Translations under genes and position numbers: made by a program
The notes under the pieces: generated by a model
The model's input: only the letters and a program-made list of their open reading frames with translations
Database searches by the model: none
Told to the model about the DNA's origin: nothing
From: Endomicrobium sp.
GTDB taxonomy: Bacteria > Elusimicrobiota > Endomicrobiia > Endomicrobiales > Endomicrobiaceae
NCBI GenBank assembly: GCA_031266185.1
Contig: JAISBM010000001.1
Coordinates: 1 to 64,000, forward strand
Length of the DNA stretch: 64,000 nucleotides
Direction of reading: 5' to 3'
Shown: in pieces, positions 1-64,000 of the stretch
Layout of the letters: every line of letters starts with the position of its first letter
How positions within the stretch are numbered: position 1 is the first letter of the stretch

Positions 1-1
1 A

Positions 2-1690
2 ATACCAGGTATACTTCATAATTATGTGTATGCAGATGTTCCTCTTAATTTAATTTCAGAAGCGCAAGAGATTAGCGGTGTGGAGTACTTAGACACAGAT
101 TCTTCTATTATAGCTCATCCATTAGAAGTTATTTCTGAGGGTAGAGATGCAATAGATGCTACTAAGTTTGTTATAAACGGTATTGATGGCAAAGGTGTGA
201 AACTTGCAGTTATTGATACTGGTTTTAAAAATTTCGATGTATTGCAAAAACAAGGAGAGCTTCCGCAAACGCTTATAGCAAAGGATTTTGTAGATAAGAA
301 TATCTCTACAGTTACAGATTTAGATCCTAGCTCAGAAACAGAACCGCATGGATCGGGATGTGCAGAAATAATTTGTGATATTGCTCCTTGCGTGGAAATG
401 CACTTACTAAAAGTAAAAACTAATGGAGACTTAACTACTGCTTACAATTATTGTGTAAATAATGGGGTAAACATTGTAAGCTGTTCTTTAGGTTTTGATG
501 GCGAATGTTTTATGGATGGGACAAGCTATTCTGCAATAGTAGTTGATGCGGCTACTAACTCCAATATTTTATCTATTGTAGCAGCAGGCAATGGAGCTCA
601 AAAGTCTTGGTTTGGAAAATATCAGGAAACAATTCCAAATTTTATGAGATTTGCAAACGGTTCTGATTTTTTAGAGATTCAAATTAGCTCAAATGTAACG
701 ATTAACCTTATGTGGAACGATTTTACTGCTAGGGCTACAAAGTACGATTTACACATTTATGAACAGAACGGAATATTTATATCTTCAACTGATTATATGG
801 GTGGTGCTCCTAAGGTTTTTATCGAAAATCTACCTGGCCACGCTTTTTTGAATGTTTACAAGTTAAAGATTCAAAAGAGTATAGATCCTCAGGCTAATAG
901 AGAATTAAGATTGTATATTTCAGGTGATGAAGCAAATGTAAATGTTGTTAGAAACGAAATAGATGTAAACCCAGAGTCTAGTATTTCTTCTCCTGGAGAC
1001 GCTAAAACTGCATTAACAGTGGGCGCTGTAAACGTTTCCAAATATGCTTCTGGCGGTGGTATAGACAATTATAGTGCTAGAGGACCTCTGAGAAATCAAA
1101 TTTCTTTTACTGACAGCATAAAGCCTGACGTGACTGCTCCTTCAGGTGTTACAACTATATCTTATGGTCCTCATTCTTTTAGCGGAACTTCTGCAGCTTG
1201 CCCTCATGTTGCTGGAGCTGCTGCACTTCTTTTAAGTTTAGATCCTACCCTTTCAACAAATACCGCAAATGGTACATTTAAGAAAAAAGTTTTAGAAAAT
1301 GTAACCTCGGTATATGCGCCGGACTCCCCTAACAATACTTACGGGTACGGTAAGCTTATTTTAAATAATAACATTATCCCGTTTAATAATATTGGAAATT
1401 TTGTATGTTATCCAAACCCTGTTAGTTTAAGTGAAAAAGGGTATATAAAAGTAACAAATTTTCCTTTTCATACATCTATGATAGACGTTGTGGTTTATAC
1501 AGTGACTGGAGAATTTGTAAAATCTTTTAATGCAGAAGATTTAATAAATGATATTACTTCAAATAAAAGAATGATTAAGTGGGACTTAAGGAATCAAAGT
1601 GGGGCTTTAGTTGCTCCTGGTGTGTACTTTATAAGCATAAAAACCTTGATAGGCGGTAATCAGGTTAAAAAAATTGCTATTTCAAGGTGA
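2..1690 (+). CDS. Secreted subtilisin-like (S8) serine protease, 5' end outside the window
   Basis: The frame is open from base 2, so the gene begins upstream; the GTG at 26 is only an internal codon. The S8 catalytic triad is visible: Asp in AVIDTGF (codon at 215), His in EPHGSG (347) and Ser in SGTSAACPHVAG (1190). A long insert separates the His and Ser blocks. From about base 1400 a C-terminal beta-sandwich of the FlgD-like/type IX sorting-like kind follows, with a YPNP opening, a VYTVTGE strand and a GVYFISIK ending. This architecture is typical of secreted or surface proteases that degrade protein outside the cell. Signal peptide and most of any prodomain are not visible. The stop lies about 95 bases before the YifB start. 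The protease call is firm; the sorting role of the C-terminal domain is inferred. Confidence 0.88.
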   Translation: MPGILHNYVYADVPLNLISEAQEISGVEYLDTDSSIIAHPLEVISEGRDAIDATKFVINGIDGKGVKLAVIDTGFKNFDVLQKQGELPQTLIAKDFVDKNISTVTDLDPSSETEPHGSGCAEIICDIAPCVEMHLLKVKTNGDLTTAYNYCVNNGVNIVSCSLGFDGECFMDGTSYSAIVVDAATNSNILSIVAAGNGAQKSWFGKYQETIPNFMRFANGSDFLEIQISSNVTINLMWNDFTARATKYDLHIYEQNGIFISSTDYMGGAPKVFIENLPGHAFLNVYKLKIQKSIDPQANRELRLYISGDEANVNVVRNEIDVNPESSISSPGDAKTALTVGAVNVSKYASGGGIDNYSARGPLRNQISFTDSIKPDVTAPSGVTTISYGPHSFSGTSAACPHVAGAAALLLSLDPTLSTNTANGTFKKKVLENVTSVYAPDSPNNTYGYGKLILNNNIIPFNNIGNFVCYPNPVSLSEKGYIKVTNFPFHTSMIDVVVYTVTGEFVKSFNAEDLINDITSNKRMIKWDLRNQSGALVAPGVYFISIKTLIGGNQVKKIAISR

Positions 1691-1784
1691 TATAACAACG
1701 ATAAGGTTTAGCTTAGATAATAATTATTGCATACATGTCTGCTTATTACAAAAATTTGCAAATAAAACAAAGAGAATTATAACA

Positions 1785-3311
1785 ATGTTTTCTCTAATTT
1801 ACTCTGCGACACTTAATGGAATAGATGCAAGTATAGTAGAAGTGGAAACTTATATTTCTTCAGGTATGCCAGTTTTTTCTATTGTTGGCTTGCCTGACGC
1901 TACAGTTAAAGAATCTCGCAATAGAGTTATTGCTGCAATAAAAAACTCAAACTTTGCTTTCCCTACAAAAAAAATTACTATTAATTTAGCTCCGGCTGAT
2001 ATAAAAAAAGAAGGTGGTATTTTTGATTTACCAATAGCCTTGTGCATATTAGCAGCTATTGGTAAAATAAAAAAAGAAAATCTTAAAAAGTTTTGTGCAG
2101 TTGGAGAATTATCTTTAGATGGTAAAATAAGGGAAATTAAGGGATCGTTACCTATTTCTTTGGCTTTACCAAAAAACAATATAAAAAATTTTATAGTTCC
2201 ATTTGAAAATAGACAAGAAGCATCTGTAGCAGGAAGGGTAAATGTTTTTCCATTTAAAACTTTATCGGAAGTTGTTCAGTTTATTAATGATGAAACACTT
2301 GTTACCCCATATATGTACAACGAAAACGAAGTTGTTAGCAGTTTTTTAAATCATGAATATGATTTTTCAGATGTTAAAGGTCAAAAAAGTGCAATACGAG
2401 CTGCAGAAATTGCTGCTTCGGGTGGCCATAATTTGTTGATGTGTGGTCCACCTGGGTCAGGAAAAACTATGATAGCAAAACGTATCCCAAGTATTCTTCC
2501 TCCAATGACTTTTAATGAATCTATAGAAACTACAAGGGTATGGTCTGTTATAGGTAACAATTTTTGTAAAGGGCTTATTAAAACCCGCACGTTTAGGAGT
2601 CCACATCATACTACTTCTGCGATTGCTTTAGCTGGTGGTGGAACTTATCCTAAACCTGGAGAGGTAAGTCTTGCACATAATGGTGTTTTGTTTTTAGATG
2701 AATTTGCAGAATTTAAAAGAGATTCTTTAGAGATTTTAAGACAACCTTTAGAAGATAAAAGAATAACAGTTTCTAGGGCGAAAAATAGTTTTACGTTTCC
2801 TGCTTCATTTATGCTAGTTGCTGCTATGAACCCTTGTCCTTGTGGCAATTTGGGCCATAGAGAAAAAGATTGTGTTTGTACACCTCTACAAATAAACAAA
2901 TATAAAGGTAAAATTTCTGGTCCTTTAATGGACAGAATAGATATTCATGTTGAAGTGTTAGCACTAAAATTATCTGAACTTACAGAACTAAATGCTGTTT
3001 CAGAAAGTTCTGCAGAGATTAGAGAAAGAGTAATAAAGGCAAGACAAATACAAAATGAAAGGTTTTGTAAAAGTAAAATACATGCAAATGCTCAAATGCA
3101 ATCAAAAGAAATAAAAAAACATTGTATTTTAAATAAAGATGCTTATGATATATTAAAAATGTCTATGGAAAAACTGAAGTTTTCAGCTAGGTCCTATGAT
3201 AAAATTTTAAAAGTTTCACGCACTATTGCGGATTTGGATAGAGTTGAAAAAATTGGTCCTAGTCATATAGCAGAGGCTGTAAAGTATAGATTTTCTGATA
3301 GAAATTTGTAA
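1785..3311 (+). CDS. yifB: YifB/ComM family Mg-chelatase-like AAA+ ATPase
   Basis: The 508-residue protein matches the usual length of about 505. It has an N-terminal Lon-like ChlI domain (GLPDATVKESRNRV, APADIKKEGGIFDLPIAL), then an AAA+ core with Walker A GPPGSGKT near residue 221 and Walker B LFLDEF. The C-terminal Mg_chelatase_C domain ends with SARSYDKILKVSRTIADL. I start at ATG 1785, where family homology (MFSLIYSATLNGI) begins; the open frame runs 37 codons further up without family similarity. Family members are hexameric helicases, known as ComM in naturally competent bacteria, where they act on branch migration during transformation. No other competence gene is visible here, so the role in this organism is open. 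Confidence 0.93.
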   Translation: MFSLIYSATLNGIDASIVEVETYISSGMPVFSIVGLPDATVKESRNRVIAAIKNSNFAFPTKKITINLAPADIKKEGGIFDLPIALCILAAIGKIKKENLKKFCAVGELSLDGKIREIKGSLPISLALPKNNIKNFIVPFENRQEASVAGRVNVFPFKTLSEVVQFINDETLVTPYMYNENEVVSSFLNHEYDFSDVKGQKSAIRAAEIAASGGHNLLMCGPPGSGKTMIAKRIPSILPPMTFNESIETTRVWSVIGNNFCKGLIKTRTFRSPHHTTSAIALAGGGTYPKPGEVSLAHNGVLFLDEFAEFKRDSLEILRQPLEDKRITVSRAKNSFTFPASFMLVAAMNPCPCGNLGHREKDCVCTPLQINKYKGKISGPLMDRIDIHVEVLALKLSELTELNAVSESSAEIRERVIKARQIQNERFCKSKIHANAQMQSKEIKKHCILNKDAYDILKMSMEKLKFSARSYDKILKVSRTIADLDRVEKIGPSHIAEAVKYRFSDRNL

Positions 3312-3515
3312 AGAGAAAAAATGATAAATAAAAAATCTTTTAGTATCTACATGATTGATAGAAGTTAAGTATAAACTAATTTTTGTATTATGTTTCAAAA
3401 TGCTACAACATTGTATGCAGGTCTAATCAACACATCTTGCAAGAAATATCTAAGAAATAGTATACTCTATAAAGACCACATCAATCCCATTTATTTTGCT
3501 GGTTTTAGGCAATGT

Positions 3516-3890
3516 ATGAAAGCGTATTTAAAAGAGTTTGATAAATTAGTTGACATTTTTGTTGAGTTACGTTCTAAAAATGGATGTGTATGGGACAAAA
3601 AACAAACGCACGGGTCTTTAATAAAATATTTGTTTTCTGAAAGTAGAGAAGTAAGAAAAGCTATAAAAAATAAAGATATGCAAAATTTGCAAGAAGAGCT
3701 TGGAGATATTTTACTACAAGTTGTATTTCATGCCCAGATAGCAAAAGAAAATAAAGATTTTGATATTGCCAGTGTCATAAAAAGTTTAAATAAGAAACTT
3801 ATAAGAAGACATCCTCACGTTTTTGGCAACTGTAAAGCTAAAACTGCAAAAGATGTAGAAATCATATGGAAAAAAGTTAAAGCTAAATAA
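3516..3890 (+). CDS. mazG: MazG-family nucleoside triphosphate pyrophosphohydrolase (single domain)
   Basis: This protein of about 124 residues has one MazG domain: CVWDKKQTHGSLIKYL, then ESREVRKAI (the first metal-binding E-xx-E helix), then EELGDILLQVVFHA, and the family ending RRHPHVFG. It should hydrolyse NTPs or dNTPs to NMP plus PPi as a house-cleaning enzyme. E. coli MazG is about 263 residues with two domains; single-domain forms are common elsewhere. I start at ATG 3516 because the preceding 42 codons of open frame show no MazG similarity. The first acidic helix reads ESREV rather than EExxE, a mild deviation. The PPi it releases could feed the pyrophosphatase encoded just downstream. 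Confidence 0.85.
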   Translation: MKAYLKEFDKLVDIFVELRSKNGCVWDKKQTHGSLIKYLFSESREVRKAIKNKDMQNLQEELGDILLQVVFHAQIAKENKDFDIASVIKSLNKKLIRRHPHVFGNCKAKTAKDVEIIWKKVKAK

Positions 3891-3976
3891 AAAGCGTTAA
3901 AAAATTAACCAGTTTAAATTTAAGTGGGATACTTATAAAATAATAGTAGCAAATAAAAAACCAGTTAGGAGTTATT

Positions 3977-6394
3977 ATGTTAAGCAGAATTTTAGCGTGT
4001 AGAAAAATTGCGACAGTGTTTAGCATGTTATTTGTGGTTGCAAGTCGTGCTTTAGCAGGTGAAGCAAATTTAGTCATTCCAGATTTGTCTTCTGTGAGTT
4101 TTTTTGGGAATTTGATAGATGGTAAAGCTCTTTTAATGTTTGGGTTTCTTGTTTGTATTTTTGGTTTAATTTTTGGGATTTACCATTTTCTAAACATAAA
4201 AAACCTTCCAGTTCATAAGTCAATGCAGTCTATTTCAGAACTCATATATGAAACTTGCAAAACTTATCTTATAACGCAAGGCAAGTTTATTGTTATTTTA
4301 GAAATTTTGCTTGCAGCTATAATAGTTGTATATTTTGGTTTGTTAGAACATTTTTCAGCAGTTAAAGTCATGACAATTGTTTTTTGTAGTATTGTTGGCA
4401 TACTTGGCAGCTACACTGTAGCATGGTTTGGTATGAGAATTAACACATTTGCAAACTCTAGGACAGCTTTTGCAAGTTTAAAAGGCAAACCTTTTCCTCT
4501 TTATGCTATACCTCTTCGCGCAGGTATGAGTATCGGCATGCTCTTAATTAGCATAGAGCTTTTAATAATGCTTATCATTCTTCTTTTTATACCTTCAGAT
4601 TTTGCAGGGCCTTGTTTTATAGGCTTTGCTATAGGAGAATCTTTAGGTGCTTCGGTTTTAAGAATAGCAGGTGGAATTTTTACAAAAATTGCAGATATTG
4701 GCTCAGATTTAATGAAAATTGTTTTTAACATTAAAGAAGATGATGCAAGAAATCCTGGCGTTATTGCAGATTGTACGGGAGACAACGCTGGAGATTCTGT
4801 AGGTCCTACAGCAGACGGATTTGAAACTTACGGAGTTACAGGAGTAGCTCTTGTAACTTTTATAGTGCTTGCAGTAAACGACCCTGTTTTGCAAGTAAAG
4901 CTTTTAGTGTGGATTTTTGTTATGCGTTTAATAATGCTTATTTCCAGTGCTCTTTCTTATGGAATTAACGCTTTGTTTGCAAAACTTAAATATTTAGTTG
5001 CAGATAAAATGAATTTTGAAGCACCTTTAACTTCTCTGGTATGGATAACTTCAATAGTTTCTATAGTTTTAACATTTATTGTTTCTAACATTGTTATTGG
5101 AGATTTAGGAGATGGTTCTCTTTGGTGGAAACTTTCTCTTATAATTAGTTGTGGAACAATAGCAGGCGCTATAATACCGGAAGTTGTAAAAATTTTTACA
5201 TCTGTAAAAAGTTCTTTTGTACAAAATGTAGTGAACTCTTCAAGGCATGGCGGTTCTTCGCTTAACGTTCTTGCAGGTCTTACAGCTGGTAACTTCAGTT
5301 CTTATTGGATGGGAATAGCAATTATTATTCTTATGGCTATAGCTTATTTGATAAGTTCTTTAGGTCTTGGCGATATAATGATTGCCCCTGCAGTTTTTGC
5401 GTTTGGACTTGTAGCTTTTGGTTTCTTAGGTATGGGCCCTGTAACAATTGCTGTTGATTCTTATGGACCTGTTACCGATAACGCTCAGTCAGTGTATGAA
5501 CTTTCGTTGATAGAGAATATTCCTAGCATAGACAAAGAAATTGAAAAGGATTTTGGATTTAAGCCAACTTTTGAAAAATCTAAACTTTTACTTGAAGAAA
5601 ACGATGGAGCTGGAAATACGTTTAAAGCTACAGCCAAACCAGTTCTTATAGGAACAGCTGTAGTAGGCGCTACAACAATGATTTTTTCTACAATTGTTAT
5701 GCTTACAGATAAGCTTACTACAGGGTTAGAGTACTTATCTTTAATACATGCTCCTTTCTTGTTAGGTTTAATTGCAGGAGGTGCTGTGATTTATTGGTTT
5801 ACGGGTGCATCTAACCACGCTGTAACAAGTGGAGCATACAAAGCTGTAGAGTTTATTAAAAAAAACATTAAGCTTGACGGGACTGCTCAGAAAGCTTCTA
5901 CAGAAGACTCCAAAAAAGTTGTAGAAATATGTACTAAGTACGCTCAAAAAGGGATGATCAACTTGTTTATGGTTGTCTTTTTTACCACTTTAGCGTTTGC
6001 TTTTATCGAACCTTACTTTTTTATAGGATATCTTATTTCTATAGCTTTGTTTGGTCTTTTTCAGGCAATATTTATGGCAAACGCTGGCGGTGCTTGGGAC
6101 AATGCAAAAAAATATGTTGAAGTTGATTTGCGTGAAAAAGGCACAGAGCTTCACAAAGCTACTGTTGTTGGTGACACGGTAGGCGATCCATTTAAAGACA
6201 CTTCATCTGTAGCCATGAACCCTATTATTAAGTTTACAACTCTTTTTGGTCTTTTAGCTTTAGAGCTTGCAATAGTACTTAATAATGAAGGTCCTTTGAG
6301 TAGTATTCTTGCGGCTTTATTTTTTATAGTGTCTATTGTTTTTGTAGTAAAATCTTTCACAGATATGAAAACAAAAGATGAAGAAGTAAAATAA
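3977..6394 (+). CDS. hppA: Membrane-bound ion-translocating pyrophosphatase (V-type H+-PPase)
   Basis: The 805-residue polytopic protein hydrolyses PPi and pumps H+ (or Na+) across the inner membrane. The substrate/Mg site is clear around residues 255-285: EDDARNPGVIAD and GDNAGDSVG, followed by ADGFETYG. The C-terminal site reads GGAWDNAKKYVE and VVGDTVGDPFKDTS. GNTFKATAKP puts Lys near residue 550, the position where Lys is associated with K+-independent enzymes and Ala with K+-dependent ones; the ion pumped is not settled by this. The N-terminus has a signal-like stretch ending SRALAG. TAGGAGT precedes ATG 3977 at good spacing. A terminator follows. It pairs functionally with the PPi-dependent phosphofructokinase at 51422. 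Confidence 0.95.
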   Translation: MLSRILACRKIATVFSMLFVVASRALAGEANLVIPDLSSVSFFGNLIDGKALLMFGFLVCIFGLIFGIYHFLNIKNLPVHKSMQSISELIYETCKTYLITQGKFIVILEILLAAIIVVYFGLLEHFSAVKVMTIVFCSIVGILGSYTVAWFGMRINTFANSRTAFASLKGKPFPLYAIPLRAGMSIGMLLISIELLIMLIILLFIPSDFAGPCFIGFAIGESLGASVLRIAGGIFTKIADIGSDLMKIVFNIKEDDARNPGVIADCTGDNAGDSVGPTADGFETYGVTGVALVTFIVLAVNDPVLQVKLLVWIFVMRLIMLISSALSYGINALFAKLKYLVADKMNFEAPLTSLVWITSIVSIVLTFIVSNIVIGDLGDGSLWWKLSLIISCGTIAGAIIPEVVKIFTSVKSSFVQNVVNSSRHGGSSLNVLAGLTAGNFSSYWMGIAIIILMAIAYLISSLGLGDIMIAPAVFAFGLVAFGFLGMGPVTIAVDSYGPVTDNAQSVYELSLIENIPSIDKEIEKDFGFKPTFEKSKLLLEENDGAGNTFKATAKPVLIGTAVVGATTMIFSTIVMLTDKLTTGLEYLSLIHAPFLLGLIAGGAVIYWFTGASNHAVTSGAYKAVEFIKKNIKLDGTAQKASTEDSKKVVEICTKYAQKGMINLFMVVFFTTLAFAFIEPYFFIGYLISIALFGLFQAIFMANAGGAWDNAKKYVEVDLREKGTELHKATVVGDTVGDPFKDTSSVAMNPIIKFTTLFGLLALELAIVLNNEGPLSSILAALFFIVSIVFVVKSFTDMKTKDEEVK

Positions 6395-6422
6395 TAAAAC
6401 AAGGAAAAACAGTTAAAATTAT

Positions 6423-6471
6423 TTTCGGGATGGCGAATGTTTATTTTAGTTTCGTCATCCCGAAATTTTTT
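6423..6471 (+). terminator. Rho-independent terminator after hppA
   Basis: 15-base arms at 6423-6437 and 6451-6465 pair with one mismatch (TTTCGGGATGGCGAA against TTCGTCATCCCGAAA) around a 13-base AT-rich loop. A run of T follows to 6471. The arm is long for a simple terminator and could also be a dispersed palindrome reused as a terminator. Confidence 0.75.
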
Positions 6472-6482
6472 AAAGTACAAAA

Positions 6483-7172
6483 ATGAAATTTATAAGAAAT
6501 GTTTTTGCACTTTTATTAATCCCAGCAGTAGGAGCAATAGGGTATACTTTTTTTAAAAGTTTTCTTATATTTGTAGTAAATTCTGGTAATAAGTTTGCTA
6601 CATTTTGGATAGGAATTTTAGTTTATATTGTGTTTCAAGTTGTTTTATATAAGCCAATGCGTGCATATGTTTTTGGGCATGAGCTGTCACATGCTATTGC
6701 TGGCATTTTAAGTGGAGCTAAGATAAAAAAGTTTAATGCTGGTAAAGAGTCTGGAAATGTAGTTTTAAATAAAGATAACATATGTATAACATTAGCTCCT
6801 TACTTTTTCCCTATATACACAATTATTATAGTGGTTACTTACTTTTTGTGCGGCTATTTTTTAGATGTAAAACCATTTTATAATTGTTTTCTTTTTTTTG
6901 TAGGACTGTCGATAGCTTTTCATATAGCTCTTACAATATATGTGCTTACAATAGAACAGTCAGACTTAAAAGTTTATGGAACTTTTTTTTCTTATGTTAT
7001 AATTCTTTTTATAAATTTTATAGTTTTTACTGTAATTTTTAGTTTAGTATTTTTAAATGAAATAAATATAAAAAGTATTTTTGTAGAATATTTTGAAAAT
7101 ATAGTTTCTATATACAAATTTATTTATTATGGAGTATTAGATATATGGGTTTCATTCCAAAAGACGAAATAA
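6483..7172 (+). CDS. Polytopic membrane protein with HExxH motif (M50-like zinc metalloprotease)
   Basis: The 229-residue protein has about six hydrophobic segments and a single zinc-protease motif, GHELSHAIAG, near residue 64 at a membrane edge. That is the layout of M50 site-2-type or M50B-like proteases, which cut substrates within the membrane. The usual C-terminal NPDG or LDG motif is not evident, so catalytic activity is likely but unproven and the substrate is unknown. It starts nine bases after the hppA terminator T-run, at ATG 6483, without a strong Shine-Dalgarno sequence. It overlaps the next gene by 28 bases, which indicates co-translation with the lipid-kinase-like gene. Confidence 0.6.
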   Translation: MKFIRNVFALLLIPAVGAIGYTFFKSFLIFVVNSGNKFATFWIGILVYIVFQVVLYKPMRAYVFGHELSHAIAGILSGAKIKKFNAGKESGNVVLNKDNICITLAPYFFPIYTIIIVVTYFLCGYFLDVKPFYNCFLFFVGLSIAFHIALTIYVLTIEQSDLKVYGTFFSYVIILFINFIVFTVIFSLVFLNEINIKSIFVEYFENIVSIYKFIYYGVLDIWVSFQKTK

Positions 7173-7738
7173 AGAGAAAGTTTGTACATTTAATGTGTCT
7201 TATATATATTTTAGGGTATTGGTATTTACCAAAAAATTTTGTTGTTTTGGGTTTAAGTATAGCTATAACTATAGTTGTATTTTTGGAAATTTTAAGATTT
7301 AAAGTACATAGCTTTAATAATTTTTTAAAGGATAACTTTAAAGGGTTTTATAGACAACAAGAAGCAGATAAAATGTGCGGTCTTGTTTGGACACTTTCAG
7401 GGGCACTTATTACTATACTAATGTTCCCTAACAAGTATATGGTTTTTGCTAGTTTTTTATACTTAGTTTTTGCAGACGCTGCAGCTGCTTTAATAGGAAG
7501 GGCTTTTGGGAAGCATAAAATATTGTTTGGCAAAAGTTTAGAAGGGAGTATGGCTTGTTTTCTGGTGTGTTTTATAATAGGTTTATTCATGTTCAATTTT
7601 TGGTTTGCATTTATTGGGGCTATTATAGCAACATTTGTAGAAGCAGTGCCTTGGAAATTAAATGACAATTTTTGGATGCAGATAATTAATGCCGGGATGT
7701 TAACTTTGTTGTCTAATGTAATGGTATGGCCAAAATGA
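7145..7738 (+). CDS. SEC59/DGK1/VTE5-type lipid kinase (CTP-dependent diacylglycerol or polyprenol kinase family)
   Basis: The 197-residue protein has five to six hydrophobic segments. Family motifs are RKFVHL at the N-terminus, FADAAAALIGRAFGKHK in the middle and GKSLEGSMACF, followed by FVEAVPWKLNDNFWMQI. These match the CTP-dependent kinase group related to CdsA (yeast Dgk1, dolichol kinase Sec59, phytol kinase VTE5). It probably phosphorylates a membrane lipid alcohol; whether this is diacylglycerol, undecaprenol or another isoprenoid cannot be read from sequence. ATG 7145 is preceded by GGAGTA at proper spacing although it lies inside the upstream gene. Its end overlaps the deacetylase start by 13 bases. 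Confidence 0.72.
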   Translation: MGFIPKDEIKRKFVHLMCLIYILGYWYLPKNFVVLGLSIAITIVVFLEILRFKVHSFNNFLKDNFKGFYRQQEADKMCGLVWTLSGALITILMFPNKYMVFASFLYLVFADAAAALIGRAFGKHKILFGKSLEGSMACFLVCFIIGLFMFNFWFAFIGAIIATFVEAVPWKLNDNFWMQIINAGMLTLLSNVMVWPK

Positions 7739-8418
7739 AGGAAATATTAATATCTTTATACATATGTTTATTTAGTTTTTCTCTTACGCAAGCAAAGACA
7801 TTTTATGCGGACGGTTCTAAACTTGAGAAGAAGGTTGCTTTAACTTTTGATGACGGGCCTGGCAAAGCTACAGAAAAAATATTAGAGATTTTACAAGAAA
7901 AAAATGTTAAAGCTACATTTTTTATGTTAGGTGTAAGTGTAGCAAGCAATCCTGCCCTTGCAAAAACCATTTTAAACAAAGGTCACGAAATTGCAAACCA
8001 TACTTATAGGCACATAAATTTTTATGCTTATGAAAGTGAAAATAAATTTTTAAAGATGGAACAAGAAATTTTAAAAGCAGAAGATATAATAAAAAACACT
8101 TTAGGTGTAAAAACTTTTCTGGTCAGATTCCCTTATGGTTATGCAAGAGAGGATGCTATAGCGACAGCAAAGAAGTTAGGATATTATGTAATTAACTGGA
8201 GTTTTGGTACAGATTGGAAAGATATGCCAGCAAGCCAAATGTACTTAAAATACAAAAATGCTATAACAAGTGGAGCGATATTTTTAATACACGATTTGTT
8301 TAAAAATGGAAAAGTTATATCGTTTTTAGGAGACTTTATAGATGATATTAAAAATAAAGGGTACGAAATAGTTACAATAAGTGAGCTTCTTGATATAAAA
8401 GGTCCAAATGTAAAATAA
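7726..8418 (+). CDS. Exported polysaccharide deacetylase (NodB homology, CE4)
   Basis: The 230-residue protein begins with a Sec signal peptide (hydrophobic ISLYICLFSFSL, cut near TQAKT). All five NodB motifs are present: TFDDGP, HTYRH (metal ligands), RFPYG, the DW of SFGTDWKD and IHD. It should be a zinc-dependent periplasmic or surface esterase removing N-acetyl (or O-acetyl) groups from peptidoglycan or another glycan. Length is normal for a single-domain CE4 enzyme. It overlaps the lipid kinase gene by 13 bases and shares base 8418 with an ATG of the next frame, so the three genes form one translationally coupled operon devoted to the envelope. Confidence 0.9.
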   Translation: MAKMKEILISLYICLFSFSLTQAKTFYADGSKLEKKVALTFDDGPGKATEKILEILQEKNVKATFFMLGVSVASNPALAKTILNKGHEIANHTYRHINFYAYESENKFLKMEQEILKAEDIIKNTLGVKTFLVRFPYGYAREDAIATAKKLGYYVINWSFGTDWKDMPASQMYLKYKNAITSGAIFLIHDLFKNGKVISFLGDFIDDIKNKGYEIVTISELLDIKGPNVK

Positions 8419-8435
8419 TGATGGGAGGTGTTAAA

Positions 8436-8681
8436 GTGGCTAACATTTTAATTTTATCAGTTGAACAAAGAAAAACTTGTGCTGTAAAAATTCAAGAGAC
8501 TTTAACAAATTCAGGCTGTGAAATAAAAACAAGACTTGGCATACATGACAGTTCTTTGCAATCTTGTTCACAAAAAGGGCTTATTATTTTAGAAATCATT
8601 GCAGAAAAATCAGAAATTGATAACCTTGTCTTGCAACTTCAAAAAATAGATGGTGTAAAAGTAAAGCTTGTAACTATATAG
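8436..8681 (+). CDS. Small ACT-like protein (iron-only hydrogenase system regulator type)
   Basis: The 81-residue protein has a beta-alpha-beta ferredoxin-like pattern: ANILILSVEQRK, a helix, KTRLGIHD, GLIILEIIAE, a second helix, then GVKVKLVTI. It resembles the short ACT-like family often annotated as putative iron-only hydrogenase system regulator. An in-frame ATG exists at 8418, but GGGAGGTG at 8423-8430 sits directly upstream of GTG 8436, and similarity starts there, so I take GTG. No hydrogenase gene is in the window. The role is inferred only from fold resemblance. Confidence 0.55.
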   Translation: MANILILSVEQRKTCAVKIQETLTNSGCEIKTRLGIHDSSLQSCSQKGLIILEIIAEKSEIDNLVLQLQKIDGVKVKLVTI

Positions 8682-8724
8682 ATTTTCTAATAGATTAACT
8701 GTAATCAAACTGATAATAAAATTA

Positions 8725-9435
8725 TTACATAAAATGTTCTGCAGCTAAAATAAAAATTATCCCTACAAAAAGCATAAGAGCAGTAGCTCTATTTTTACAT
8801 TTGTGCGTTTCTGGGATTAAATCAGACGCGGATAAAAATATAAAAGAACCTGCTGTTATGCCAAGCAAAGCTCCAAGGCCAGGCATAGAAATATTTTTTA
8901 ATAAAAACATACCAAGCATTGTTCCTATCGGTGTAAAGCAGGCAGTAAGAAAGGAAATATTAAAAATTTTCTTTTTAGACATTCCACTGTGCAACAAAAT
9001 ACCTGAAATTGTTATCCCGTCTGGAAGTTTGTGTAAAAGTATTGCTAAAGTTGTTAAAATCCCAAGATTTGAGTTTGCTTCAAACCCTACTGCAATCATA
9101 AGGCCGTCTAATATAGAATGCAACAGAAGACCTGTTATTGAAGCAACATGAGTATGTTTACTGTTTGAGCATTCATGGTCATGACAAGGATGAAACAAAA
9201 CTACAAACTGCAAAAAAAACATAATAGAGAACCCTAATAAGGTATATATCAGGGTTTTTGAGTTTAATTCTAATCCTTCAGGTATCAAGTGAGAAAATGC
9301 AAGTGTAAGCATAACACCAGCAGCAAAATTAATTATAAGTAAAGAATTTTTTTCAGACCATTTGTGAAATGTAATAAGTATAATAGATCCGAGCATTGCA
9401 GCACTAGCTGCTATAAAAGAGTAGACAATTTCCAT
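8725..9435 (-). CDS. ZIP family divalent metal transporter
   Basis: The 236-residue integral membrane protein has about eight helices. The paired metal-site helices are clear: HSILDGLMIAVGF (TM4) and HKLPDGITISGILLHSG (TM5), the signature of ZIP/GufA proteins that bring Zn2+ or related ions into the cytoplasm. A His-rich loop (HPCHDHECSNSKHTH) sits between TM3 and TM4, as expected for metal sensing. ATG at 9435 is preceded by GGAGG on the minus strand. It converges with the ACT-like gene and has a possible 46-codon ORF upstream on the same strand. Metal specificity is not predictable. Confidence 0.88.
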   Translation of the reverse strand: MEIVYSFIAASAAMLGSIILITFHKWSEKNSLLIINFAAGVMLTLAFSHLIPEGLELNSKTLIYTLLGFSIMFFLQFVVLFHPCHDHECSNSKHTHVASITGLLLHSILDGLMIAVGFEANSNLGILTTLAILLHKLPDGITISGILLHSGMSKKKIFNISFLTACFTPIGTMLGMFLLKNISMPGLGALLGITAGSFIFLSASDLIPETHKCKNRATALMLFVGIIFILAAEHFM

Positions 9436-9509
9436 CTTTCCTCCGAAATGATAGATACTAACATTGAGCTTTTTTAGTTCGTTAAATTTGTTTTTAACGA
9501 CAATACTTT

Positions 9510-9650
9510 TTAGTAAAAAAATGCACCTAAAATAATAAGACCAGCATAAGAAAAATGGCTATAGCTTTTAGAGTAAAAAAAACCTCCTGTTTGAATAAAT
9601 ATTAGTAAGAAACTAATAGATATAGCAACAGGTATTTTTAATTTTTTCAT
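9510..9650 (-). CDS. Possible 46-codon membrane micro-ORF
   Basis: Reading the minus strand from ATG at 9650 gives 46 codons ending in TAA at 9510-9512: a basic start (MKKLKIP), a hydrophobic segment VAISISFLLIFI, a short polar part and a second hydrophobic segment YAGLIILGAFF. There is no good Shine-Dalgarno sequence and I recognise no family. It lies just upstream of the ZIP gene on the same strand. It could be a real two-helix micro-protein, a relic of a longer membrane protein, or chance in AT-rich DNA. The flanking 9651-9840 shows nothing. Confidence 0.25.
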   Translation of the reverse strand: MKKLKIPVAISISFLLIFIQTGGFFYSKSYSHFSYAGLIILGAFFY

Positions 9651-9840
9651 TTTAAACTTTACGCAATATGTTTCTAAAAACTATTTTAGGTGTAAACATT
9701 TAAATAAACTTGTATTCAATTTAAAATCACATTAAAATTCATATTATTATAAACGTTATAGGTTTTTTAGTGTAATGTTTAAATATCTGCAAATTTTAAA
9801 GCGTATATGTTTAAACTTTCAAGTTTTTAAAAAAACTTTA

Positions 9841-10863
9841 TTATAGTGTATTTAAATTTTCTTCAGTAAATTTTATAACATTAAACATCATTTCAACAGC
9901 TTTTTGTGGAAACTCCCCGACAGAGGTTTCTGCTGAAAGCATTGTATAGTCTGTCCCATCGATAACAGCATTTGCAATATCGCATACTTCTGCTCGTGTT
10001 GGAACAGGATTTTCTATCATACTGTCAAGCATTTGCGTTGCAGTAATCACAAAAGTATTATGCTTTTTACATTTTTTAATTATACGTTTTTGCATTATAG
10101 GTACTTCGTATATAGGTATGGACACGCCCATATCGCCTCTTGCTACCATTATGCCGCTTGTAGCAGTCATGATTTTTTCAAGATTTTCTATTCCATACAT
10201 ATCTTCAATTTTTGCTACAAGCTTACACTTTGTGTTATTTTTTTCTTTTAGTATGTCTACTAAAGGTTGCATATCTTGCGCATCTCTAACAAAAGAGTTT
10301 GCCACAAAATCTAAATCTTTTTCTAAGGCAAACATAAACCATTTTTTATCTTTTTCTTCTAACAACTCAAACTCAAGCTTTGCATAAGGTATATTAACAC
10401 CTTTAGATGTTTTTAGAAGATAGTCCATTTGTACTTGGGCAACTACTTCATCTTCTCTTGAAGATAACACTTTTAAAGTTAGGTTTCCATCTTCAATAAA
10501 GATTGTAAGACCTTCTTTAATAACTGTAAAAGAGTTGGGATAATCTATATGGACTGTTTTGTTGTTCCCTACTATATTTTTTCTTGTTAGGATTATTTCC
10601 TGTCCTTTCTTTAATTCTACTTGTTCATTTTCGATTTTCCCTACTCTAATCCTATGCCCTTCAAGATCTGCAAGAATTTTAACATTTTTGTTATATTTTT
10701 TATTAACACTTCTAATTGTTTTAATATCTTGTTCATGCTCTTGAAAACTTCCATGAGAAAAATTGAGTCTTACCATAGTCATACCGTTTTCTGCTAACGT
10801 TTTTAGTGTTTCAATAGAACGTATAGAAGGCCCCATTGTACATATTATTCCTGTTTTAACCAC
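9841..10863 (-). CDS. pyk: Pyruvate kinase lacking the C-terminal domain
   Basis: The A and B domains of pyruvate kinase are complete: ICTMGPSIRSIETL, MVRLNFSHGS, the B domain, KLVAKIEDMYGIENL, MVARGDMGVSIP, ATQMLDSMIENPVPTRAE and DGTDYTMLSAETSVGEFP. The protein stops at about residue 340, whereas typical bacterial enzymes have about 470 residues. The missing part is the C domain that binds allosteric effectors. No remnant of it is visible downstream. I start at GTG 10863: AAGGAGTTGTTCT lies directly before it and homology begins there. The enzyme should convert PEP plus ADP to pyruvate plus ATP but probably without the usual effector control. Transcription starts from a strong promoter with a hairpin leader. 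Confidence 0.9.
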   Translation of the reverse strand: MVKTGIICTMGPSIRSIETLKTLAENGMTMVRLNFSHGSFQEHEQDIKTIRSVNKKYNKNVKILADLEGHRIRVGKIENEQVELKKGQEIILTRKNIVGNNKTVHIDYPNSFTVIKEGLTIFIEDGNLTLKVLSSREDEVVAQVQMDYLLKTSKGVNIPYAKLEFELLEEKDKKWFMFALEKDLDFVANSFVRDAQDMQPLVDILKEKNNTKCKLVAKIEDMYGIENLEKIMTATSGIMVARGDMGVSIPIYEVPIMQKRIIKKCKKHNTFVITATQMLDSMIENPVPTRAEVCDIANAVIDGTDYTMLSAETSVGEFPQKAVEMMFNVIKFTEENLNTL

Positions 10864-10915
10864 AGAACAACTCCTTTTTATGTATGCATTTGCTATTTTA
10901 AAATATAAAATAAAT

Positions 10916-10944
10916 AAAAAAAGCGTGAATTCTGATGAATTCAC
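10916..10944 (-). promoter_or_regulatory. 5'-terminal hairpin plus U-tract in the pyk leader
   Basis: On the minus strand the perfect 8-bp stem GTGAATTC/GAATTCAC (10944-10925, loop ATCA) is followed by GC and seven T. It begins about three bases after the predicted pyk transcription start. Form and position suit an attenuator-like terminator or an mRNA-protecting 5' stem-loop. No gene ends here on this strand, so it is not the terminator of another unit. Confidence 0.55.
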
Positions 10945-10953
10945 TCCTGAAAA

Positions 10954-10982
10954 ATTATATAAAAATGATTGTTTAAAGTCAA
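10954..10982 (-). promoter_or_regulatory. Sigma70-type promoter of pyk
   Basis: On the minus strand TTGACT (10982-10977) and TATAAT (10959-10954) are separated by exactly 17 bases. The predicted start is near 10947, giving a leader of about 84 bases before GTG 10863. Confidence 0.75.
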
Positions 10983-10991
10983 TGTGTATAT

Positions 10992-11020
10992 TTGACTAAA
11001 AAGTAAAAATTTTGCATAAT
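10992..11020 (+). promoter_or_regulatory. Sigma70-type promoter of rpmE
   Basis: TTGACT (10992-10997), 17-base spacer, CATAAT (11015-11020). It is back to back with the pyk promoter. The predicted leader to ATG 11065 is about 38 bases and holds AAGGAGA. Confidence 0.65.
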
Positions 11021-11064
11021 TTATATCGGGTTAAGTGAACAAGCATAAAAGGAGAAGTTATAAA

Positions 11065-11397
11065 ATGAAAGAAGCAATACATCCAAAATATGAAGACTGC
11101 ACAGTTTCTTGTGCGTGTGGTTATACGTTTAAGACTCGCTCAACAAAACCGGTTATAAAGTTAGAGATTTGCTCTAACTGTCATCCGTTTTTTACAGGTA
11201 AGCAAAAACTTATAGACACTGCTGGTCGTGTAGAAAAATTCCAAAAACGTTTTGCTAAAACAGAAGGCAAAACAGTTGTAATAAAAAAAGCTAAAAAGGT
11301 AATATCTCCAAGAAAAACAACAGGGAAGGTTTTAACAACTTCTCCAAAAAAAGTAAAAACAGCAACAAAGAAAGAAAAAGAGTCTAAAACAAAATAG
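11065..11397 (+). CDS. rpmE: Ribosomal protein bL31 (zinc-binding type) with Lys-rich C-terminal tail
   Basis: The protein of about 110 residues starts [19 protein letters not shown] and has the four-Cys zinc pattern (Cys12, Cys16 or Cys18, then ICSNCHPF), the [17 protein letters not shown] block and a long Lys/Thr-rich tail of about 40 residues that most bL31 (70-80 residues) lack. I choose ATG 11065 because AAGGAGA lies nine bases before it; the ten codons above are not homologous. It is a structural protein of the 50S subunit at the central protuberance. Own promoter upstream, terminator downstream, then prfA, a common bacterial order. Confidence 0.93.
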
Positions 11398-11414
11398 TTA
11401 AACAAAAGCATTAT

Positions 11415-11458
11415 ATATGGAAGAATCTCTAGTTATTGGGATCCTTCCATATTTTTTA
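11415..11458 (+). terminator. Rho-independent terminator after rpmE
   Basis: 13-base arms 11415-11427 and 11440-11452 (ATATGGAAGAATC with GATCCTTCCATAT, one mismatch) are followed by TTTTTT. Confidence 0.75.
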
Positions 11459-11526
11459 TAAATATTACAGCATTATGCTTTATCTAGAATTTTTAGCATG
11501 TTTGTAGTTTTAATGAGGAACTTTCA

Positions 11527-12597
11527 ATGCTTTTAGAAAAATTGAAGTTATTTAAAAAACAGTTTGAAGTGACTCAAAAGAGTCTGGGTAACTCTTCTAT
11601 TGTTTTAGATAAAGAAAAATATAAAGAGCTTACCAAGCAACATTCTTATTTAAAACCATTAGCAGAAAAGTATGCCCAATACTCAAAACTTTTAAATGAT
11701 ATAGAAGGTGTGGCAGAGCTAAAAAAATCTGAAGATGTAGAAATAAGAGAGATGGCAATATCAGAGTATAACGATCTTATTGAGCAGAAAGAAAAAATGC
11801 AAACAGAAATAAAAGTTTTGCTTATTCCTCCAGATCCTAATGATGGTAAAGATATTATTGTAGAAATACGTGCTGGTACAGGTGGAAATGAGGCAGCCTT
11901 ATTTGTCGGCGACTTGTATAGAATGTATACGAGATTTGCTGATAGAAATGGTTGGCGGTATGAAGTTTTAGATTCAAATTCAACAGGTTTGGGAGGTTTT
12001 AAGGAAATTGTTTTTGAATTAAGTGGTACTAATGTTTGGCGCAACTTGAAATTTGAAAGAGGTGCTCACAGAGTACAGAGAGTCCCTGCAACGGAAGCAT
12101 CTGGTAGAGTGCATACCTCTGCAGTTACTGTTGCGGTTTTGCCACAAATGCAGGAACTTGATGTCGAAATAAAAATAGAAGATTTAAGAATTGACACATA
12201 TAGAGCTTCAGGAGCAGGTGGGCAACATGTAAATAAAACAGACTCTGCAATAAGAATTACACATGTACCTAGTGGGCTTGTGGTTGTTTGTCAAGATGAA
12301 AGAAGCCAAATAAAAAATAGAGCAAAAGCTTTTAAAGTTTTACGAGCAAAACTATATGAGCAAAAAGCTCTAGAACAAGAAAAACAGCTTTCAAGTCAAA
12401 GAAAACAACAAGTGGGTTCTGGAGATAGGTCTGAAAAAATAAGAACGTATAATTTCCCTCAAAATAGAATAACAGACCACAGGATAGGTTATAGTGTTTA
12501 CAATATTACAGAAGTTATGGATGGGGATTTATCAGAACTCGTAAATAAGTTAATAGAGGCTGACGTTGAAGAAAAGTTGAAGGTTAATAATATTTGA
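11527..12597 (+). CDS. prfA: Peptide chain release factor 1
   Basis: At 356 residues it has standard RF1 length. It carries the stop-codon recognition region containing PATEASGRVHTSAVTVAVLP and the peptidyl-tRNA hydrolysis loop GAGGQHVNKTDSAIR with GGQ. RF1 reads UAA and UAG, so UAG is a real stop here. GAGGAA lies upstream of ATG 11527. Its stop TGA (12595-12597) shares base A with the prmC ATG, so the methyltransferase that modifies the GGQ glutamine is translationally coupled to its substrate. Confidence 0.97.
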   Translation: MLLEKLKLFKKQFEVTQKSLGNSSIVLDKEKYKELTKQHSYLKPLAEKYAQYSKLLNDIEGVAELKKSEDVEIREMAISEYNDLIEQKEKMQTEIKVLLIPPDPNDGKDIIVEIRAGTGGNEAALFVGDLYRMYTRFADRNGWRYEVLDSNSTGLGGFKEIVFELSGTNVWRNLKFERGAHRVQRVPATEASGRVHTSAVTVAVLPQMQELDVEIKIEDLRIDTYRASGAGGQHVNKTDSAIRITHVPSGLVVVCQDERSQIKNRAKAFKVLRAKLYEQKALEQEKQLSSQRKQQVGSGDRSEKIRTYNFPQNRITDHRIGYSVYNITEVMDGDLSELVNKLIEADVEEKLKVNNI

Positions 12598-13451
12598 TGT
12601 TTAATAAGTATGACGTATTTTCAGTTTTAGAGACAGCCAAAAAACTTTTAAAGTTTAAAGAACTTCCAGATTACAAGTCTGATGCAGAGGTTCTTTTAAG
12701 TTTTTTGCTACAAATAAAACGGTCTAGGTTACCATTCGCATATAATCAGATTTTATCTTTAAACCAACTTTGCCAATTTGAAAAATATATTTTAAGACGT
12801 GCTAAAAGAGAACCTGTGGCTTATATAATAGGGCATGCTGGTTTTATGGAGTTTAAGTTTAAAGTTGATAAAAATGTTTTAATACCTAGACCAGAAACAG
12901 AATTTTTAGTAGAAACAGTGTTAAATTTAGCAAAAAAAGAAACTAATCTAAAAATTTTGGATTTATGTACAGGGTCTGGCTGTATAGGTATAAGCCTTGC
13001 AAAAATGGGGACATTTAAAACTATTATAGCAACAGACATTAATAAGTGCGCTTTAAAGCTTGCCAAAGAAAATGCAAAAATTAATGGCGTAAAAAGTATA
13101 AAGTTTATTGAAAGCGATATCTTTGCAAATTTACAACAAAATAAGTTTGATGTCATTGTTTCTAATCCTCCCTATGTCACTCAGAAAGAATATCTTACTT
13201 TAGAAAAAGATTTAATGTATGAACCAAAACTTGCTTTAATAGCAAAAGATGATGGTTTGTTTTTCTATACGGAGATTGCAGAAAATGCTAAAAAGTTTTT
13301 AAACAATACTGGTTATGTGGTTTTGGAACTAAACCCAAATAAGGTACCCCAGATAAAACAAATGTTTATAGATAACAATTTTAAAGAAATAGAGATAATA
13401 AAAGACTATTTAAGTTTACCAAGAGTATTTAAAGCAAAAATTTTTGTATAA
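12597..13451 (+). CDS. prmC: Release factor glutamine methyltransferase PrmC
   Basis: The 284-residue SAM-dependent methyltransferase methylates the Gln of the GGQ motif in release factors. It has an N-terminal helical domain, PVAYIIGHAGFMEFKF and VLIPRPETEFLVE, SAM motif I LDLCTGSGCIGISLA and the catalytic SNPPYV. ATG 12597 is used (TGATG overlap with prfA); an in-frame TTG three bases earlier is less likely. Confidence 0.96.
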   Translation: MFNKYDVFSVLETAKKLLKFKELPDYKSDAEVLLSFLLQIKRSRLPFAYNQILSLNQLCQFEKYILRRAKREPVAYIIGHAGFMEFKFKVDKNVLIPRPETEFLVETVLNLAKKETNLKILDLCTGSGCIGISLAKMGTFKTIIATDINKCALKLAKENAKINGVKSIKFIESDIFANLQQNKFDVIVSNPPYVTQKEYLTLEKDLMYEPKLALIAKDDGLFFYTEIAENAKKFLNNTGYVVLELNPNKVPQIKQMFIDNNFKEIEIIKDYLSLPRVFKAKIFV

Positions 13452-13499
13452 TACGTCCTATGTGGGGTAACTAATCCCTCAGTAATAAAGAATTTTAAA

Positions 13500-14765
13500 A
13501 TGAGAACAAGACTTGGAGGTTTAGTGAACAATGTTGATAGGGGCTGGGTTTTAACGTGCTTTGGTACAGCAGTAGGGGCAGGAATTCTGTTTTTGCCGAT
13601 TCAAGCGGGATTTTGTGGTGTTTGGCCAATAATTTTTTTAACAGCAATTATTTTCCCAATAACATATATTTCTCATAGGGGTATAACTAGAATTGTAGCT
13701 TCTTGCCAAAAAGAAACTGACATTGTTGGTGCAGTTGAACATGATTTAGGTTCTACTGCTGGTTTTGTGGTTTCAGTTTTGTACTTTTTGTCAATTATAA
13801 CAATCTGTGTTGGTTATGCAACAGGACTAACAAATCTTATTGATACATTTTTAGTAAATCAGTTGCAGCTTAGTGTAATTCCTAGATCATTATTGACATT
13901 TATTGTTTTGTTTATTATGACAAGTGTTCTTTTAGGCAATGAAAGAGTGATGATAACTATTACATCTATAATTACTTTTCCGTTAATTATATTGTTGTTT
14001 GGGGTATCTTTATATATGATACCTCAATGGAATATATCTGCTTTTCATTCGCAGTTTATTTTAAAAGATTTTATAAAAAATACCCTTTTGTTGCTCCCTA
14101 TTTTAATCTTTTCTATGAATTTTTCTCCAGTATGCTCTGCTTTAGGATCTTTTTATAGAAAAAAATATGGGAATAACGATGAAGCTGTCATAAGGTGTGA
14201 TAAAGTTGTTAAATGGAATTCTATTATATTGTTGTTTTTTGTTATGTTTTTTGTGTTTTCTATGTTTTTTGCAATTACTCCAGATGTTTTAATGATGGCT
14301 AAAACACAAAATTTAGATGCTTTATCTGCAATGGCTGTAGTGACACAAAATCCTTTAGAGAAATATTTTTTATATATTTTCCCGCTAATTGCTTTTCTTG
14401 CAATACTAAGTTCTTACTTCGGCCATTTTACAGGCACCAGAGAGGGTTTAAGTGGGATTATAGTAAGAAGTTTAACTTGGATTGATCCTAATCGCAAAAA
14501 AGAGATAAGCTCAAGTAAAATAAAAATTATAAGTACTATACTACTTTTTGTTTTACTTTGGATTTTAGCAGTATATAACCCATCAATTTTAACTGTTATT
14601 GGGGCATTGGCAGCTCCTATAATTGCAATGTATGCGTATTTAATGCCTATAATAATGATGAAAAAAGTTCCAAGGTTACGCGTATATCGTTCAAAATTAG
14701 CTGCTTTTGTTTTTATTATGGGCATACTAACAATGGTTGGGTATGTTGTTGGAAAAATGATATAA
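13500..14765 (+). CDS. sdaC: Serine/amino-acid:H+ permease, SdaC-like (HAAAP family)
   Basis: The 421-residue membrane protein has about eleven helices and the HAAAP opening (WVLTCFGTAVGAGILFLPIQAG, with SHRGITR further on). The L-serine dehydratase gene lies 12 bases downstream, which argues for serine import. Start is ambiguous: ATG 13500 has no Shine-Dalgarno sequence, whereas GTG 13524 in the same frame is preceded by TTGGAGG at 13513-13519; the shorter form still contains all of helix 1. I report the ATG. Substrate comes from family plus context. Confidence 0.82.
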   Translation: MRTRLGGLVNNVDRGWVLTCFGTAVGAGILFLPIQAGFCGVWPIIFLTAIIFPITYISHRGITRIVASCQKETDIVGAVEHDLGSTAGFVVSVLYFLSIITICVGYATGLTNLIDTFLVNQLQLSVIPRSLLTFIVLFIMTSVLLGNERVMITITSIITFPLIILLFGVSLYMIPQWNISAFHSQFILKDFIKNTLLLLPILIFSMNFSPVCSALGSFYRKKYGNNDEAVIRCDKVVKWNSIILLFFVMFFVFSMFFAITPDVLMMAKTQNLDALSAMAVVTQNPLEKYFLYIFPLIAFLAILSSYFGHFTGTREGLSGIIVRSLTWIDPNRKKEISSSKIKIISTILLFVLLWILAVYNPSILTVIGALAAPIIAMYAYLMPIIMMKKVPRLRVYRSKLAAFVFIMGILTMVGYVVGKMI

Positions 14766-14777
14766 AAGAGCAACATA

Positions 14778-16184
14778 ATGACTGATAAAATAATAACAAT
14801 GTCTATATTTGACCTTTTAGAAGCAGGCCCAGGCCCGTCTAGCTCTCATACTATTGCGCCTATGAAAGCAGGTTTTGATTTTTCAGAACGTGTTAAAACT
14901 CTTAGTGAAAAAATTTTAAATAACGCAAAAGGTGTTAGAGTACGTTTGTATGGTTCTTTATCTGCAACAGGTAAAGGCCATGGCACAGATAGAGCTGTTA
15001 TTATAGGTCTTATGGGTAACAAGCCGTCTACTTGTCCTCCTACACTCTTGAACGATTTTCTAAACATTCCAAAAGAGCAAAAATTTATTGATTTAAGAGT
15101 AAAGAAGTTGCCTCTTGATTTAGAAAATATTGAGCACTCTTCGGTTAGCCACAATTTTCCTTATAGCAATACTTTAATAATTGAATTATTATCTGAAGAA
15201 TATCTTGCAAGCAGGGCCACTTCTAAAGATTTTCAAAACAGTATTTTATTTTCTTGGGAATATTATTCTGTGGGAGGTGGGTTTTTGCAATGGAAAGGAT
15301 ATACCGAACCAAAAAATATTATGCCGGCACATCCTTACAGAAACATGACAGAACTTAAGAATCAGTTGAAGATAAAAAAGTTATCTTTAGAGAAACTCCT
15401 TTTAGAAAATGAAACATCAATTTCTGGCCTTTCAGAAGAAGAAATTAAAGCAAAATTGGATAAAATAATATACATAATGAAAGACACTGTAAATCGCGGT
15501 ATAAACACTGAAGGGGTTTTGCCAGGGCCAATTGGCTTAAAAAGAAAAGCGAAAAGATTAAAAGAATGTGCAGACGCTTTACAAACTATTGACCAATACT
15601 TATGTTTACTAGACTCTTACGCATATGCAGTTGCAGAAGAAAATGCTGCAGGCAACACTATTGTTACTGCTCCAACTTGTGGAGCAGCAGGTGTTATTCC
15701 AGCAGTTCTTATGATACTTGAAGAACACTTTCATTTAGATATTGTAGCTCAAAGGTCTGGCCTTTTGGCAGCTGCAGCTATAGGTTTTATTGCAAAGAAC
15801 AACGCTAGTATTGCAGGTGCAGAAGTTGGCTGCCAAGGAGAAATAGGTGTTGCTACAGCTATGGCAGCAGCTATGATTGTGCAAGCTGAAGGATATTCTC
15901 CAAAAGTTGTAGAAAATGCTGCAGAAATTGCTTTAGAGCATCAACTTGGTTTAACTTGTGATCCGGTTGGCGGCTATGTGCAAATTCCCTGTATAGAACG
16001 TAATGCTATAGGTGCAGTTAAAGCGTGCAATGCGGCTCTTATAGCTGAAAATGAAAATCCTAACACTCACATAGTGTCTTTTGACACTACAGTAAAAGCT
16101 ATGAGAGAAATAGGTAGAGATATGAACCGTAAATTTAAAGAGACAGCATTAGGTGGACTTGCTATCTGTATGACGTACTGTTAG
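14778..16184 (+). CDS. sdaA: L-serine dehydratase, single-chain iron-sulfur type
   Basis: At 468 residues it is the single-chain enzyme with fused beta (residues 1-150, SIFDLLEAGPGPSSSHTIAPM) and alpha domains. The alpha domain has the conserved Cys set for a [4Fe-4S] cluster: APTCGAAGVIPA, VGCQGEIGVATAMAAA, LTCDPVGGYVQIPC. It deaminates L-serine to pyruvate plus ammonia in the cytoplasm. It is paired with the permease upstream, giving a complete serine-to-pyruvate route that bypasses pyruvate kinase. The cluster is oxygen-labile, consistent with an anaerobe. Confidence 0.95.
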   Translation: MTDKIITMSIFDLLEAGPGPSSSHTIAPMKAGFDFSERVKTLSEKILNNAKGVRVRLYGSLSATGKGHGTDRAVIIGLMGNKPSTCPPTLLNDFLNIPKEQKFIDLRVKKLPLDLENIEHSSVSHNFPYSNTLIIELLSEEYLASRATSKDFQNSILFSWEYYSVGGGFLQWKGYTEPKNIMPAHPYRNMTELKNQLKIKKLSLEKLLLENETSISGLSEEEIKAKLDKIIYIMKDTVNRGINTEGVLPGPIGLKRKAKRLKECADALQTIDQYLCLLDSYAYAVAEENAAGNTIVTAPTCGAAGVIPAVLMILEEHFHLDIVAQRSGLLAAAAIGFIAKNNASIAGAEVGCQGEIGVATAMAAAMIVQAEGYSPKVVENAAEIALEHQLGLTCDPVGGYVQIPCIERNAIGAVKACNAALIAENENPNTHIVSFDTTVKAMREIGRDMNRKFKETALGGLAICMTYC

Positions 16185-16200
16185 TTTTTAGACGCTATAA

Positions 16201-16227
16201 TTGCAAGCTGTGCGCTTTTATTATAAA
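16201..16227 (+). promoter_or_regulatory. Possible promoter of the tRNA-Glu/tRNA-Arg pair
   Basis: TTGCAA (16201-16206) and TATAAA (16222-16227) with a 15-base spacer lie about 20 bases before tRNA-Glu. The spacer is short, so the assignment is tentative. Confidence 0.35.
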
Positions 16228-16249
16228 ATTTTAAAAATAAATTTGTTTT

Positions 16250-16323
16250 GCTGCCATCGTCTAGCGGTTTAGGACATCGCCCTCTCAAGGCGGAGATCAC
16301 GGGTTCAAATCCCGTTGGCAGCG
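16250..16323 (+). tRNA. tRNA-Glu (anticodon CTC)
   Basis: Full cloverleaf: acceptor GCTGCCA/TGGCAGC, D stem GTC/GAC, anticodon stem TCGCC/GGCGG with loop CTCTCAA (anticodon CTC), T arm ACGGG-TTCAAAT-CCCGT, discriminator G. CCA is not encoded. CTC reads GAG, the rarer Glu codon in this AT-rich genome; a TTC isoacceptor must exist elsewhere. Confidence 0.95.
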
Positions 16324-16329
16324 TTTTAT

Positions 16330-16403
16330 GCGCCCATAGCTCAATTGGATAGAGCATTTGACTACGAATCAAAAGGTTAGAGGTTCAACTCCTCTTGGGC
16401 GCG
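16330..16403 (+). tRNA. tRNA-Arg (anticodon ACG)
   Basis: Acceptor GCGCCCA/TGGGCGC, D stem GCTC/GAGC, anticodon stem TTTGA/TCAAA with loop CTACGAA (anticodon ACG, normally edited to ICG by TadA), T arm AGAGG-TTCAACT-CCTCT, discriminator G. Six bases separate it from tRNA-Glu, so both are probably one transcript. The 3' half overlaps the tail of the FkbM pseudogene on the other strand. Confidence 0.95.
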
Positions 16404-17279
16404 TTTAAGTTTGTTTAACACTTCTCTTGAAACAAAAACTCTTGTAAAATACGAAAATCTATCCTCCCATACAGCTACATCAACATCTTTAATATGTCCA
16501 TTTATGTAGTCAAATAGTTGTTTAGCATCATTATGCGGCACGTTCTTATTTTTTTTGGAGGGAAGGAGGTACCACTTTCATGAAATTCACCTCGCATGTG
16601 CTTAGTCTTTTTTAGGTTTTCTAAAGAAGTGTTATATAGAATTTCATATTCTGCACCTTCGCAATCTATTTTTAATAACTTTACTTCATTTATATTATTT
16701 TGTTTAAAAATTTCGTCTAACGTTATGCTTTTAACATTGGTTATCTTATAATAAAAAAAACTACTACTTAAAAAATCAAACATATTTGAATGACCTGAAT
16801 TGCATGGATCGTAAGACATACATACGTCTCTACCGTCTTTTGTGACGGCCATATTGTAAGCATTTATTATACTGGCAGCAATATTGTTTAGTTTAATATT
16901 AGCTTTAAAACTTTCATAAGAGTCTTTAACTGGTTCAAAAGCATAAATTTTTAAAAAAGGGTATTTTTTAGCTAGTAGTAAAGACACCATGCCAACATTT
17001 GCACCAATATCTAGTACCACGTTTCCAGGTTTAAAATTTATGTTATTAAAGTTGTAAGCACCGTTATTTAGTTCGTATGCTATGTGTCGTGGTTCAGAAA
17101 GGTAGTTGGCATAAACTTCGAGTTTAACACCACAAATGTTGAATTTATGGTTACGTTCTTTTTTTATAAAGAATTTTAGAAATAGCTTATAAAAAGTGTG
17201 TTTAAAAAAAGACTTAACAAAGTTTTCATATCTAATTATTGAAGTTACAATTTTATATTTTTTTGATCCTCTTTGACAT
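16377..17279 (-). pseudogene. FkbM-family methyltransferase with two poly-A frameshifts
   Basis: The central frame (17020-16502) holds the SAM motif VVLDIGANVGMVSLL, the FEPVKDSYESFKANI helix and LLKIDCEGAEYEILYNT of FkbM methyltransferases. Coding similarity goes on past both ends in other frames. Upstream, ATG 17279 reads MSKRIKK, then a run of seven A (17264-17258) shifts frame; with six, the reading joins YKIVTSIIRYENF and onward to the core with no start codon lost. Downstream, a run of eight A (16556-16549) shifts again; with nine, AKQLFDYINGHIKDVDVAVW and beyond are added and the frame ends at TAA 16379-16377, inside tRNA-Arg. It is either a pseudogene or a gene rescued by slippage. 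FkbM enzymes O-methylate sugars, often in surface glycans. Confidence 0.75.
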
Positions 17280-17414
17280 TTAAATCTTTCTTGTCAAGTT
17301 TGCTAATTTGATTAAATATTTGTTGCGATTGATCTCTGAGTGAGACACTCTAGTAACGCAGGTAAGGTTCTAAGCTAACTTTATCCTTTTTACTAGGAGT
17401 TGTATATGTTTTTT

Positions 17415-17423
17415 TGTTATAAT
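17415..17423 (+). promoter_or_regulatory. Extended -10 promoter of the nfu-thrB unit
   Basis: TGTTATAAT (TG-n-TATAAT) lies 47 bases before the nfu start; no good -35 is seen at 17 bases, as usual for extended -10 promoters. Predicted start near 17430. Confidence 0.5.
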
Positions 17424-17470
17424 GCACTTTGTGGAATTTTTAGTTTAAATTATATGATTAGGAGATAAAA

Positions 17471-17701
17471 ATGACATTAAAAGAAAAAGTAGAGCAGGCA
17501 TTAGACTCAGTAAGACCGAACCTTCAAGCAGATGGTGGTAATGTTGAGTTGGTAGATGTATCAGAAGACGGTGTGGTAAAAGTAAGATTGACAGGTGCTT
17601 GTGGCTGTTGTCCAATGTCTCAGATGACTTTACAACATGGTGTTACAAATGCAATTAAGCAATCTGTTCCTGAAATAAAAGAAGTTCAATCTGTAAATTA
17701 A
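17471..17701 (+). CDS. NifU C-terminal-domain (Nfu) iron-sulfur scaffold
   Basis: The 76-residue protein is a stand-alone Nfu domain: VEQALDSVRPNLQADGGNVE, LTGACGCCPMSQMTLQHGV. The two Cys of CGCCPMS (CxxC) bind a transient Fe-S cluster bridged between two monomers. It should deliver clusters to apoproteins such as the serine dehydratase nearby (partner inferred). AGGAG lies upstream of ATG 17471. The next gene, thrB, follows by 20 bases. Confidence 0.93.
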   Translation: MTLKEKVEQALDSVRPNLQADGGNVELVDVSEDGVVKVRLTGACGCCPMSQMTLQHGVTNAIKQSVPEIKEVQSVN

Positions 17702-17721
17702 TTCTTAAGTGGATAAGTGAA

Positions 17722-18639
17722 ATGAAAGTGAAAGTACGAGTACCGTCATCAACTGCAAATTTGGGGCCAGGTTTTGACATTTTTGGCGCAGCACTTTGCC
17801 TCTACAATACATTTGAAGCAAAGTATGTGCCTAATGCTAAAAAGACAACTTTTATTATTAAAGGAGAAGGAAAAAAGACTCTTGATATAGGTAAAAAAAA
17901 TCTTCTTTGGCAGTCTATGCAAGAAACATTTAATGTTCTTAAAGAAACAAAGTATAATTTAAATAATTTAAATATAACTATAAATAACAATATTCCTTTA
18001 AGTGGAGGTCTTGGTTCTAGTTCTACAGCTATAGTTGGTGGCATTATGCTTGCCAACGCTTTATGTGAAAACAAGCTAGATAAATCTCAAGTTGCAAACC
18101 TTGCAACTAAAATTGAGGGTCATCCGGACAATGTTATTTCTACAATTTTTGGTGGACTTTGCATATGTAGTAAAGATGAGAATGAAAATCATGGAACAGT
18201 TATAAATCTTCCCATTCCAAAATTAAAGGTGATTTTATGTGTTCCTTCTTTTGGGCTTAGAACAAAACGTTCTCGACAAATTTTGCCTAAGATGGTAGAC
18301 ATAAATGATGTTGTTTTTAATATGTCTAGGGTAGCGCTTCTTACAGCTGCTTTTTGTTGTGCAGATTACCCTCTTTTAAGACAGGCTATGCAAGATAAGC
18401 TTCATCAGCCTTACAGAGGAAAAATGATACCAGTTATGAACGAAGTTTTGCAGGCGGCTATTAATGCTAAAGCTTTTGGAGCGTTTCTATCTGGTTCAGG
18501 GCCTACTTTAGCTGCTTTATGTGATAAAAAGGATGCTAACAACGTACAAAAGGCTATGAAAAATGTTTGGGAAGCAGAAAGCGTTTCTGTAAAAACTTAT
18601 ATATTAGATTTTGATGTTAAAGGTGCTACAATAATTTAA
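17722..18639 (+). CDS. thrB: Homoserine kinase
   Basis: The 305-residue GHMP kinase has PSSTANLGPGFDIFGAAL at the N-terminus, the ATP loop PLSGGLGSSSTAIVGG, the HPDNV motif (EGHPDNVISTIFGGL) and the C-terminal FGAFLSGSGPTLAAL. It phosphorylates L-homoserine for threonine synthesis. Aspartokinase, the first enzyme of the same pathway, is encoded 85 bases downstream, which supports the assignment over other GHMP kinases. Confidence 0.94.
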   Translation: MKVKVRVPSSTANLGPGFDIFGAALCLYNTFEAKYVPNAKKTTFIIKGEGKKTLDIGKKNLLWQSMQETFNVLKETKYNLNNLNITINNNIPLSGGLGSSSTAIVGGIMLANALCENKLDKSQVANLATKIEGHPDNVISTIFGGLCICSKDENENHGTVINLPIPKLKVILCVPSFGLRTKRSRQILPKMVDINDVVFNMSRVALLTAAFCCADYPLLRQAMQDKLHQPYRGKMIPVMNEVLQAAINAKAFGAFLSGSGPTLAALCDKKDANNVQKAMKNVWEAESVSVKTYILDFDVKGATII

Positions 18640-18724
18640 ATATTTTGAATATTTGAGATGTCGGTACTTTTAAATAGTTAAAATTGTTTTTAAGTTACCA
18701 TAAAGTTGTTGAAGGAGAGATAAT

Positions 18725-19954
18725 ATGGCGCTTGTTGTAATGAAATTTGGCGGTTCTTCTGTAGCAGACGCAGATAAAATAAAATTGGTTGCTAGTAGAG
18801 TAGTTGAAAAAAAGAAGGCAGGCAATAAAGCTGTAGTTGTTGTTTCTGCTCCTGGCGACACAACTGACCAATTATTTGCTATGGCCCAAAACATCACATC
18901 TAATCCTCCAGACAGAGAACTAGATATGCTACTTGCAACCGGCGAAATGATCTCTATATCTCTTTTATCTATGGCAATAAACTTTATGGGACAAAAAGCA
19001 ATTTCTCTAACTGGTCCTCAGGCAGGTATTATAGCAGATACTAGTTATACTAAGGCAAGAATTAAAAAAGTAAACCCGAAAAAGATAAAAGCTATGCTTG
19101 CAAAAGATAATATTGTTGTAGTTGCAGGTTTTCAAGCTTTAAACGCTAAAGGTGATATTACAACATTAGGTAGAGGCGGCTCAGATTTAACTGCAGTTGC
19201 ATTAGCTGCGCAAGTACATGCAGATTTTTGTGAAATATATTCTGATGTTGAAGGTGTATTTACGACAGATCCAAGGGTAGTAAAAGATGCAAGAAAAATT
19301 GAGTATATATCTTATGATGAAATGCTTGAGCTTGCAGGGTCCGGTGCTCAAGTTTTGCAGTCTAGAAGTGTTGAGATTGCAAAAAAGTTTGGTGTAGAAA
19401 TTCATTCAAGAAGTACTTTTAGTCAAAATCCAGGGACGATAATAACAAGTGAGGAAAATATCAGGAGGAAAAATATGGAAGCGTTGTTAGTGTCAGGCAT
19501 AGCTTTTGATAAAAATCAAGTAAAATTTACAATAATAGATCTTCCAGACATTCCTGGGATAGCAGCTAAGATTTTTAGTAGACTTGCAAAGGTTGGTGTA
19601 AATGTAGATATGATAATTCAATCTGCAGCGGTAAACAAAAAAAATGACATTTCTTTTACGGTAAGCAAACAAGAGCTTAAGAAAACACAAATTGAATTAG
19701 ATAAACTTGCTCAAGAACTTAAAGCGTCACAAGTGATTTGTGATGAACATGTTTCAAAAATTTCTGTTGTTGGTATAGGTATGAAAAGCAATGCGGGTGT
19801 GGCCGGCAAAATGTTTGAAATACTTCATAAAAAAGGCATCAACATAGAAATGATTTCTACAAGCGAAATAAAAATATCTTGTATTATAGATGAAAGAGAT
19901 TTAACAATAGCATTAGAAGAACTTCATAAAGGTTTTGGTCTTTCTAAAAAATAG
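18725..19954 (+). CDS. lysC: Aspartokinase with two ACT domains
   Basis: The 409-residue protein has the kinase signature VMKFGGSSVAD, the Asp/ATP site around TTLGRGGSDLTAVALAA and EIYSDVEGVFTTDPR. Two tandem ACT domains follow (about residues 265-409: DLPDIPGIAAKIF and VVGIGMKSNAGVAGKMF), as in lysine- and/or threonine-inhibited LysC enzymes. Strong site GAAGGAGAG before ATG 18725. GTG/ATG starts inside the C-terminal part could also give the separate beta subunit known from Bacillus, an inference not tested here. It begins the aspartate pathway to Lys, Thr and diaminopimelate. Confidence 0.95.
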   Translation: MALVVMKFGGSSVADADKIKLVASRVVEKKKAGNKAVVVVSAPGDTTDQLFAMAQNITSNPPDRELDMLLATGEMISISLLSMAINFMGQKAISLTGPQAGIIADTSYTKARIKKVNPKKIKAMLAKDNIVVVAGFQALNAKGDITTLGRGGSDLTAVALAAQVHADFCEIYSDVEGVFTTDPRVVKDARKIEYISYDEMLELAGSGAQVLQSRSVEIAKKFGVEIHSRSTFSQNPGTIITSEENIRRKNMEALLVSGIAFDKNQVKFTIIDLPDIPGIAAKIFSRLAKVGVNVDMIIQSAAVNKKNDISFTVSKQELKKTQIELDKLAQELKASQVICDEHVSKISVVGIGMKSNAGVAGKMFEILHKKGINIEMISTSEIKISCIIDERDLTIALEELHKGFGLSKK

Positions 19955-19962
19955 GAGTTTCT

Positions 19963-20175
19963 ATGATAAAGTCTAACGGTTTTACGCTTATCGAGCTTAT
20001 AATAGTGCTAGTTATAATAGGGGTTTTAAGTATTATAGCTATACCTGTATATAGAAGTTATATAGACAAAGATCAAATTGCTCAACAAAGTAAAGATACA
20101 GAAAATATTCAAAAACAGGAAGCTTACTTAGAAGATGTTGCTGGTAACGTTAACTCAAAAGACTCTTTTGAATAG
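19963..20175 (+). CDS. Very short type IV pilin-like prepilin
   Basis: The 70-residue protein has a class III prepilin leader, MIKSNG cut before FTLIELIIVLVIIGVL, with Glu at position +5 and one hydrophobic helix, then about 40 polar residues (QKQEAYLEDVAGNVN). Normal pilins have 130-170 residues, so the globular beta-sheet domain is missing. AGGAG precedes ATG 19963, only eight bases after lysC. It may be a minor pseudopilin or a truncated gene. No prepilin peptidase or secretion ATPase is in the window. Confidence 0.65.
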   Translation: MIKSNGFTLIELIIVLVIIGVLSIIAIPVYRSYIDKDQIAQQSKDTENIQKQEAYLEDVAGNVNSKDSFE

Positions 20176-20208
20176 CTTGATGAAAATAATCTTATATTTT
20201 GTAAAATT

Positions 20209-20237
20209 TTGACAGATATCAAATAAAGTGGTAAAAT
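20209..20237 (+). promoter_or_regulatory. Strong promoter of the metNIQ operon
   Basis: Perfect -35 TTGACA (20209-20214), 17-base spacer, -10 TAAAAT (20232-20237) with TGG before it (extended -10). Leader of about 60 bases to the metN start. I saw no SAM-responsive riboswitch fold in it. Confidence 0.75.
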
Positions 20238-20304
20238 CTTCTTCAATGTTTAAATTTAAAATAAGATCAAATAATTAGTAATTTTGTTTTTTTTCGGGGT
20301 GATA

Positions 20305-21081
20305 ATGGCAGTACCATTTATAGAAATAAAAAATGTTTCAAAAATATTTACAAACCATAAGCTAGACTTTAAAGTTTTAAAAGGTGTTAATCTTGAAGTT
20401 GAAAGAGGCGATATCTTTGGCATAGTTGGTTTTAGCGGGGCAGGCAAGTCTACACTTATACGCTGTATTAATGGACTAGAAACAATTTCCTCTGGATCAA
20501 TTCGTGTTGATAAATATCAAGTAAATAAACTCTCTAAAAAAGATGCAAACGCTTATAGACAAAAAATTGGCATGGTGTTTCAGCATTTTAATCTTTTTGA
20601 TTCTAGGACAGTTTGTGGGAATGTTTCATTTCCTCTAGAAATTGCAAAAAAAAATAAAGAAGAAATAAATGAAAGAGTTTTAAAAATTTTGGATTTGGTA
20701 GGTATAGTAGACAAAAAAGATTTTTATCCTGGCCAACTTTCAGGCGGGCAAAAACAGCGTGTAGGCATAGCAAGGGCTTTGGCAAATCATCCAAACGTTT
20801 TACTTAGTGATGAGGCTACATCTGCACTAGATCCTGTAACGTCTATGTCAGTATTAGATTTATTAAAAGATATAAATAAAAAGTTAGGGCTTACTATTAT
20901 TTTAATTACACATTCTTTAGATGTGGTAAAATATACTTGTAAGAATATGGCAGTTTTAGAAAATGGAATAATTGCAGAAACTGGAAACGTTAAAAAAATA
21001 TTTGAAAGTCCACAAAGTGATACAGCTAGAGTGTTTATAAAACACAATGCGTATTTATCCAATGGTGAAGGTATATGGTAG
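20305..21081 (+). CDS. metN: Methionine ABC importer ATPase, short form
   Basis: The 258-residue ABC ATPase has Walker A GFSGAGKST, signature LSGGQKQRVGIARAL, Walker B VLLSDEATSALDP and the H-loop LITHSLD. MetN usually has about 340 residues because a C-terminal NIL/ACT domain binds methionine for transinhibition; here that domain is absent, so this feedback is probably lost. Start at ATG 20305 behind GGGGTGATA; the open frame runs seven codons higher. It overlaps metI by seven bases. The substrate is taken from the MetNIQ arrangement. Confidence 0.88.
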   Translation: MAVPFIEIKNVSKIFTNHKLDFKVLKGVNLEVERGDIFGIVGFSGAGKSTLIRCINGLETISSGSIRVDKYQVNKLSKKDANAYRQKIGMVFQHFNLFDSRTVCGNVSFPLEIAKKNKEEINERVLKILDLVGIVDKKDFYPGQLSGGQKQRVGIARALANHPNVLLSDEATSALDPVTSMSVLDLLKDINKKLGLTIILITHSLDVVKYTCKNMAVLENGIIAETGNVKKIFESPQSDTARVFIKHNAYLSNGEGIW

Positions 21082-21764
21082 ATTTTTTTGTAAAATTATT
21101 TAATCAAGAAAGTTTAGACATTATATTGCCCGCTACATGGCAGACAGTTTATATGGTTTTAATTGCCACTCCAATTACAGTGTTTTTAGGGTTAATTTTT
21201 GGCATCTCTCTTTACATTACAGACAAAAATGGGTTTCATCCATCGCCTATTTTTAATAGAACTTTTGGAGCAATAATAAACGCGGTTATGGCTTTACCAT
21301 CAATGATTGTAATAATTTTGGCACTACCGTTATCAAAGTTTGTGTTAGGTGTATCCTATGGCCCAAAAGCTTGTATAATAGCTTTAACTATAGTTTGTAC
21401 ACCTATATTTTCTAGACTGGTTGAAAATAGCATTTTGGATGTGTCTAAAGGAAAAATTGAAGCAGCAAAATCTATGGGAGCATCAATTTTTGATATAATT
21501 TTTAAAGTTATGCTTCCAGAAGCATTTCCTATTCTTATAAGGAATTTTGTAGTTTTGACTACAACATTAATTTCAGTAACTGCAATAGCTGGCACTTTTG
21601 GAGCAGGTGGGCTTGGAGAAGTTGCTGTGCGTTTTGGATATCACAGATTTCGTACAGATATTCTTCTAGCTGCAGTTTTAGTTTTATTAGTTTTAGTAGA
21701 GGTTCTTCAGTTTTTAGGGGACAAAGTCTCCAAACGAATATTGAAAAAAAGACATCTCATCTAA
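21075..21764 (+). CDS. metI: Methionine ABC importer permease
   Basis: The 229-residue protein has about five to six helices and the coupling helix motif EAAKSMGASIFDIIFKVMLPEA that contacts the ATPase. The opening LPATWQTVYMVLIATPITV and the ending GEVAVRFGYHRFRTDIL are typical of MetI. It starts inside metN (overlap seven bases), which indicates coupled translation. Confidence 0.92.
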   Translation: MVDFFVKLFNQESLDIILPATWQTVYMVLIATPITVFLGLIFGISLYITDKNGFHPSPIFNRTFGAIINAVMALPSMIVIILALPLSKFVLGVSYGPKACIIALTIVCTPIFSRLVENSILDVSKGKIEAAKSMGASIFDIIFKVMLPEAFPILIRNFVVLTTTLISVTAIAGTFGAGGLGEVAVRFGYHRFRTDILLAAVLVLLVLVEVLQFLGDKVSKRILKKRHLI

Positions 21765-21849
21765 ATGCTACTTTTAACATCTTTATACTTAATCTAAAGA
21801 AAATTATAATAAATGTAAGTAATATTTACATATTAAGGAGGGATTTGAA

Positions 21850-22650
21850 GTGAAAAGGTTGATAGTAGGTATTACATTGTTTTTAGTAACATTTCCGTCA
21901 AGTAGCAGTGCTTTAAATGAAAGCAGAACTGTTTTAAAAATTTCAGCAGATGCAGTCCCTCATACTGAACTATTAGAGTTAATAAAACCAGACCTTGCAA
22001 AACAAGGTATAGACTTAAAAATTTATACAATGACTGATACAACTTTAGCAAATACTCAGGTTTCAGATGGAGAACTTGATGCAAATTTCTTTCAACATAA
22101 CGAATATTTAAAAGCTCAGATTAAAGATAGACATTTAGATTTAGTAAATGTTGGCAATATTCATGTTGAACCTATGGGGATATGTTCTGACAAGTATAGA
22201 TCAGTAAAAGATTTGCCAAACAATGCAAAAATAGGAATTATAAACGATAGTACTAATGAATACCGTGCATTAATTTTACTTGAAAAGGCAGGTTTCATAA
22301 AATTAAAAAGTACAGCAAATCCTTACACAGCTAGTACAGGAGATATAGAAAGATATATTAAACCAGTAAAAATTGTTGAATTAGATCCTTCTCTTGTTAC
22401 GCGAATAAAAGATCAGTTTGATGCGTATATAACTTGGTCAAGCAAGATTTTAGAAGCGGGTATAGATTTGCATAAGGTAAGAATTTTTAGTGAAGGAGGA
22501 GACTCTCCTTATGCAAATGTTATAGCTGTGAATTCTAAAAAAGCTAATGATCCTGCAATTAAAGCTTTAGTTAAAGCTTTAAAATCAGAAAAAGTTCAAA
22601 AATTTATTTCACAAAAATATAAGGGTGCAATTATTGCTTCTTCTAATTAA
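21850..22650 (+). CDS. metQ: Methionine-binding protein of the NlpA/MetQ family, without a lipobox
   Basis: The 266-residue NlpA-family solute receptor has the conserved DGELDANFFQHNEYL, GNIHVEPMGICSDKY, NDSTNEYRALILLEKAG and the C-terminal AYITWSSKIL region. The N-terminus MKRLIVGITLFLVTFPSSSSA is a signal peptide, but there is no Cys for lipid attachment, whereas most MetQ proteins are lipoproteins. It may be a free periplasmic receptor. GTG 21850 follows AAGGAGGG. The 85-base gap after metI has no terminator that I can see. Confidence 0.9.
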   Translation: MKRLIVGITLFLVTFPSSSSALNESRTVLKISADAVPHTELLELIKPDLAKQGIDLKIYTMTDTTLANTQVSDGELDANFFQHNEYLKAQIKDRHLDLVNVGNIHVEPMGICSDKYRSVKDLPNNAKIGIINDSTNEYRALILLEKAGFIKLKSTANPYTASTGDIERYIKPVKIVELDPSLVTRIKDQFDAYITWSSKILEAGIDLHKVRIFSEGGDSPYANVIAVNSKKANDPAIKALVKALKSEKVQKFISQKYKGAIIASSN

Positions 22651-22660
22651 ATTTTAAAAT

Positions 22661-23218
22661 TTGAACTTTAAAAGTCATTTTAAAGATTTTGTAATAGATC
22701 TAAAATTAAACACTAACGCAATGGGCGTTACAGTAACTACCATTGCGTTAATACCTGACTTGACCCTAAAGACTCCCCAAACCTTTAATGCTGTATACGT
22801 AGACAAGACAGACAGAGCACAATACACTCTTGATTTTCCAGACAGAGAAGTTAAAAATTCTTTTCTACAAAGTTTATTAAGTTTTTAAACTACATACCCT
22901 TAATGAGTCTACACAAACGTCTAAAAAAAATAATAGAGCAGCTTAAAAATGCTGATGAGCAAGGACTAAAAGGCAATTTAACTAACTTGCTTGCACATTT
23001 ACCTTACCAAATAAGAGTTAAAAATGAGAAATATTATCATTCGATATTTTGCTTAGAACGCTTGGCTTTGACATATAGGCTGAAGAATATATGCTGTCTT
23101 AAAACAAGACGACTTTGTTGAGATAAAGTATAGTGTTGAAAAGCAATTAGACAAGATGTTGGAGACCGCTCCTATTAAGTTAGTGGATAGAGCTTATTTT
23201 TGTAAAATTAATTCATGA
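22661..23218 (+). pseudogene. Decayed PD-(D/E)XK nuclease end of an AAA-ATPase-like (DUF1703) protein
   Basis: Pieces of one protein lie in different frames: YTLDFPDREVKNSFLQSLLS (stop at 22888), then RLKKIIEQLKNADEQGL and HLPYQIRVKNEKYYHSIF (22903-23050), then RTLGFDI, and QDDFVEIKYSVEKQLDKML up to RAYF (about 23100-23200). The order and wording (FPDREV, YYHSIF, FVEIKY) match the C-terminal PDDEXK_9/DUF1703 part of the AAA-ATPase-like family. Several frameshifts and stops make it non-functional. The ATPase half is absent. A palindromic element sits in its front part, and its end meets the DUF4143 ATPase gene tail to tail. Confidence 0.7.
22714..22750. repeat. Structured palindromic element, copy 1
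   Basis: Outer arms 22714-22724 and 22740-22750 (TAACGCAATGG and its exact complement) enclose an inner stem GTTAC/GTAAC with a one-base loop. A second copy lies at 25164-25209. Confidence 0.75.
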
Positions 23219-24404
23219 GCCAATTTAACAAATTGATTTGCCGTATGCCATTATAAGATAAGTCTGCATAATCCATGGTCAATAAAAATTTTGGGTTATG
23301 GTCTTTTATATTATCAAGAGGCATGATTTCTCTGTCAAAAGTTTTTGGGTCTATCACGCTTTGTGAAACCTGATAATATTCTACTATTCCGTCTATATTT
23401 TGCGCTACAAAGTCAACTTCCTTATCACCGACTTTACCTATTGAGATTTTATATCCACGACGCAAGAGTTCAAGATACACAACATTTTCTAACATATGGC
23501 CTATATCTCTTGTGGTATTATTAAGTAAATAGGAACGCAACCCCATATCAGCTATATAATATTTGTCGTTTGTTTTAAGCAGCTCTTTGCCTTTTATGTC
23601 GTAACGCCCTACTTTGTATAAAATATAGCTGTTGATTAACGCAGACAGGTAATTTTCTATTGTTTGCACATCTATTTTAAAATTATCGCTTTCCATCTGC
23701 TTTTTAATGTTGTTTATAGAAGTTTCGTTTCCTATATTGTCAAACATAAAGGTTATCAATTTTTCAAGTCTAGAGACATCGCTTATTTTTTTCTTTTGTA
23801 CAACGTCTTTTAAAATAACTGCATTATAAAGAGAATCTAAATATTCATTTATTTGAACACGATTCCTATTAAAATTTAACGTATAAGGAAATGAACTATT
23901 GTTCAGATAATCGTTAAATTTTTCTGGCAAATTGGTTTTGTCTTTTAGTGCCGAAACATATTCCTTGAAAGAAAGAGGAAACATTTTGATTTCAACATAT
24001 CTACCAGAAATCAGCGTAGCAAGCTCTCCAGAAAGTAGATAAGCGTTTGAGCCAGTTATATAAAGATCAACATTTTTTTTCAAATGTAAACTGTCAACCG
24101 CTTTCTGAAAATCCTGTACATTTTGTATTTCGTCCAAAAACACATAATTTTTTTTATTTTTTATAAGCCTTGTTACTATATAATCGTATAGACTCTTCCA
24201 ATTAAGTAAATGGCGGTTTGCTTTATCTTCAAAATTTATATTTTGAATTTGTTTTTTAGTTATTTTGTTTTTTAACAGATAATTCTGATACAGTTCAAAT
24301 AAAGTAGATTTGCCACAACGGCGTATTCCTACTACAACTTTTATAAGTTGTTCAGTATCTTTATAACTTATGATTTTTTTTAGATATGACGGCCTTTCTA
24401 TCAT
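23208..24404 (-). CDS. AAA ATPase with DUF4143 domain
   Basis: The 398-residue protein has AAA_14 Walker A GIRRCGKSTL near residue 30, Walker B NYVFLDEIQN, sensor YITGSNAYLL and the FKEY box. The C-terminal DUF4143 domain has the PD-(D/E)XK-like line GDKEVDFVAQ followed by YYQVSQSV. I start at ATG 24404, behind GGGGGTTGCT, since homology begins with MIERPSYL; the open frame extends 13 codons further. Proteins of this group are frequent in Bacteroidales and gut symbionts; their function is unknown, with defence or mobile-element links suspected. It looks intact while relatives on both sides are broken. Confidence 0.82.
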   Translation of the reverse strand: MIERPSYLKKIISYKDTEQLIKVVVGIRRCGKSTLFELYQNYLLKNKITKKQIQNINFEDKANRHLLNWKSLYDYIVTRLIKNKKNYVFLDEIQNVQDFQKAVDSLHLKKNVDLYITGSNAYLLSGELATLISGRYVEIKMFPLSFKEYVSALKDKTNLPEKFNDYLNNSSFPYTLNFNRNRVQINEYLDSLYNAVILKDVVQKKKISDVSRLEKLITFMFDNIGNETSINNIKKQMESDNFKIDVQTIENYLSALINSYILYKVGRYDIKGKELLKTNDKYYIADMGLRSYLLNNTTRDIGHMLENVVYLELLRRGYKISIGKVGDKEVDFVAQNIDGIVEYYQVSQSVIDPKTFDREIMPLDNIKDHNPKFLLTMDYADLSYNGIRQINLLNWLMN

Positions 24405-24449
24405 AGCAACCCCCGTTTGTAAATATAATAGCAGGAAAAACATAAGAAG

Positions 24450-25138
24450 TCAATTTTTAGAATGAAACCTAAAAATTACAAAACAGATGATAATATTTTG
24501 ACCCAAATCTAAAAATAATAAATTTTCTGAAAGTATTTCGTTGATCATTGCTTCAAAGGACGGTGCTTTCTCTTGCATAGAAAATTCAACATACTTAGCA
24601 ACTCCGCCAGAAAGAGCATACATTGCAAATAAATCTTCGTTGGTATGTTTGGGGTAATAATCGTTGAGAATATTTTTAAGTGTATCAATAGAAAATGGAA
24701 GTAGCTGTACTCTGGACGTGGCTCTTCCAAAAAGAGGTTCTTTTGAATTTTCAAAAATTTTATGCATCAAAGGATAAATAGAACCACACAAAATTAAATT
24801 GATGTGACTTGAGTGTTTATTTATATCCCATATATGTTGCATGTCGCTATAAATAGAGGAATTAATATTAAAGAATTCTTGAAACTCATCAATAATCAAA
24901 GTAAAAGATTGATGCTTTGATAAGTCCATAATATAGGCAAATAAATCTTTTCTTTTATTTCATTAAGATATTCTCGGCAAAGCAGAGATTCAATTTTTTT
25001 TAGCTACAAAAAAATAAAGAGTTGTAGTTTTTCTGTAAGCTTCTGTAAGTAAAGTTGTTTTACCTATACGTCGCCCCGGCCAACCATAAAAGTCATCTGA
25101 GCGTTTTTAGAAGAAATTTGTTTAAAAAATTTAAACAT
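24450..25138 (-). pseudogene. Broken archaeal-type ATPase (ATPase_2 family)
   Basis: The 3' part (24929-24450) is one frame with Walker B FTLIIDEFQEFF, LILCGSIYPLM, ATSRVQLLPFS and YALSGGVAKYVEF. The 5' part is in other frames: MFKFFKQISSKNAQMTF from ATG 25138 (GGAGG eight bases before), then YGWPGRRIGKTTLLTEAYR with Walker A. At least one frameshift falls between the two, and the C-terminal nuclease-like domain is missing (the frame ends with DLGQNII plus unrelated residues). It is a different ATPase family from the neighbouring DUF4143 gene. Confidence 0.75.
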
Positions 25139-25163
25139 TAATTTCATCCTCCACCATATTAAT

Positions 25164-25209
25164 ACTAACGCAATGGGTATTACAGTACAGTAATCGCCAT
25201 TGCGCTAGT
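25164..25209. repeat. Structured palindromic element, copy 2
   Basis: Outer arms 25164-25176 and 25197-25209 (ACTAACGCAATGG against CCATTGCGCTAGT, one mismatch) enclose ATTAC/GTAAT with a six-base loop. It has the same architecture as copy 1 at 22714, with a compensatory change in the inner stem (G-C there, A-T here). Confidence 0.75.
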
Positions 25210-25295
25210 ATATCAAATATTTGGAACTAAAGAAATAATGATTGTAAAACAAATCTGCGATTTTATTGATGAGTTAGAAATGTGCTAGACTTAAC

Positions 25296-26552
25296 TTAAA
25301 TTTTAATTCTTTTAATATTTGCGCCAAGTGTTTTTAATTTTGTTTCAAGTGCGTCATATCCTCTATCTAAATGATAAACTCTTGAAATAACAGTTTTACC
25401 TTCAGCAGCAAGTCCTGCCAAAACTAAAGCTGCACCTGCTCTTAAGTCTGAAACCATTACAGGTGCTCCGGACAGTTTTTTTACGCCTTTTACTAGCACT
25501 TTATTCCCACTTGCTGTAATATTTGCGCCAAATCTTTGTAGTTCAGACACATGCATAAATCTACTTTCAAAAATTGTTTCAGTTATCTTAGAGGTTCCCT
25601 TAGCAAGGCACATTAGTGCCATCCATTGAGCTTGCACATCTGTAGGAAAACCTGGATAAACGCCAGTTTCAATATTTTTAGGTTTTAAATACTTTGTCCA
25701 CTTTACAGAAATTGTATTTTCTGTTTCTTTTATAGTAATGCCACAACTTTTTAAATTTTTGCTTATAGTATAAAGATGCTTTGGCTCTACATTTTTAATG
25801 GTAACATGACCTTTTGTTATTGCAGCTGCAATCATATAAGTTGCAGCTTCTATTCTATCTGGAATTACAGAATGAACAAACCCTTTTAGCTTTTTTGTTC
25901 CATTTATAATAATTTTGTTAGTACCTGCTCCTGCAATGTTTGCGCCCATTTTAACTAGGACGTTTGCTAAGTCTTCTATTTCAGGTTCTCTAGCTGCATT
26001 AATAATGGTGGTTTTCCCTTCTCCTAAAACTGCGCTAAGCAGTACGTTTTCTGTAGCTCCAACGCTAGGAAATTTAAAATGTATAACGTTACCTTTTAGT
26101 CCATTTTTAGCGAAAGTTTTTACATACCCTTCGTCTATAGAAATTTCTGCTCCTAAATGTTTAAACGCATCTAGATGTATATCGATTGGCCTAGAACCTA
26201 TTGTGCACCCTCCAGGCAAAGAGACGTCAACTTTTTTAAGTCTTGCTAGTAATGGTCCCATTATTAAAATACTAGCTCTCATTTTTCTCACTAGATCATA
26301 CGAAGCAATGTGTTTGTACTTTTGTTTAGATATAACTTTTACAGTAGGGCCTTTTTTTATTGCTTTTTTCCCTATAAAATTTAGAAGTCCTATAGTGGTG
26401 TCAACATCTGCAAGAGATGGTACATTTTTTATTATAACAGGCTCATCTGTAAGCAAGGAAGCAAACAAGACAGGCAAAGCGGAATTTTTTGATCCAGATA
26501 TTTTTACTTCTCCTTTTAATTGATTGCCGCCATGTATTAAAATTTTATCCAT
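25296..26552 (-). CDS. murA: UDP-N-acetylglucosamine 1-carboxyvinyltransferase
   Basis: The 418-residue EPSP-synthase-fold enzyme catalyses the first committed step of peptidoglycan synthesis (UDP-GlcNAc plus PEP). Visible are MDKILIHGGNQLKGEVKISG, KNSALPVLFASLL, the active-site loop PGGCTIGSRPIDIHL with the catalytic Cys (fosfomycin target), PDRIEAATYMIAAA and GVYPGFPTDVQAQWMAL. Cys rather than Asp is present, so fosfomycin sensitivity is expected. GGAGAC precedes ATG 26552. Full length. Confidence 0.97.
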   Translation of the reverse strand: MDKILIHGGNQLKGEVKISGSKNSALPVLFASLLTDEPVIIKNVPSLADVDTTIGLLNFIGKKAIKKGPTVKVISKQKYKHIASYDLVRKMRASILIMGPLLARLKKVDVSLPGGCTIGSRPIDIHLDAFKHLGAEISIDEGYVKTFAKNGLKGNVIHFKFPSVGATENVLLSAVLGEGKTTIINAAREPEIEDLANVLVKMGANIAGAGTNKIIINGTKKLKGFVHSVIPDRIEAATYMIAAAITKGHVTIKNVEPKHLYTISKNLKSCGITIKETENTISVKWTKYLKPKNIETGVYPGFPTDVQAQWMALMCLAKGTSKITETIFESRFMHVSELQRFGANITASGNKVLVKGVKKLSGAPVMVSDLRAGAALVLAGLAAEGKTVISRVYHLDRGYDALETKLKTLGANIKRIKI

Positions 26553-26589
26553 TATAAAAAGTCTCCAAAATAATAATAAAACATATTTT

Positions 26590-27461
26590 TTAGTGTAAAG
26601 AATATGTATCAGTTATAGCGTTTGTGAGATTAACGCAGTCGATGTCAGTAAAATATTCAGATAAACTGCCAATCTCAGCATCCTTATTTTTAAGTTGATC
26701 ATTAAGAGCAGTAATCGTGTCTGAGTCGTGTTCGCCTATGGCAGAAGCTAGAGATTTTAGAAAATTAACAGCTGTATAACAAAGTCTTTATTATCTAAGC
26801 CACAAGTCTGCGAAGCATTAATTGCAGAGGCCATATTATAGACTGTGTTTAATTGATCTGCAAGAGTATTAAAATTGCTATCATCATAAGAGGTATTTAA
26901 TATATCTCTTCGTATGCTTTCAATATTATAAAAAAAGTCTACTATGTCGCAAAAACTTTGTATTTCAATCATGATTTGAACTTCATTTTTGCTAATACTA
27001 TCTTTAAAACGGTCATACTTGTTAGCAAGATCGTCCTTCTTAATAGCTAAAAGCTGGGCTACTATATCGTCACATTTAGCCTTGCCAGCAGTATGTGGCG
27101 GATTTAGTAATGCGTTTTTAATGGCAGTCATAAGTGCCAAATCATATGATCTTGCAGCGCTATACAGCAGAGCTCTAACAAGCGTTATCTCATCCATACC
27201 AAAGAAGTTGTTAGGATATTCCATTAATGCAGTGCTTATAAGATCTTTAATAGCCTTGGATAAAGCACTATCATTTATAAGAGGAGGCCTCTCTCTAGCT
27301 GTAGTTGTATCAGTTGTAACAGAAATGGAGGGAGTGGGGGTATATTGTTGTTTTTCAGATTCGCCAGAGATAAGTCTATTTATAGCTTCATCTGTACTTT
27401 TGTTACAAGAAGTAAACCCAAATATGACAACAATCAACATAAATGAAATACAATTTTTCAT
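26590..27461 (-). pseudogene. Frameshifted lipoprotein of unknown function
   Basis: The first 234 codons (27461-26757) start with a lipoprotein signal, MKNCISFMLIVVIFGFTSC, then a Ser/Thr/Pro linker and helical segments. The frame closes at DFVIQLLIF, but the next frame continues at once with coding-like AVNFLKSLASAIGEHDSDTI and a helical tail ending in ITDTYSLH at 26590. One indel near 26770-26790 therefore splits a lipoprotein of about 290 residues. The truncated form could still be made. I recognise no family; Endomicrobium-type genomes carry many such lipoproteins. It may be a pseudogene, or a gene whose last 60 residues are dispensable. Confidence 0.6.
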
Positions 27462-27708
27462 GGTTTTTCTCCTAAATCACCATATCTAATTTTAAAAAGG
27501 TCTTTATTACAATATCTTTAAAAAATAGCAAACAGGATACATCTTTAAGACAAATCAAGTCCTTAGTCAAATCAGATTCTAGTATTTATATAATAGCAAA
27601 TTTTTTAAGAAATTGTTGAATTAATGTAAATATTTTGTGAAATTAAAGTTATAAATAATGAAAAATCTGTTTTTAATCTAAAAGTTAGTATAAGAAGTGG
27701 TTAAAAAT

Positions 27709-27717
27709 TGGTATAAT
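27709..27717 (+). promoter_or_regulatory. Extended -10 promoter of the exporter operon
   Basis: TGGTATAAT (TG-n-TATAAT) lies 38 bases before the tolC-like start. The gap 27462-27754, divergent to the lipoprotein gene, holds nothing else I recognise. Confidence 0.5.
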
Positions 27718-27754
27718 TCCTATTAGTAAATTTACGGAGCTAGATAATAGTCTT

Positions 27755-29014
27755 ATGAAAAAGTTTTTCTCTGTTGCAATCGTAGTATGTTTTTTTTGTC
27801 CTTATATTTTTTCTGAGACAATAGATATTTCTATGGTTGAAGAGCAGACTATAAAAAATAATCCTCATTTAAAAGCAGCTCAGTTGGATTTAAATAATGC
27901 TAAACAAGAATATGAGAGTACATTTAGTTTGTTTTTGCCAAAAATAGTTTTTTCTGGCGGAATATCTGACACTAAAAATGAGATGCAAACTTCAGACACA
28001 ATAAGAGATTATTCATTAGCTTTAGAGGGTTCGTTGTCTTTGTTTGAAGGTTTTTCGTCTTACAATGAATTAAAAGAAAAGGCTGCTAAACTTAAAGTTG
28101 CTCAAGCTAATTATGATAGAACAGTTTCTGATATTAGATATGAAGTTCACTATTGTTATATCAACTTAATGTGGTCATATGAAACAGTTCACTTATTAGA
28201 AAAAATAAAAGAAAGGCGTAAAGAGAATAGAGATTTAATACAATTAAAATATAATTCTGGCAACGCTGATATTGGTTCATTAAAAAGGTGTAATGCAGAT
28301 GTTGCTTTAGCAGAATACAATTTAGAAAGAGCAAAAAGAAATATACAAACAGCAAGTGCAGCTTTGCTTAATGTTATAGGAAGAATAGATGATATAACAA
28401 TTTTAGAACCGCTTGACCATCTTTGGTATAAGGGTGAAACTTTAGCTAAGCCAGACTTTAATACCTTAATAGTAACAATTCCAGAATTCTTAAATGCACA
28501 ACATAATTTTGAGATGTATAAGTATATAAATCGTAAAATCAAAAGTCAGTGGTTGCCATACATAAATTTGTTAGGGAATGTTAGCAAAAATGATTTACAT
28601 TGGGTCCCAGAAGCACAAAGACTTGACTGCAGACTTACAGCCTCTTATCCACTTTTTACTGGTGGTAAAAGGTACACAGATGTTAAAATAGCGTCAAATC
28701 ATATGAAAGTTGCTTCTTATAAGGTTGCAGCTACAGTTAGCTCTTTAAAAACAAAAGCAGTAGAACACTATAATAATTTAGTAGATGCTTGCGAAATTAT
28801 AGCAACAAGAGCGTTTTACGTTGAAGCTTCAAAACTTCAATCAGAAATCTCTACAAAAAAGTATATCAATGGACTTTGCACTTACTATGATTGGTACTCA
28901 ATAGAAAATGATTATATAGCAGCACAACAAAATTTGTTAGATGCTAAGAAAACTGCATCTATTGAGGAAGCAAAATGGTTAAATTTTATAGGTAAAGGTT
29001 TTGATAAGCAATAA
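27755..29014 (+). CDS. TolC-like outer membrane efflux channel
   Basis: The 419-residue protein has signal peptide MKKFFSVAIVVCFFCPYIFS and then two OEP repeats of long helices: EQTIKNNPHLKAAQLDLNNA and LSLFEGFSSYNELKEKA in the first, TASYPLFTGGKRYTDVKIA and LLDAKKTASIEEAKWL in the second. This is the outer-membrane part of a tripartite exporter. Shine-Dalgarno GGAG lies about 14 bases upstream, rather far. The HlyD gene follows after 11 bases and macB after that, so one operon encodes the full envelope-spanning pump. Confidence 0.87.
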   Translation: MKKFFSVAIVVCFFCPYIFSETIDISMVEEQTIKNNPHLKAAQLDLNNAKQEYESTFSLFLPKIVFSGGISDTKNEMQTSDTIRDYSLALEGSLSLFEGFSSYNELKEKAAKLKVAQANYDRTVSDIRYEVHYCYINLMWSYETVHLLEKIKERRKENRDLIQLKYNSGNADIGSLKRCNADVALAEYNLERAKRNIQTASAALLNVIGRIDDITILEPLDHLWYKGETLAKPDFNTLIVTIPEFLNAQHNFEMYKYINRKIKSQWLPYINLLGNVSKNDLHWVPEAQRLDCRLTASYPLFTGGKRYTDVKIASNHMKVASYKVAATVSSLKTKAVEHYNNLVDACEIIATRAFYVEASKLQSEISTKKYINGLCTYYDWYSIENDYIAAQQNLLDAKKTASIEEAKWLNFIGKGFDKQ

Positions 29015-29025
29015 AGAGGAGTTAA

Positions 29026-29946
29026 ATGAAAAGAATACTTTTGATTTTAGGAGTTTTATTTGTTGTTATATTGATGTTTGTTGTTTTGAAGCCGTCTTCC
29101 CAAAAAATAGATACTCAGGCAAAACTTCAGCTAAGAGAACTCCGCGTTGAATTTAGAGAAACAGGTTCAGTAAATCCGCGTAACAGACTAGAAATAAAAC
29201 CTCCTTTTGCTGGTAGAATAGAAAAGATTTTAGTTAACGAAGGAGACGCTATAAAAAAAGGACAAATAATTATTTGGATGAGCTCTAGTGAAAGAGCTGC
29301 TATGATAGATGCTGCAAGAGCAATTGGAGATGAAGAATATGCAAGATGGCAAGATATATATAAACCTACTCCAATAGTGGCACCTATGAGCGGGTTTATT
29401 ATATATAGGCAAAAAGAGCCTGGACAAACTGTTACTTCTGCAGACGCGATTTTAGTTATGGCAGATGATTTGATAATAGATGCAAATATAGATGAAACAG
29501 ATTTAAGGTACATATACATAGGCAAAAAACTTACAATGTATTTGGATGCATATCCTGGAGAGCAGTTTGATGGTAGTATAGAGCATATTTCTTATGAAGC
29601 AAGAGTTTTAAATAATGTTACGGTTTATAATGTAAGAATAAGGCCTGTAGAAAAACCTGATATGTTTAGGTCTGGTATGACAGTTACCATAACTGTAACT
29701 GCCGAGTCAAAAAAAGATGCTAGATCTATTCCTAATAATTTTATCACAGAAAAAGACCATAAAAAAACTATTACAGTAAAAATGGGCACAGAGAAAAAAC
29801 CTGTGTTTGAGACAAGAGAAGTTACAACAGGCGTAACAGATGGTAAATACATAGAAATTGTGTCAGGTTTAAATGACAACGAAACAGTAGTTACTTTGCA
29901 TCAACCCAAAAAAGTAAAAACAAACTCGTTAATGAGAAATAAATGA
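29026..29946 (+). CDS. HlyD/MacA-type periplasmic adaptor
   Basis: The 306-residue membrane fusion protein has one N-terminal helix (ILLILGVLFVVILMFVVL), a split lipoyl domain (GRIEKILVNEGDAIKKGQII and VAPMSGFIIYRQKEPGQTV) and a beta-barrel (MVMADDLIIDANIDETDL). The usual coiled-coil hairpin between the lipoyl halves is very short (about 30 residues around SSERAAMIDAARAIGDEEYA), unlike MacA. GAGGAG before ATG 29026. Its stop overlaps the macB start (ATGA). Confidence 0.9.
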   Translation: MKRILLILGVLFVVILMFVVLKPSSQKIDTQAKLQLRELRVEFRETGSVNPRNRLEIKPPFAGRIEKILVNEGDAIKKGQIIIWMSSSERAAMIDAARAIGDEEYARWQDIYKPTPIVAPMSGFIIYRQKEPGQTVTSADAILVMADDLIIDANIDETDLRYIYIGKKLTMYLDAYPGEQFDGSIEHISYEARVLNNVTVYNVRIRPVEKPDMFRSGMTVTITVTAESKKDARSIPNNFITEKDHKKTITVKMGTEKKPVFETREVTTGVTDGKYIEIVSGLNDNETVVTLHQPKKVKTNSLMRNK

Positions 29947-31907
29947 AAGTAATAGAGTTAAAAGATGTTAAAAAAACATATTGTCTAGAAAAGTTAGATG
30001 TGCCAGTGCTGCACGGTATAAATTTAGAAATAAATCAGGGCGAGTTTGTAGCAATAATGGGGCATTCAGGGAGTGGAAAATCTACATTACTTAACATATT
30101 AGGTCTATTAGATAAACCAACGGAAGGTTCATACAAATTAGCTGGGATAGAAATATCAAAATATACAGAAACGGAATTAGCAGCGTTAAGAAATCATTAT
30201 TTAGGATTTGTGTTTCAACAATTTAATCTTTTACCAAAATTAACTATATTGGAAAATGTTGCTTTGCCAGTAATATACTCAAATTCAAAAGATGAGAAAG
30301 TGCATGCAGATGCATTAAAGTTGTTAGAAATGCTAGGGCTTTCAAAAAGGGTAGGCCACAAACCAAATGAAGTATCTGGTGGACAACAACAGAGAGTAGC
30401 AATAGCAAGGGCATTAATAAATAAACCGTTCATTATCTTTGCAGATGAACCTACAGGTAATTTAGACACAAAAGCAACAAAAGAAATAATAAAAATATTA
30501 AAAGATTTAAACAATTCTGGGATAACAATAGTGATGGTAACACACGAACTGGAATTAGCAGCGTATGCAACAAGAACGATAACTGTGCAAGATGGACTAA
30601 TAGTAGCAGATGAGCAAACTGAACTACAAAAAAAAGAGAAGGGTATTATAAGAGACAAAAAAGTAAGTCAAAAGAGTTTTTCGATAATAAGGATAAGGGA
30701 TTATTTTGTACAGGCGTATAGGTCGCTAAAGGGAAACAAAATGAGATCAATTCTGTCAATATTAGGTGTAATGATAGGAGTTTCAAGTTTAATAGCAATG
30801 CTTGCAGTGGGGACAGGGGCAAAAAAATCTGTAGAGGAGCAAGTTTCAAGTTTAGGGTCTAATCTTTTAATGGTAAGTCCTGGTGCTTCGCAGAAAGGTG
30901 GAATTTCTCAAGAAACTGGTGCTTTTATGAGGTTAAAGAGTGAGGATATAGGAGATTTAAAAAATAATGTTAAGGGTATAAAAGCTATTTCAGGTTATTG
31001 TATTGGAAGGTCCCAAATTGTTGCAAATGGACATAACCACAACACAAGGCTTGAGGGAGTTTCTCCTGACTATGTAGATTTAAGAGCTTCTTATCCTGCT
31101 AGTGGAAGATTTTTTACAAAAGAAGAAGATCTGGAAAGAAAAAAAGTCATATTGCTTGGCGAAACTGTAGTAAGGGAAATTTATGGAGATAAGGATTTTA
31201 ACCCTATAGGCGAATACATAAAAGTTAATAGAATTGACTTTCAAGTTATAGGAGTTTTACCTGTCAAAGGTTCTAAAGGTTGGAAAGATGAAGATGATAA
31301 AGTTTTAATACCTTTAAACACTGCTCTTCATAGAGTTTTTGGCGTTGATATTTTAAATTATTTAGATGTGCAAGTAAAAGATAATGCAGATATGTCAAAA
31401 GTATCTGAAGATATTGTAGCAAGGTTATTGTTTACGCATAGAATGCCTTCTACTGCTAAGGATGCTGTGAGAGTACTTAACATGGCAGACATTCAAGAAG
31501 CGATGTCTGCTATGGCAAGAGCGTTTTCTTTGCTTTTAGGTTCAATAGCGTTTATAAGTTTGTTGGTAGGTGGAATAGGAATAATGAATATAATGTTTGT
31601 GTCTGTTTCAGAGAGAACAAAAGAAATAGGTTTAAGGAAAGCTATAGGCGCAAACAATAAAGACATATTATTCCAATTTATAATTGAATCGGTGTTTGTG
31701 TGTTGTGCTGGTGGCATTGTGGGAATAATTTTTGGGTCAGGAATATCTTTTATAATAAGTAAGTTTGCAGGATGGGATACAGTTATAACGTTGTTTTCAA
31801 TATTGCTTGCCTTTTGTTTTTCTTGTATTATTGGAATTGTTTTTGGAGTATGGCCTGCAAGAAAAGCGTCATTATTAAACCCTATAGAAGCTTTGAGACA
31901 CGATTAA
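29943..31907 (+). CDS. macB: MacB-type ABC exporter (ATPase-permease)
   Basis: The 654-residue protein has an N-terminal LolD/MacB ATPase with Walker A GHSGSGKST, signature VSGGQQQRVAIARAL and Walker B FIIFADEPTGNLD. Next come TM1 (ILSILGVMIGVSSLIAMLAVG), a large periplasmic MacB_PCD domain and three C-terminal helices of the FtsX fold ending [18 protein letters not shown]. MacB proteins are mechanotransmission exporters of peptides, siderophores, macrolides or lipoproteins. With the TolC and HlyD genes it forms a complete MacAB-TolC-like system. Its 3' end is duplicated at 33353. Relics of phosphopantetheinyl transferase and type II thioesterase follow, hinting at a nonribosomal product as former cargo. 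Confidence 0.94.
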   Translation: MKVIELKDVKKTYCLEKLDVPVLHGINLEINQGEFVAIMGHSGSGKSTLLNILGLLDKPTEGSYKLAGIEISKYTETELAALRNHYLGFVFQQFNLLPKLTILENVALPVIYSNSKDEKVHADALKLLEMLGLSKRVGHKPNEVSGGQQQRVAIARALINKPFIIFADEPTGNLDTKATKEIIKILKDLNNSGITIVMVTHELELAAYATRTITVQDGLIVADEQTELQKKEKGIIRDKKVSQKSFSIIRIRDYFVQAYRSLKGNKMRSILSILGVMIGVSSLIAMLAVGTGAKKSVEEQVSSLGSNLLMVSPGASQKGGISQETGAFMRLKSEDIGDLKNNVKGIKAISGYCIGRSQIVANGHNHNTRLEGVSPDYVDLRASYPASGRFFTKEEDLERKKVILLGETVVREIYGDKDFNPIGEYIKVNRIDFQVIGVLPVKGSKGWKDEDDKVLIPLNTALHRVFGVDILNYLDVQVKDNADMSKVSEDIVARLLFTHRMPSTAKDAVRVLNMADIQEAMSAMARAFSLLLGSIAFISLLVGGIGIMNIMFVSVSERTKEIGLRKAIGANNKDILFQFIIESVFVCCAGGIVGIIFGSGISFIISKFAGWDTVITLFSILLAFCFSCIIGIVFGVWPARKASLLNPIEALRHD

Positions 31908-31987
31908 TTACTGATTTGACTTTATATATAAGAAATATGGTAATTTATTGAAACATTAACAAAAAGTGGTCTATATTATCAGATATA

Positions 31988-32152
31988 ATGATTCGTCGTT
32001 TGGCATGTAAGTATTTATATATAGAAAATAAATTATTAAGATTTTCTAAAAATAGATATGGTAAGCCGTATTTAAATGATCATAAAAATTTTTACTACAA
32101 TATATCACATTTAGGATGGTATTATATATGGTTTTCGCGATTGAGCCTATGA
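31988..32152 (+). pseudogene. Fragment of Sfp-type 4'-phosphopantetheinyl transferase
   Basis: A 54-codon frame reads LACKYLYIENKLLRFSKNRY, then GKPYLNDHKNFYYNISHLGW. This is the internal segment of Sfp/EntD-type PPTases (RYGKPYL, NISHSG). The following Mg-binding GIDIE and KEA regions are absent; the frame is cut at a junction with a methionine aminopeptidase tail. These enzymes prime carrier domains of NRPS, PKS or acyl carrier proteins. The fragment cannot be active. Confidence 0.7.
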
Positions 32153-32286
32153 TTAATACTGGACATTATGAAGCTATTTTAGATAAAGACGCTTGGACCG
32201 TAAAAACAGCGGACGGAAGTTTGTCAGCACAGTACGAGCATACAATAGCGATAACAAATAATGGACCTCTTGTTATAACAGAATAA
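32128..32286 (+). pseudogene. C-terminal fragment of methionine aminopeptidase
   Basis: 52 codons read MVFAIEPMINTGHYEAILD, then WTVKTADGSLSAQYEHTIAI and TNNGPLVITE before TAA 32284. This is the last third of a type I Map, including the metal ligands Glu (IEP) and Glu (YEHT). The 5' two thirds are missing, and it is joined directly to the PPTase fragment. It is probably a recombination product copied from a functional map gene elsewhere. Confidence 0.75.
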
Positions 32287-32354
32287 TCAACATACTCTGC
32301 GATCAATCGTAAGCGCCAACTCTCCGTTTTATTTACAAAACAGTGTTGATGATA

Positions 32355-32800
32355 TCAGGCTACTTCTTTACAATGATGATTTATGAAAAAATGTCCGTTC
32401 TCGAATTTATAAAAGTTACATTCCTTACGGGTGTAATTTTCCCATCCCAAAATCTCATCATTTTCATTATTATCATTTGAGTAGAGGGTGTTAATATCAG
32501 TACCTAAATCTCTTACTTCCTCTTTATGCTTTTCATAGTCGTTTGATATCTTCAAATCAGATTTAATAATGAGCAAGAATATTTCTAGTAGTCCTGGATA
32601 TTTTCTTTTAGCACCTCATTAACTGTGTCTTCTATCATCTCATCGAAGTTTTCGCTTAGATCTTCTGATATTTTTGTGCCTCGACCTTTCAGTTCTACTG
32701 CTAAAACCTTTACATCACCAGATATGTGTTTTTTTAAAGGCGTGTACATGTTGCTTGATCCGCCAGTATATGGTAGGCACAGTAGGGTTGTTTTACCCAT
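32355..32800 (-). pseudogene. Type II thioesterase with internal deletion
   Basis: The 5' piece (32800-32585) reads KTTLLCLPYTGGSSNMY and VLAVELKGRGTKISE, the start of GrsT/RifR-type thioesterases. The 3' piece (from 32576) ends with WENYTRKECNFYKFENGHFF and INHHCKEV, the family's last motif with the catalytic His. About 70-80 residues between them, including the GHSMG nucleophile, are gone, and a stop and frame change mark the junction. Such enzymes clear mis-primed carrier domains of NRPS/PKS lines. Together with the PPTase fragment this is a strong trace of a lost biosynthetic locus. Confidence 0.75.
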
Positions 32801-32890
32801 GGTTTATAATAACCTTATGTTATCATTAACGGAAGTGAAAATTTGAAAGAGTTGGTAGAGAAATTAAAAGAAGGTAAGGCAGTTGTTTAG

Positions 32891-33156
32891 TCGAAGATAA
32901 AAGGGTATGTAAAAATGTTCAATAGGACATTGAGGCAAGAGTTTATAAACAGCAATGCAGCATTGATAGAAAACGATGAAGAATTTAATGGGTTATTAGT
33001 GTATTACAATACCAAACCAAAAGGCCTCATTTGTCTTTAAATTTAAAAACACCTTTGCAGATTATTGCTCAAAATACTAATATGTCGCATATGTATGTAA
33101 CCAATACATGGACTTGCTTTTTTGCGATAATGTTTTGTAAAATCGCACTAAGTTAA
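32891..33156 (+). pseudogene. Remnant of an integrase-core (IS3/IS481-type) transposase
   Basis: The C-terminal end of a DDE transposase: KGYVKMFNRTLRQEFINSNA, then FNGLLVYYNTKPK, and after a one-base loss in an AAAA run RPHLSLNLKTPLQII. The FNRTL and YNTxRPHxSL motifs are diagnostic for IS3/IS481-type integrase cores. The catalytic Glu region is partly present; the N-terminal two thirds and inverted repeats are absent. It may have mediated the rearrangements around it. Confidence 0.7.
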
Positions 33157-33170
33157 CAAGGGAGAAAAAA

Positions 33171-33352
33171 ATGCTTTTAAGGTACATTTTTTTACTCTTG
33201 TCCTAACTCTCTCTTGCACAAACGATTGAAATCAACAGTTCGCCAAGGTGCGCTGTCGCTGAAAACGGTAGAAGTACACAAGGTCCAAACCACGGAAGGA
33301 TCTGTCTTGATGGTACTCTAGATCTTTCTGGCAATATATCTTCTCCTCTCCT
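33171..33352 (+). pseudogene. N-terminal relic of an autotransporter-like surface protein
   Basis: GGGAGA and ATG 33171 open a signal-peptide-like MLLRYIFLLLS, interrupted by TAA, then LSLAQTIEINSSPRCAVAEN and [20 protein letters not shown]. This parallels the mature start of the autotransporter at 34025 (RITINSNVVAPVYGNGD, NGQGQPDGHN, HNFSINGN). The frame runs into the duplicated MacB tail. It appears to be a decayed paralogue of the downstream gene. Confidence 0.5.
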
Positions 33353-33589
33353 TATGGCAGAGCATTTTCTTTGCTTTTAGGTTCAATAGTGTTTATAAGT
33401 TTGTTGGTAGGTGGAATAGGAATAATGAATATAATGTTTGTGCCTGTTTCAGAGAGAACAAAAGAAATAGGTTTAAGGAAAGCTATAGGCGCAAACAATA
33501 AAGACATAATTATTGGAATTGTTTTTGGAGTATGGCCTGCAAGAAAAGCGTCATTATTAAATCCTATAGAAGCTTTAAGACACGATTAA
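33353..33589 (+). pseudogene. Duplicated 3' end of macB with internal deletion
   Basis: The sequence is nearly identical to macB from about 31512 to the stop: [39 protein letters not shown], then directly [20 protein letters not shown]. Relative to macB, 159 bases (31668-31826, 53 codons, two helices) are missing in frame, and one base is lost near the left junction. Similarity ends at the stop codon. No start or ATPase part exists. Confidence 0.88.
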
Positions 33590-34024
33590 TTTGTAATTTT
33601 TACAGTTTTTCGTTATTAGAGTTGTACATTTCATTTGTTTGTAAATAATAATTAATTTTAGTTTTTCTATTAAAACACATTATTAGATAAGGTTTGGTTT
33701 CTATTCTAAAAATGACTTGTTTTGAGTTTGTAATGTGTTTTAAATTATAAAAAAGGAGGTGGAAATAATGTTTATAACTTAGAGGGTCGGTATCATTAAT
33801 ATGACAACTCCAATCAAACTCATCTTACCAAAATCAACAAATCTATTTTCTGCTCGTCTAAAGAGAGTTCTCCAAAGACGGTTTCTAAAGTTTTTAAGTT
33901 TTCAAATTAGTGAGGTGTCTAAATTGGCAAACATAACTTGCAAAGCACATACATAAGCGTAGCGGCAATTTTTATGTTTTTAATTTAGATTAAGCGTTTT
34001 TATTCTAATAAAAAAGGAGTTAAA
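33590..34024 (+). other. AT-rich spacer with a four-codon stub and an unassigned 51-codon ORF
   Basis: A good site GGAGGTGG followed by ATG at about 33768 gives only MFIT and a stop, perhaps a truncated gene start. ATG near 33800 opens 51 codons (MTTPIKLILPKSTNLF onward) without recognisable similarity. AAAGGAG at the right end belongs to the autotransporter. Nothing else is seen. Confidence 0.35.
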
Positions 34025-37000
34025 TTGCTTATGCTTACAAATTTTAGTTTTACCAAAAGGGAAGTTAAGTTTGTTTTTTTAGTAGCAGCAGCTTTGTTTT
34101 TTTGCGTAGGGATTTCTTATTCAAAAAGAATTACAATAAATTCGAATGTTGTCGCTCCAGTTTACGGAAATGGTGATTCTCATAACAACGGACAAGGCCA
34201 ACCAGATGGCCATAATACAGATTCTAACTTTATAACTTTGCCGCACAACTTTAGTATTAACGGCAATAGTATTTTCGGCGCAAGCAATATTAATAATAGG
34301 ATGCAAAATGTTGTGGGCAATAAGGTAACTGTAAATACTAGCGGGACAATTGGAAAGGATGCTGTCGGCGGCGAAAGCCACGGGGCTGGTTCTGTAACTG
34401 ATAATGCTGTTGAAATTATACAAGGAAGGGTAAATGGAGACGTTTATGGCGGTCGTTGTAGTAACAACGCTAGGGCTTCTTCAGGCAATTTAGTAAAAGT
34501 TGTCAATGGCACCATAGTAGGAGATGTGGTTGGCTGTCATTCTAATACTGGCTTGTTAGATAATAATATGGTGGAGATTGATGATGGCAATATTGAAGGA
34601 AATGTTAACGGTGGATTTTCTGATACTGGAGACATAACTAGCAATACAGTCAAGATTAATAATGGAACAATTAGGCAGGATGTCCATGGGGGATTTTCTA
34701 GTCAGTCGAGAACGGTTAATAATACAGTGGAGATTTTTAACGGCAATATGGCCAGTGAAGTTTATGGCGGTTTTAGCGGGCTTGATGCGACTGGAAATAA
34801 AGTAAAATTGCATGGTGGGACTATTACAAACGATGTTTGTGGAGGACGTTCTAATAACGGCGCGGCGCTTAATAATGTGGTGGAAATCAATAATGGCGCT
34901 GTTAATCGGGATATTCATGGAGGCAGGGCTGATAATGCTGGTATTGTAAGTAATAGTGTAGTCAAAATAAATAATGGAACTATTGGAAGAGATGCTTATG
35001 GCGGATATGCTGTTCAGGGCTACGCTTTTAACAACATGATAGAAATAGGAGGTGGAGTTGTCGCGCGGGACATTTATGCCGGCTATAGTAATGTTAATGC
35101 GTCAGAAAATGAAATAAAAATGTATGCGGGAGACGTTAAATTTAACGCGCATGGAGGATATTCGCTTTATGGATCAGCTTCCGATAATAAGGTAGACGTT
35201 TATGGCGGGGCTATAGGAAGAGATGCTTATGCCGGTTATTCTGCTCTTAATGCGTCTAGTAATAAAATAAAAGTATACAACGGGACTGTTTTAAACAATG
35301 TTCATGGAGGATATTCTACTAATGGATCTGCGACAAATAATATAGTAGAGATTTGTTATAGCAATATAGGAAAAGATGTTTATGCCGGTCATGCTGCAGT
35401 TGACGCTTCCGAAAATAAAGTAACAATATATAGCGGAAGAGTCGTCGGCGTTCACGGCGGTCATAGTGTTAATGGGTCGGCAAACGGCAACACTGTAGAG
35501 ATTTTTGGCGGCGATATTGCAGGGCATGTTTACGGCGGTTCTTCTGTAAATGGAGCGGCAACCAGTAATACTGTGTCAATTGATGGGGCTGCTATATTTT
35601 CTGACGCTTCAATTATATACGGAGGATATTCTAATAGCGCCACAGCTGATGTTTTTACAAATAACTCTCTGAATTTAAAAACGACAGGCATAACTGTAGC
35701 GGACTTAAGAAATTTTGAATATTATAATTTTTATGGTCCAAGAACTAATGAAGCTATGATTAGTGTCGGAAACAGTGTAAACCTCAATAACGTTAAGATT
35801 TCAGTGTCTTTGGATAGAAACAGTGAGATTAACGTCAACGACAAATTTGTTCTTATTAAAAGCACTTCTGGAATTACAAACATTGATGCGGGATATGTTG
35901 ATTCATATAGCAGCGTAATAGTTAAGTACGATCTTTATGTTTTAATGGAAGACCCCAGCGAACTTGCGGTAGTAGTAAGCAGTAAATCTATAAATCCACA
36001 AGCAAGAGTCTTATCGCAAGGAGGAGCAGCTTCTGGTTTAGTATTTGCTGGGCAAGGATTGGACTTTATCGCAAATAAAGTTTTGCAAGCAGTACGCCAA
36101 AGATGCGATATTAATAGTAAATTTGTACCTTTCGCGTTAGCGCACGGCGGTAAAACAAAATACAATTCTGATAGCTCTGTCGATATGGAAGGAGTGTCAG
36201 TAGTAGGTGGTTTATCAAAACATTTTATGGATCAAAGACTCATGTTGGGAGCGTTTGGGGAATATGGAGACGGTAAATATAATACTTTAGATACCATAGT
36301 GGAAAATAATTTAGGCGATGTTACGTCCAGAGGAATAATGAGCTATGTTGGAGGCGGTATTTTAGGATGCCTAAAAATAGACAATATCTATATGGACGTT
36401 TCAGGACATGCGGGTAACTCTTCCGGAGACTTTAACAGCTGCGATATAGGAATAGGTGCGCAGGAAGAAGTAAAATATAACTATGAGGTAATGTATTATG
36501 GCGCTCATTTGGGATGCGGATATATTTTGAAATTAGGCAATAAGTTTAGCGTAGATGTAAACGGGAAGTTTTTGTTAACGCACCAAGAAGGTAAAAATAT
36601 AACGCTGTCTACGCAAGACAATATTGCATTTTCTCAAGCAAATTTGGGCAAAATTCGCTTAGGCGTAAGATCAGGATACAAACTGTTAAATGTGTTAACG
36701 CAATATTCAGATTTAGAGCATGAGCATATGAAAGAAGTAGAAACAAAAGCAAAAGAGGCAGGGGTTTGTGTTGAAGATTTATATACTTCAAAATATACTT
36801 TAACTCCATATCTGGGGTTAGGGTATGAATACGAATTTTTTGGCAAAATTGAAGCAAAATCAACAGATCTTGACATCCCTGCTGTAGATTTAAGAGGAGG
36901 TAATGCCATAGGCGAAATAGGAGTAGCAAGCGCTGTTGGGCCGTTTAATATAGATTGTAGCGTGTTTGGGTATAAGGGAGTAAGAGATGGGGTAGACGCA

Positions 37001-37030
37001 ATGTTAAAAATAAAATATTACATAGGGTGA
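34025..37030 (+). CDS. Repeat-rich autotransporter (type V secreted surface protein)
   Basis: The 1001-residue protein has an uncleaved-looking N-terminus and signal peptide (KFVFLVAAALFFCVGISYS), a passenger of about 16 glycine/asparagine-rich repeats of 25-28 residues (residues ~99-540), a linker, and a C-terminal autotransporter beta-barrel from about residue 700 (VSVVGGLSKHF, VDVNGKFLLTHQEG, ending MLKIKYYIG). The passenger should form a beta-helix on the cell surface, plausibly for adhesion to the host. Start: TTG 34025 has the best spacing to AAAGGAG; ATG 34031 is also possible. Base composition and codon use are richer in G and C than in flanking genes, suggesting a different history. 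A perfect terminator follows at 37210. Confidence 0.88.
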   Translation: MLMLTNFSFTKREVKFVFLVAAALFFCVGISYSKRITINSNVVAPVYGNGDSHNNGQGQPDGHNTDSNFITLPHNFSINGNSIFGASNINNRMQNVVGNKVTVNTSGTIGKDAVGGESHGAGSVTDNAVEIIQGRVNGDVYGGRCSNNARASSGNLVKVVNGTIVGDVVGCHSNTGLLDNNMVEIDDGNIEGNVNGGFSDTGDITSNTVKINNGTIRQDVHGGFSSQSRTVNNTVEIFNGNMASEVYGGFSGLDATGNKVKLHGGTITNDVCGGRSNNGAALNNVVEINNGAVNRDIHGGRADNAGIVSNSVVKINNGTIGRDAYGGYAVQGYAFNNMIEIGGGVVARDIYAGYSNVNASENEIKMYAGDVKFNAHGGYSLYGSASDNKVDVYGGAIGRDAYAGYSALNASSNKIKVYNGTVLNNVHGGYSTNGSATNNIVEICYSNIGKDVYAGHAAVDASENKVTIYSGRVVGVHGGHSVNGSANGNTVEIFGGDIAGHVYGGSSVNGAATSNTVSIDGAAIFSDASIIYGGYSNSATADVFTNNSLNLKTTGITVADLRNFEYYNFYGPRTNEAMISVGNSVNLNNVKISVSLDRNSEINVNDKFVLIKSTSGITNIDAGYVDSYSSVIVKYDLYVLMEDPSELAVVVSSKSINPQARVLSQGGAASGLVFAGQGLDFIANKVLQAVRQRCDINSKFVPFALAHGGKTKYNSDSSVDMEGVSVVGGLSKHFMDQRLMLGAFGEYGDGKYNTLDTIVENNLGDVTSRGIMSYVGGGILGCLKIDNIYMDVSGHAGNSSGDFNSCDIGIGAQEEVKYNYEVMYYGAHLGCGYILKLGNKFSVDVNGKFLLTHQEGKNITLSTQDNIAFSQANLGKIRLGVRSGYKLLNVLTQYSDLEHEHMKEVETKAKEAGVCVEDLYTSKYTLTPYLGLGYEYEFFGKIEAKSTDLDIPAVDLRGGNAIGEIGVASAVGPFNIDCSVFGYKGVRDGVDAMLKIKYYIG
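34319..35650 (+). repeat. Tandem repeats coding the autotransporter passenger
   Basis: About 16 degenerate units of 75-84 bases. Protein consensus per unit is roughly NxVxIxxGxI followed by xxDVYGGYSxxGxA. In the second half, units alternate between a YAGYS-NAS type and an HGGYS-GSA type, giving a higher-order period of about 51 residues. Confidence 0.8.
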
Positions 37031-37209
37031 GTAATATTGCGTACTTGTAATATTTTACAAAAAATTCACATTTGGAGGTTAAGATTCAGATAAAATTATT
37101 TATAATTAAGGTTGTTAGTTGTAAAGAGTGGTTGAAGTTATATACGCTATTTTTGTACTAGATAGCATTATGGTAATGTGGCGATTATAACAACGATTGC
37201 TAATGCGAT

Positions 37210-37252
37210 AAAAGTAGAGAGTCATGATTTTATTGTGACTCTCTACTTTTTT
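37210..37252. terminator. Perfect 15-bp terminator after the autotransporter
   Basis: Arms 37210-37224 and 37236-37250 (AAAAGTAGAGAGTCA and exact complement), loop of 11, T-run to 37252. A and T runs on both sides allow function in both directions. The 37031-37209 stretch shows nothing else. Confidence 0.85.
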
Positions 37253-37260
37253 GTTTGAGT

Positions 37261-37269
37261 TGGTATAAA
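37261..37269 (+). promoter_or_regulatory. Extended -10 promoter of alaS
   Basis: TGGTATAAA lies 23 bases before the alaS ATG, just behind the terminator. The predicted leader is only about 17 bases and has no Shine-Dalgarno sequence. Confidence 0.4.
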
Positions 37270-37292
37270 ATTTTAGTAAAATTACAACCACT

Positions 37293-39929
37293 ATGAACAA
37301 CAAACAATCATCAAAAATCAGAACAGAGTTTTTAAATTTTTTTAAAGAAAAAGGTTGTACTATAGTACCATCAGACTCTCTTATTCCTACAGGGGATAAA
37401 ACTTTACTTTTCACATCAGCTGGCATGGTCCAATTTAAACAATATTTTTTGAGTCAGAGTAAAGATTCTTTTTCTAGGGCTACAAGCTGTCAAAAATGTT
37501 TTAGAACTTCAGATATAGATCAAGTTGGCTTTACTACAAGGCATTTAACTTTTTTTGAAATGCTTGGCAATTTTTCTTTTGGTGATTATTTTAAAGAGGA
37601 GGCAATCGTTTGGGCGTGGGAATTTTTAACTGAAAATATTTCTTTACCAAAAGATAAACTCTATATTACAATTTATAAAGATGACGATGAAGCTAAAAAA
37701 ATTTGGGAAAAAATTGTTCCTGAAAGTAGAATTACAAAAATGGGAGGTGAGACAAATTTTTGGAATATGGGAGATATCGGTCCGTGTGGTCCTTGTTCTG
37801 AGATATTGATAGACTTAGGTCCAGGCATGGGCTGTGGCAAACCAACTTGTGGCCCAAGTTGTAACTGCGACAGGTATCTTGAAATATGGAACTTAGTTTT
37901 TACTCAGTTTGACAAACAAGTTGATGGATCTTTAAAAAATTTACCTAGAAAAAATATAGATACCGGTATGGGGTTAGAAAGAATTGTTGCAGCGGCAAAC
38001 AGTAAAAAGAATATTTTTGATACAGATTTGTTTGTTCCGATAATGAATACAGCCGCAAACATTTTAAAAATAAAAGAAGAAAAAGGAAACATTTCTAAAT
38101 TGAGAATGATTGCAGACCATGCAAGGGCTGCCACATTTTTAATTTCAGATGGCATATTACCTTCAAATGAAGGTAGGGGCTACGTTTTAAGAAGAATTTT
38201 AAGAAGAGCAGTAAGACAAGGCAGCCTTTTGGGGTACGATAAACCATTTTTAAATGAGCTGTCTGAAATGGTTTTAAGTATTATGGATGGCGCTTATCCA
38301 GAAATTTCCTCTAGACTTAGCAATATAAAGTCTACTATTAGAAAGGAAGAGGAAAAATTTTTAGAAACATTAGAATCAGGCTCTCAAATACTGTCTGGTA
38401 TTATAAATATTTATAAATCTAAGAAATTAAAAACTATAGACGGTAAAGATATTTTTAAGCTTTACGATACGTACGGTTTTCCTTATGATTTAACAAAAGA
38501 AATTGCAAATGAAAATGGTCTAAATGTTGACGAGAAAGGTTTTAAAGAAGAACAAAAAGAAGCTCAAAATAAATCACGAGCTGCTTGGAGTGGGTCTGGG
38601 GAAAAAGATATAACTTTTTACTCTATACTACGCAAGAAAATAAACGATACTGTTTTTGTTGGTTATGAAAACATGGGTGCCAAGGCAAAAGTTTTAACTT
38701 TAATAAAAGATGGCAAAGAGGTTACAGAAATAGAAGATGGTGAAAGTGGAGAAGTTATTCTTTCTCAAACATCTTTTTATGCGCAATCTGGCGGGCAGAG
38801 TGCAGACACTGGGAAAATAGAAAATAGTAATTTTGAGGCAGAAGTTTATGATGTTATTAAACCTATTGGCAATTTATTTGTGCACAAGATAAAAGTTGTA
38901 AAAGGTACACTCAAAGTAAGTGATGATGTTGCCACAATAATAGATGTTCAACGTAGAAAACAAATAGAAAGGCATCACACTACAACACATATTCTCCATA
39001 GAGCTTTAAGAGAAGCTTTTGGTCAACATGTTACCCAAGCCGGTTCTTTAGTTACAAGTCAGTACTTGCGGTTTGATTTTACTCATTTTTCTCAGATAAG
39101 TAAAGAAGATTTAATAAAAATTGAAAAGAGAGTTAATTCTGTTATAAGAGCAAACTTGCAAGTATGTATTGAAAGTATGGATATAGACACAGCTCGTAAT
39201 TCTGGCGCAATGGCCTTGTTTGGCGAAAAATATGGTGATATTGTAAGAACAGTATTTATTAAAGATGAAGTAGATAATATTAATTATTCAATGGAATTAT
39301 GTGGAGGTACTCATGTGAACAGAACAGGCAATATTGGCATGTTTAAAATTGTTTCAGAATCGTCTGTGGCTAGCGGGGTAAGACGCATAGAAGCAGTTGC
39401 GGGTACCGCTTCAGAAAATTATATTCTAGATGAAGAAAAAACAATAAAAAGAATGTCTGAAGTTTTAAGCTCTTCTAAAGATGACCTTGTAAATAAATTA
39501 CAAAAACAGGCTTTAGATTATAAAAATCTACAAGAAGAATTAAATATGTTAAAAGATAATATGATGTCAAACAAATTGGATGGTTATATAAACCAAGTTA
39601 AAACAGTTAATGGGATTAATTTTTTGTCTGTTATGCTTTATGATGTTGACGTAAAAAGTTTAAGGGAAGTATCTGATGGCTTAAAAGAAAAGATAAAGTC
39701 AGTAGTATTGTTAATAGTTTCGCACTATAAAGATAAATTATCATTTATAGTTTCTGTTACTCCTGATTATGTTAAAGACGGAATAAATGCTGGAAGTATA
39801 GCAAAAACTTTTGCGTTAGAGGTCAACGGTTCAGGTGGAGGCAAACCTGATTTTGCACAAGGCGGTTCAAAAGATATATCAAAACTAGGTGAAGTTATAA
39901 AAAATGTAGAGCAGTATATACATAAATAA
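37293..39929 (+). CDS. alaS: Alanyl-tRNA synthetase
   Basis: The 878-residue class II synthetase is full length. Visible are the N-terminal FLNFFKEKGCTIVPSDSLIP, motif 2 region RCFRTSDIDQVGFTTRHLTF, FFEMLGNFSFGDYFKEEA and GPCGPCSEILIDLG, motif 3 GLERIVA, the editing domain RHHTTTHILHRAL with LCGGTHVNRTGNIG, and the C-Ala tail GGGKPDFAQGGS. A Cys-rich insert (MGCGKPTCGPSCNC) after motif 2 is a small zinc-finger-like addition. Charges tRNA-Ala and clears Ser/Gly. Confidence 0.97.
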   Translation: MNNKQSSKIRTEFLNFFKEKGCTIVPSDSLIPTGDKTLLFTSAGMVQFKQYFLSQSKDSFSRATSCQKCFRTSDIDQVGFTTRHLTFFEMLGNFSFGDYFKEEAIVWAWEFLTENISLPKDKLYITIYKDDDEAKKIWEKIVPESRITKMGGETNFWNMGDIGPCGPCSEILIDLGPGMGCGKPTCGPSCNCDRYLEIWNLVFTQFDKQVDGSLKNLPRKNIDTGMGLERIVAAANSKKNIFDTDLFVPIMNTAANILKIKEEKGNISKLRMIADHARAATFLISDGILPSNEGRGYVLRRILRRAVRQGSLLGYDKPFLNELSEMVLSIMDGAYPEISSRLSNIKSTIRKEEEKFLETLESGSQILSGIINIYKSKKLKTIDGKDIFKLYDTYGFPYDLTKEIANENGLNVDEKGFKEEQKEAQNKSRAAWSGSGEKDITFYSILRKKINDTVFVGYENMGAKAKVLTLIKDGKEVTEIEDGESGEVILSQTSFYAQSGGQSADTGKIENSNFEAEVYDVIKPIGNLFVHKIKVVKGTLKVSDDVATIIDVQRRKQIERHHTTTHILHRALREAFGQHVTQAGSLVTSQYLRFDFTHFSQISKEDLIKIEKRVNSVIRANLQVCIESMDIDTARNSGAMALFGEKYGDIVRTVFIKDEVDNINYSMELCGGTHVNRTGNIGMFKIVSESSVASGVRRIEAVAGTASENYILDEEKTIKRMSEVLSSSKDDLVNKLQKQALDYKNLQEELNMLKDNMMSNKLDGYINQVKTVNGINFLSVMLYDVDVKSLREVSDGLKEKIKSVVLLIVSHYKDKLSFIVSVTPDYVKDGINAGSIAKTFALEVNGSGGGKPDFAQGGSKDISKLGEVIKNVEQYIHK

Positions 39930-39941
39930 TCTTAAAATTTA

Positions 39942-40637
39942 TTATTTAAAAATTCCACCTGTGTTTTTACACCAAAAAAGCATATCTAAATGAGCCATCG
40001 GAATGCCAATTTTGGTTGAAAAATTTTGCATTTGTTTTTCTATTTCTAAATATGTTTTAGTTGTCAATGTTTTTGGTATTTCATTTATTACTCCGTATAT
40101 TTTTAAATTTTTTAAAATATGTCTGTCTAATATTGCAAAGTTTTTACCAATTCCGATATTTCTTAAAAAATGTCCGACTTCTTTGTATCCGAGTCCCTTA
40201 ATATTTTTTACAAGCCAAAGTCTAGCTTCAAATATATTTTTAAAGGATGCTAATTTTTCTTTTATTCTTATTTTGTTGTTTGATGTGAAGAGGTTTCTTG
40301 CCTTTATTACATATTTGGCTTTATTGTTTCTAAAACGTACGGTTTCAATTGTTTTTGCGATTTCAGTATCAGTTGCACTAAAAATCATATTTCTGTTTGC
40401 AAGATCGTTTACTGCAGCCCAGCATGTTACAGCTTTGCTCTGAGGGGTAAAAAGGCAAAATATAAGCTCTGCAAAGATTTCTTCTTCACATGCGTTTACC
40501 CATACAATGTCAAAATGGTTCTCTCTATTTAAGATAATGGGGTAAACTTTCTGCCAAAATTTTTTTAATCCTTCTATAGAGCTTGAATTGTCTGTTGGAG
40601 TCTCTAAAAAAGTTATAGGTATTAATTTGTTTTTCAT
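39942..40637 (-). CDS. N-glycosylase/DNA lyase, OGG2-type 8-oxoguanine glycosylase
   Basis: The 231-residue HhH-GPD protein has KGLGYKEVGHFLRNIGIG with the helix-hairpin-helix and Schiff-base Lys, then FAILDRHILKNL with the catalytic Asp. This matches archaeal-type OGG2 proteins, which excise 8-oxoguanine and nick the strand. I start at ATG 40637: family-like sequence begins there, and a TATAAT lies just seven bases upstream, so the mRNA may be leaderless. The longer frame (to 40682) would overlap the divergent gene. It converges with alaS. Confidence 0.8.
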   Translation of the reverse strand: MKNKLIPITFLETPTDNSSSIEGLKKFWQKVYPIILNRENHFDIVWVNACEEEIFAELIFCLFTPQSKAVTCWAAVNDLANRNMIFSATDTEIAKTIETVRFRNNKAKYVIKARNLFTSNNKIRIKEKLASFKNIFEARLWLVKNIKGLGYKEVGHFLRNIGIGKNFAILDRHILKNLKIYGVINEIPKTLTTKTYLEIEKQMQNFSTKIGIPMAHLDMLFWCKNTGGIFK

Positions 40638-40644
40638 GTTAGAT

Positions 40645-40667
40645 ATTATACATAAATTTGTTATAAT
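40645..40667. promoter_or_regulatory. Divergent promoters with -10 boxes next to both ATGs
   Basis: Plus strand: TGTTATAAT (40659-40667), then six bases, then ATG 40674. Minus strand: TATAAT (40650-40645), then seven bases, then ATG 40637. In both directions transcription should start at or next to the start codon, predicting leaderless mRNAs; neither gene has a Shine-Dalgarno sequence. Confidence 0.5.
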
Positions 40668-40673
40668 TATAAC

Positions 40674-42873
<2,200 letters not shown>

Positions 42874-42936
42874 AGTTATTGACAAACTCTAAACTTTTGT
42901 AGGTTGCTTACCCTAAATTATTATTGTGAGCTTGCA

Positions 42937-43620
42937 ATGCATGATGAAAATAAATATTCTAACTTAAAACTTGAAGATGTAAAAAAGAACCCAATAGTAA
43001 ATTCATTTATTAAAGCTGCTAATGACAATTTATGTGTTATGGGTTATACAGAGCATGGTTTAAGACATGTTAGCTTGATTTCTTCTATATCAGAAAATAT
43101 TTTACGTAGTTTGGATTATCCCAAGAGAATGCAAGAACTTGCAGCAATCACGGGATATGTTCATGATATTGGCAATGTTATAAATAGACATGATCATGGT
43201 CAGTCTGCTGCGTTAATAGTTATAAAAATACTTAAAGATATGGGAGCAACTCCTGATGAGATAGCTTTAATAATCTCTGCTATAGGTAACCATGAAGAAG
43301 AAGTTGGAGAACCTGTAAATCCAATAGCTGCCGCTTTAATTTTAGCAGACAAGTCTGATGCACATAAAAGCAGAGTTAGAAACAAAAGTATTTCAAGGTA
43401 TGATATACACAATAGAGTAAATTACGCTGTTGAAAGATCTTTCTTAAATGTTGATAAGGGGAAAAAAGTAATATCACTTCATCTTACTATTGATACGCAA
43501 ATTTCACAAGTTATGGAATATTTTGAAATTTTTATGCCTAGGATGCTTATGAGCAGAAAAGCTGCTAACTTTTTAAATTGTACATTTGAGTTAATAATAA
43601 ATAAGAGGAAATTACTCTGA
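42937..43620 (+). CDS. HD-domain phosphohydrolase, paralogue 2
   Basis: The 227-residue protein is clearly related to the gene at 40674: MGYTEHGLRHVSLISSI, GYVHDIGNVINRHDHGQSAA, SAIGNHEEEVGEPVNPIAAA, LADKSDAHKSRVR and the same C-terminal pattern (HLTIDTQISQVMEYFEIFMP). All HD metal ligands are present. I start at ATG 42937, where the similarity begins; the frame could start at TTG 42904. Its stop TGA shares its last base with secD ATG, so it is coupled to secD. Placement of two paralogues inside a translocase operon is unusual and suggests a linked function. Confidence 0.75.
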   Translation: MHDENKYSNLKLEDVKKNPIVNSFIKAANDNLCVMGYTEHGLRHVSLISSISENILRSLDYPKRMQELAAITGYVHDIGNVINRHDHGQSAALIVIKILKDMGATPDEIALIISAIGNHEEEVGEPVNPIAAALILADKSDAHKSRVRNKSISRYDIHNRVNYAVERSFLNVDKGKKVISLHLTIDTQISQVMEYFEIFMPRMLMSRKAANFLNCTFELIINKRKLL

Positions 43621-45053
43621 TGAGCAAAATTAATTGGAAGTTGTGGATTAGCGTGTTGCTGGTAGTCCTTTCATTGTGGACTTTATGGCCATCTATAAGT
43701 TGGTTTATGATGTCTGAAGATTTAAGAAAGCAAGCGGAACAATCTAAAGATCCAATTTTAAGTAAAATTTTAAAGTTAGGCTTAGATTTAAAGGGAGGGA
43801 CGCACCTTCTATTAGAGGTAGACACAGATACATCTAAATTAGAAGAAAATGTAAAGGTTAAAGATGCTGTTGATAGAGCAACAGAGATTATTAGAAATAG
43901 AATTGATCAGTTTGGTGTAGCAGAGCCTATGATAGCAAAACAAGGCGATAAGTGGATAGTTATTCAACTTCCAGGTATAAAAGATCCTAAAGCTGCAAAA
44001 GATTTGATAGGCAAAACAGCTTTACTCGAATTTAGAATAGTAAATAAGAGTCAAGAAGCAGGTAAAGCTTTAGATTTACTTACAAGTAAGGGCATAAAAC
44101 CAGCACAATTTAGGGAAGACCCTTCAAAATATCCTGAAATAGAAGTTGCTCTGCCAGAAGACTCCTCGATTTTTGAAGGAAAGGGGAGTGATGGTTATTA
44201 TGTTTTAGATAAAGCTCTTCTTACAGGAGCAGCTCTTACAAATGCTAAAGTTGAATTTGGTGGACAGTTTGGGCGACCTGTAGTTGTTATAGAATTTAGC
44301 AAAGAAGGTGGTAGAATTTTTGCAGATATTACAGAAAAAAATAGAGAAAAAAATTTAGCTATAGTGCTTGATGGCATAGTACAGTCTGCTCCCGTGATTA
44401 GAACTAGAATTCCAGATGGTAAAGCAGTAATTGAAGGTAGTTTTAATGCTGAAGATGCAAGACTTTTAGCAACTGTTTTAAGAACTGGAGCTCTTCCAGC
44501 TCCTGTTAGGGTTATAGAAGAAAGGACCATTGGGCCATCTTTAGGTGATGATTCAATAAAAAAAGGTTTTATGTCGTCGTTAATAGGTGTTATTGTAGTT
44601 TTTGCTTTTATGGTTGTTTATTATAGAACATCAGGCATTATTGCTGACATTGCACTTGCTTTAAATTTAATGGTACTTATGGCTGTTATGGCATATTTTC
44701 AGTTTACTCTTACTTTGCCTGGAGTAGCTGGTATTGCTCTTACACTTGCAATGGCTGTGGATGCTAATGTTCTTATACTGGAAAGAATAAGAGAAGAGTT
44801 GGCAACTGGAAAAACAACTAGAGTTGCAGTAGATGCAGGTTATCAAAAAGTGTTTTGGACAATTTTTGACGCTAACTTTACAACTCTTATAGCGGCAGTT
44901 TTTTTATTCCAATTTGGGACTGGCCCTATTAAAGGTTTTGCCGTTACTTTATCTATAGGTCTTATAATAAGCATGTTTACGGCTATAACAGTTACAAAAC
45001 TGATATATGAGTTTCTATTTAAAGAAAATTTCTTATTAAAAATTAAAATATAG
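43620..45053 (+). CDS. secD: Protein translocase subunit SecD
   Basis: The 477-residue protein has TM1 (ISVLLVVLSLWTLWPSISWF), the periplasmic P1 domain starting LGLDLKGGTHLLLEV, RIDQFGVAEPMI, LPGIKDPKAAKDLIG, and five C-terminal helices with GVAGIALTLAMAVDANVLI (the RND-type charged helix TM4). It drives late steps of Sec export with proton-motive force, which the H+-PPase could supply. Confidence 0.96.
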   Translation: MSKINWKLWISVLLVVLSLWTLWPSISWFMMSEDLRKQAEQSKDPILSKILKLGLDLKGGTHLLLEVDTDTSKLEENVKVKDAVDRATEIIRNRIDQFGVAEPMIAKQGDKWIVIQLPGIKDPKAAKDLIGKTALLEFRIVNKSQEAGKALDLLTSKGIKPAQFREDPSKYPEIEVALPEDSSIFEGKGSDGYYVLDKALLTGAALTNAKVEFGGQFGRPVVVIEFSKEGGRIFADITEKNREKNLAIVLDGIVQSAPVIRTRIPDGKAVIEGSFNAEDARLLATVLRTGALPAPVRVIEERTIGPSLGDDSIKKGFMSSLIGVIVVFAFMVVYYRTSGIIADIALALNLMVLMAVMAYFQFTLTLPGVAGIALTLAMAVDANVLILERIREELATGKTTRVAVDAGYQKVFWTIFDANFTTLIAAVFLFQFGTGPIKGFAVTLSIGLIISMFTAITVTKLIYEFLFKENFLLKIKI

Positions 45054-45067
45054 TATCGGAGGATAAA

Positions 45068-46009
45068 GTGCAATTCTTTAAATCCACAAATATAGATTTT
45101 ATAGGTAACCGACATAAATTTTTTGTGGTTTCTATTCTTTTTTTTGTTATAACAATAGTTGCCTTTATTTATAGACAAGAACCTAATTATGGCATAGATT
45201 TTACCGGCGGTATTATGATGCAAGTTTCTTTTGAAAATAAATTAGATGATTTGCAAGATGTTCGCAAAGCTATAGAAGAGGCTCAAGTGACATCTTTTGA
45301 ACTTCAAACTTCAGAAAATTTAGTTGTAATAAGAGCAAAAAAAAGCTTACAATCACAAGAAGAGTTTGACAAAAGTATAAGTCAGTCTATCCAAAATAGA
45401 TTTCCTGATAACCCCATGAAAATTGAGAGAATAGAATATGTGGGACCAAGTGTTGGCCAATACCTTTCTAAGCAAGCTTTGTATGCATTCTTTTTTGCGT
45501 TTTTGGGGATGATTGTTTATGTTGCTTTTAGGTTTAAGTCTAGCTTGTGGGGAATTGTTTCGGTTTTAGGCATTATCCATGATGTTATTATTTCTTTTGG
45601 ATTTGTGATTTTAGTTAATAAAGAAGTTAATATAACAGTGGTAGCTGCTTTGCTTACAGTTGCAGGTTATTCAATAAATGATACAATAGTTTTATTTGAT
45701 AGAATTAAAGAAAATTTAAGGTTTGGCTCAAAAGAAATTTTTGCAAATATAATAAATAAAAGTATAAATGAAGTTTTAGTAAGAACAATTGTAACTTCTT
45801 TAACTGTATTTATTGTTGCGAGTTCTTTGTTTTTCTTTGGTGGGGAAGTTATACATACGTTTGCTTATATAATGGTTATAGGTACGGTTCTTGGTGTGTA
45901 CTCTACAATATTTTTGTGTACTCCTTTAGTTTATGAATGGGAAGTAAGAAGAAGTAATAGATTAAAAATGGCTATCAAGCAAGGTGCAGTAAATTCTAAG
46001 AAGAAATAA
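45068..46009 (+). CDS. secF: Protein translocase subunit SecF
   Basis: 313 residues: TM1, YGIDFTGGIMMQVSF, EYVGPSVGQYLSKQAL, then VAALLTVAGYSINDTIVLFD with the conserved TM4 Asp, and GGEVIHTFAYIMVIGTVLGVY. Start at GTG 45068 after CGGAGGATAAA. It ends in the same TAATG as the next gene begins. Confidence 0.96.
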   Translation: MQFFKSTNIDFIGNRHKFFVVSILFFVITIVAFIYRQEPNYGIDFTGGIMMQVSFENKLDDLQDVRKAIEEAQVTSFELQTSENLVVIRAKKSLQSQEEFDKSISQSIQNRFPDNPMKIERIEYVGPSVGQYLSKQALYAFFFAFLGMIVYVAFRFKSSLWGIVSVLGIIHDVIISFGFVILVNKEVNITVVAALLTVAGYSINDTIVLFDRIKENLRFGSKEIFANIINKSINEVLVRTIVTSLTVFIVASSLFFFGGEVIHTFAYIMVIGTVLGVYSTIFLCTPLVYEWEVRRSNRLKMAIKQGAVNSKKK

Positions 46010-46590
46010 TGAGAAAAATAAAAAATTTTAAAATTAATTTACGTATAAAAGAAATTTCAAGTGTAATAAAAAAGCTCAATAATATTTCTATAGATTCAAT
46101 AGAACTTGAAGAAATCGTAAGACGTAGTTGTAGTACATATTCTAAGTTTTTATATCCGTCAGCTATTTATGACACTTTTTCGAAAGAAGTTTTTCCTTCG
46201 TTTGAAGAAAATACCATTGCTCCAAAGTTTGTAGCTTGTAGTGTGTTTTTTGTGACTATTGGTAAGACTCTTGAAGAGCAGTATAAATTAAATCCAGGTG
46301 CTTTTGGAGAATATACTTCTACAATAGTGTCTGCTATAGCAGTTGATGCTTTGGAACAGTCAAAAAACTTTATTCAAAGACTTATTATAAGCGAAGCTAA
46401 AAACGAAAGTTGTGAAGTTTCAAGAGCAGAAGAGATTCAGGATGGTTTATGTAGTGAATTTGTAAAGTTGGTTCCCATTAGTAAAATTGACATAAGTGTA
46501 GTGTCAGGAGAACTTAACCCTAAATATTCTACTTGTGGATTGTTCTATTGGATTCCTTCTAAGAAAAAACAAAAAAAAGCAGTTAAGTAG
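46009..46590 (+). CDS. Protein resembling the B12-dependent methionine synthase activation domain
   Basis: The 193-residue protein starts in the stop of secF (TAATG). A mid segment FVTIGKTLEEQYKLNPGAF followed by YTSTIVSAIAVDALEQSKNF, and a late SGELNPKYSTCGLFYWIPSK, recall stand-alone activation-domain-like proteins related to MetH (SAM-binding fold with a helix ending in AxDxAxE). No Cys motif for corrinoid binding is visible. I would not assign an activity: fold resemblance is moderate and the window has no MetH or corrinoid protein. Confidence 0.4.
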   Translation: MRKIKNFKINLRIKEISSVIKKLNNISIDSIELEEIVRRSCSTYSKFLYPSAIYDTFSKEVFPSFEENTIAPKFVACSVFFVTIGKTLEEQYKLNPGAFGEYTSTIVSAIAVDALEQSKNFIQRLIISEAKNESCEVSRAEEIQDGLCSEFVKLVPISKIDISVVSGELNPKYSTCGLFYWIPSKKKQKKAVK

Positions 46591-46654
46591 TTTGGTTATA
46601 ACAACTTCTATAAGTGCTCCTATATTACTTTTACTTAAAGTTTGATAACATAAA

Positions 46655-47911
46655 ATGTTAAAAATATATCTCATTATATATAATGTATTATTTATAGTAT
46701 TTTTACCTATACTTGCTGTAGTTATTATGTTTATTAAAAAGTATAGGAAAGAGTTTTTTTATAAGATATTTGAACGTTTTGCATTTTATGGAAATTTAAT
46801 AAAACAAAATAATAAGCCTACAATTTGGATACACTGTGCATCTCTTGGTGAAGTGCGAGCTGTTGAGCCTATTTTAGATAGTTTAAGTTTGAGAAATAAC
46901 ATAATTTTAACAACAATTACTAAAACAGGTAGAGAATATGCTCAGAAAATTAAAAAAGCAAATTTTGTTTTTCTATTCCCCATTGATATCTATCCTATAA
47001 TGCTTAGAGCATTTAATATAATAAACCCAAATATGATTATAATTGTAGAAACTGAACTTTGGCCTACGTTACTTTATACAGCTTTTAAGAGGAATGTTGT
47101 AGTTGTTACTGTAAATGGTAGAATGTCAAACAAAGCTTTTAAGAGTTATAAAAAGCTGAAGTTTTTTTGGGGAAGTTTTATAAGTTTAATTTCTACTATT
47201 ATTGCAAGAAGTGATGACGATGCATATAGATTTAGAGTGTTAAGAAGGAATATAGATGAAGTTTTTATTTCAGGGAATATAAAATATGATAGAGATTTTT
47301 CTGTAGATTTTAAAAGATCAAATTTATCTTTAAAAGAAGAAGATTTTGTTTTTACTGCTGGAAGCGTAAGAGAAGGTGAAGAAGAGATTATTATAAACGT
47401 ATATATGAAAATTATTCTTGAATTTAATAATATAAAATTTTTTCTTGCCCCAAGACATCCTGCCAAGGTAAACGATATAATAAAGGTTCTTGAAAATAGA
47501 AATATAAAATATAGTTTATTTTCTTCTGGCAATTTACAAAACAATTTTATTTTAGTTGATGTTTTTGGAAAGCTGCAAGAAATATATGCTATTTCAGACG
47601 TTTGCTATGTTGGTGGCTCTATGGTTGACATGGGTGGTCAAAACCCTGTAGAGCCTGCAGGTTTTGCAAAACCAGTTCTTTTTGGGAAGTATATGGATAA
47701 TTTTGCTACTGAATCTGAAGTGCTTGTAAAAAATGGTGGGGCTTTAATAGTGCAAGGTTCTAGTGATTTGGCTAGCAAAATAAAATGTTTTATATTAGAT
47801 CGTCAAATATTAAAAAGTATGGGACAAAATGCTTTAAAAGCTGTTCAGTCTCAAAAAGGTGCAGTAATTTTTACAGTACAAAAAATAAAAAGTAAATTGT
47901 ATGTCAAATAA
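46655..47911 (+). CDS. kdtA: 3-deoxy-D-manno-octulosonic acid (Kdo) transferase
   Basis: The 418-residue GT30 enzyme has an N-terminal anchor helix (IYNVLFIVFLPILAVVIMFI), WIHCASLGEVRAVEPIL, TITKTGREYAQKI, IVETELWPTLL, VTVNGRMSNKAFKSY and the C-terminal CMP-Kdo part DVCYVGGSMVDMGGQNPVEP. It adds Kdo to lipid A precursor at the inner membrane, so the organism makes at least an LPS inner core. It overlaps the next gene by 11 bases; four LPS-type genes in a row form the operon. Confidence 0.95.
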   Translation: MLKIYLIIYNVLFIVFLPILAVVIMFIKKYRKEFFYKIFERFAFYGNLIKQNNKPTIWIHCASLGEVRAVEPILDSLSLRNNIILTTITKTGREYAQKIKKANFVFLFPIDIYPIMLRAFNIINPNMIIIVETELWPTLLYTAFKRNVVVVTVNGRMSNKAFKSYKKLKFFWGSFISLISTIIARSDDDAYRFRVLRRNIDEVFISGNIKYDRDFSVDFKRSNLSLKEEDFVFTAGSVREGEEEIIINVYMKIILEFNNIKFFLAPRHPAKVNDIIKVLENRNIKYSLFSSGNLQNNFILVDVFGKLQEIYAISDVCYVGGSMVDMGGQNPVEPAGFAKPVLFGKYMDNFATESEVLVKNGGALIVQGSSDLASKIKCFILDRQILKSMGQNALKAVQSQKGAVIFTVQKIKSKLYVK

Positions 47912-49556
47912 GGTTTTTATAAAGATTATTACGTTTGTATCTAAGGCTGTAGATAAAACTTTAAGAAAAATATCATTAAATGATGAGTTTCATTATCCAA
48001 AGCCTTCAATTTATGCTTTTTGGCATGGAAATGAGTTCCCTATGATGCTGTCTAATCAAAATAGAAATATAGTTATAATGGTAAGTCTGTCTAAAGATGG
48101 TGAAATGTTAGCTGGACTTTTAAGAAACTTTGGGTTTTTAACAGTGAGAGGTTCTTCTAGTAAGGGTGGAGGGCGTGCATTAATAGCAATTATAAAGTAT
48201 GCTCGTAGCGGTTATTCTCTTGCTTTTGCTTGTGACGGACCAAGAGGACCTTACCATAAACTTAAGTCAGGAATTGTCTATACAGCCCAAAAGACAAAAA
48301 TGCCACTAATCCCTATAAATTGTTCTCCAAAATATAAAATAATGTTTAAAAATTGGGATAGAACAATAATACCTTTACCTTTTTCTAAAACTGTACAAGT
48401 ATATGGAGACCCAATTTATGTTAGCGACACTGATAGCATAGAGGACAAAGTTAAAGAAGTTGAAAGTAAGTTAAATAAATTATTTAAATTTACAAATGAA
48501 TGTTATTGGGAAAATGATATATTAAAATACTTGCAATATCATCCTGCTCCAAAAATTTTGATTGTTCAGCCTAGCAGAATAGGAGATATAATATTTTCTT
48601 TACCTGTACTTAATGCAATAAAAGAAAAATATCCTAATGCGAGATTGAGTTGGATTGTAGACGAAAGATGTTCTCAGATACTAGAAGACAACCCTATTTT
48701 AGAAAATGTTTTTGTTTGGGACAGAAAACGAGTTTCTTTTAAATATTATAGACAGTTGATAAAAACTTTAAGGAAAGAAAAATTTGATTTAAGTATAGAT
48801 TTACATGGTCTTGCAAAATCAGCTTTACTTGTAAAGCTTGCAAATGCTCATTTTAAAATAGCATCTTCATCTACAAATGGTATGAGAGAATTTTCTTGGT
48901 TGTTCTCAAAAGAAATTAAATCTTTGTCAAATAAACATTGTGTTGAACGCCATTTTGAAGTGGCAAAATATTTAGGATGTAAAGAAGAAATAAAATATCC
49001 TATATATATACCAGAAGAAAACTTTCAAAGTGTTAAAAAAAAGTTATTGAAAGAAAATATAAATTTAGAAAATATTGTAGGAATTCATCCTGGCGGTGGG
49101 TGGGTTTCTAGAAGGTGGAACAGCTATAAATTTGCAGTGCTTGCGGGTAAATTAAAAAGAGAATTAAATTTAGATGTTGTCTTAGTTGGTGGCAAGGAAG
49201 GTGGTACTAGTGAAAAAGGATTAAGTGAGGAAATAGTAAGAGATTCTGGAGTTAATGTAATAGATATGTCAGGTAAGTTTACACTAAAAGAATTATGTGC
49301 TTTTTTGTTAATATGTAAGATTTTTGTTGGTAATGAAGCTGGACCAATGCACATAGCTACAGCTTTAAATGTTAATGCAGTTGCTGTTTTAGGACCCACA
49401 GATGCCAAACGCACAGGGCCATATAAAGGTAATACTACTATTGTCCAGCATCAGGTGGCTTGTCAGCCTTGTAGAAATAGAAATTGTAAAGCAGTAATTT
49501 GTATGAAAGATATAACAGTTAAAGAAGTATTTGAAGCAATAAAAAAGAAATTGTAA
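47901..49556 (+). CDS. Fusion of a DUF374 acyltransferase-like domain with a GT9 heptosyltransferase
   Basis: 551 residues. The N-terminal ~200 form a DUF374 domain of the lysophospholipid-acyltransferase superfamily: YAFWHGNEFPMML, SLSKDGEMLAGLLRNFGF, VRGSSSKGGGRAL, ACDGPRGPYHKLKSGIVYTA. From about residue 215 a GT9 glycosyltransferase follows: ILIVQPSRIGDIIFSLPVLN, FDLSIDLHGLAKSALL, VGIHPGGGWVSRRW, FVGNEAGPMHIATALNV. Both halves look complete and in frame. DUF374 proteins are usually separate genes next to kdtA. The fusion suggests acylation (or another transfer) and heptosyl addition on one lipid A-core acceptor. Confidence 0.88.
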   Translation: MSNKVFIKIITFVSKAVDKTLRKISLNDEFHYPKPSIYAFWHGNEFPMMLSNQNRNIVIMVSLSKDGEMLAGLLRNFGFLTVRGSSSKGGGRALIAIIKYARSGYSLAFACDGPRGPYHKLKSGIVYTAQKTKMPLIPINCSPKYKIMFKNWDRTIIPLPFSKTVQVYGDPIYVSDTDSIEDKVKEVESKLNKLFKFTNECYWENDILKYLQYHPAPKILIVQPSRIGDIIFSLPVLNAIKEKYPNARLSWIVDERCSQILEDNPILENVFVWDRKRVSFKYYRQLIKTLRKEKFDLSIDLHGLAKSALLVKLANAHFKIASSSTNGMREFSWLFSKEIKSLSNKHCVERHFEVAKYLGCKEEIKYPIYIPEENFQSVKKKLLKENINLENIVGIHPGGGWVSRRWNSYKFAVLAGKLKRELNLDVVLVGGKEGGTSEKGLSEEIVRDSGVNVIDMSGKFTLKELCAFLLICKIFVGNEAGPMHIATALNVNAVAVLGPTDAKRTGPYKGNTTIVQHQVACQPCRNRNCKAVICMKDITVKEVFEAIKKKL

Positions 49557-49568
49557 TTTTAAAAAAGT

Positions 49569-50498
49569 ATGAAAATTTTAATTATTAAACCTAGTTCGTT
49601 TGGAGATATTGTACAAGCTTTACCTTGTGCTAATGCTTTAAAACGATCTTACTGTGATTGTCAGATAACTTGGGTTGTTTTTAATAACTGGGAACTTTTA
49701 CCTAGAATTTGTACAGATATAGATGAAGTTATTATTTGGGATAGAAAAAAATGGGTTAAAGGCTTTTTTGATGTTTTAAAAAAAGTTAGACAAAAAGAAT
49801 ATGATGTAGTACTAGATTTGCAAGGTCTTTTAAGAAGTGCATTTCTTACGAAATTTTCTAAATCAAAGATAAAGATTGGGGCTCCTGGTATGAAAGAATT
49901 TAGTAATCTTTTAGTTAGAGAAATATCTCCACAAAAAGCAAAAATCAATGCTACTCTTAGGAATTTAGAAACAGTTCATTATTTAACAGGTAGATCATTT
50001 GAGCCTAAAGTAAATATAAGAATTAATGCTAATGTAGATAATATTGTTAAAACTGACAAAATCTTGAAAAATTTTATTGTTTTTTTACCTTTTGCTAGGG
50101 GGAAAGGTAAAGATTGGGGAATTTTAAATTATCAAAAACTTATTTTTTTATTAAAAGAAAAATACTCTAATTTAAATATTATTGTTTTAGGTTCAAAGAA
50201 TGATTACGGAAAACTAGAATCGGATGATGTTATAGATTTATGTGGAAAGACAAATATATATGAACTAGCAAGTATTTTGGTTAAAGCGCATGTTGCAGTT
50301 GGAGCAGATACAGGTCCTATGCATTTGGCTTCTGTTTTAAATGTGCCTTCAGTTTTTATTTTTGGGATGTCTGATATAAAAGAAACATCTCCATATATAG
50401 GTAAATTTTCTTTGCTTATAAATAAACAAAGTCAAAAAGATATACAATCTATAAGCCCTGAAATAGTTTTTAGTGAGATACTTAAATGGATAAAATAA
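49569..50498 (+). CDS. GT9 heptosyltransferase-like glycosyltransferase
   Basis: 309 residues of the ADP-heptose:LPS heptosyltransferase family: ILIIKPSSFGDIVQALPCAN, YDVVLDLQGLLRSAFLTKF, the nucleotide-binding half with VIDLCGKTNIYELASIL and GADTGPMHLASVLNVPSVFI. Likely adds one core sugar to Kdo or heptose on the cytoplasmic face. It overlaps the next GT9 by 13 bases. Confidence 0.87.
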   Translation: MKILIIKPSSFGDIVQALPCANALKRSYCDCQITWVVFNNWELLPRICTDIDEVIIWDRKKWVKGFFDVLKKVRQKEYDVVLDLQGLLRSAFLTKFSKSKIKIGAPGMKEFSNLLVREISPQKAKINATLRNLETVHYLTGRSFEPKVNIRINANVDNIVKTDKILKNFIVFLPFARGKGKDWGILNYQKLIFLLKEKYSNLNIIVLGSKNDYGKLESDDVIDLCGKTNIYELASILVKAHVAVGADTGPMHLASVLNVPSVFIFGMSDIKETSPYIGKFSLLINKQSQKDIQSISPEIVFSEILKWIK

Positions 50499-51409
50499 TT
50501 TTTTTTCATATGAACCAGTTAGGAGATTTACTTTTTTCTTTGCCAGTTTTAAAAGCTGCTAAAGAAGAATTGGGTTCACAAAATTATTCTGTAATAAGTA
50601 AAGACTTAGCCCCTATTTTAATAGCGTCAGGTTTGGTTGATGGCTTTTTTGATAAAAGCAACTATAATATGGGACTTATAAGAAAAGAAAAGTTTACTAA
50701 AGCTGTTTTGTTTTCAGAATCTCCTAAATCTTTATTGTATGCTTATTTTTCTAAAATTAAAGAAAGAATTGGCTTTAGGACTGCATCTTTGGGTTTTCTT
50801 CTAACAAAAAAAATTGATAGAGTAGGAGTTCCATCACTGCTAAATAATAGACAATTAGGTGTAGCTTTTGGGTTAAAAAGTGTACCTAAAGATTATACGC
50901 ATATATTACACGTTTCTCAAGATAATGTTAACAATGTGAAAAAATGGTTTAAAATTAACAATTTAGATGCTCCAAAAACAATTGCTATTTCTGTTGGGGC
51001 AAGTAAAAGAAGACAAGATAAATGTTTGGAAGATGATAATTGGGTTAAAATTATAGATATTTTATCTGAAAACGGTTTGAGCTGTGTTCTTTCCGGAGCA
51101 AAATGGGAGCATAAGAGTTTAGAAAGTATAGCACAAAAATGTAAAATAAAACCTAAATTATTTACTGCACAAGGAGGCATTTTAGATAGTGCTGCTTTTT
51201 TAGGACAGTGTAGTTTGGTTTTAGGTATAGACTCTGGTGCTATGCATTTAGCTGCATCTGTTGGAACTAAATGCGTTGCAGTACTTGGTTATACTGATCC
51301 TCTTCAAGTTGGTCCAATGCCTATTGATAAACACATTATAATAAAAAAAGAAAATATTAAGTTTATAAGGCCAGAAGACATTATTGACTCGATTTTATAT
51401 AAAAAGTAA
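50486..51409 (+). CDS. GT9 heptosyltransferase-like glycosyltransferase, second
   Basis: 307 residues with the GT9 pattern: IIFFHMNQLGDLLFSLPVL, ISVGASKRRQDKCLEDDNWV and LGIDSGAMHLAASVGTKCVAV. More diverged than the preceding GT9 in its N-terminal half. Third GT9 domain in tandem; such triplets usually extend the core stepwise. A gap of 12 bases to the pfp start suggests co-transcription with the PPi-PFK gene. Confidence 0.83.
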   Translation: MDKIIFFHMNQLGDLLFSLPVLKAAKEELGSQNYSVISKDLAPILIASGLVDGFFDKSNYNMGLIRKEKFTKAVLFSESPKSLLYAYFSKIKERIGFRTASLGFLLTKKIDRVGVPSLLNNRQLGVAFGLKSVPKDYTHILHVSQDNVNNVKKWFKINNLDAPKTIAISVGASKRRQDKCLEDDNWVKIIDILSENGLSCVLSGAKWEHKSLESIAQKCKIKPKLFTAQGGILDSAAFLGQCSLVLGIDSGAMHLAASVGTKCVAVLGYTDPLQVGPMPIDKHIIIKKENIKFIRPEDIIDSILYKK

Positions 51410-51421
51410 AAGGTGGAAACA

Positions 51422-53101
51422 ATGATAGAAAATAAATGCAATGTTTCAGAATTGCAGGTTGAAAGATCAAAGTTTAAGCCAGTACTTCCTAAAGTTTTAA
51501 AAAATGGGTTAAGTGGGACAGTTGTAGTAAAAGGAAAACCAACAAAATCAGTAGCAGATCAAGAAAAAGTTAAAGAGCTGTTTAAAAATACTTACGGATT
51601 ACCTATTGTTACGTTTAAAAAAGGTAAAAACAAAACGCTTAAAAAAAAATGTATTAAAGTAGCAGTTGTGTTTTCTGGAGGCCAAGCTCCAGGAGGGCAT
51701 AATGTGATTGCTGGTCTTTTTGATGGTCTAAAAAAAATAAATAAGAAAAATACTTTGATAGGTTATTTAGGTGGTCCTTCTGGAATTTTAAATAATAGAT
51801 ATCAAGAAATTACAAAAGATGTTCTTTGTGAGTATAGAAATACAGGTGGTTTTGATTATATACAATCAGGACGTGCTAAAATAGAAACTCCTGACCAGTT
51901 TTGCTCAACAAAGGATAATCTTGCAATATGTGACGTTGATGCACTTGTAGTTGTTGGTGGAGACGATTCAAATACAAATGCAGCGATGATAGCAGAATAT
52001 TTTAGAGAACAAGGGATAGATAAACGTGTTATAGGCATCCCTAAAACAATTGATGGTGACTTAAAAAATAAGTATATAGAAACTTCTTTTGGTTTTGATA
52101 CAGCTACAAAAATTTATTCAGAACTTGTAGGAAACATTTGTAGAGATGCAAATTCAGCTCGTAAATATTGGCACTTTGTTCGTCTTATGGGAAGAAGGGC
52201 TTCTCACATTACCTTAGAAGTTGGCTTTAAAACTCAACCTAATATAATTTTGATTGGTGAAGAAATTTTAGCTAAAAATATGACCCTCTCAAAAGTTGTT
52301 GATAGTATTGTAGAGACCATAGTTAAGCGTTCTGAAAAGGATAAAGATTTTGGCGTTATTTTGGTCCCAGAGGGTGTCATAGAATTTATTCCAGAAATAA
52401 AAGAGTTAATTTCAGCGTTAAATGATATTTTAGCAGAGAACAAAAGTGAGTTTTCTAAGTTGAGTTCTATAGATGATAAAAAAGAATTTGTTTGTAAAAA
52501 GCTTTCTACAAAATTGGCAACATTAATATCAGAACTTCCAATAGGCATAGCTTCTCAACTTATGTCTGAACGAGATCCTCATGGAAATGTTGTAGTATCA
52601 TTAATCGAAACAGAGAAATTGTTAATAGAAATGATTCGCAAAAAACTTTCAGAGTTAAAAAAGAAAGACAAATATAACGGTAAGTTTGCAAGTATAACTC
52701 ATTTTTTTGGTTATGAAGGGCGTTGTGGTATACCGTCTAATTTTGATGCAAACTATACATATGCTTTAGGTTTTAACGCTGCAATGCTTTTGCTTAATGG
52801 TTTCAGTGGATATATGTCTTATATAAAAAATCTTATCAAACCTACAAAAGATTGGGAATGTGGGGGCCTTCCTTTAACAATGATGATGAACATTGAAAAG
52901 AGAAGTGGAAAAAAAAAGCCTGTTATACAAAAAGTTTTAGTAAATTTAAAAGGTAAACCGTTTAAGAAATTTGTTAAAAATAGATATAAATGGGCTATTA
53001 ACGAAAATTATCTTTTCCCTGGACCTATACAATATTTTGGGCCTAAAAATATTACTGATATGACCACTAAAACTTTGCAGTATGAACAGACACAAAAATA
53101 A
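51422..53101 (+). CDS. pfp: Pyrophosphate-dependent 6-phosphofructokinase (long type)
   Basis: 559 residues, the long plant/spirochaete-like PFP class. Key motifs: VVFSGGQAPGGHNVIAGL, GGDDSNTNAAMIAEYF (Asp in place of the Gly that accepts ATP in ATP-PFK), IPKTIDGDLKN with catalytic TIDGD, RLMGRRASHITLEVG, and GYEGRCGIPSNFDANYTYAL. It phosphorylates fructose 6-phosphate with PPi, reversibly. I use ATG 51422 behind AAAAGGTGG; the frame could also open at GTG 51413. No ATP-PFK is seen in the window. With the membrane PPase it points to a PPi-saving glycolysis. Confidence 0.95.
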   Translation: MIENKCNVSELQVERSKFKPVLPKVLKNGLSGTVVVKGKPTKSVADQEKVKELFKNTYGLPIVTFKKGKNKTLKKKCIKVAVVFSGGQAPGGHNVIAGLFDGLKKINKKNTLIGYLGGPSGILNNRYQEITKDVLCEYRNTGGFDYIQSGRAKIETPDQFCSTKDNLAICDVDALVVVGGDDSNTNAAMIAEYFREQGIDKRVIGIPKTIDGDLKNKYIETSFGFDTATKIYSELVGNICRDANSARKYWHFVRLMGRRASHITLEVGFKTQPNIILIGEEILAKNMTLSKVVDSIVETIVKRSEKDKDFGVILVPEGVIEFIPEIKELISALNDILAENKSEFSKLSSIDDKKEFVCKKLSTKLATLISELPIGIASQLMSERDPHGNVVVSLIETEKLLIEMIRKKLSELKKKDKYNGKFASITHFFGYEGRCGIPSNFDANYTYALGFNAAMLLLNGFSGYMSYIKNLIKPTKDWECGGLPLTMMMNIEKRSGKKKPVIQKVLVNLKGKPFKKFVKNRYKWAINENYLFPGPIQYFGPKNITDMTTKTLQYEQTQK

Positions 53102-53151
53102 CTTTTTCCTTAAAACCGGTCAAGTTAAGTGACTAATCACATCATTTAAAA

Positions 53152-53306
53152 TCAACCCATATCTGTATGCACTTCACCTTCTACTTCATATCCTACAAGC
53201 TTCATTGTTAATATAAATAATGAATGATAATACTTCTCTTCCCCTGCATGTAAATCATATGGTATGTTTGCATATAAACTACTTAATGCTTGTTGCGTCA
53301 ATCTCA
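53152..53306 (-). pseudogene. Fragment of a PD-(D/E)XK (DUF1703) protein
   Basis: Minus-strand reading gives RLTQQALSSLYANIPYDLHA, then EEKYYHSLFILTMKLVGYEV and GEVHTDMG before a stop. This is the stretch just before the catalytic GRID motif in the AAA-ATPase-like/PDDEXK_9 family. It is a second relic of the family seen at 22661 but not a copy of it. The catalytic residues are lost. Confidence 0.6.
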
Positions 53307-53328
53307 CCAAAATTATATCGGCATGACT

Positions 53329-53415
53329 TCATCTATATCTTTCTTTGCCTCTTACATAGCCCTTCTTTACTATTAATTCACTTAAACACTTGCTGCAATG
53401 CGTTTTAATATCCAA
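53329..53415 (-). pseudogene. Zinc-ribbon start of an IS1-like transposase (InsA)
   Basis: From TTG 53415 the minus strand reads LDIKTHCSKCLSELIVKKGY, then VRGKERYR and a stop. The CxxC, basic loop and GKxRYR order match the N-terminal zinc ribbon of IS1 InsA-type proteins; the second Cys pair falls in the broken part. Only about 29 codons remain, so the assignment is tentative. Confidence 0.45.
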
Positions 53416-53460
53416 AATCCTATCTATAATTGTTTAATACCAGTCAATAGAGGTAGAATA

Positions 53461-54112
53461 ATTTAGTGCAAGCGCAAAGAGTTAGCCAAGAAGTGCTTAA
53501 AGGGCTAGGAGATGCAATAGAGGTGAGAGAATTTGTGTAAATACTAAGGTCATATGAAGAGTACATAATGCCAATGGCCAATGTGGTAGATAAAGCATTA
53601 ACAAAGGAAATGAAGAAGGCAAGAGCAGTGTCGCAAGCAGGGTAATGTAAATGTAAAAGAGTAGTTTTAAAAAATAGGAGAAAGAGAAGGAGTAGAAGGA
53701 ATGGTGAAAGTAGGGTATAGTATATAAGTTGATATGTGTAAGAAAAGAAGTAAGAAGAATGCAGTGATACGCCTTAGAGTTTGCTGAGCGTGCATACGGT
53801 AGTCCTCAAGAACTGAAAGCAACATAAATTGAAAAGAATATTATAGTGATAGAGTAAAGGCAAGGGAGTGTATTTGACGACAAAAAGGATTTGAAGAGTT
53901 AGTTAATTCAATCAATAGTCCTGACATAAAAAGAAAGGCAAAGGAGCAATAGAAAAATTGACTGTTCCTAAGAGAGTTAAAGTCTTGGGCACGTAGCATT
54001 GACACTGATGAATAAGAAATGGTATAAGAAAATAATTGTTGATTTTACTAGGTGATGAAAAGGGAAATAACCATGGTATGGAAATTAGAAAGCAAGTAAT
54101 ACAGCAAATACA
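53461..54112 (+). pseudogene. Unidentified decayed gene(s)
   Basis: Coding-like stretches in shifting plus-strand frames: QAQRVSQEVLKGLGDAIEVR, ILRSYEEYIMPMANVVDKAL, YALEFAERAYGSPQELKA, GFEELVNSINSPDIKRKAK, GDEKGNNHGMEIRKQVIQQI. Single stops and frame changes separate them. The composition looks like a soluble helical protein. I recognise no family; a phage or mobile-element origin is possible. Confidence 0.35.
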
Positions 54113-54290
54113 TGGATTGTTAAAAGAGGAACAATAGTTTGATCATAGCATTCAATTTTGTCAATGTTCTTTTCAACATATTCTTTACATTTATCATGGA
54201 AGCTAAACTTTCTCAGATAAGTTTAAAACCATAGCCCCAGAGTTAAAATAGCATTGCCCAATTTCAACACAATCAGCTACTAAATATAGG
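54113..54290 (-). pseudogene. Fragment of a GT8 (LgtC-like) glycosyltransferase
   Basis: Minus-strand reading: VADCVEIGQCYFNSGAMVLN, a frameshift, then HDKCKEYVEKNIDKIECYDQ. The FNSGxMxxNL and DQ motifs are those of GT8 galactosyl/glucosyltransferases. N- and C-terminal parts are missing. It is distinct from the longer GT8 pseudogene next to it. Confidence 0.6.
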
Positions 54291-54392
54291 TACACATGAT
54301 GAACTTTTAGCTTTGAAGTTACTATACAAATCTTTATAAAATTTCAGTTTATGCAGGATTAGATAGATTAGAAAAGGTAATATTTTTCCACA

Positions 54393-55255
54393 TTATGTTT
54401 TTACATATTTATTAATAAATTTATGTCTGTTTTCTTTTTTTAAAATAAACCAACATATAAATCTGCCAAACCATTTAGGTAAGACTTTAGTTAAAGAGTT
54501 GTAGTTGGGTTTATAATAATTGGTTAAGAAGAAAGAAAGGGTGTTTTATGAGCATAAAACCACCAGAGTTCAGCAAATTTTAGAGTACCTGGGTGATAGT
54601 CTCAAGGTTTTTTATTTGCAAAATGAATAATTTTTGCATTATCAACAGAAAAATTGTATTCTGTTGGTAAAAAAATTATTTTTCCCTTGCATGTTAAGTT
54701 AATTATATCTTGATCATGAAATGGAAAACTTTTTTTTCTGCTAATTGTATCCAGCTTTTGTCCATATTGTCTGATTTCAATTTTCTTAAATTTAGTAATA
54801 ATACACCAGCATTTATGTAATGTTCATTTTTGCCAAAGATAGTTTTTTTCATTACCTTTGTAAGCATCTTTTACGGCTGCCACATAGTTATTTGCTAAAT
54901 CTAGTGAATATAAACCTTGTAAATCAGAATTAAAGATTAAATCTATATCTGTATAAACTATTCTGTCTATGATTAGGCAAAACCTGTGGTAGTAAAAGTC
55001 TATAATAAGTAGGTTTTTTTGTGGATTTTATATTTTGCTACCTTAATAAATTTGATACTAGAAAAAGAAGAATATTGTTTAAAATTTGATTCTAATATAT
55101 TTTCTATGGTATATTATTAAGTGTGTTAGAGACAATATATATTATATTTGCTTTGATTTTTAGAAACTTCTAATAAACTTAATTATAGTGACATTTGCAT
55201 ATGTCCAAAAATTTTCATCAAAACAAAAAGCAATATTAATTTCTTTAGTATTCAT
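54393..55255 (-). pseudogene. GT8 (LgtC-like) glycosyltransferase pseudogene
   Basis: A good start (GGGGAGGGG, ATG 55255) reads MNTKEINIAFCFDENFWTYA, soon frameshifted. Then come RIVYTDIDLIFNSDLQGLYS (the DxD metal site), LANNYVAAVKDAYKG, FHDQDIINLTCKGKIIFLPT, AKIIHFANKKP with a stop, and FAELWWFYAHKTPFL. A tail PNYNSLTKVLPKWFGRFICW reaches TAA at 54393. Order and total size (about 287 codons) equal an intact GT8 enzyme, but several frameshifts and stops disable it. Such enzymes add galactose or glucose to LPS outer core. Confidence 0.78.
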
Positions 55256-55283
55256 TTCCCCTCCCCCTTTTTATTAGAAGTTT

Positions 55284-56237
55284 TTAATATTTTATGCAAT
55301 ACTGTACAGCGTAATTTACAGGCCTATTTTCATTAGCCACTGGGACAACTATAGAGGCGTCGAAATCTAGTATAGATCTAACATCGTCTACCCCATCACT
55401 TCTTTTAAGATTATCCCAACCTTTTTCAGTAGAATAGGCAAAAGCACCCTGAGGCTTAATATTACCATTTTTCCTTAACCAAATATGCCCATTTTCGAAA
55501 CTTCCCTTAATATTTCGAATAGCATCGCCTTGTTTTTGGCCAAGGCTAGCGGAGCTTCCACCTGCGCCTCGTAGGAACATACCTCTAAGGTCAGGAAGTT
55601 TAAACCTGGAAGAAGCATTACCTCCATAAATAGTACCGATAGCATCAAATAGTTGAGGATATTTAGATTTTTCTACTTCAGAGCCATCACAAAGGAGATA
55701 GCCTTCAGGGATTCTATTGCCACCAAAAGCAATAATAGTACCAGGTGGAACTGATAAAGATTCAAGATTAGAGTTTTGAGGATTTTTATAACAAAGTTTT
55801 CCATCTTTAACAGTGATAGAGAGAGAAGAGTTTCCGACTTTGATTACAATTTCGTTATTAGCGGATAAACTCTCTGCTGAGAGGGAATGTAAAGAATAGA
55901 GCTGAGATAAAAGTTTTTCTCTAGGAGTAAGTTCTTTGCCATCTACAACTAACTGGAGCCAAAGGTTAGATTTGCGCAAATCAACTTTATTTAAATCAGG
56001 CTTAATTACGTAAGAGAATAAACCGCTAGAAACTTTTATAGACTGGTTTCCTGACTCCCAAAGAGCAGTATCACCGGATTCTTGGCTATATATTTTAAAG
56101 TTAAAATCTATAGAAGCATTAACAAGAGAATTGTAGTTCTTAAGTCTTCCACTGTAACGAATTTCATTTGGAACTTCAGAGTAACAAAACATTGAAGAAA
56201 GACATAAGATAAATAATACGAATAAAAGATTTTTCAT
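55284..56237 (-). CDS. Secreted protein with a C-terminal phage tail-collar domain
   Basis: 317 residues: signal peptide (LLFVLFILCLSSMFCYS), an N-terminal beta-sandwich (PNEIRYSGRLKNYNSLV, IDFNFKIYSQESGDTALW) and, from about residue 165, a tail-collar domain: PPGTIIAFGGNRIPEGYLLC, YPQLFDAIGTIYGG, RFKLPDLRGMFLRG, and the end ENRPVNYAVQYCIKY. Collar domains normally occur in phage tail fibres and bind receptors; here no phage gene is near and a signal peptide is present. AGAGG precedes ATG 56237. A cell-surface binding role is inferred. Confidence 0.8.
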   Translation of the reverse strand: MKNLLFVLFILCLSSMFCYSEVPNEIRYSGRLKNYNSLVNASIDFNFKIYSQESGDTALWESGNQSIKVSSGLFSYVIKPDLNKVDLRKSNLWLQLVVDGKELTPREKLLSQLYSLHSLSAESLSANNEIVIKVGNSSLSITVKDGKLCYKNPQNSNLESLSVPPGTIIAFGGNRIPEGYLLCDGSEVEKSKYPQLFDAIGTIYGGNASSRFKLPDLRGMFLRGAGGSSASLGQKQGDAIRNIKGSFENGHIWLRKNGNIKPQGAFAYSTEKGWDNLKRSDGVDDVRSILDFDASIVVPVANENRPVNYAVQYCIKY

Positions 56238-56306
56238 TTATAAAACCTCTATAAATTAGATGATATTTTAATATTATAACAGATTCACGTTAAAATTTCT
56301 AATACT

Positions 56307-58139
56307 CTATCCTTCATCTTCTTTTTGAGAAGAACGTTTTCTTAAAAGATGATTTAAAACTTTTTTTCTCAAACGTATAGATACAGGGGTTATTTCAACA
56401 AGCTCATCTTGGGCAATGTATTCTACAGTTTGTTCTAAGTTCATAACTCTAGGAGTGGTTAACATTGGCGCATCGTCAGCACTTTTACTTCTCATATTAG
56501 TTAATTTTTTTAATTTACAAGGGTTTACAACTAAGTCATTTTCTCTGGAATTTTGACCTACTATCATTCCTCCATAGACTTCTATCCCAGGCCCTACAAA
56601 AAGTTGCCCGCTGACTTGTAAGTTATCTAAAGCATATGCTGTTGTTTTACCTTGCTCTTTTGCTATAAAAACTCCACTTATTCTTAAGTTTGAAACATTT
56701 ACTTTAGGCATATAATCATAAAAACTATGATGCATAATACCTTGTCCACGAGTATTTGTTAAAAAGTCATTTTTAAAACCTATTAAAGCTCTTGAAGGGA
56801 TTATATATTCAAGTCTTATTCTATCTTCACCTTCACTTACCATGTTTTCTAACTTAGCCGACCTTTTCCCTACAAGTTCAAATACGATCCCTTGATATTG
56901 GCTTTCTATGTCTAAGGTTAAAAATTCCATGGGTTCACAGAGTTTACCGCCAATTTCTTTGTATATAACTTCTGGAGAAGATACAGCAATTTCAAAACCT
57001 TCTCTACGCATTGTTTCAATTAAAACAGTTAAATGAAGTTCTCCACGTCCTGAAACTTTAAATTTTCCTTCACCTTCTAAAGTTTCTATTTTTAGACCAA
57101 CATTTGTTTGTGCTTCTTTTTCTAAGCGAGCTTTTATGTGTCGACTTGTTATAAATTTACCTTCTTTTCCAGCAAAAGGGGAATCATTTACTAAAAAATT
57201 CATAGAAACTGTAGGTTCGTCTATAGAAAGTCTTGGCAGAGGCAAAATATTGTCTATATTACAAACAGTATCGCTAACTTCCACCCCCTCAAGTCCTGCT
57301 ATGGAGACAATATCGCCAGCTTGAGCTTGCTCTACTTCTTGCTTGCCAAGTCCACAAAATTTGTCTATACGTACAGCTTTTGTAATTTTTGGAGAATTTA
57401 CATTAGACTCATTTACAAGTGCTATAATTTGTCCTTTTTTTATTGTGCCGTTTAAAATTCTCCCTATACCAACATTCCCTAGAAAATTATTATAATCAAG
57501 GATCGTTATTTGCATTTGTAGAGGTTTTTCTATATCAGCATCTGGAGGTGGAACATGTTTCAAAATGGTTGTAAAAACAGGTTCTATATCTGCACCTTTT
57601 TCTTCCATTTTTAAGCTAGCCCAACCATCTCTGCCTGAAGCGTAAATTATAGGAAAATCTAGTTGCTTGTCATTTGCTCCAAGTTTCATAAACAAATCAA
57701 AAACATTGTCTATAACTGTGCTGGGAATGGCGTTTGGACTATCCATTTTATTGATAACTACTATAGGGTTAAGACCTAACGCAAGAGCTTTTCTTAGAAC
57801 AAATCTTGTTTGTGGCATAGGGCCTTCGACAGCGTCTACCATCAAAATAGCGCCATCGACCATTTTTAATACTCTTTCTACTTCGCTACCAAAGTCTGCA
57901 TGACCAGGAGTATCAACTATATTTATTGTAGATCCTTTATAATTTACGGAAGTACACTTTGCTAATATTGTTATACCTCTTTCCCTTTCAAGAGGGTTTG
58001 AGTCTAACACCATATCTTGGGCTTGGCCATTTTTAACATTAAATTGTCCAGAAAATTTAAGTAGAGAATCTACCAATGTAGTTTTGCCGTGATCTACGTG
58101 AGCTATAATAGCTACATTTCTCACATCATTTCTTTTCAT
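56307..58139 (-). CDS. typA: Ribosome-associated GTPase TypA/BipA
   Basis: 610 residues, full length. G1 AHVDHGKTTLVDSLL, switch I ERERGITILAKC, G3 DTPGHADFG, G4 NKMD; then domain II, EF-G-like domains and the BipA-specific C-terminus (PSRALIGFKNDFLTNTRGQG, VYGGMIVGQNSRENDLVVNP). It helps 50S assembly and stress translation. I start at ATG 58139; the frame also allows TTG 58145. Confidence 0.97.
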   Translation of the reverse strand: MKRNDVRNVAIIAHVDHGKTTLVDSLLKFSGQFNVKNGQAQDMVLDSNPLERERGITILAKCTSVNYKGSTINIVDTPGHADFGSEVERVLKMVDGAILMVDAVEGPMPQTRFVLRKALALGLNPIVVINKMDSPNAIPSTVIDNVFDLFMKLGANDKQLDFPIIYASGRDGWASLKMEEKGADIEPVFTTILKHVPPPDADIEKPLQMQITILDYNNFLGNVGIGRILNGTIKKGQIIALVNESNVNSPKITKAVRIDKFCGLGKQEVEQAQAGDIVSIAGLEGVEVSDTVCNIDNILPLPRLSIDEPTVSMNFLVNDSPFAGKEGKFITSRHIKARLEKEAQTNVGLKIETLEGEGKFKVSGRGELHLTVLIETMRREGFEIAVSSPEVIYKEIGGKLCEPMEFLTLDIESQYQGIVFELVGKRSAKLENMVSEGEDRIRLEYIIPSRALIGFKNDFLTNTRGQGIMHHSFYDYMPKVNVSNLRISGVFIAKEQGKTTAYALDNLQVSGQLFVGPGIEVYGGMIVGQNSRENDLVVNPCKLKKLTNMRSKSADDAPMLTTPRVMNLEQTVEYIAQDELVEITPVSIRLRKKVLNHLLRKRSSQKEDEG

Positions 58140-58230
58140 AATCAATTAAAATACGACCATTGTATTAACAACAGGTCGTTTTTTGTTGCTCCTTTTTAAA
58201 CAAACCCATTATACATCTTTTTATGTTGTT

Positions 58231-58259
58231 TTGTCATTTTGGTACATATGTGCTAAAAT
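58231..58259 (+). promoter_or_regulatory. Promoter of the radical SAM-rng operon
   Basis: TTGTCA (58231-58236), 17-base spacer, TAAAAT (58254-58259) preceded by TGC (extended -10). Leader of about 25 bases to ATG 58291. Confidence 0.6.
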
Positions 58260-58290
58260 TATTAAGTTATATATAAGTGGTGTGTGAATA

Positions 58291-60756
58291 ATGAAAAAAA
58301 TATCGAAAATTGATTTAATCTTAAATCGAGTACAAAAACCTGCAAGATACATAAACAGTGAACTAAACTCTTATAAACCAGATATGTCGGTAGACTTTTC
58401 TATTGTTTTGTGTTTCCCTGACATTTATGAAGTGGGGGCATCTAATTTAGGTTTAGAAATTTTATACCATTTAGTAAATGAAAAAAAATTAGCTAGATGT
58501 GAAAGAGCCTTTGCCCCAGACACTGATTTAGAAAATATTTTAAGACAAGAAAATTTAGCTTTGTTTTCTTTAGAATCACAAAGTGAAATTAAAAGTTTTG
58601 ATGTTTTAGGTTTTACGATTCAGTGTGAACTTGTCGCTACAAATGTGGTAAACATTTTAGATTTGTCTAACATTCCTATATTTGCAAAAAATAGAAATGA
58701 AAATGACCCTCTTGTAATTGCTGGAGGTCCATCTTTAACTAACCCTGAACCCTTTTGTGATTTTTTTGATTTGTTTGTTTTAGGTGATGGAGAAGAGATT
58801 ATAGAAGAAATAATAAATGTTTGCAAATTTTCTAAAAAACATAAGCTGTCTAGATTTGATACTTTAAAAAAGTTGTCTGAAATAGAAGGTGTATATGTAC
58901 CGTCTTTTTATGATGTGGAATATAATACAGACAATACTGTAAAATCTGTAAAACCAAAATATGAAGGTTTAAAATCTGTTGTTAGTAAAAGACTTTTGAA
59001 TCTTAACAATGCGTACTTTCCTCAAAAAAAGATAATTCCTTTTGTAGAGACTGTACACAATAGGTTAAATATAGAAGTTGCAAGAGGTTGTCCTGGGCAG
59101 TGTCGCTTTTGTCAAGCGTCTAAATATTATCGTCCTTTTAGGCAAAGACCTTTAGGAAAGTTGTTAGAACTAGTAAAAAGTGGGATATCAGCTACAGGCT
59201 TTGAAGAGATTGCTTTTTCTTCTCTTTCGTGTAGTGATTACAAGCATTTAGACAAACTTTTAATTGAAACAAACAATTTATACAAAAAAACAAATTTAAA
59301 CATTTCTCTCCCTTCTTTAAGATGTAATGAGAAATCTCTTAAAATTGCACAATACATAAATAGAAGTAAAAGACCCACCCTTACTTTTGCTCTAGAAGCG
59401 GGTTCTGACAGACTTCGTAACGTTATAGGTAAATACCTTTCTGAAAAACAAATAGTGGAAACTTTACTTACTGCAAACGCTATGGGTTGGAAAACTATAA
59501 AGCTTTATTTTATGATAGGTCTTCCGACAGAAACTAGTGAAGATATATTAGGAATAGAGCACATTGTAAAACTTGTAAAAAAAGAAGCTAAAAATTTGAG
59601 TTTTAATATAACAGTGTCTCCGTTTGTACCAAAAGCTCAAACCGCATTTCAATGGGTTCCTATGGCAAGGGAAGATGCTATAAAACAAAAGATAGATTTA
59701 CTAAATAAGTTGCTTCCTGCAAATGTAAAAGCGCATAACCATAGAGCAAGTGTATTAGAGGCGTTAATTGCAAAGGGCGATAGAAGGCTTTCTAAAGTAA
59801 TTTATAAAGCTTGGGAAAAAGGTGCAAGGTTTGACCAATGGGCAGACAAGTTTGGTAACAGTATTTGGTCCCAATCTTTAAAAGAATGTAATGTGGATTT
59901 AAACTTTTATGTTTACAGAAACAGAAATTATGATGAAGTGTTTCCTTGGGATCATTTATTTTTTTGCGTTTCAAAAGAGGATTTATATAAAGACTACACA
60001 AAGGGTATAAACGAAACTGCAGATATTACTATAAAATCTTTTGACAAAGTTGGATGTGTTTTACCAGAACATTATGAGGAACCTAAAACTCAAGAAACTG
60101 CTCCTGTTGTTCGATTACTTCTTCGTTTTGCTAAAAAAGGAATGATGAAATACATATCGCACTTGGAACAAATAGAAGTTTTTAGGCGCTCAGCGAGGCG
60201 GTCAGGTTTGCCGATTGCTTTTACTGGTGGGTTTAGCCCCCAAGTAAAATCTTCTTATGGGCCTCCACTTTCTATCGGACAAGAAAGTTCTAGTGAGTAC
60301 ATGGAATTATATTTTACTGAGAATATTAGTACTAAAATTGTAAAACTTGCAATATCTAAAGTTTTACCTGAAGGCTATGATTTGCTTAATGTAAAAAAAA
60401 TGCCATTGTTGTTTCCGTCAATAGATAGGCTTGTTAATGTGTCAGAGTACAAAATTAAAGACGTAATTGTTTCTCAAAAAGAGATAGATGAATTTTTATT
60501 GCAGGATGAGATTGTTATAATTAAACAAAAAAAAGATAAAATTATAAGGATTGACGCTAAACCTTTAATAAGGTTATTAAAAATAGAAAGTGGCGATTTA
60601 ATATTGCAGCTTCGGTTTGGAAGTGGTAAAACAGTTAAACCAGAAATGGTTTTGGAAAAAATTTTAAAATTAAAAACAGGTGAACTTAAGGTTTATAGTA
60701 TTAAAAGAACTGCTTTATATATTGAAACATCTAATGGTACAATGTATGAACCATAA
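58291..60756 (+). CDS. Radical SAM protein fused to a DUF2344 domain
   Basis: 821 residues. An N-terminal B12-binding-like region (DIYEVGASNLGLEILYHLVN, VIAGGPSLTNPEPFCDFFDL) precedes the radical SAM core with the cluster motif RGCPGQCRFCQASKYYRP. The core continues FALEAGSDRLRNVIGKYLS and LYFMIGLPTETSEDILGI. From about residue 605 a DUF2344 domain begins: LLLRFAKKGMMKYISHLEQI, SGLPIAFTGGFSPQVKSSYG. In many bacteria the two parts are separate or fused genes next to rng, as here. The reaction is unknown; a role in RNA modification is often suggested from context. Confidence 0.9.
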   Translation: MKKISKIDLILNRVQKPARYINSELNSYKPDMSVDFSIVLCFPDIYEVGASNLGLEILYHLVNEKKLARCERAFAPDTDLENILRQENLALFSLESQSEIKSFDVLGFTIQCELVATNVVNILDLSNIPIFAKNRNENDPLVIAGGPSLTNPEPFCDFFDLFVLGDGEEIIEEIINVCKFSKKHKLSRFDTLKKLSEIEGVYVPSFYDVEYNTDNTVKSVKPKYEGLKSVVSKRLLNLNNAYFPQKKIIPFVETVHNRLNIEVARGCPGQCRFCQASKYYRPFRQRPLGKLLELVKSGISATGFEEIAFSSLSCSDYKHLDKLLIETNNLYKKTNLNISLPSLRCNEKSLKIAQYINRSKRPTLTFALEAGSDRLRNVIGKYLSEKQIVETLLTANAMGWKTIKLYFMIGLPTETSEDILGIEHIVKLVKKEAKNLSFNITVSPFVPKAQTAFQWVPMAREDAIKQKIDLLNKLLPANVKAHNHRASVLEALIAKGDRRLSKVIYKAWEKGARFDQWADKFGNSIWSQSLKECNVDLNFYVYRNRNYDEVFPWDHLFFCVSKEDLYKDYTKGINETADITIKSFDKVGCVLPEHYEEPKTQETAPVVRLLLRFAKKGMMKYISHLEQIEVFRRSARRSGLPIAFTGGFSPQVKSSYGPPLSIGQESSSEYMELYFTENISTKIVKLAISKVLPEGYDLLNVKKMPLLFPSIDRLVNVSEYKIKDVIVSQKEIDEFLLQDEIVIIKQKKDKIIRIDAKPLIRLLKIESGDLILQLRFGSGKTVKPEMVLEKILKLKTGELKVYSIKRTALYIETSNGTMYEP

Positions 60757-60781
60757 ATTTTTGAATAGGAATAATTGTTAA

Positions 60782-62209
60782 GTGAAAAAAGAGATAGTAG
60801 TTAACAAGGGTTTAGAAGAAACAAGAGTTGCTGTTTTAGAAGATGGCAAACTTTTTGATTTGTTTATAGAAAGAAGGGAATCTGAGAAAATATTAAATAA
60901 TATTTATAAAGGTACAGTACAAAATATTGTGCCAGCTCTTGGTTCTGCTTTTGTTGATATTGGTTTTGGAAAAAGTGCTTATTTAGGGGTTGATGATATA
61001 GTAACTCAACGAGAAGAAAAAAGTATTGAAAATATGATTAAAGCTGGTCAAGAAGTTATGGTTCAGGTTTATAAAGAACCTATAAGCACAAAAGGGTCTA
61101 AAGTAACAATGGATATTTCTCTGCCTGGAAGACTTTTAGTGTATATGCCTTTTAGTAACAATATAGGTGTATCTAGAAATATTGAAGACAAACAGGAGTC
61201 CGATAGGTTAAAAAATGTAGTTTCTAAAATAAAAAAAGATATACCAGGTGGTATAATAGTTAGAACAGAAGCAGAAGACGCTACTGAACAGGAAATAAAA
61301 AGTGAAATGAAGTATTTGTTAAGACTTTGGTCTTCTATAGTTTCAAGATTTAACAATACCAAGCCAACAAACCTTGTTCATAAAGATTTAGGAATAGTAT
61401 TTCAGACAGTAAGAGATTATTTTTCAGAAGATGTTATTATGATGCACATAGATTCAAAAAAAGAGTTTAAAGATGTTTGTGATTTTGTAAAAATAGTGTT
61501 GCCAGAATTCAAAGATAGAATTTTACTTTATGATGGAAAGCAGCCTATTTTTAAAGCGTATGGAATTGATGAAGAAATAAAAGTGCTTCGATCAAATAAA
61601 GTTTGTTTAAAGTCAGGAGGATATCTCATAATACAAGAGGCAGAATCTCTTTGTGCGATAGATGTTAATAGTGGAAAATTTACTGCTAAAAGTTCTCAAG
61701 AAGATACTGCCTTGGTTACGAATTTAGAAGCTTCTGTAGAGATAGCAAGACAGTTAAGACTTAGAAATATTGGTGGGATTATTGTTATAGATTTTATAGA
61801 TATGACAAAGTCTGCAAATAGGCACAAAGTTTTAGAAAAGTTGCGCGATACTGCAAAAGGTGATAAAGCTAAAATAAAGATTTGGCCAATAACAAGGTTA
61901 GGTTTAATAGAAATGACTCGTCAAAGAAAAAGAGAGTCTTTGTTTTCTCTTTTGGGAGAAGTTTGTCCTACATGCAGAGGGTTAGGGCTAGTGCTTTCTA
62001 AGGAATCTATTTTTATTAATGTTTGTAATGAGATAGCACAATTAGATGTTAATAGTTATCATGGGAAAATTAAAATTAAGCTAAATCGCGATATTGTGGA
62101 ATATTTTAGAGAAAAAGTGCTAAGGCTTAAAGAAATATTTAATGCAGATTTTGAGATCAAAGCTAGTCTGGAAATTCCTAGAGAAGAGTATGAAATAATT
62201 TTTGAGTAA
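60782..62209 (+). CDS. rng: Ribonuclease G
   Basis: The 475-residue RNase E/G family protein has an S1 domain (YKGTVQNIVPALGSAFVDIG), RNase H-like and 5' sensor parts, the DNase I-like catalytic core with AIDVNSGKF and VIDFIDMTK (the two metal-binding Asp), and the Zn-link CPTCRGLG. No long C-terminal scaffold, hence RNase G rather than E. GTG 60782 is used. It processes 16S rRNA 5' ends and initiates mRNA decay. It ends two bases from the converging PBP gene. Confidence 0.93.
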   Translation: MKKEIVVNKGLEETRVAVLEDGKLFDLFIERRESEKILNNIYKGTVQNIVPALGSAFVDIGFGKSAYLGVDDIVTQREEKSIENMIKAGQEVMVQVYKEPISTKGSKVTMDISLPGRLLVYMPFSNNIGVSRNIEDKQESDRLKNVVSKIKKDIPGGIIVRTEAEDATEQEIKSEMKYLLRLWSSIVSRFNNTKPTNLVHKDLGIVFQTVRDYFSEDVIMMHIDSKKEFKDVCDFVKIVLPEFKDRILLYDGKQPIFKAYGIDEEIKVLRSNKVCLKSGGYLIIQEAESLCAIDVNSGKFTAKSSQEDTALVTNLEASVEIARQLRLRNIGGIIVIDFIDMTKSANRHKVLEKLRDTAKGDKAKIKIWPITRLGLIEMTRQRKRESLFSLLGEVCPTCRGLGLVLSKESIFINVCNEIAQLDVNSYHGKIKIKLNRDIVEYFREKVLRLKEIFNADFEIKASLEIPREEYEIIFE

Positions 62210-62211
62210 TT

Positions 62212-64000
62212 TTAAAAACCTTCTATTTCTATATCTAAATCTTGTTTTCTTGTGTCTGAAGGACTTATATTAAAATATTGTGTAGGAGCAGTCCCCTTTT
62301 TAAATGCTTCAATAAATGCGCCTTCTGTTTTGCTTAAAGCTAGAAAGCCTGTTGAAGGGTCAATTAATGCCCACTCGATGTCTGTTGGTTCTGCAAAATC
62401 TAAAATAGGTTGTCCTTCTAGTGCGCCTTTCATGAAATTTGTCCATATCGGACAAGCTATTACACCACCTGTAACTCTGTCCCCTAATGTTATTGAACGG
62501 TCGTCGTAACCTATCCACACGCCTGCAACAAGTTGAGGAGTGTATCCTATAAACCATGCATCGCTGGGACCATTTGTAGTCCCAGTTTTTCCTGCACACG
62601 GCCTTCCTAACATTTTTGCTTGCCAACCACTACCTTTTTCTATTACTGCTTTGAGCATGTTAGTTAAAACAAAACAAGTTTGCGAGGAAAGAACTTCCTT
62701 TTGTTGGGGTATATTTTCTTCTAAAATTTTTCCATCTTTATCTGTAATTTTTACTATAATGTAAGGTGTAGTTTTAATTCCGCCTGATGCAAAAACCGCA
62801 AAAGCACTTACCATTTCTTGTAATGTTACATCGCTTGAACCTAAAGCCAGTGAGAGAGAGTTTGATAATGGAGTTGTTATTCCTAAATTTCTTGCTGATT
62901 GTATAACTTTTATTGGTGTTACTTTCATTATAAGTTCTACTGCACAAGTGTTAATAGATAAAGCAAGAGCCGTTCTTAATGTGACTTTTCCTCTATATTT
63001 TTTGCCATAGTTTGTAGGTACCCAAACCTTATTTGTGTTTATTAAATCGTCTTCAGGTACTATTTCAGCGACTGTTTCAAGAGCAGTTATATCTCTTGAA
63101 ACTAAGTCCCAAGCATTGTTTTTATAAACAAAGACTAAAGGTGTATCTTCAAGTATTGTTGCAGGTGTAAATCCTTCTTCTATTGCTGTAAGATATACAA
63201 AAGGTTTAAATGCTGATCCAGCTTGTCTTTTTGCTTGGAGTGCTCTGTTAAATTGAGATTCTTTAAAATTGCGTCCTCCAACCATGGCTCTTATTGCACC
63301 ATTTTTGGGGTCAACTGCTATTAATGCTCCTTGTATTTTTACTGGTTTTTTGTTTTCTTTTTCAAAAACTTTAACTTTCTCTTCGTCAAATTTTGTTAAA
63401 GCTTGTTCAATAGCTTTTTCTGCAGAAATTTGTGATTGTATATCAAGGGTTGTATATATAGAAATTCCTGAATTAAACAAAATATCTATTCCATATTTTG
63501 GTTCTAACATTATTCTTAAAAACTCCATAAAATAATGCCCTTTTTCTTCTTTTGAGGTTACAGTTTCTTTAGAAGGAAGTGGTTCCTTTGAAGCTTGTTC
63601 TTTTTCTTCTTTGCTGATATGTCCTAACTCATACATTTTAGCAAGAACGAGGTTTCTTCTTGCTAAAGCAGCATTTGCATTTTTAAATGGGTTATAGTAA
63701 TTTGGAGATTTTGGAATTGCTGCAAGCATTGCACATTCTGCAAGGTTTAAATCTTTTATATTTTTATTAAAATATTTTTCTGCAGCTACCTCTACTCCGT
63801 GTGAGCCACTACCAAAATATATTTGGTTTATGTAAAACTGCAATATTTCTTTTTTAGAATAATTTTTTTCAAGGGATATTGTTAAAAGCGCTTCTTTTAT
63901 TTTTCTTATTAAGGTTTTGTCTCTGGTTAAAAATATAGTTTTTGCAAGTTGTTGAGTAATTGTGGAACCGCCTTCTGAAACTTTACCTTTTAGTAATATT
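62212..64000 (-). CDS. mrcA: Class A penicillin-binding protein (PBP1a), 5' end outside the window
   Basis: The reading frame is open to the window edge, so the start and the membrane anchor are missing. The GT51 transglycosylase domain is visible: EGGSTITQQLAKTIFL, then QFYINQIYFGSGSHGVEVAA and AAIPKSPNYYNPFKN. The transpeptidase domain follows with active-site GSAFKPF (SxxK), SINTCAVEL (SxN) and KTGTTNGPSDAWFIG. It polymerises and cross-links peptidoglycan in the periplasm and is inhibited by beta-lactams. Convergent with rng. Confidence 0.95.
   Translation of the reverse strand, partial: ILLKGKVSEGGSTITQQLAKTIFLTRDKTLIRKIKEALLTISLEKNYSKKEILQFYINQIYFGSGSHGVEVAAEKYFNKNIKDLNLAECAMLAAIPKSPNYYNPFKNANAALARRNLVLAKMYELGHISKEEKEQASKEPLPSKETVTSKEEKGHYFMEFLRIMLEPKYGIDILFNSGISIYTTLDIQSQISAEKAIEQALTKFDEEKVKVFEKENKKPVKIQGALIAVDPKNGAIRAMVGGRNFKESQFNRALQAKRQAGSAFKPFVYLTAIEEGFTPATILEDTPLVFVYKNNAWDLVSRDITALETVAEIVPEDDLINTNKVWVPTNYGKKYRGKVTLRTALALSINTCAVELIMKVTPIKVIQSARNLGITTPLSNSLSLALGSSDVTLQEMVSAFAVFASGGIKTTPYIIVKITDKDGKILEENIPQQKEVLSSQTCFVLTNMLKAVIEKGSGWQAKMLGRPCAGKTGTTNGPSDAWFIGYTPQLVAGVWIGYDDRSITLGDRVTGGVIACPIWTNFMKGALEGQPILDFAEPTDIEWALIDPSTGFLALSKTEGAFIEAFKKGTAPTQYFNISPSDTRKQDLDIEIEGF

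What the first reader, a model, noticed from the sequence alone, without database searches (positions are those of the whole stretch)
22714..25209. Two copies of a palindrome with compensatory base changes flank the ATPase graveyard
Elements at 22714-22750 and 25164-25209 share an outer stem (AACGCAATGG type) and an inner stem differing by a paired change (G-C versus A-T). Covariation between copies means the fold, not just the sequence, is kept. The pair brackets 2.4 kb with one intact and two broken ATPase genes, so it may be a REP-like element, a transposition end or an RNA-level signal.
Basis: seen in the sequence. Interest (0 to 1): 0.62.

Follow-up and report, generated by a model that had tools for sequence, protein, structure and literature searches.

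The report
Spaced repeats before defence-candidate ATPase genes
The two matching palindromes are copies of a control-site-like DNA array, three units spaced 15 bases apart, that sits just before the start of one family of ATPase genes in many bacteria and archaea, probably so that the ATPase can regulate its own production.

Summary
In detail: H1 (22709-22753) and H2 (25161-25210) are strong, related palindromes in the same orientation, and their paired changes are real. The REP/transposon reading does not hold: no further copies were found in this half-complete genome, and across 341 Elusimicrobiota genomes copies occur only at this locus in four sister species and, singly, in three other genomes. 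In Bacteroides sp. 519 and a relative (G055) the same palindrome lies ~10-20 nt before the start codon of an intact DUF234/ATPase_2 ATPase (PADLOC candidate PDC-S27); in the window H2 stands before the broken copy of that gene. The palindrome is really three near-symmetric units at a 15-bp pitch (TTATCGCAA-N6-TTACTGTAA-N6-TTGCGATAA). Distant homologues in bacteria and archaea have different unit sequences but the same pitch: lag 15 is the strongest of 25 lags at 22/28 ATPase starts versus 0/68 neighbouring genes. A further 21 homologues gave 15 or 16 bp in 15 cases. DUF4143 ATPases show nothing. Most likely it is an autoregulatory operator read by the ATPase's winged helix; binding is inferred, not shown. 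Why Endomicrobiellum has a second copy behind the gene is unresolved. I found no description of such arrays in the papers searched.

The parts
25161..25210 (-). H2: operator-like array (three ~9-bp dyad units, pitch broken here by a 5-bp expansion) 23 nt before the start codon of the broken DUF234 ATPase
22709..22753 (-). H1: second copy of the array, same orientation, behind the ATPase; units TTAACGCAATGGTAG|TTACTGTAACGCCCA|TTGCGTTAGTG
24450..25138 (-). broken ATPase_2/DUF234 ATPase gene (start codon at 25138; 2 TGA and 1 TAA inside; 3' half lost)
23208..24443 (-). intact AAA_14/DUF4143 ATPase (PADLOC PDC-S01), likely start 24404; occupies the place of the DUF234 3' half; no 15-bp array before it
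22756..23207 (+). remnant sequence partly shared with G017 and G012; no Pfam match for its longest open piece

Best explanation
H2 is the operator of a now broken DUF234/ATPase_2 ATPase gene: three near-palindromic ~9-bp units at a 15-bp pitch lying between the -10 region and the ribosome-binding site. The intact ATPase most likely binds this array through the winged-helix domain between its AAA+ and DUF234 domains and so represses or switches its own transcription. Each ATPase subfamily has its own unit sequence while the pitch stays at 15 bp (16 bp in one group of divergent homologues), which suggests a fixed oligomer geometry. In the Endomicrobiellum/Bacteroides version the outer units mirror each other, which is what looked like a folded palindrome. 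H1 is a second copy in the same orientation, present in four sister species, probably left by duplication of the module or exchange between copies. Shown: presence, position, pitch, specificity to this ATPase family, conservation across phyla and domains. Inferred: binding by the ATPase, repression, origin of H1.
For: Same palindrome directly before intact DUF234 ATPases in Bacteroides sp. 519 and G055 and before a 5' remnant in G165. Lag-15 periodicity is the top lag of 25 at 22/28 ATPase starts (mean z 3.15) against 0/68 neighbouring gene starts, 1/17 downstream and 0/17 further upstream regions. Further set of 21: lag 15 top in 8, lag 16 in 7. DUF4143 ATPases: none. Middle domain matches HTH_5 at E 3e-5 in one homologue and other winged-helix families weakly in others; profile matches PDB 2fna and 2qen.
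Against: No binding or expression data. Two of five middle domains gave no HTH match and the structure prediction failed. The 16-bp group was noticed after the fact. H1 has no gene in front of which it could act.
Confidence: 0.62

Rival explanations
1. The element acts as RNA: a 5'-leader hairpin at the start of the ATPase mRNA that stabilises it or gates the ribosome-binding site.
For: Strong folds, covariation over 12 copies, 24 G-U versus 4 A-C cells on the sense strand in Endomicrobiellum, position near the mRNA start.
Against: Outside the genus 5 G-T vs 6 A-C. Many homologues keep the 15-bp pitch without a stable fold. Dyad units at a fixed pitch give the same covariation.
Confidence: 0.12
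2. The array is an operator read by an unlinked host repressor.
For: Position over the transcription start; subfamily-specific sequences.
Against: The same pitch goes with one ATPase family across bacteria and archaea, with different neighbours each time.
Confidence: 0.12
3. Recombination or transposition ends: H1 and H2 are the ends or attachment sites of a mobile ATPase module.
For: Pair flanks the module in four species; TnsC is among the profile's PDB matches.
Against: Single upstream copy everywhere else; a related ATPase copy in G007 C40 (85% identical DNA) has no palindrome.
Confidence: 0.08
4. REP-like dispersed repeat.
For: Imperfect palindrome of fitting size.
Against: No dispersal in the own genome or 340 related ones.
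Confidence: 0.01

Closest known systems
Iteron arrays bound by plasmid Rep or partition proteins, with autorepression (own knowledge)
   Same: Tandem units at a fixed pitch over the promoter of the gene whose product probably binds them
   Different: No replication or partition function known here; product is an AAA+/DUF234 ATPase; unit sequence changes by subfamily while the pitch is held
C-boxes of restriction-modification controller proteins (own knowledge)
   Same: Tandem dyads over the start of an autoregulated defence gene
   Different: Small separate controller protein there; here the candidate reader is the ATPase itself
REP/BIME elements with RAYT
   Same: Imperfect palindrome of similar length
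   Different: Not dispersed; tied to one gene family
PADLOC PDC-S27 (ATPase_2/DUF234)
   Same: The gene behind the array belongs to this family
   Different: No array is part of its description in the papers I could search

Membership tests
REP/RAYT element | many dispersed copies in the genome | tested here: not met
   two copies at one locus in four genomes, single copies in three others
REP/RAYT element | cognate RAYT gene | not tested
   not searched, since dispersal failed
Protein-binding iteron/operator array | repeated units at a constant pitch before the gene | tested here: met
Protein-binding iteron/operator array | bound by the gene product and regulating it | not testable with these tools
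   needs binding and reporter assays
PDC-S27 (DUF234 ATPase) | ATPase_2 and DUF234 domains | tested here: met
   Bacteroides 519 protein; the window copy is broken
PDC-S27 (DUF234 ATPase) | anti-phage activity | not testable with these tools
   candidate only; [quoted passage not shown]
Structured RNA leader | compensatory changes on one strand across lineages | tested here: inconclusive
   covariation yes, strand preference no outside the genus

The most novel reading that the evidence does not exclude
A family of defence-candidate AAA+ ATPases spread over bacteria and archaea carries its own subfamily-specific array at a near-invariant 15/16-bp pitch over its start, read by an ATPase oligomer whose spacing sets the pitch; the array may be a sensor or assembly platform as well as an operator, a built-in self-recognition site so far undescribed.
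Probability: 0.4. Interest if true: 0.8.

Novelty: new variant of a known kind. Interest (0 to 1): 0.66.

Why it matters
Thousands of PDC-S27 genes (3503 in archaea and 4562 in bacteria counted in PMC12988326) have, as far as I could find, no known mechanism or trigger. A conserved array at a fixed pitch, tied to the gene across domains of life, gives a concrete candidate ligand and a direct test: does the ATPase bind its own array, and with what oligomer spacing? It also corrects the reading of a palindrome that looked like a mobile or RNA element.

Tried and rejected
REP-like dispersal: rejected by copy counts. Rfam: only a sub-threshold unrelated match. IMG/VR scans for the palindrome and for ATPase relatives: nothing. 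attC-like structure: considered by eye only; too short and the R-box consensus is not met. Weak model hits in G103, G113 and G048 look like chance matches in coding sequence; G168 is an unrelated terminator-like repeat. AlphaFold of the Bacteroides ATPase with two sequences: pLDDT 41, unusable. The same periodicity before DUF4143 ATPases: absent. Literature: DUF234 searches return mostly DUF2345 papers; nothing on upstream arrays.

Full report
Where it is. The window lies in an 828-kb, 52%-complete assembly of the genus that includes Candidatus Endomicrobiellum roisinitermitis (G017), in my understanding symbionts of termite-gut flagellates. The segment lies between metQ (ending 22650, +) and an EPSP-synthase-family (murA-like) gene (25296-26552, -). 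H1 (22709-22753) and H2 (25161-25210) are near-palindromes related as direct repeats, 89% identical over 27 nt, and fold far better than shuffles.

History of the locus. The same intergenic region in G017, G006 and G012 has both palindromes; G018 has about 125 nt and none. In G017 and G006 a damaged ATPase_2/DUF234 gene lies between them. In G012 most of the insert is deleted and the palindromes are ~50 bp apart. In the window a DUF4143/AAA_14 ATPase gene occupies the place of the 3' half of the DUF234 gene. So the 'graveyard' is one DUF234 module decaying in four sister species, hit by a second ATPase family of which this genome has 12 listed matches, several of them fragments of the same copy.

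Not REP-like. A covariance model from the eight copies finds, in 42 genomes of the genus, only these eight at meaningful scores. Over 341 Elusimicrobiota genomes it adds G165 and G051, and a 12-copy model adds G055, which was in its training set.

The decisive context. In Bacteroides sp. 519 the palindrome TTATCGCAATGGAGATTACTGTAATGGCCATTGCGATAA ends 18 nt before the ATG of an intact 435-residue ATPase_2/DUF234 protein. In G055 it lies directly before the intact homologue. In G165 it precedes the first ~40 nt of the gene, after which sequence that I read by eye as DUF4143-like takes over. In the window H2 stands 23 nt before the start codon of the broken gene. G051 has an orphan copy. Only upstream copies were seen outside Endomicrobiellum.

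Three units, 15 bp apart. The palindrome reads TTATCGCAA-N6-TTACTGTAA-N6-TTGCGATAA: three 9-bp near-dyads at a pitch of 15. Homologues about 25-50% identical in protein have different sequences in the same place but the same pitch: Parabacteroides GTTTCGGAAACAGCC|ATTTCGGAAACGGCA, Cetobacterium TATAATTTGAATTAT in tandem, Arcobacter GTTATAATAACACAG|GTTATCATAATAAAG, Mesorhizobium GATTACCGTAATCAG|GATTACGCTAATG, Methanocaldococcus jannaschii GATAATTTCAATTAT|CATAATTATAATTAT. The pitch was first seen by eye in these sequences and then tested with autocorrelation at lags 6-30 against dinucleotide shuffles. For 28 ATPase starts the mean z at lag 15 is 3.15 and no other lag reaches 1; lag 15 is the top lag in 22. 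Of 68 neighbouring gene starts none has it as top lag, nor do 17 regions further upstream; one of 17 downstream regions does. On 21 further Elusimicrobiota homologues, fetched afterwards, lag 15 is top in 8 and lag 16 in 7; the 16-bp group was noticed after the fact and needs its own test. DUF4143 ATPases show no effect (mean z 0.35). The window's H2 has a 5-bp expansion that breaks the pitch (top lag 20), as expected for a dead gene; G012's H2 keeps it.

Mechanism. The array lies between -10-like motifs and the ribosome-binding site, in some loci running into the start codon (-10 boxes read by eye). The protein family has AAA+, a middle region that matches HTH_5 (E 3e-5) in one homologue and other winged-helix families weakly in others, and DUF234. 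The profile finds PDB 2fna and 2qen and the transposition ATPase TnsC. I conclude that an ATPase oligomer most likely binds its own array and controls its own transcription. This is inference: no binding was tested, two of five middle domains gave no match, and the structure prediction failed.

RNA or DNA. Over 12 copies pairing and covariation exceed shuffles, but dyad units at a fixed pitch produce the same signal. G-T wobble dominates only in Endomicrobiellum (24 vs 4 A-C), where copies share descent and may exchange sequence; elsewhere it is 5 vs 6. Several homologues keep the pitch without a stable fold.

What remains open. Why Endomicrobiellum has H1 behind the gene, in the same orientation and as well kept as H2. 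Duplication of the module, exchange between copies, or a second regulatory role are all possible. The array family is large enough to be tested directly. I found no report of it in the open-access papers searched, which leaves out most subscription journals.

Noticed in passing
G000 genome-wide, e.g. C15:39231-40418, C15:44351-45468, C4:108486-109609: The own genome has 12 listed matches to the DUF4143/AAA_14 (PDC-S01) ATPase, several with internal stops or in fragments.
   Followed up: partly
L203 6574-6900 (G165): A DUF4143-like fragment (read by eye) follows the first ~40 nt of a DUF234 ATPase, parallel to the replacement in the window.
   Followed up: partly
L261, L263, L265, L266, L267, L269, L279: Divergent DUF234 homologues show a 16-bp instead of a 15-bp pitch before their starts.
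   Followed up: no
L088 589-1554, L213 4333-5301, L218 1847-2917: A tyrosine recombinase gene lies next to the DUF234 ATPase in three unrelated records.
   Followed up: no
window 22755-22765; L163; L207: CTGACTTGACC stands beside H1, its inverse near the ATPase 3' end in G017, and a copy upstream of the G055 array.
   Followed up: no
window 37210-37250: The strongest palindrome of the window, AAAAGTAGAGAGTCA...TGACTCTCTACTTTT, terminator-like.
   Followed up: no

Follow-up and report, generated by a model that had tools for sequence, protein, structure and literature searches.

Does a single gene of Endomicrobium sp. encode two enzymes of lipopolysaccharide (LPS) assembly and, if so, do both act on the same molecule? 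This question is raised by an open reading frame in the stretch of DNA analysed here (64,000 nucleotides, hereafter the window), which derives from a genome of 0.83 Mb that is 52% complete. An earlier note on this DNA had proposed that complete DUF374 and GT9 domains are fused in frame at this site, within an LPS-core operon that begins with KdtA. The locus contains the following features:

46655-47911, + strand: kdtA/waaA, Kdo transferase, 418 aa (PF04413, 8.2e-48)
47901-49556, + strand: lpxJ-GT9 fusion gene, 551 aa, ATG to TAA
47901-48485, + strand: LpxJ (DUF374) acyltransferase domain, residues 1-195 (PF04028, 1.3e-25; PatA/PlsC fold)
48486-48551, + strand: linker, residues 196-217, helical and ungapped among 51 homologues
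48552-49553, + strand: GT9 heptosyltransferase domain, residues 218-551 (PF01075, 3.5e-37; TIGR02195, 136 bits)
49569-50498, + strand: GT9b, a second, stand-alone and WaaC-like GT9 (PF01075, 7.1e-33)
50486-51409, + strand: GT9c, a third, divergent GT9 (PF01075, 8.3e-22)

One uninterrupted frame beside kdtA

The 551-aa frame contains no internal stop codons and, with a G+C content of 32.0% for the window, the probability of an equally long open frame arising by chance is ~1e-19. Pfam places DUF374 at the N end (residues 52-118, profile positions 3-69 of 69) and GT9 at the C end (residues 284-530, profile positions 2-242 of 247), and the NCBIfam model for heptosyltransferase II, TIGR02195, matches residues 218-549. 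The proposed in-frame fusion of two complete domains is thus borne out. The start of the gene overlaps the 3′ end of kdtA by 11 bases. The kdtA product also matches NF004388 (1.2e-86), but under the curated cut-off of that model, and the best NCBIfam model for GT9b, TIGR02193, likewise stays below its cut-off. No terminator-like site was found within 46500-51500. In most of the order the arrangement is secD-secF-unnamed gene-kdtA-[lpxJ-GT9]-GT9-GT9. The description as an LPS-core operon beginning with KdtA therefore stands as far as the inner-core cluster and the adjacent kdtA are concerned, but the conserved cluster also has secD-secF and an unnamed gene upstream.

A 193-aa gene at 46009-46590 gave no Pfam or NCBIfam match. 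Almost all of the Elusimicrobiota loci that we read have it as a conserved gene between secF and kdtA/lpxJ, and by eye the C-terminal part of its product resembles a methionine synthase activation domain.

The frame, the fusion and the linker are kept in 51 fused homologues spread over six families of the host's order, so that an undetected frameshift and separate translation can be discounted as explanations of the fusion. Both had been named in the earlier note as findings that would speak against it. A stop or frameshift between the domains is absent from the window and was seen only in the relative G164, and no start codon is conserved in the linker among the 51 homologues. In the aligned linker region (residues 190-221) ATG is absent from 41 of the 51 homologues and no near-cognate start codon is conserved, so that we rejected an internal start for GT9. 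The two frames of G164 would fit an assembly or sequencing artefact that joins two genes into one frame, as the break lies inside a run of ten A's. However, the fused frame is present in 51 separately assembled genomes, including the single-contig 1.59-Mb genome G023, and the junction in the window holds no long homopolymer. We therefore count an artefact as already refuted by the homologues and its probability as negligible. The apparent frameshift that splits lpxJ-GT9 in G164 (L052:6100-6300) may itself be a sequencing error, a real mutation or slippage.

Properties of the two halves and the linker

The N-terminal half scored 89.2 bits with PF04028, above the curated cut-off of 26.8. The earlier note called DUF374 an orphan domain with no firm reaction, which is not supported: DUF374 proteins are homologues of LpxJ, which was characterised as a lipid A late acyltransferase in Helicobacter, Campylobacter, Wolinella and Rickettsia; the characterised enzymes add the secondary acyl chain at the 3′ position, some of them prior to Kdo transfer (PMC6148475). 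Mutagenesis of R. typhi LpxJ identified W60, H61, D86, D132, W172 and D173 as essential (PMC6148475). As the reaction is already worked out, the fusion agrees with a known function and does not provide the functional clue to DUF374 that the earlier note had seen in it. All six essential residues are matched in the fusion protein by W41, H42, D66, D112, W152 and D153 (by motif and spacing rather than by direct alignment with RT0047), and these positions are at least 98% conserved across the 51 fused homologues. With R. typhi RT0047 the N-terminal half also shares the Pfam family, Asp/Trp positions that lie 46 and 40 residues apart and a PatA-like fold: residues 1-205 matched PatA (5f2z; Z 14.3 over 174 residues, rmsd 4.0) and PlsC (5kym; Z 13.0). 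To our knowledge, the characterised LpxJs are all single-domain proteins, whereas the fusion protein carries a GT9 domain joined by a helical linker. The idea that DUF374 provides the only late acyltransferase of the host was rejected in general, as LpxL-type acyltransferase genes occur in 78 of 86 genomes of the class, the window's own included. In three reduced symbionts (G001, G106 and G092), which keep LpxJ-GT9, an LpxL-type enzyme was not detectable, so that no late acyltransferase other than LpxJ would be recognisable there.

The GT9 half scored 128.5 bits with PF01075 (cut-off 22). With 136 bits it passed the equivalog cut-off of TIGR02195 (134.6 bits) by a margin of only 1.4 bits, which we counted against a bifunctional protein, and with 132 bits it remained below the cut-off of TIGR02193. 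Its GT-B fold matched 3tov (Z 36.2) and the E. coli structures of WaaF (1psw; Z 32.2) and WaaC (2h1h; Z 32.0). The catalytic base of WaaC is D13 (PMC5713226), which is matched by D229 in a GD motif; this residue is invariant in the 51 homologues, and the cysteines 521, 524, 529 and 534 are also invariant. The heptose activation gene hldE, for ADP-heptose supply, is present in the same genome. Judged by these similarities, the GT9 half is WaaF/WaaC-like. It differs from WaaF and WaaC in the LpxJ domain at its N end and in an identity of only ~23% to either (structural alignment). WaaC D261 aligns with E479, and WaaC K192 falls outside the pairwise alignment; Arg 404/405 lie in the corresponding motif, and its counterpart is probably an Arg. 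From these replacements, the sugar donor or acceptor may differ from that of WaaC.

Near kdtA we also found GT9 genes of ~500 aa with an extra N-terminal stretch like the first half of the GT9 domain (L062:8359-9858 and L063:3294-4817); the same type lies beside kdtA in L146, L149, L159 and L161.

The linker comprises the end of a helix (180-199) plus a second helix (207-213); it has no gaps in the 51 fused proteins, which retain the motif (K/E)YLxxHPxPKILI(V/I)QPSR. An AlphaFold2 model built with 31 aligned homologues shows two domains and a helical linker, and its mean pLDDT of 89.9 and pTM of 0.89 suggest that the domain arrangement is fixed. Purifying selection acts on both halves, with pairwise dN/dS values of 0.06-0.31 for LpxJ and 0.07-0.23 for GT9.

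When window positions 46851-49600 were compared to L122 (G031), identity was mostly ~0.91-0.99 from kdtA through the LpxJ half and often 0.82-0.87 in the GT9 half, with dS rising from 0.08 to 0.44. This shift suggests recombination within the gene.

Distribution and history of the fusion

Of the 248 genomes from the phylum, 226 contain DUF374. Among the 86 genomes of the class, 70 have both DUF374 and KdtA and 8 have neither, with 2 and 6 discordant, a co-occurrence that is weakened by the fact that the genes form one locus and the genomes are incomplete. The open frame measures 219-284 aa in other families of the class and mostly 553-590 aa within the order (families f1-f6), where deviating lengths occur in g3/g10 (290-330 aa), in a pair of g1 genomes (184 and 187 aa) and in a single frame of 639 aa. 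Throughout the order except in g3/g10, lpxJ is located with kdtA and GT9 genes. In the nearest outgroup, f7, kdtA-lpxJ are unfused and the GT9s lie at other sites. In f8/f9, lpxJ adjoins the unnamed gene and secF, and a kdtA-GT9 cluster is separate.

Beyond the window's group we read the 80 best-matching LpxJ loci, which come from many phyla, and among these LpxJ-GT9 occurred in L152 alone, which is itself endomicrobial; a wide bacterial distribution of the fusion was thus not seen within this set, and rarer cases may exist elsewhere. We found no report of an LpxJ-GT9 fusion in the literature searched. Among the same 80 loci, kdtA lies directly 3′ of lpxJ in many other loci and phyla, and Fermentibacterota (L167, L171 and L179) carry LpxJ-KdtA fusions. 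Such fusions also occur in the Elusimicrobiota families f18 and f20, with Pfam confirmation for f18. Like the gene in the window, they have LpxJ at the N end and an inner-core glycosyltransferase at the C end and belong to the same gene cluster. However, the partner is the Kdo transferase and the origin is separate: LpxJ-KdtA arose independently of LpxJ-GT9.

In the LpxJ tree, f7 is the unfused sister, and the fused state has to be gained once and lost twice, three changes in all, with the frameshifted G164 accounting for one loss. The fused GT9s fall into one clade together with those of g3/g10, G114, G164 and G130. Both trees support a single origin of the fusion in the order's ancestor. A direct descent of the fused GT9 from the kdtA-adjacent GT9 of the outgroups was unsupported, as the latter group with the order's second GT9 gene.

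In g3/g10, lpxJ now lies elsewhere in the genome, and its product retains at its C end the linker plus ~80 residues from the N-terminus of GT9 (loci include L041:6132-7043, L042:6314-7246 and L043:1413-2330), and the kdtA-linked GT9 begins with a linker remnant. The LpxJ and GT9 trees agree in placing these genes next to g4/g7, their fused sister genera. These remnants and placements are best read as a fission via duplication and reciprocal domain loss, which makes the fusion ancestral in the order. The GT9 stub holds no catalytic motif, and its dN/dS values of 0.15 and 0.39 indicate purifying selection. The symbiont G114 has a decayed LpxJ half next to an intact and constrained GT9 (dN/dS ~0.10), and in G017 the entire locus is decaying. 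As the domains live apart in g3/g10, and GT9 persists beside a ruined LpxJ in G114, the covalent link is not essential everywhere.

Proposed function and alternative readings

We observed a single chain with both folds and conserved catalytic residues, an old fusion and purifying selection on both halves. We consider it likely that the lpxJ-GT9 protein is a bifunctional LPS enzyme of nascent Kdo-lipid A at the inner membrane, fused once in the order's ancestor. The fold and domain matches, the catalytic residues, hldE, the fixed helical linker, the dN/dS values and the trees were counted in its favour, as were the LpxJ-KdtA fusions elsewhere, the neighbourhood of lpxJ and kdtA across many phyla and the co-occurrence of DUF374 with KdtA. 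Against it we counted the residue changes relative to WaaC, the domains that live apart and the reported lack of LptD in Endomicrobiaceae (PMC11257099). As the earlier note had proposed, both domains very likely act on the same Kdo-lipid A intermediate.

The two activities and the sequence in which they act, as well as the precise acceptor and a possible coupling, are our inference. The LpxJ domain would acylate lipid A with a secondary (late) chain (at the 3′ position in characterised LpxJs), and the GT9 domain would use ADP-heptose to add heptose to the inner core of this same molecule in the membrane. As substrate, both would take the product of KdtA, encoded just upstream, and their site of action would be the inner leaflet of the inner membrane. 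The fusion would hold both active sites on one rigid chain, and its advantage would probably lie in co-localisation, equal dosage and a possible hand-over of the acceptor.

The same two activities would be present if the fusion were a near-neutral join of operon neighbours that fixes stoichiometry only, with independent and uncoupled domains. This reading, to which we give somewhat less than an even chance, would account for the renewed separation of the domains in g3/g10 with both parts kept, for the intact GT9 of G114 without LpxJ and for those other lineages in which LpxJ has instead joined its neighbour KdtA. It fits less well with a fusion kept through six families, a helical linker of constant length and a confidently predicted domain packing, nor does it account for the GT9 residues that the g3/g10 LpxJ keeps under selection after fission. 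The stub could instead be the remnant of an interface. In that case the N-terminal half of GT9 would now be part of the LpxJ enzyme, and the protein would be a rigid unit in which acylation and heptosylation of one lipid A are coupled; we regard this stronger version as rather doubtful.

It is also conceivable that the LpxJ half acts on another lipid (e.g. a glycerophospholipid) and the GT9 half adds a non-heptose sugar, given that the LPLAT fold is common to PlsC and PatA, that the equivalent of WaaC D261 and probably that of K192 have changed and that most genomes also have LpxL-type acyltransferases. However, all LpxJ-specific residues are retained, hldE is present, the gene keeps its place beside kdtA and GT9 genes across the order outside g3/g10, and the three symbionts with no detectable LpxL-type enzyme still keep LpxJ-GT9. 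We thus consider such other substrates quite improbable.

Lipid A acylation and core assembly are usually drawn as separate steps. The gene studied here is a true, old and lineage-specific fusion of two known LPS enzymes, and across a whole order a glycosyltransferase of the inner core and a late acyltransferase of lipid A evolve as one protein. Together with the separate LpxJ-KdtA fusions, it supports the view that lipid A acylation is spatially coupled to the assembly of the core, and its value lies in this evidence rather than in a first hint at the role of DUF374. Natural controls are on hand in the fused, split-with-stub and acyltransferase-decayed versions.

Elsewhere in the window, a 1001-aa ORF (34025-37030) has many degenerate repeats and a C-terminal region that by eye is autotransporter-barrel-like. 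Two similar paralogues (40674-41339 and 42904-43620), HD-domain-like by eye, flank tgt-yajC.
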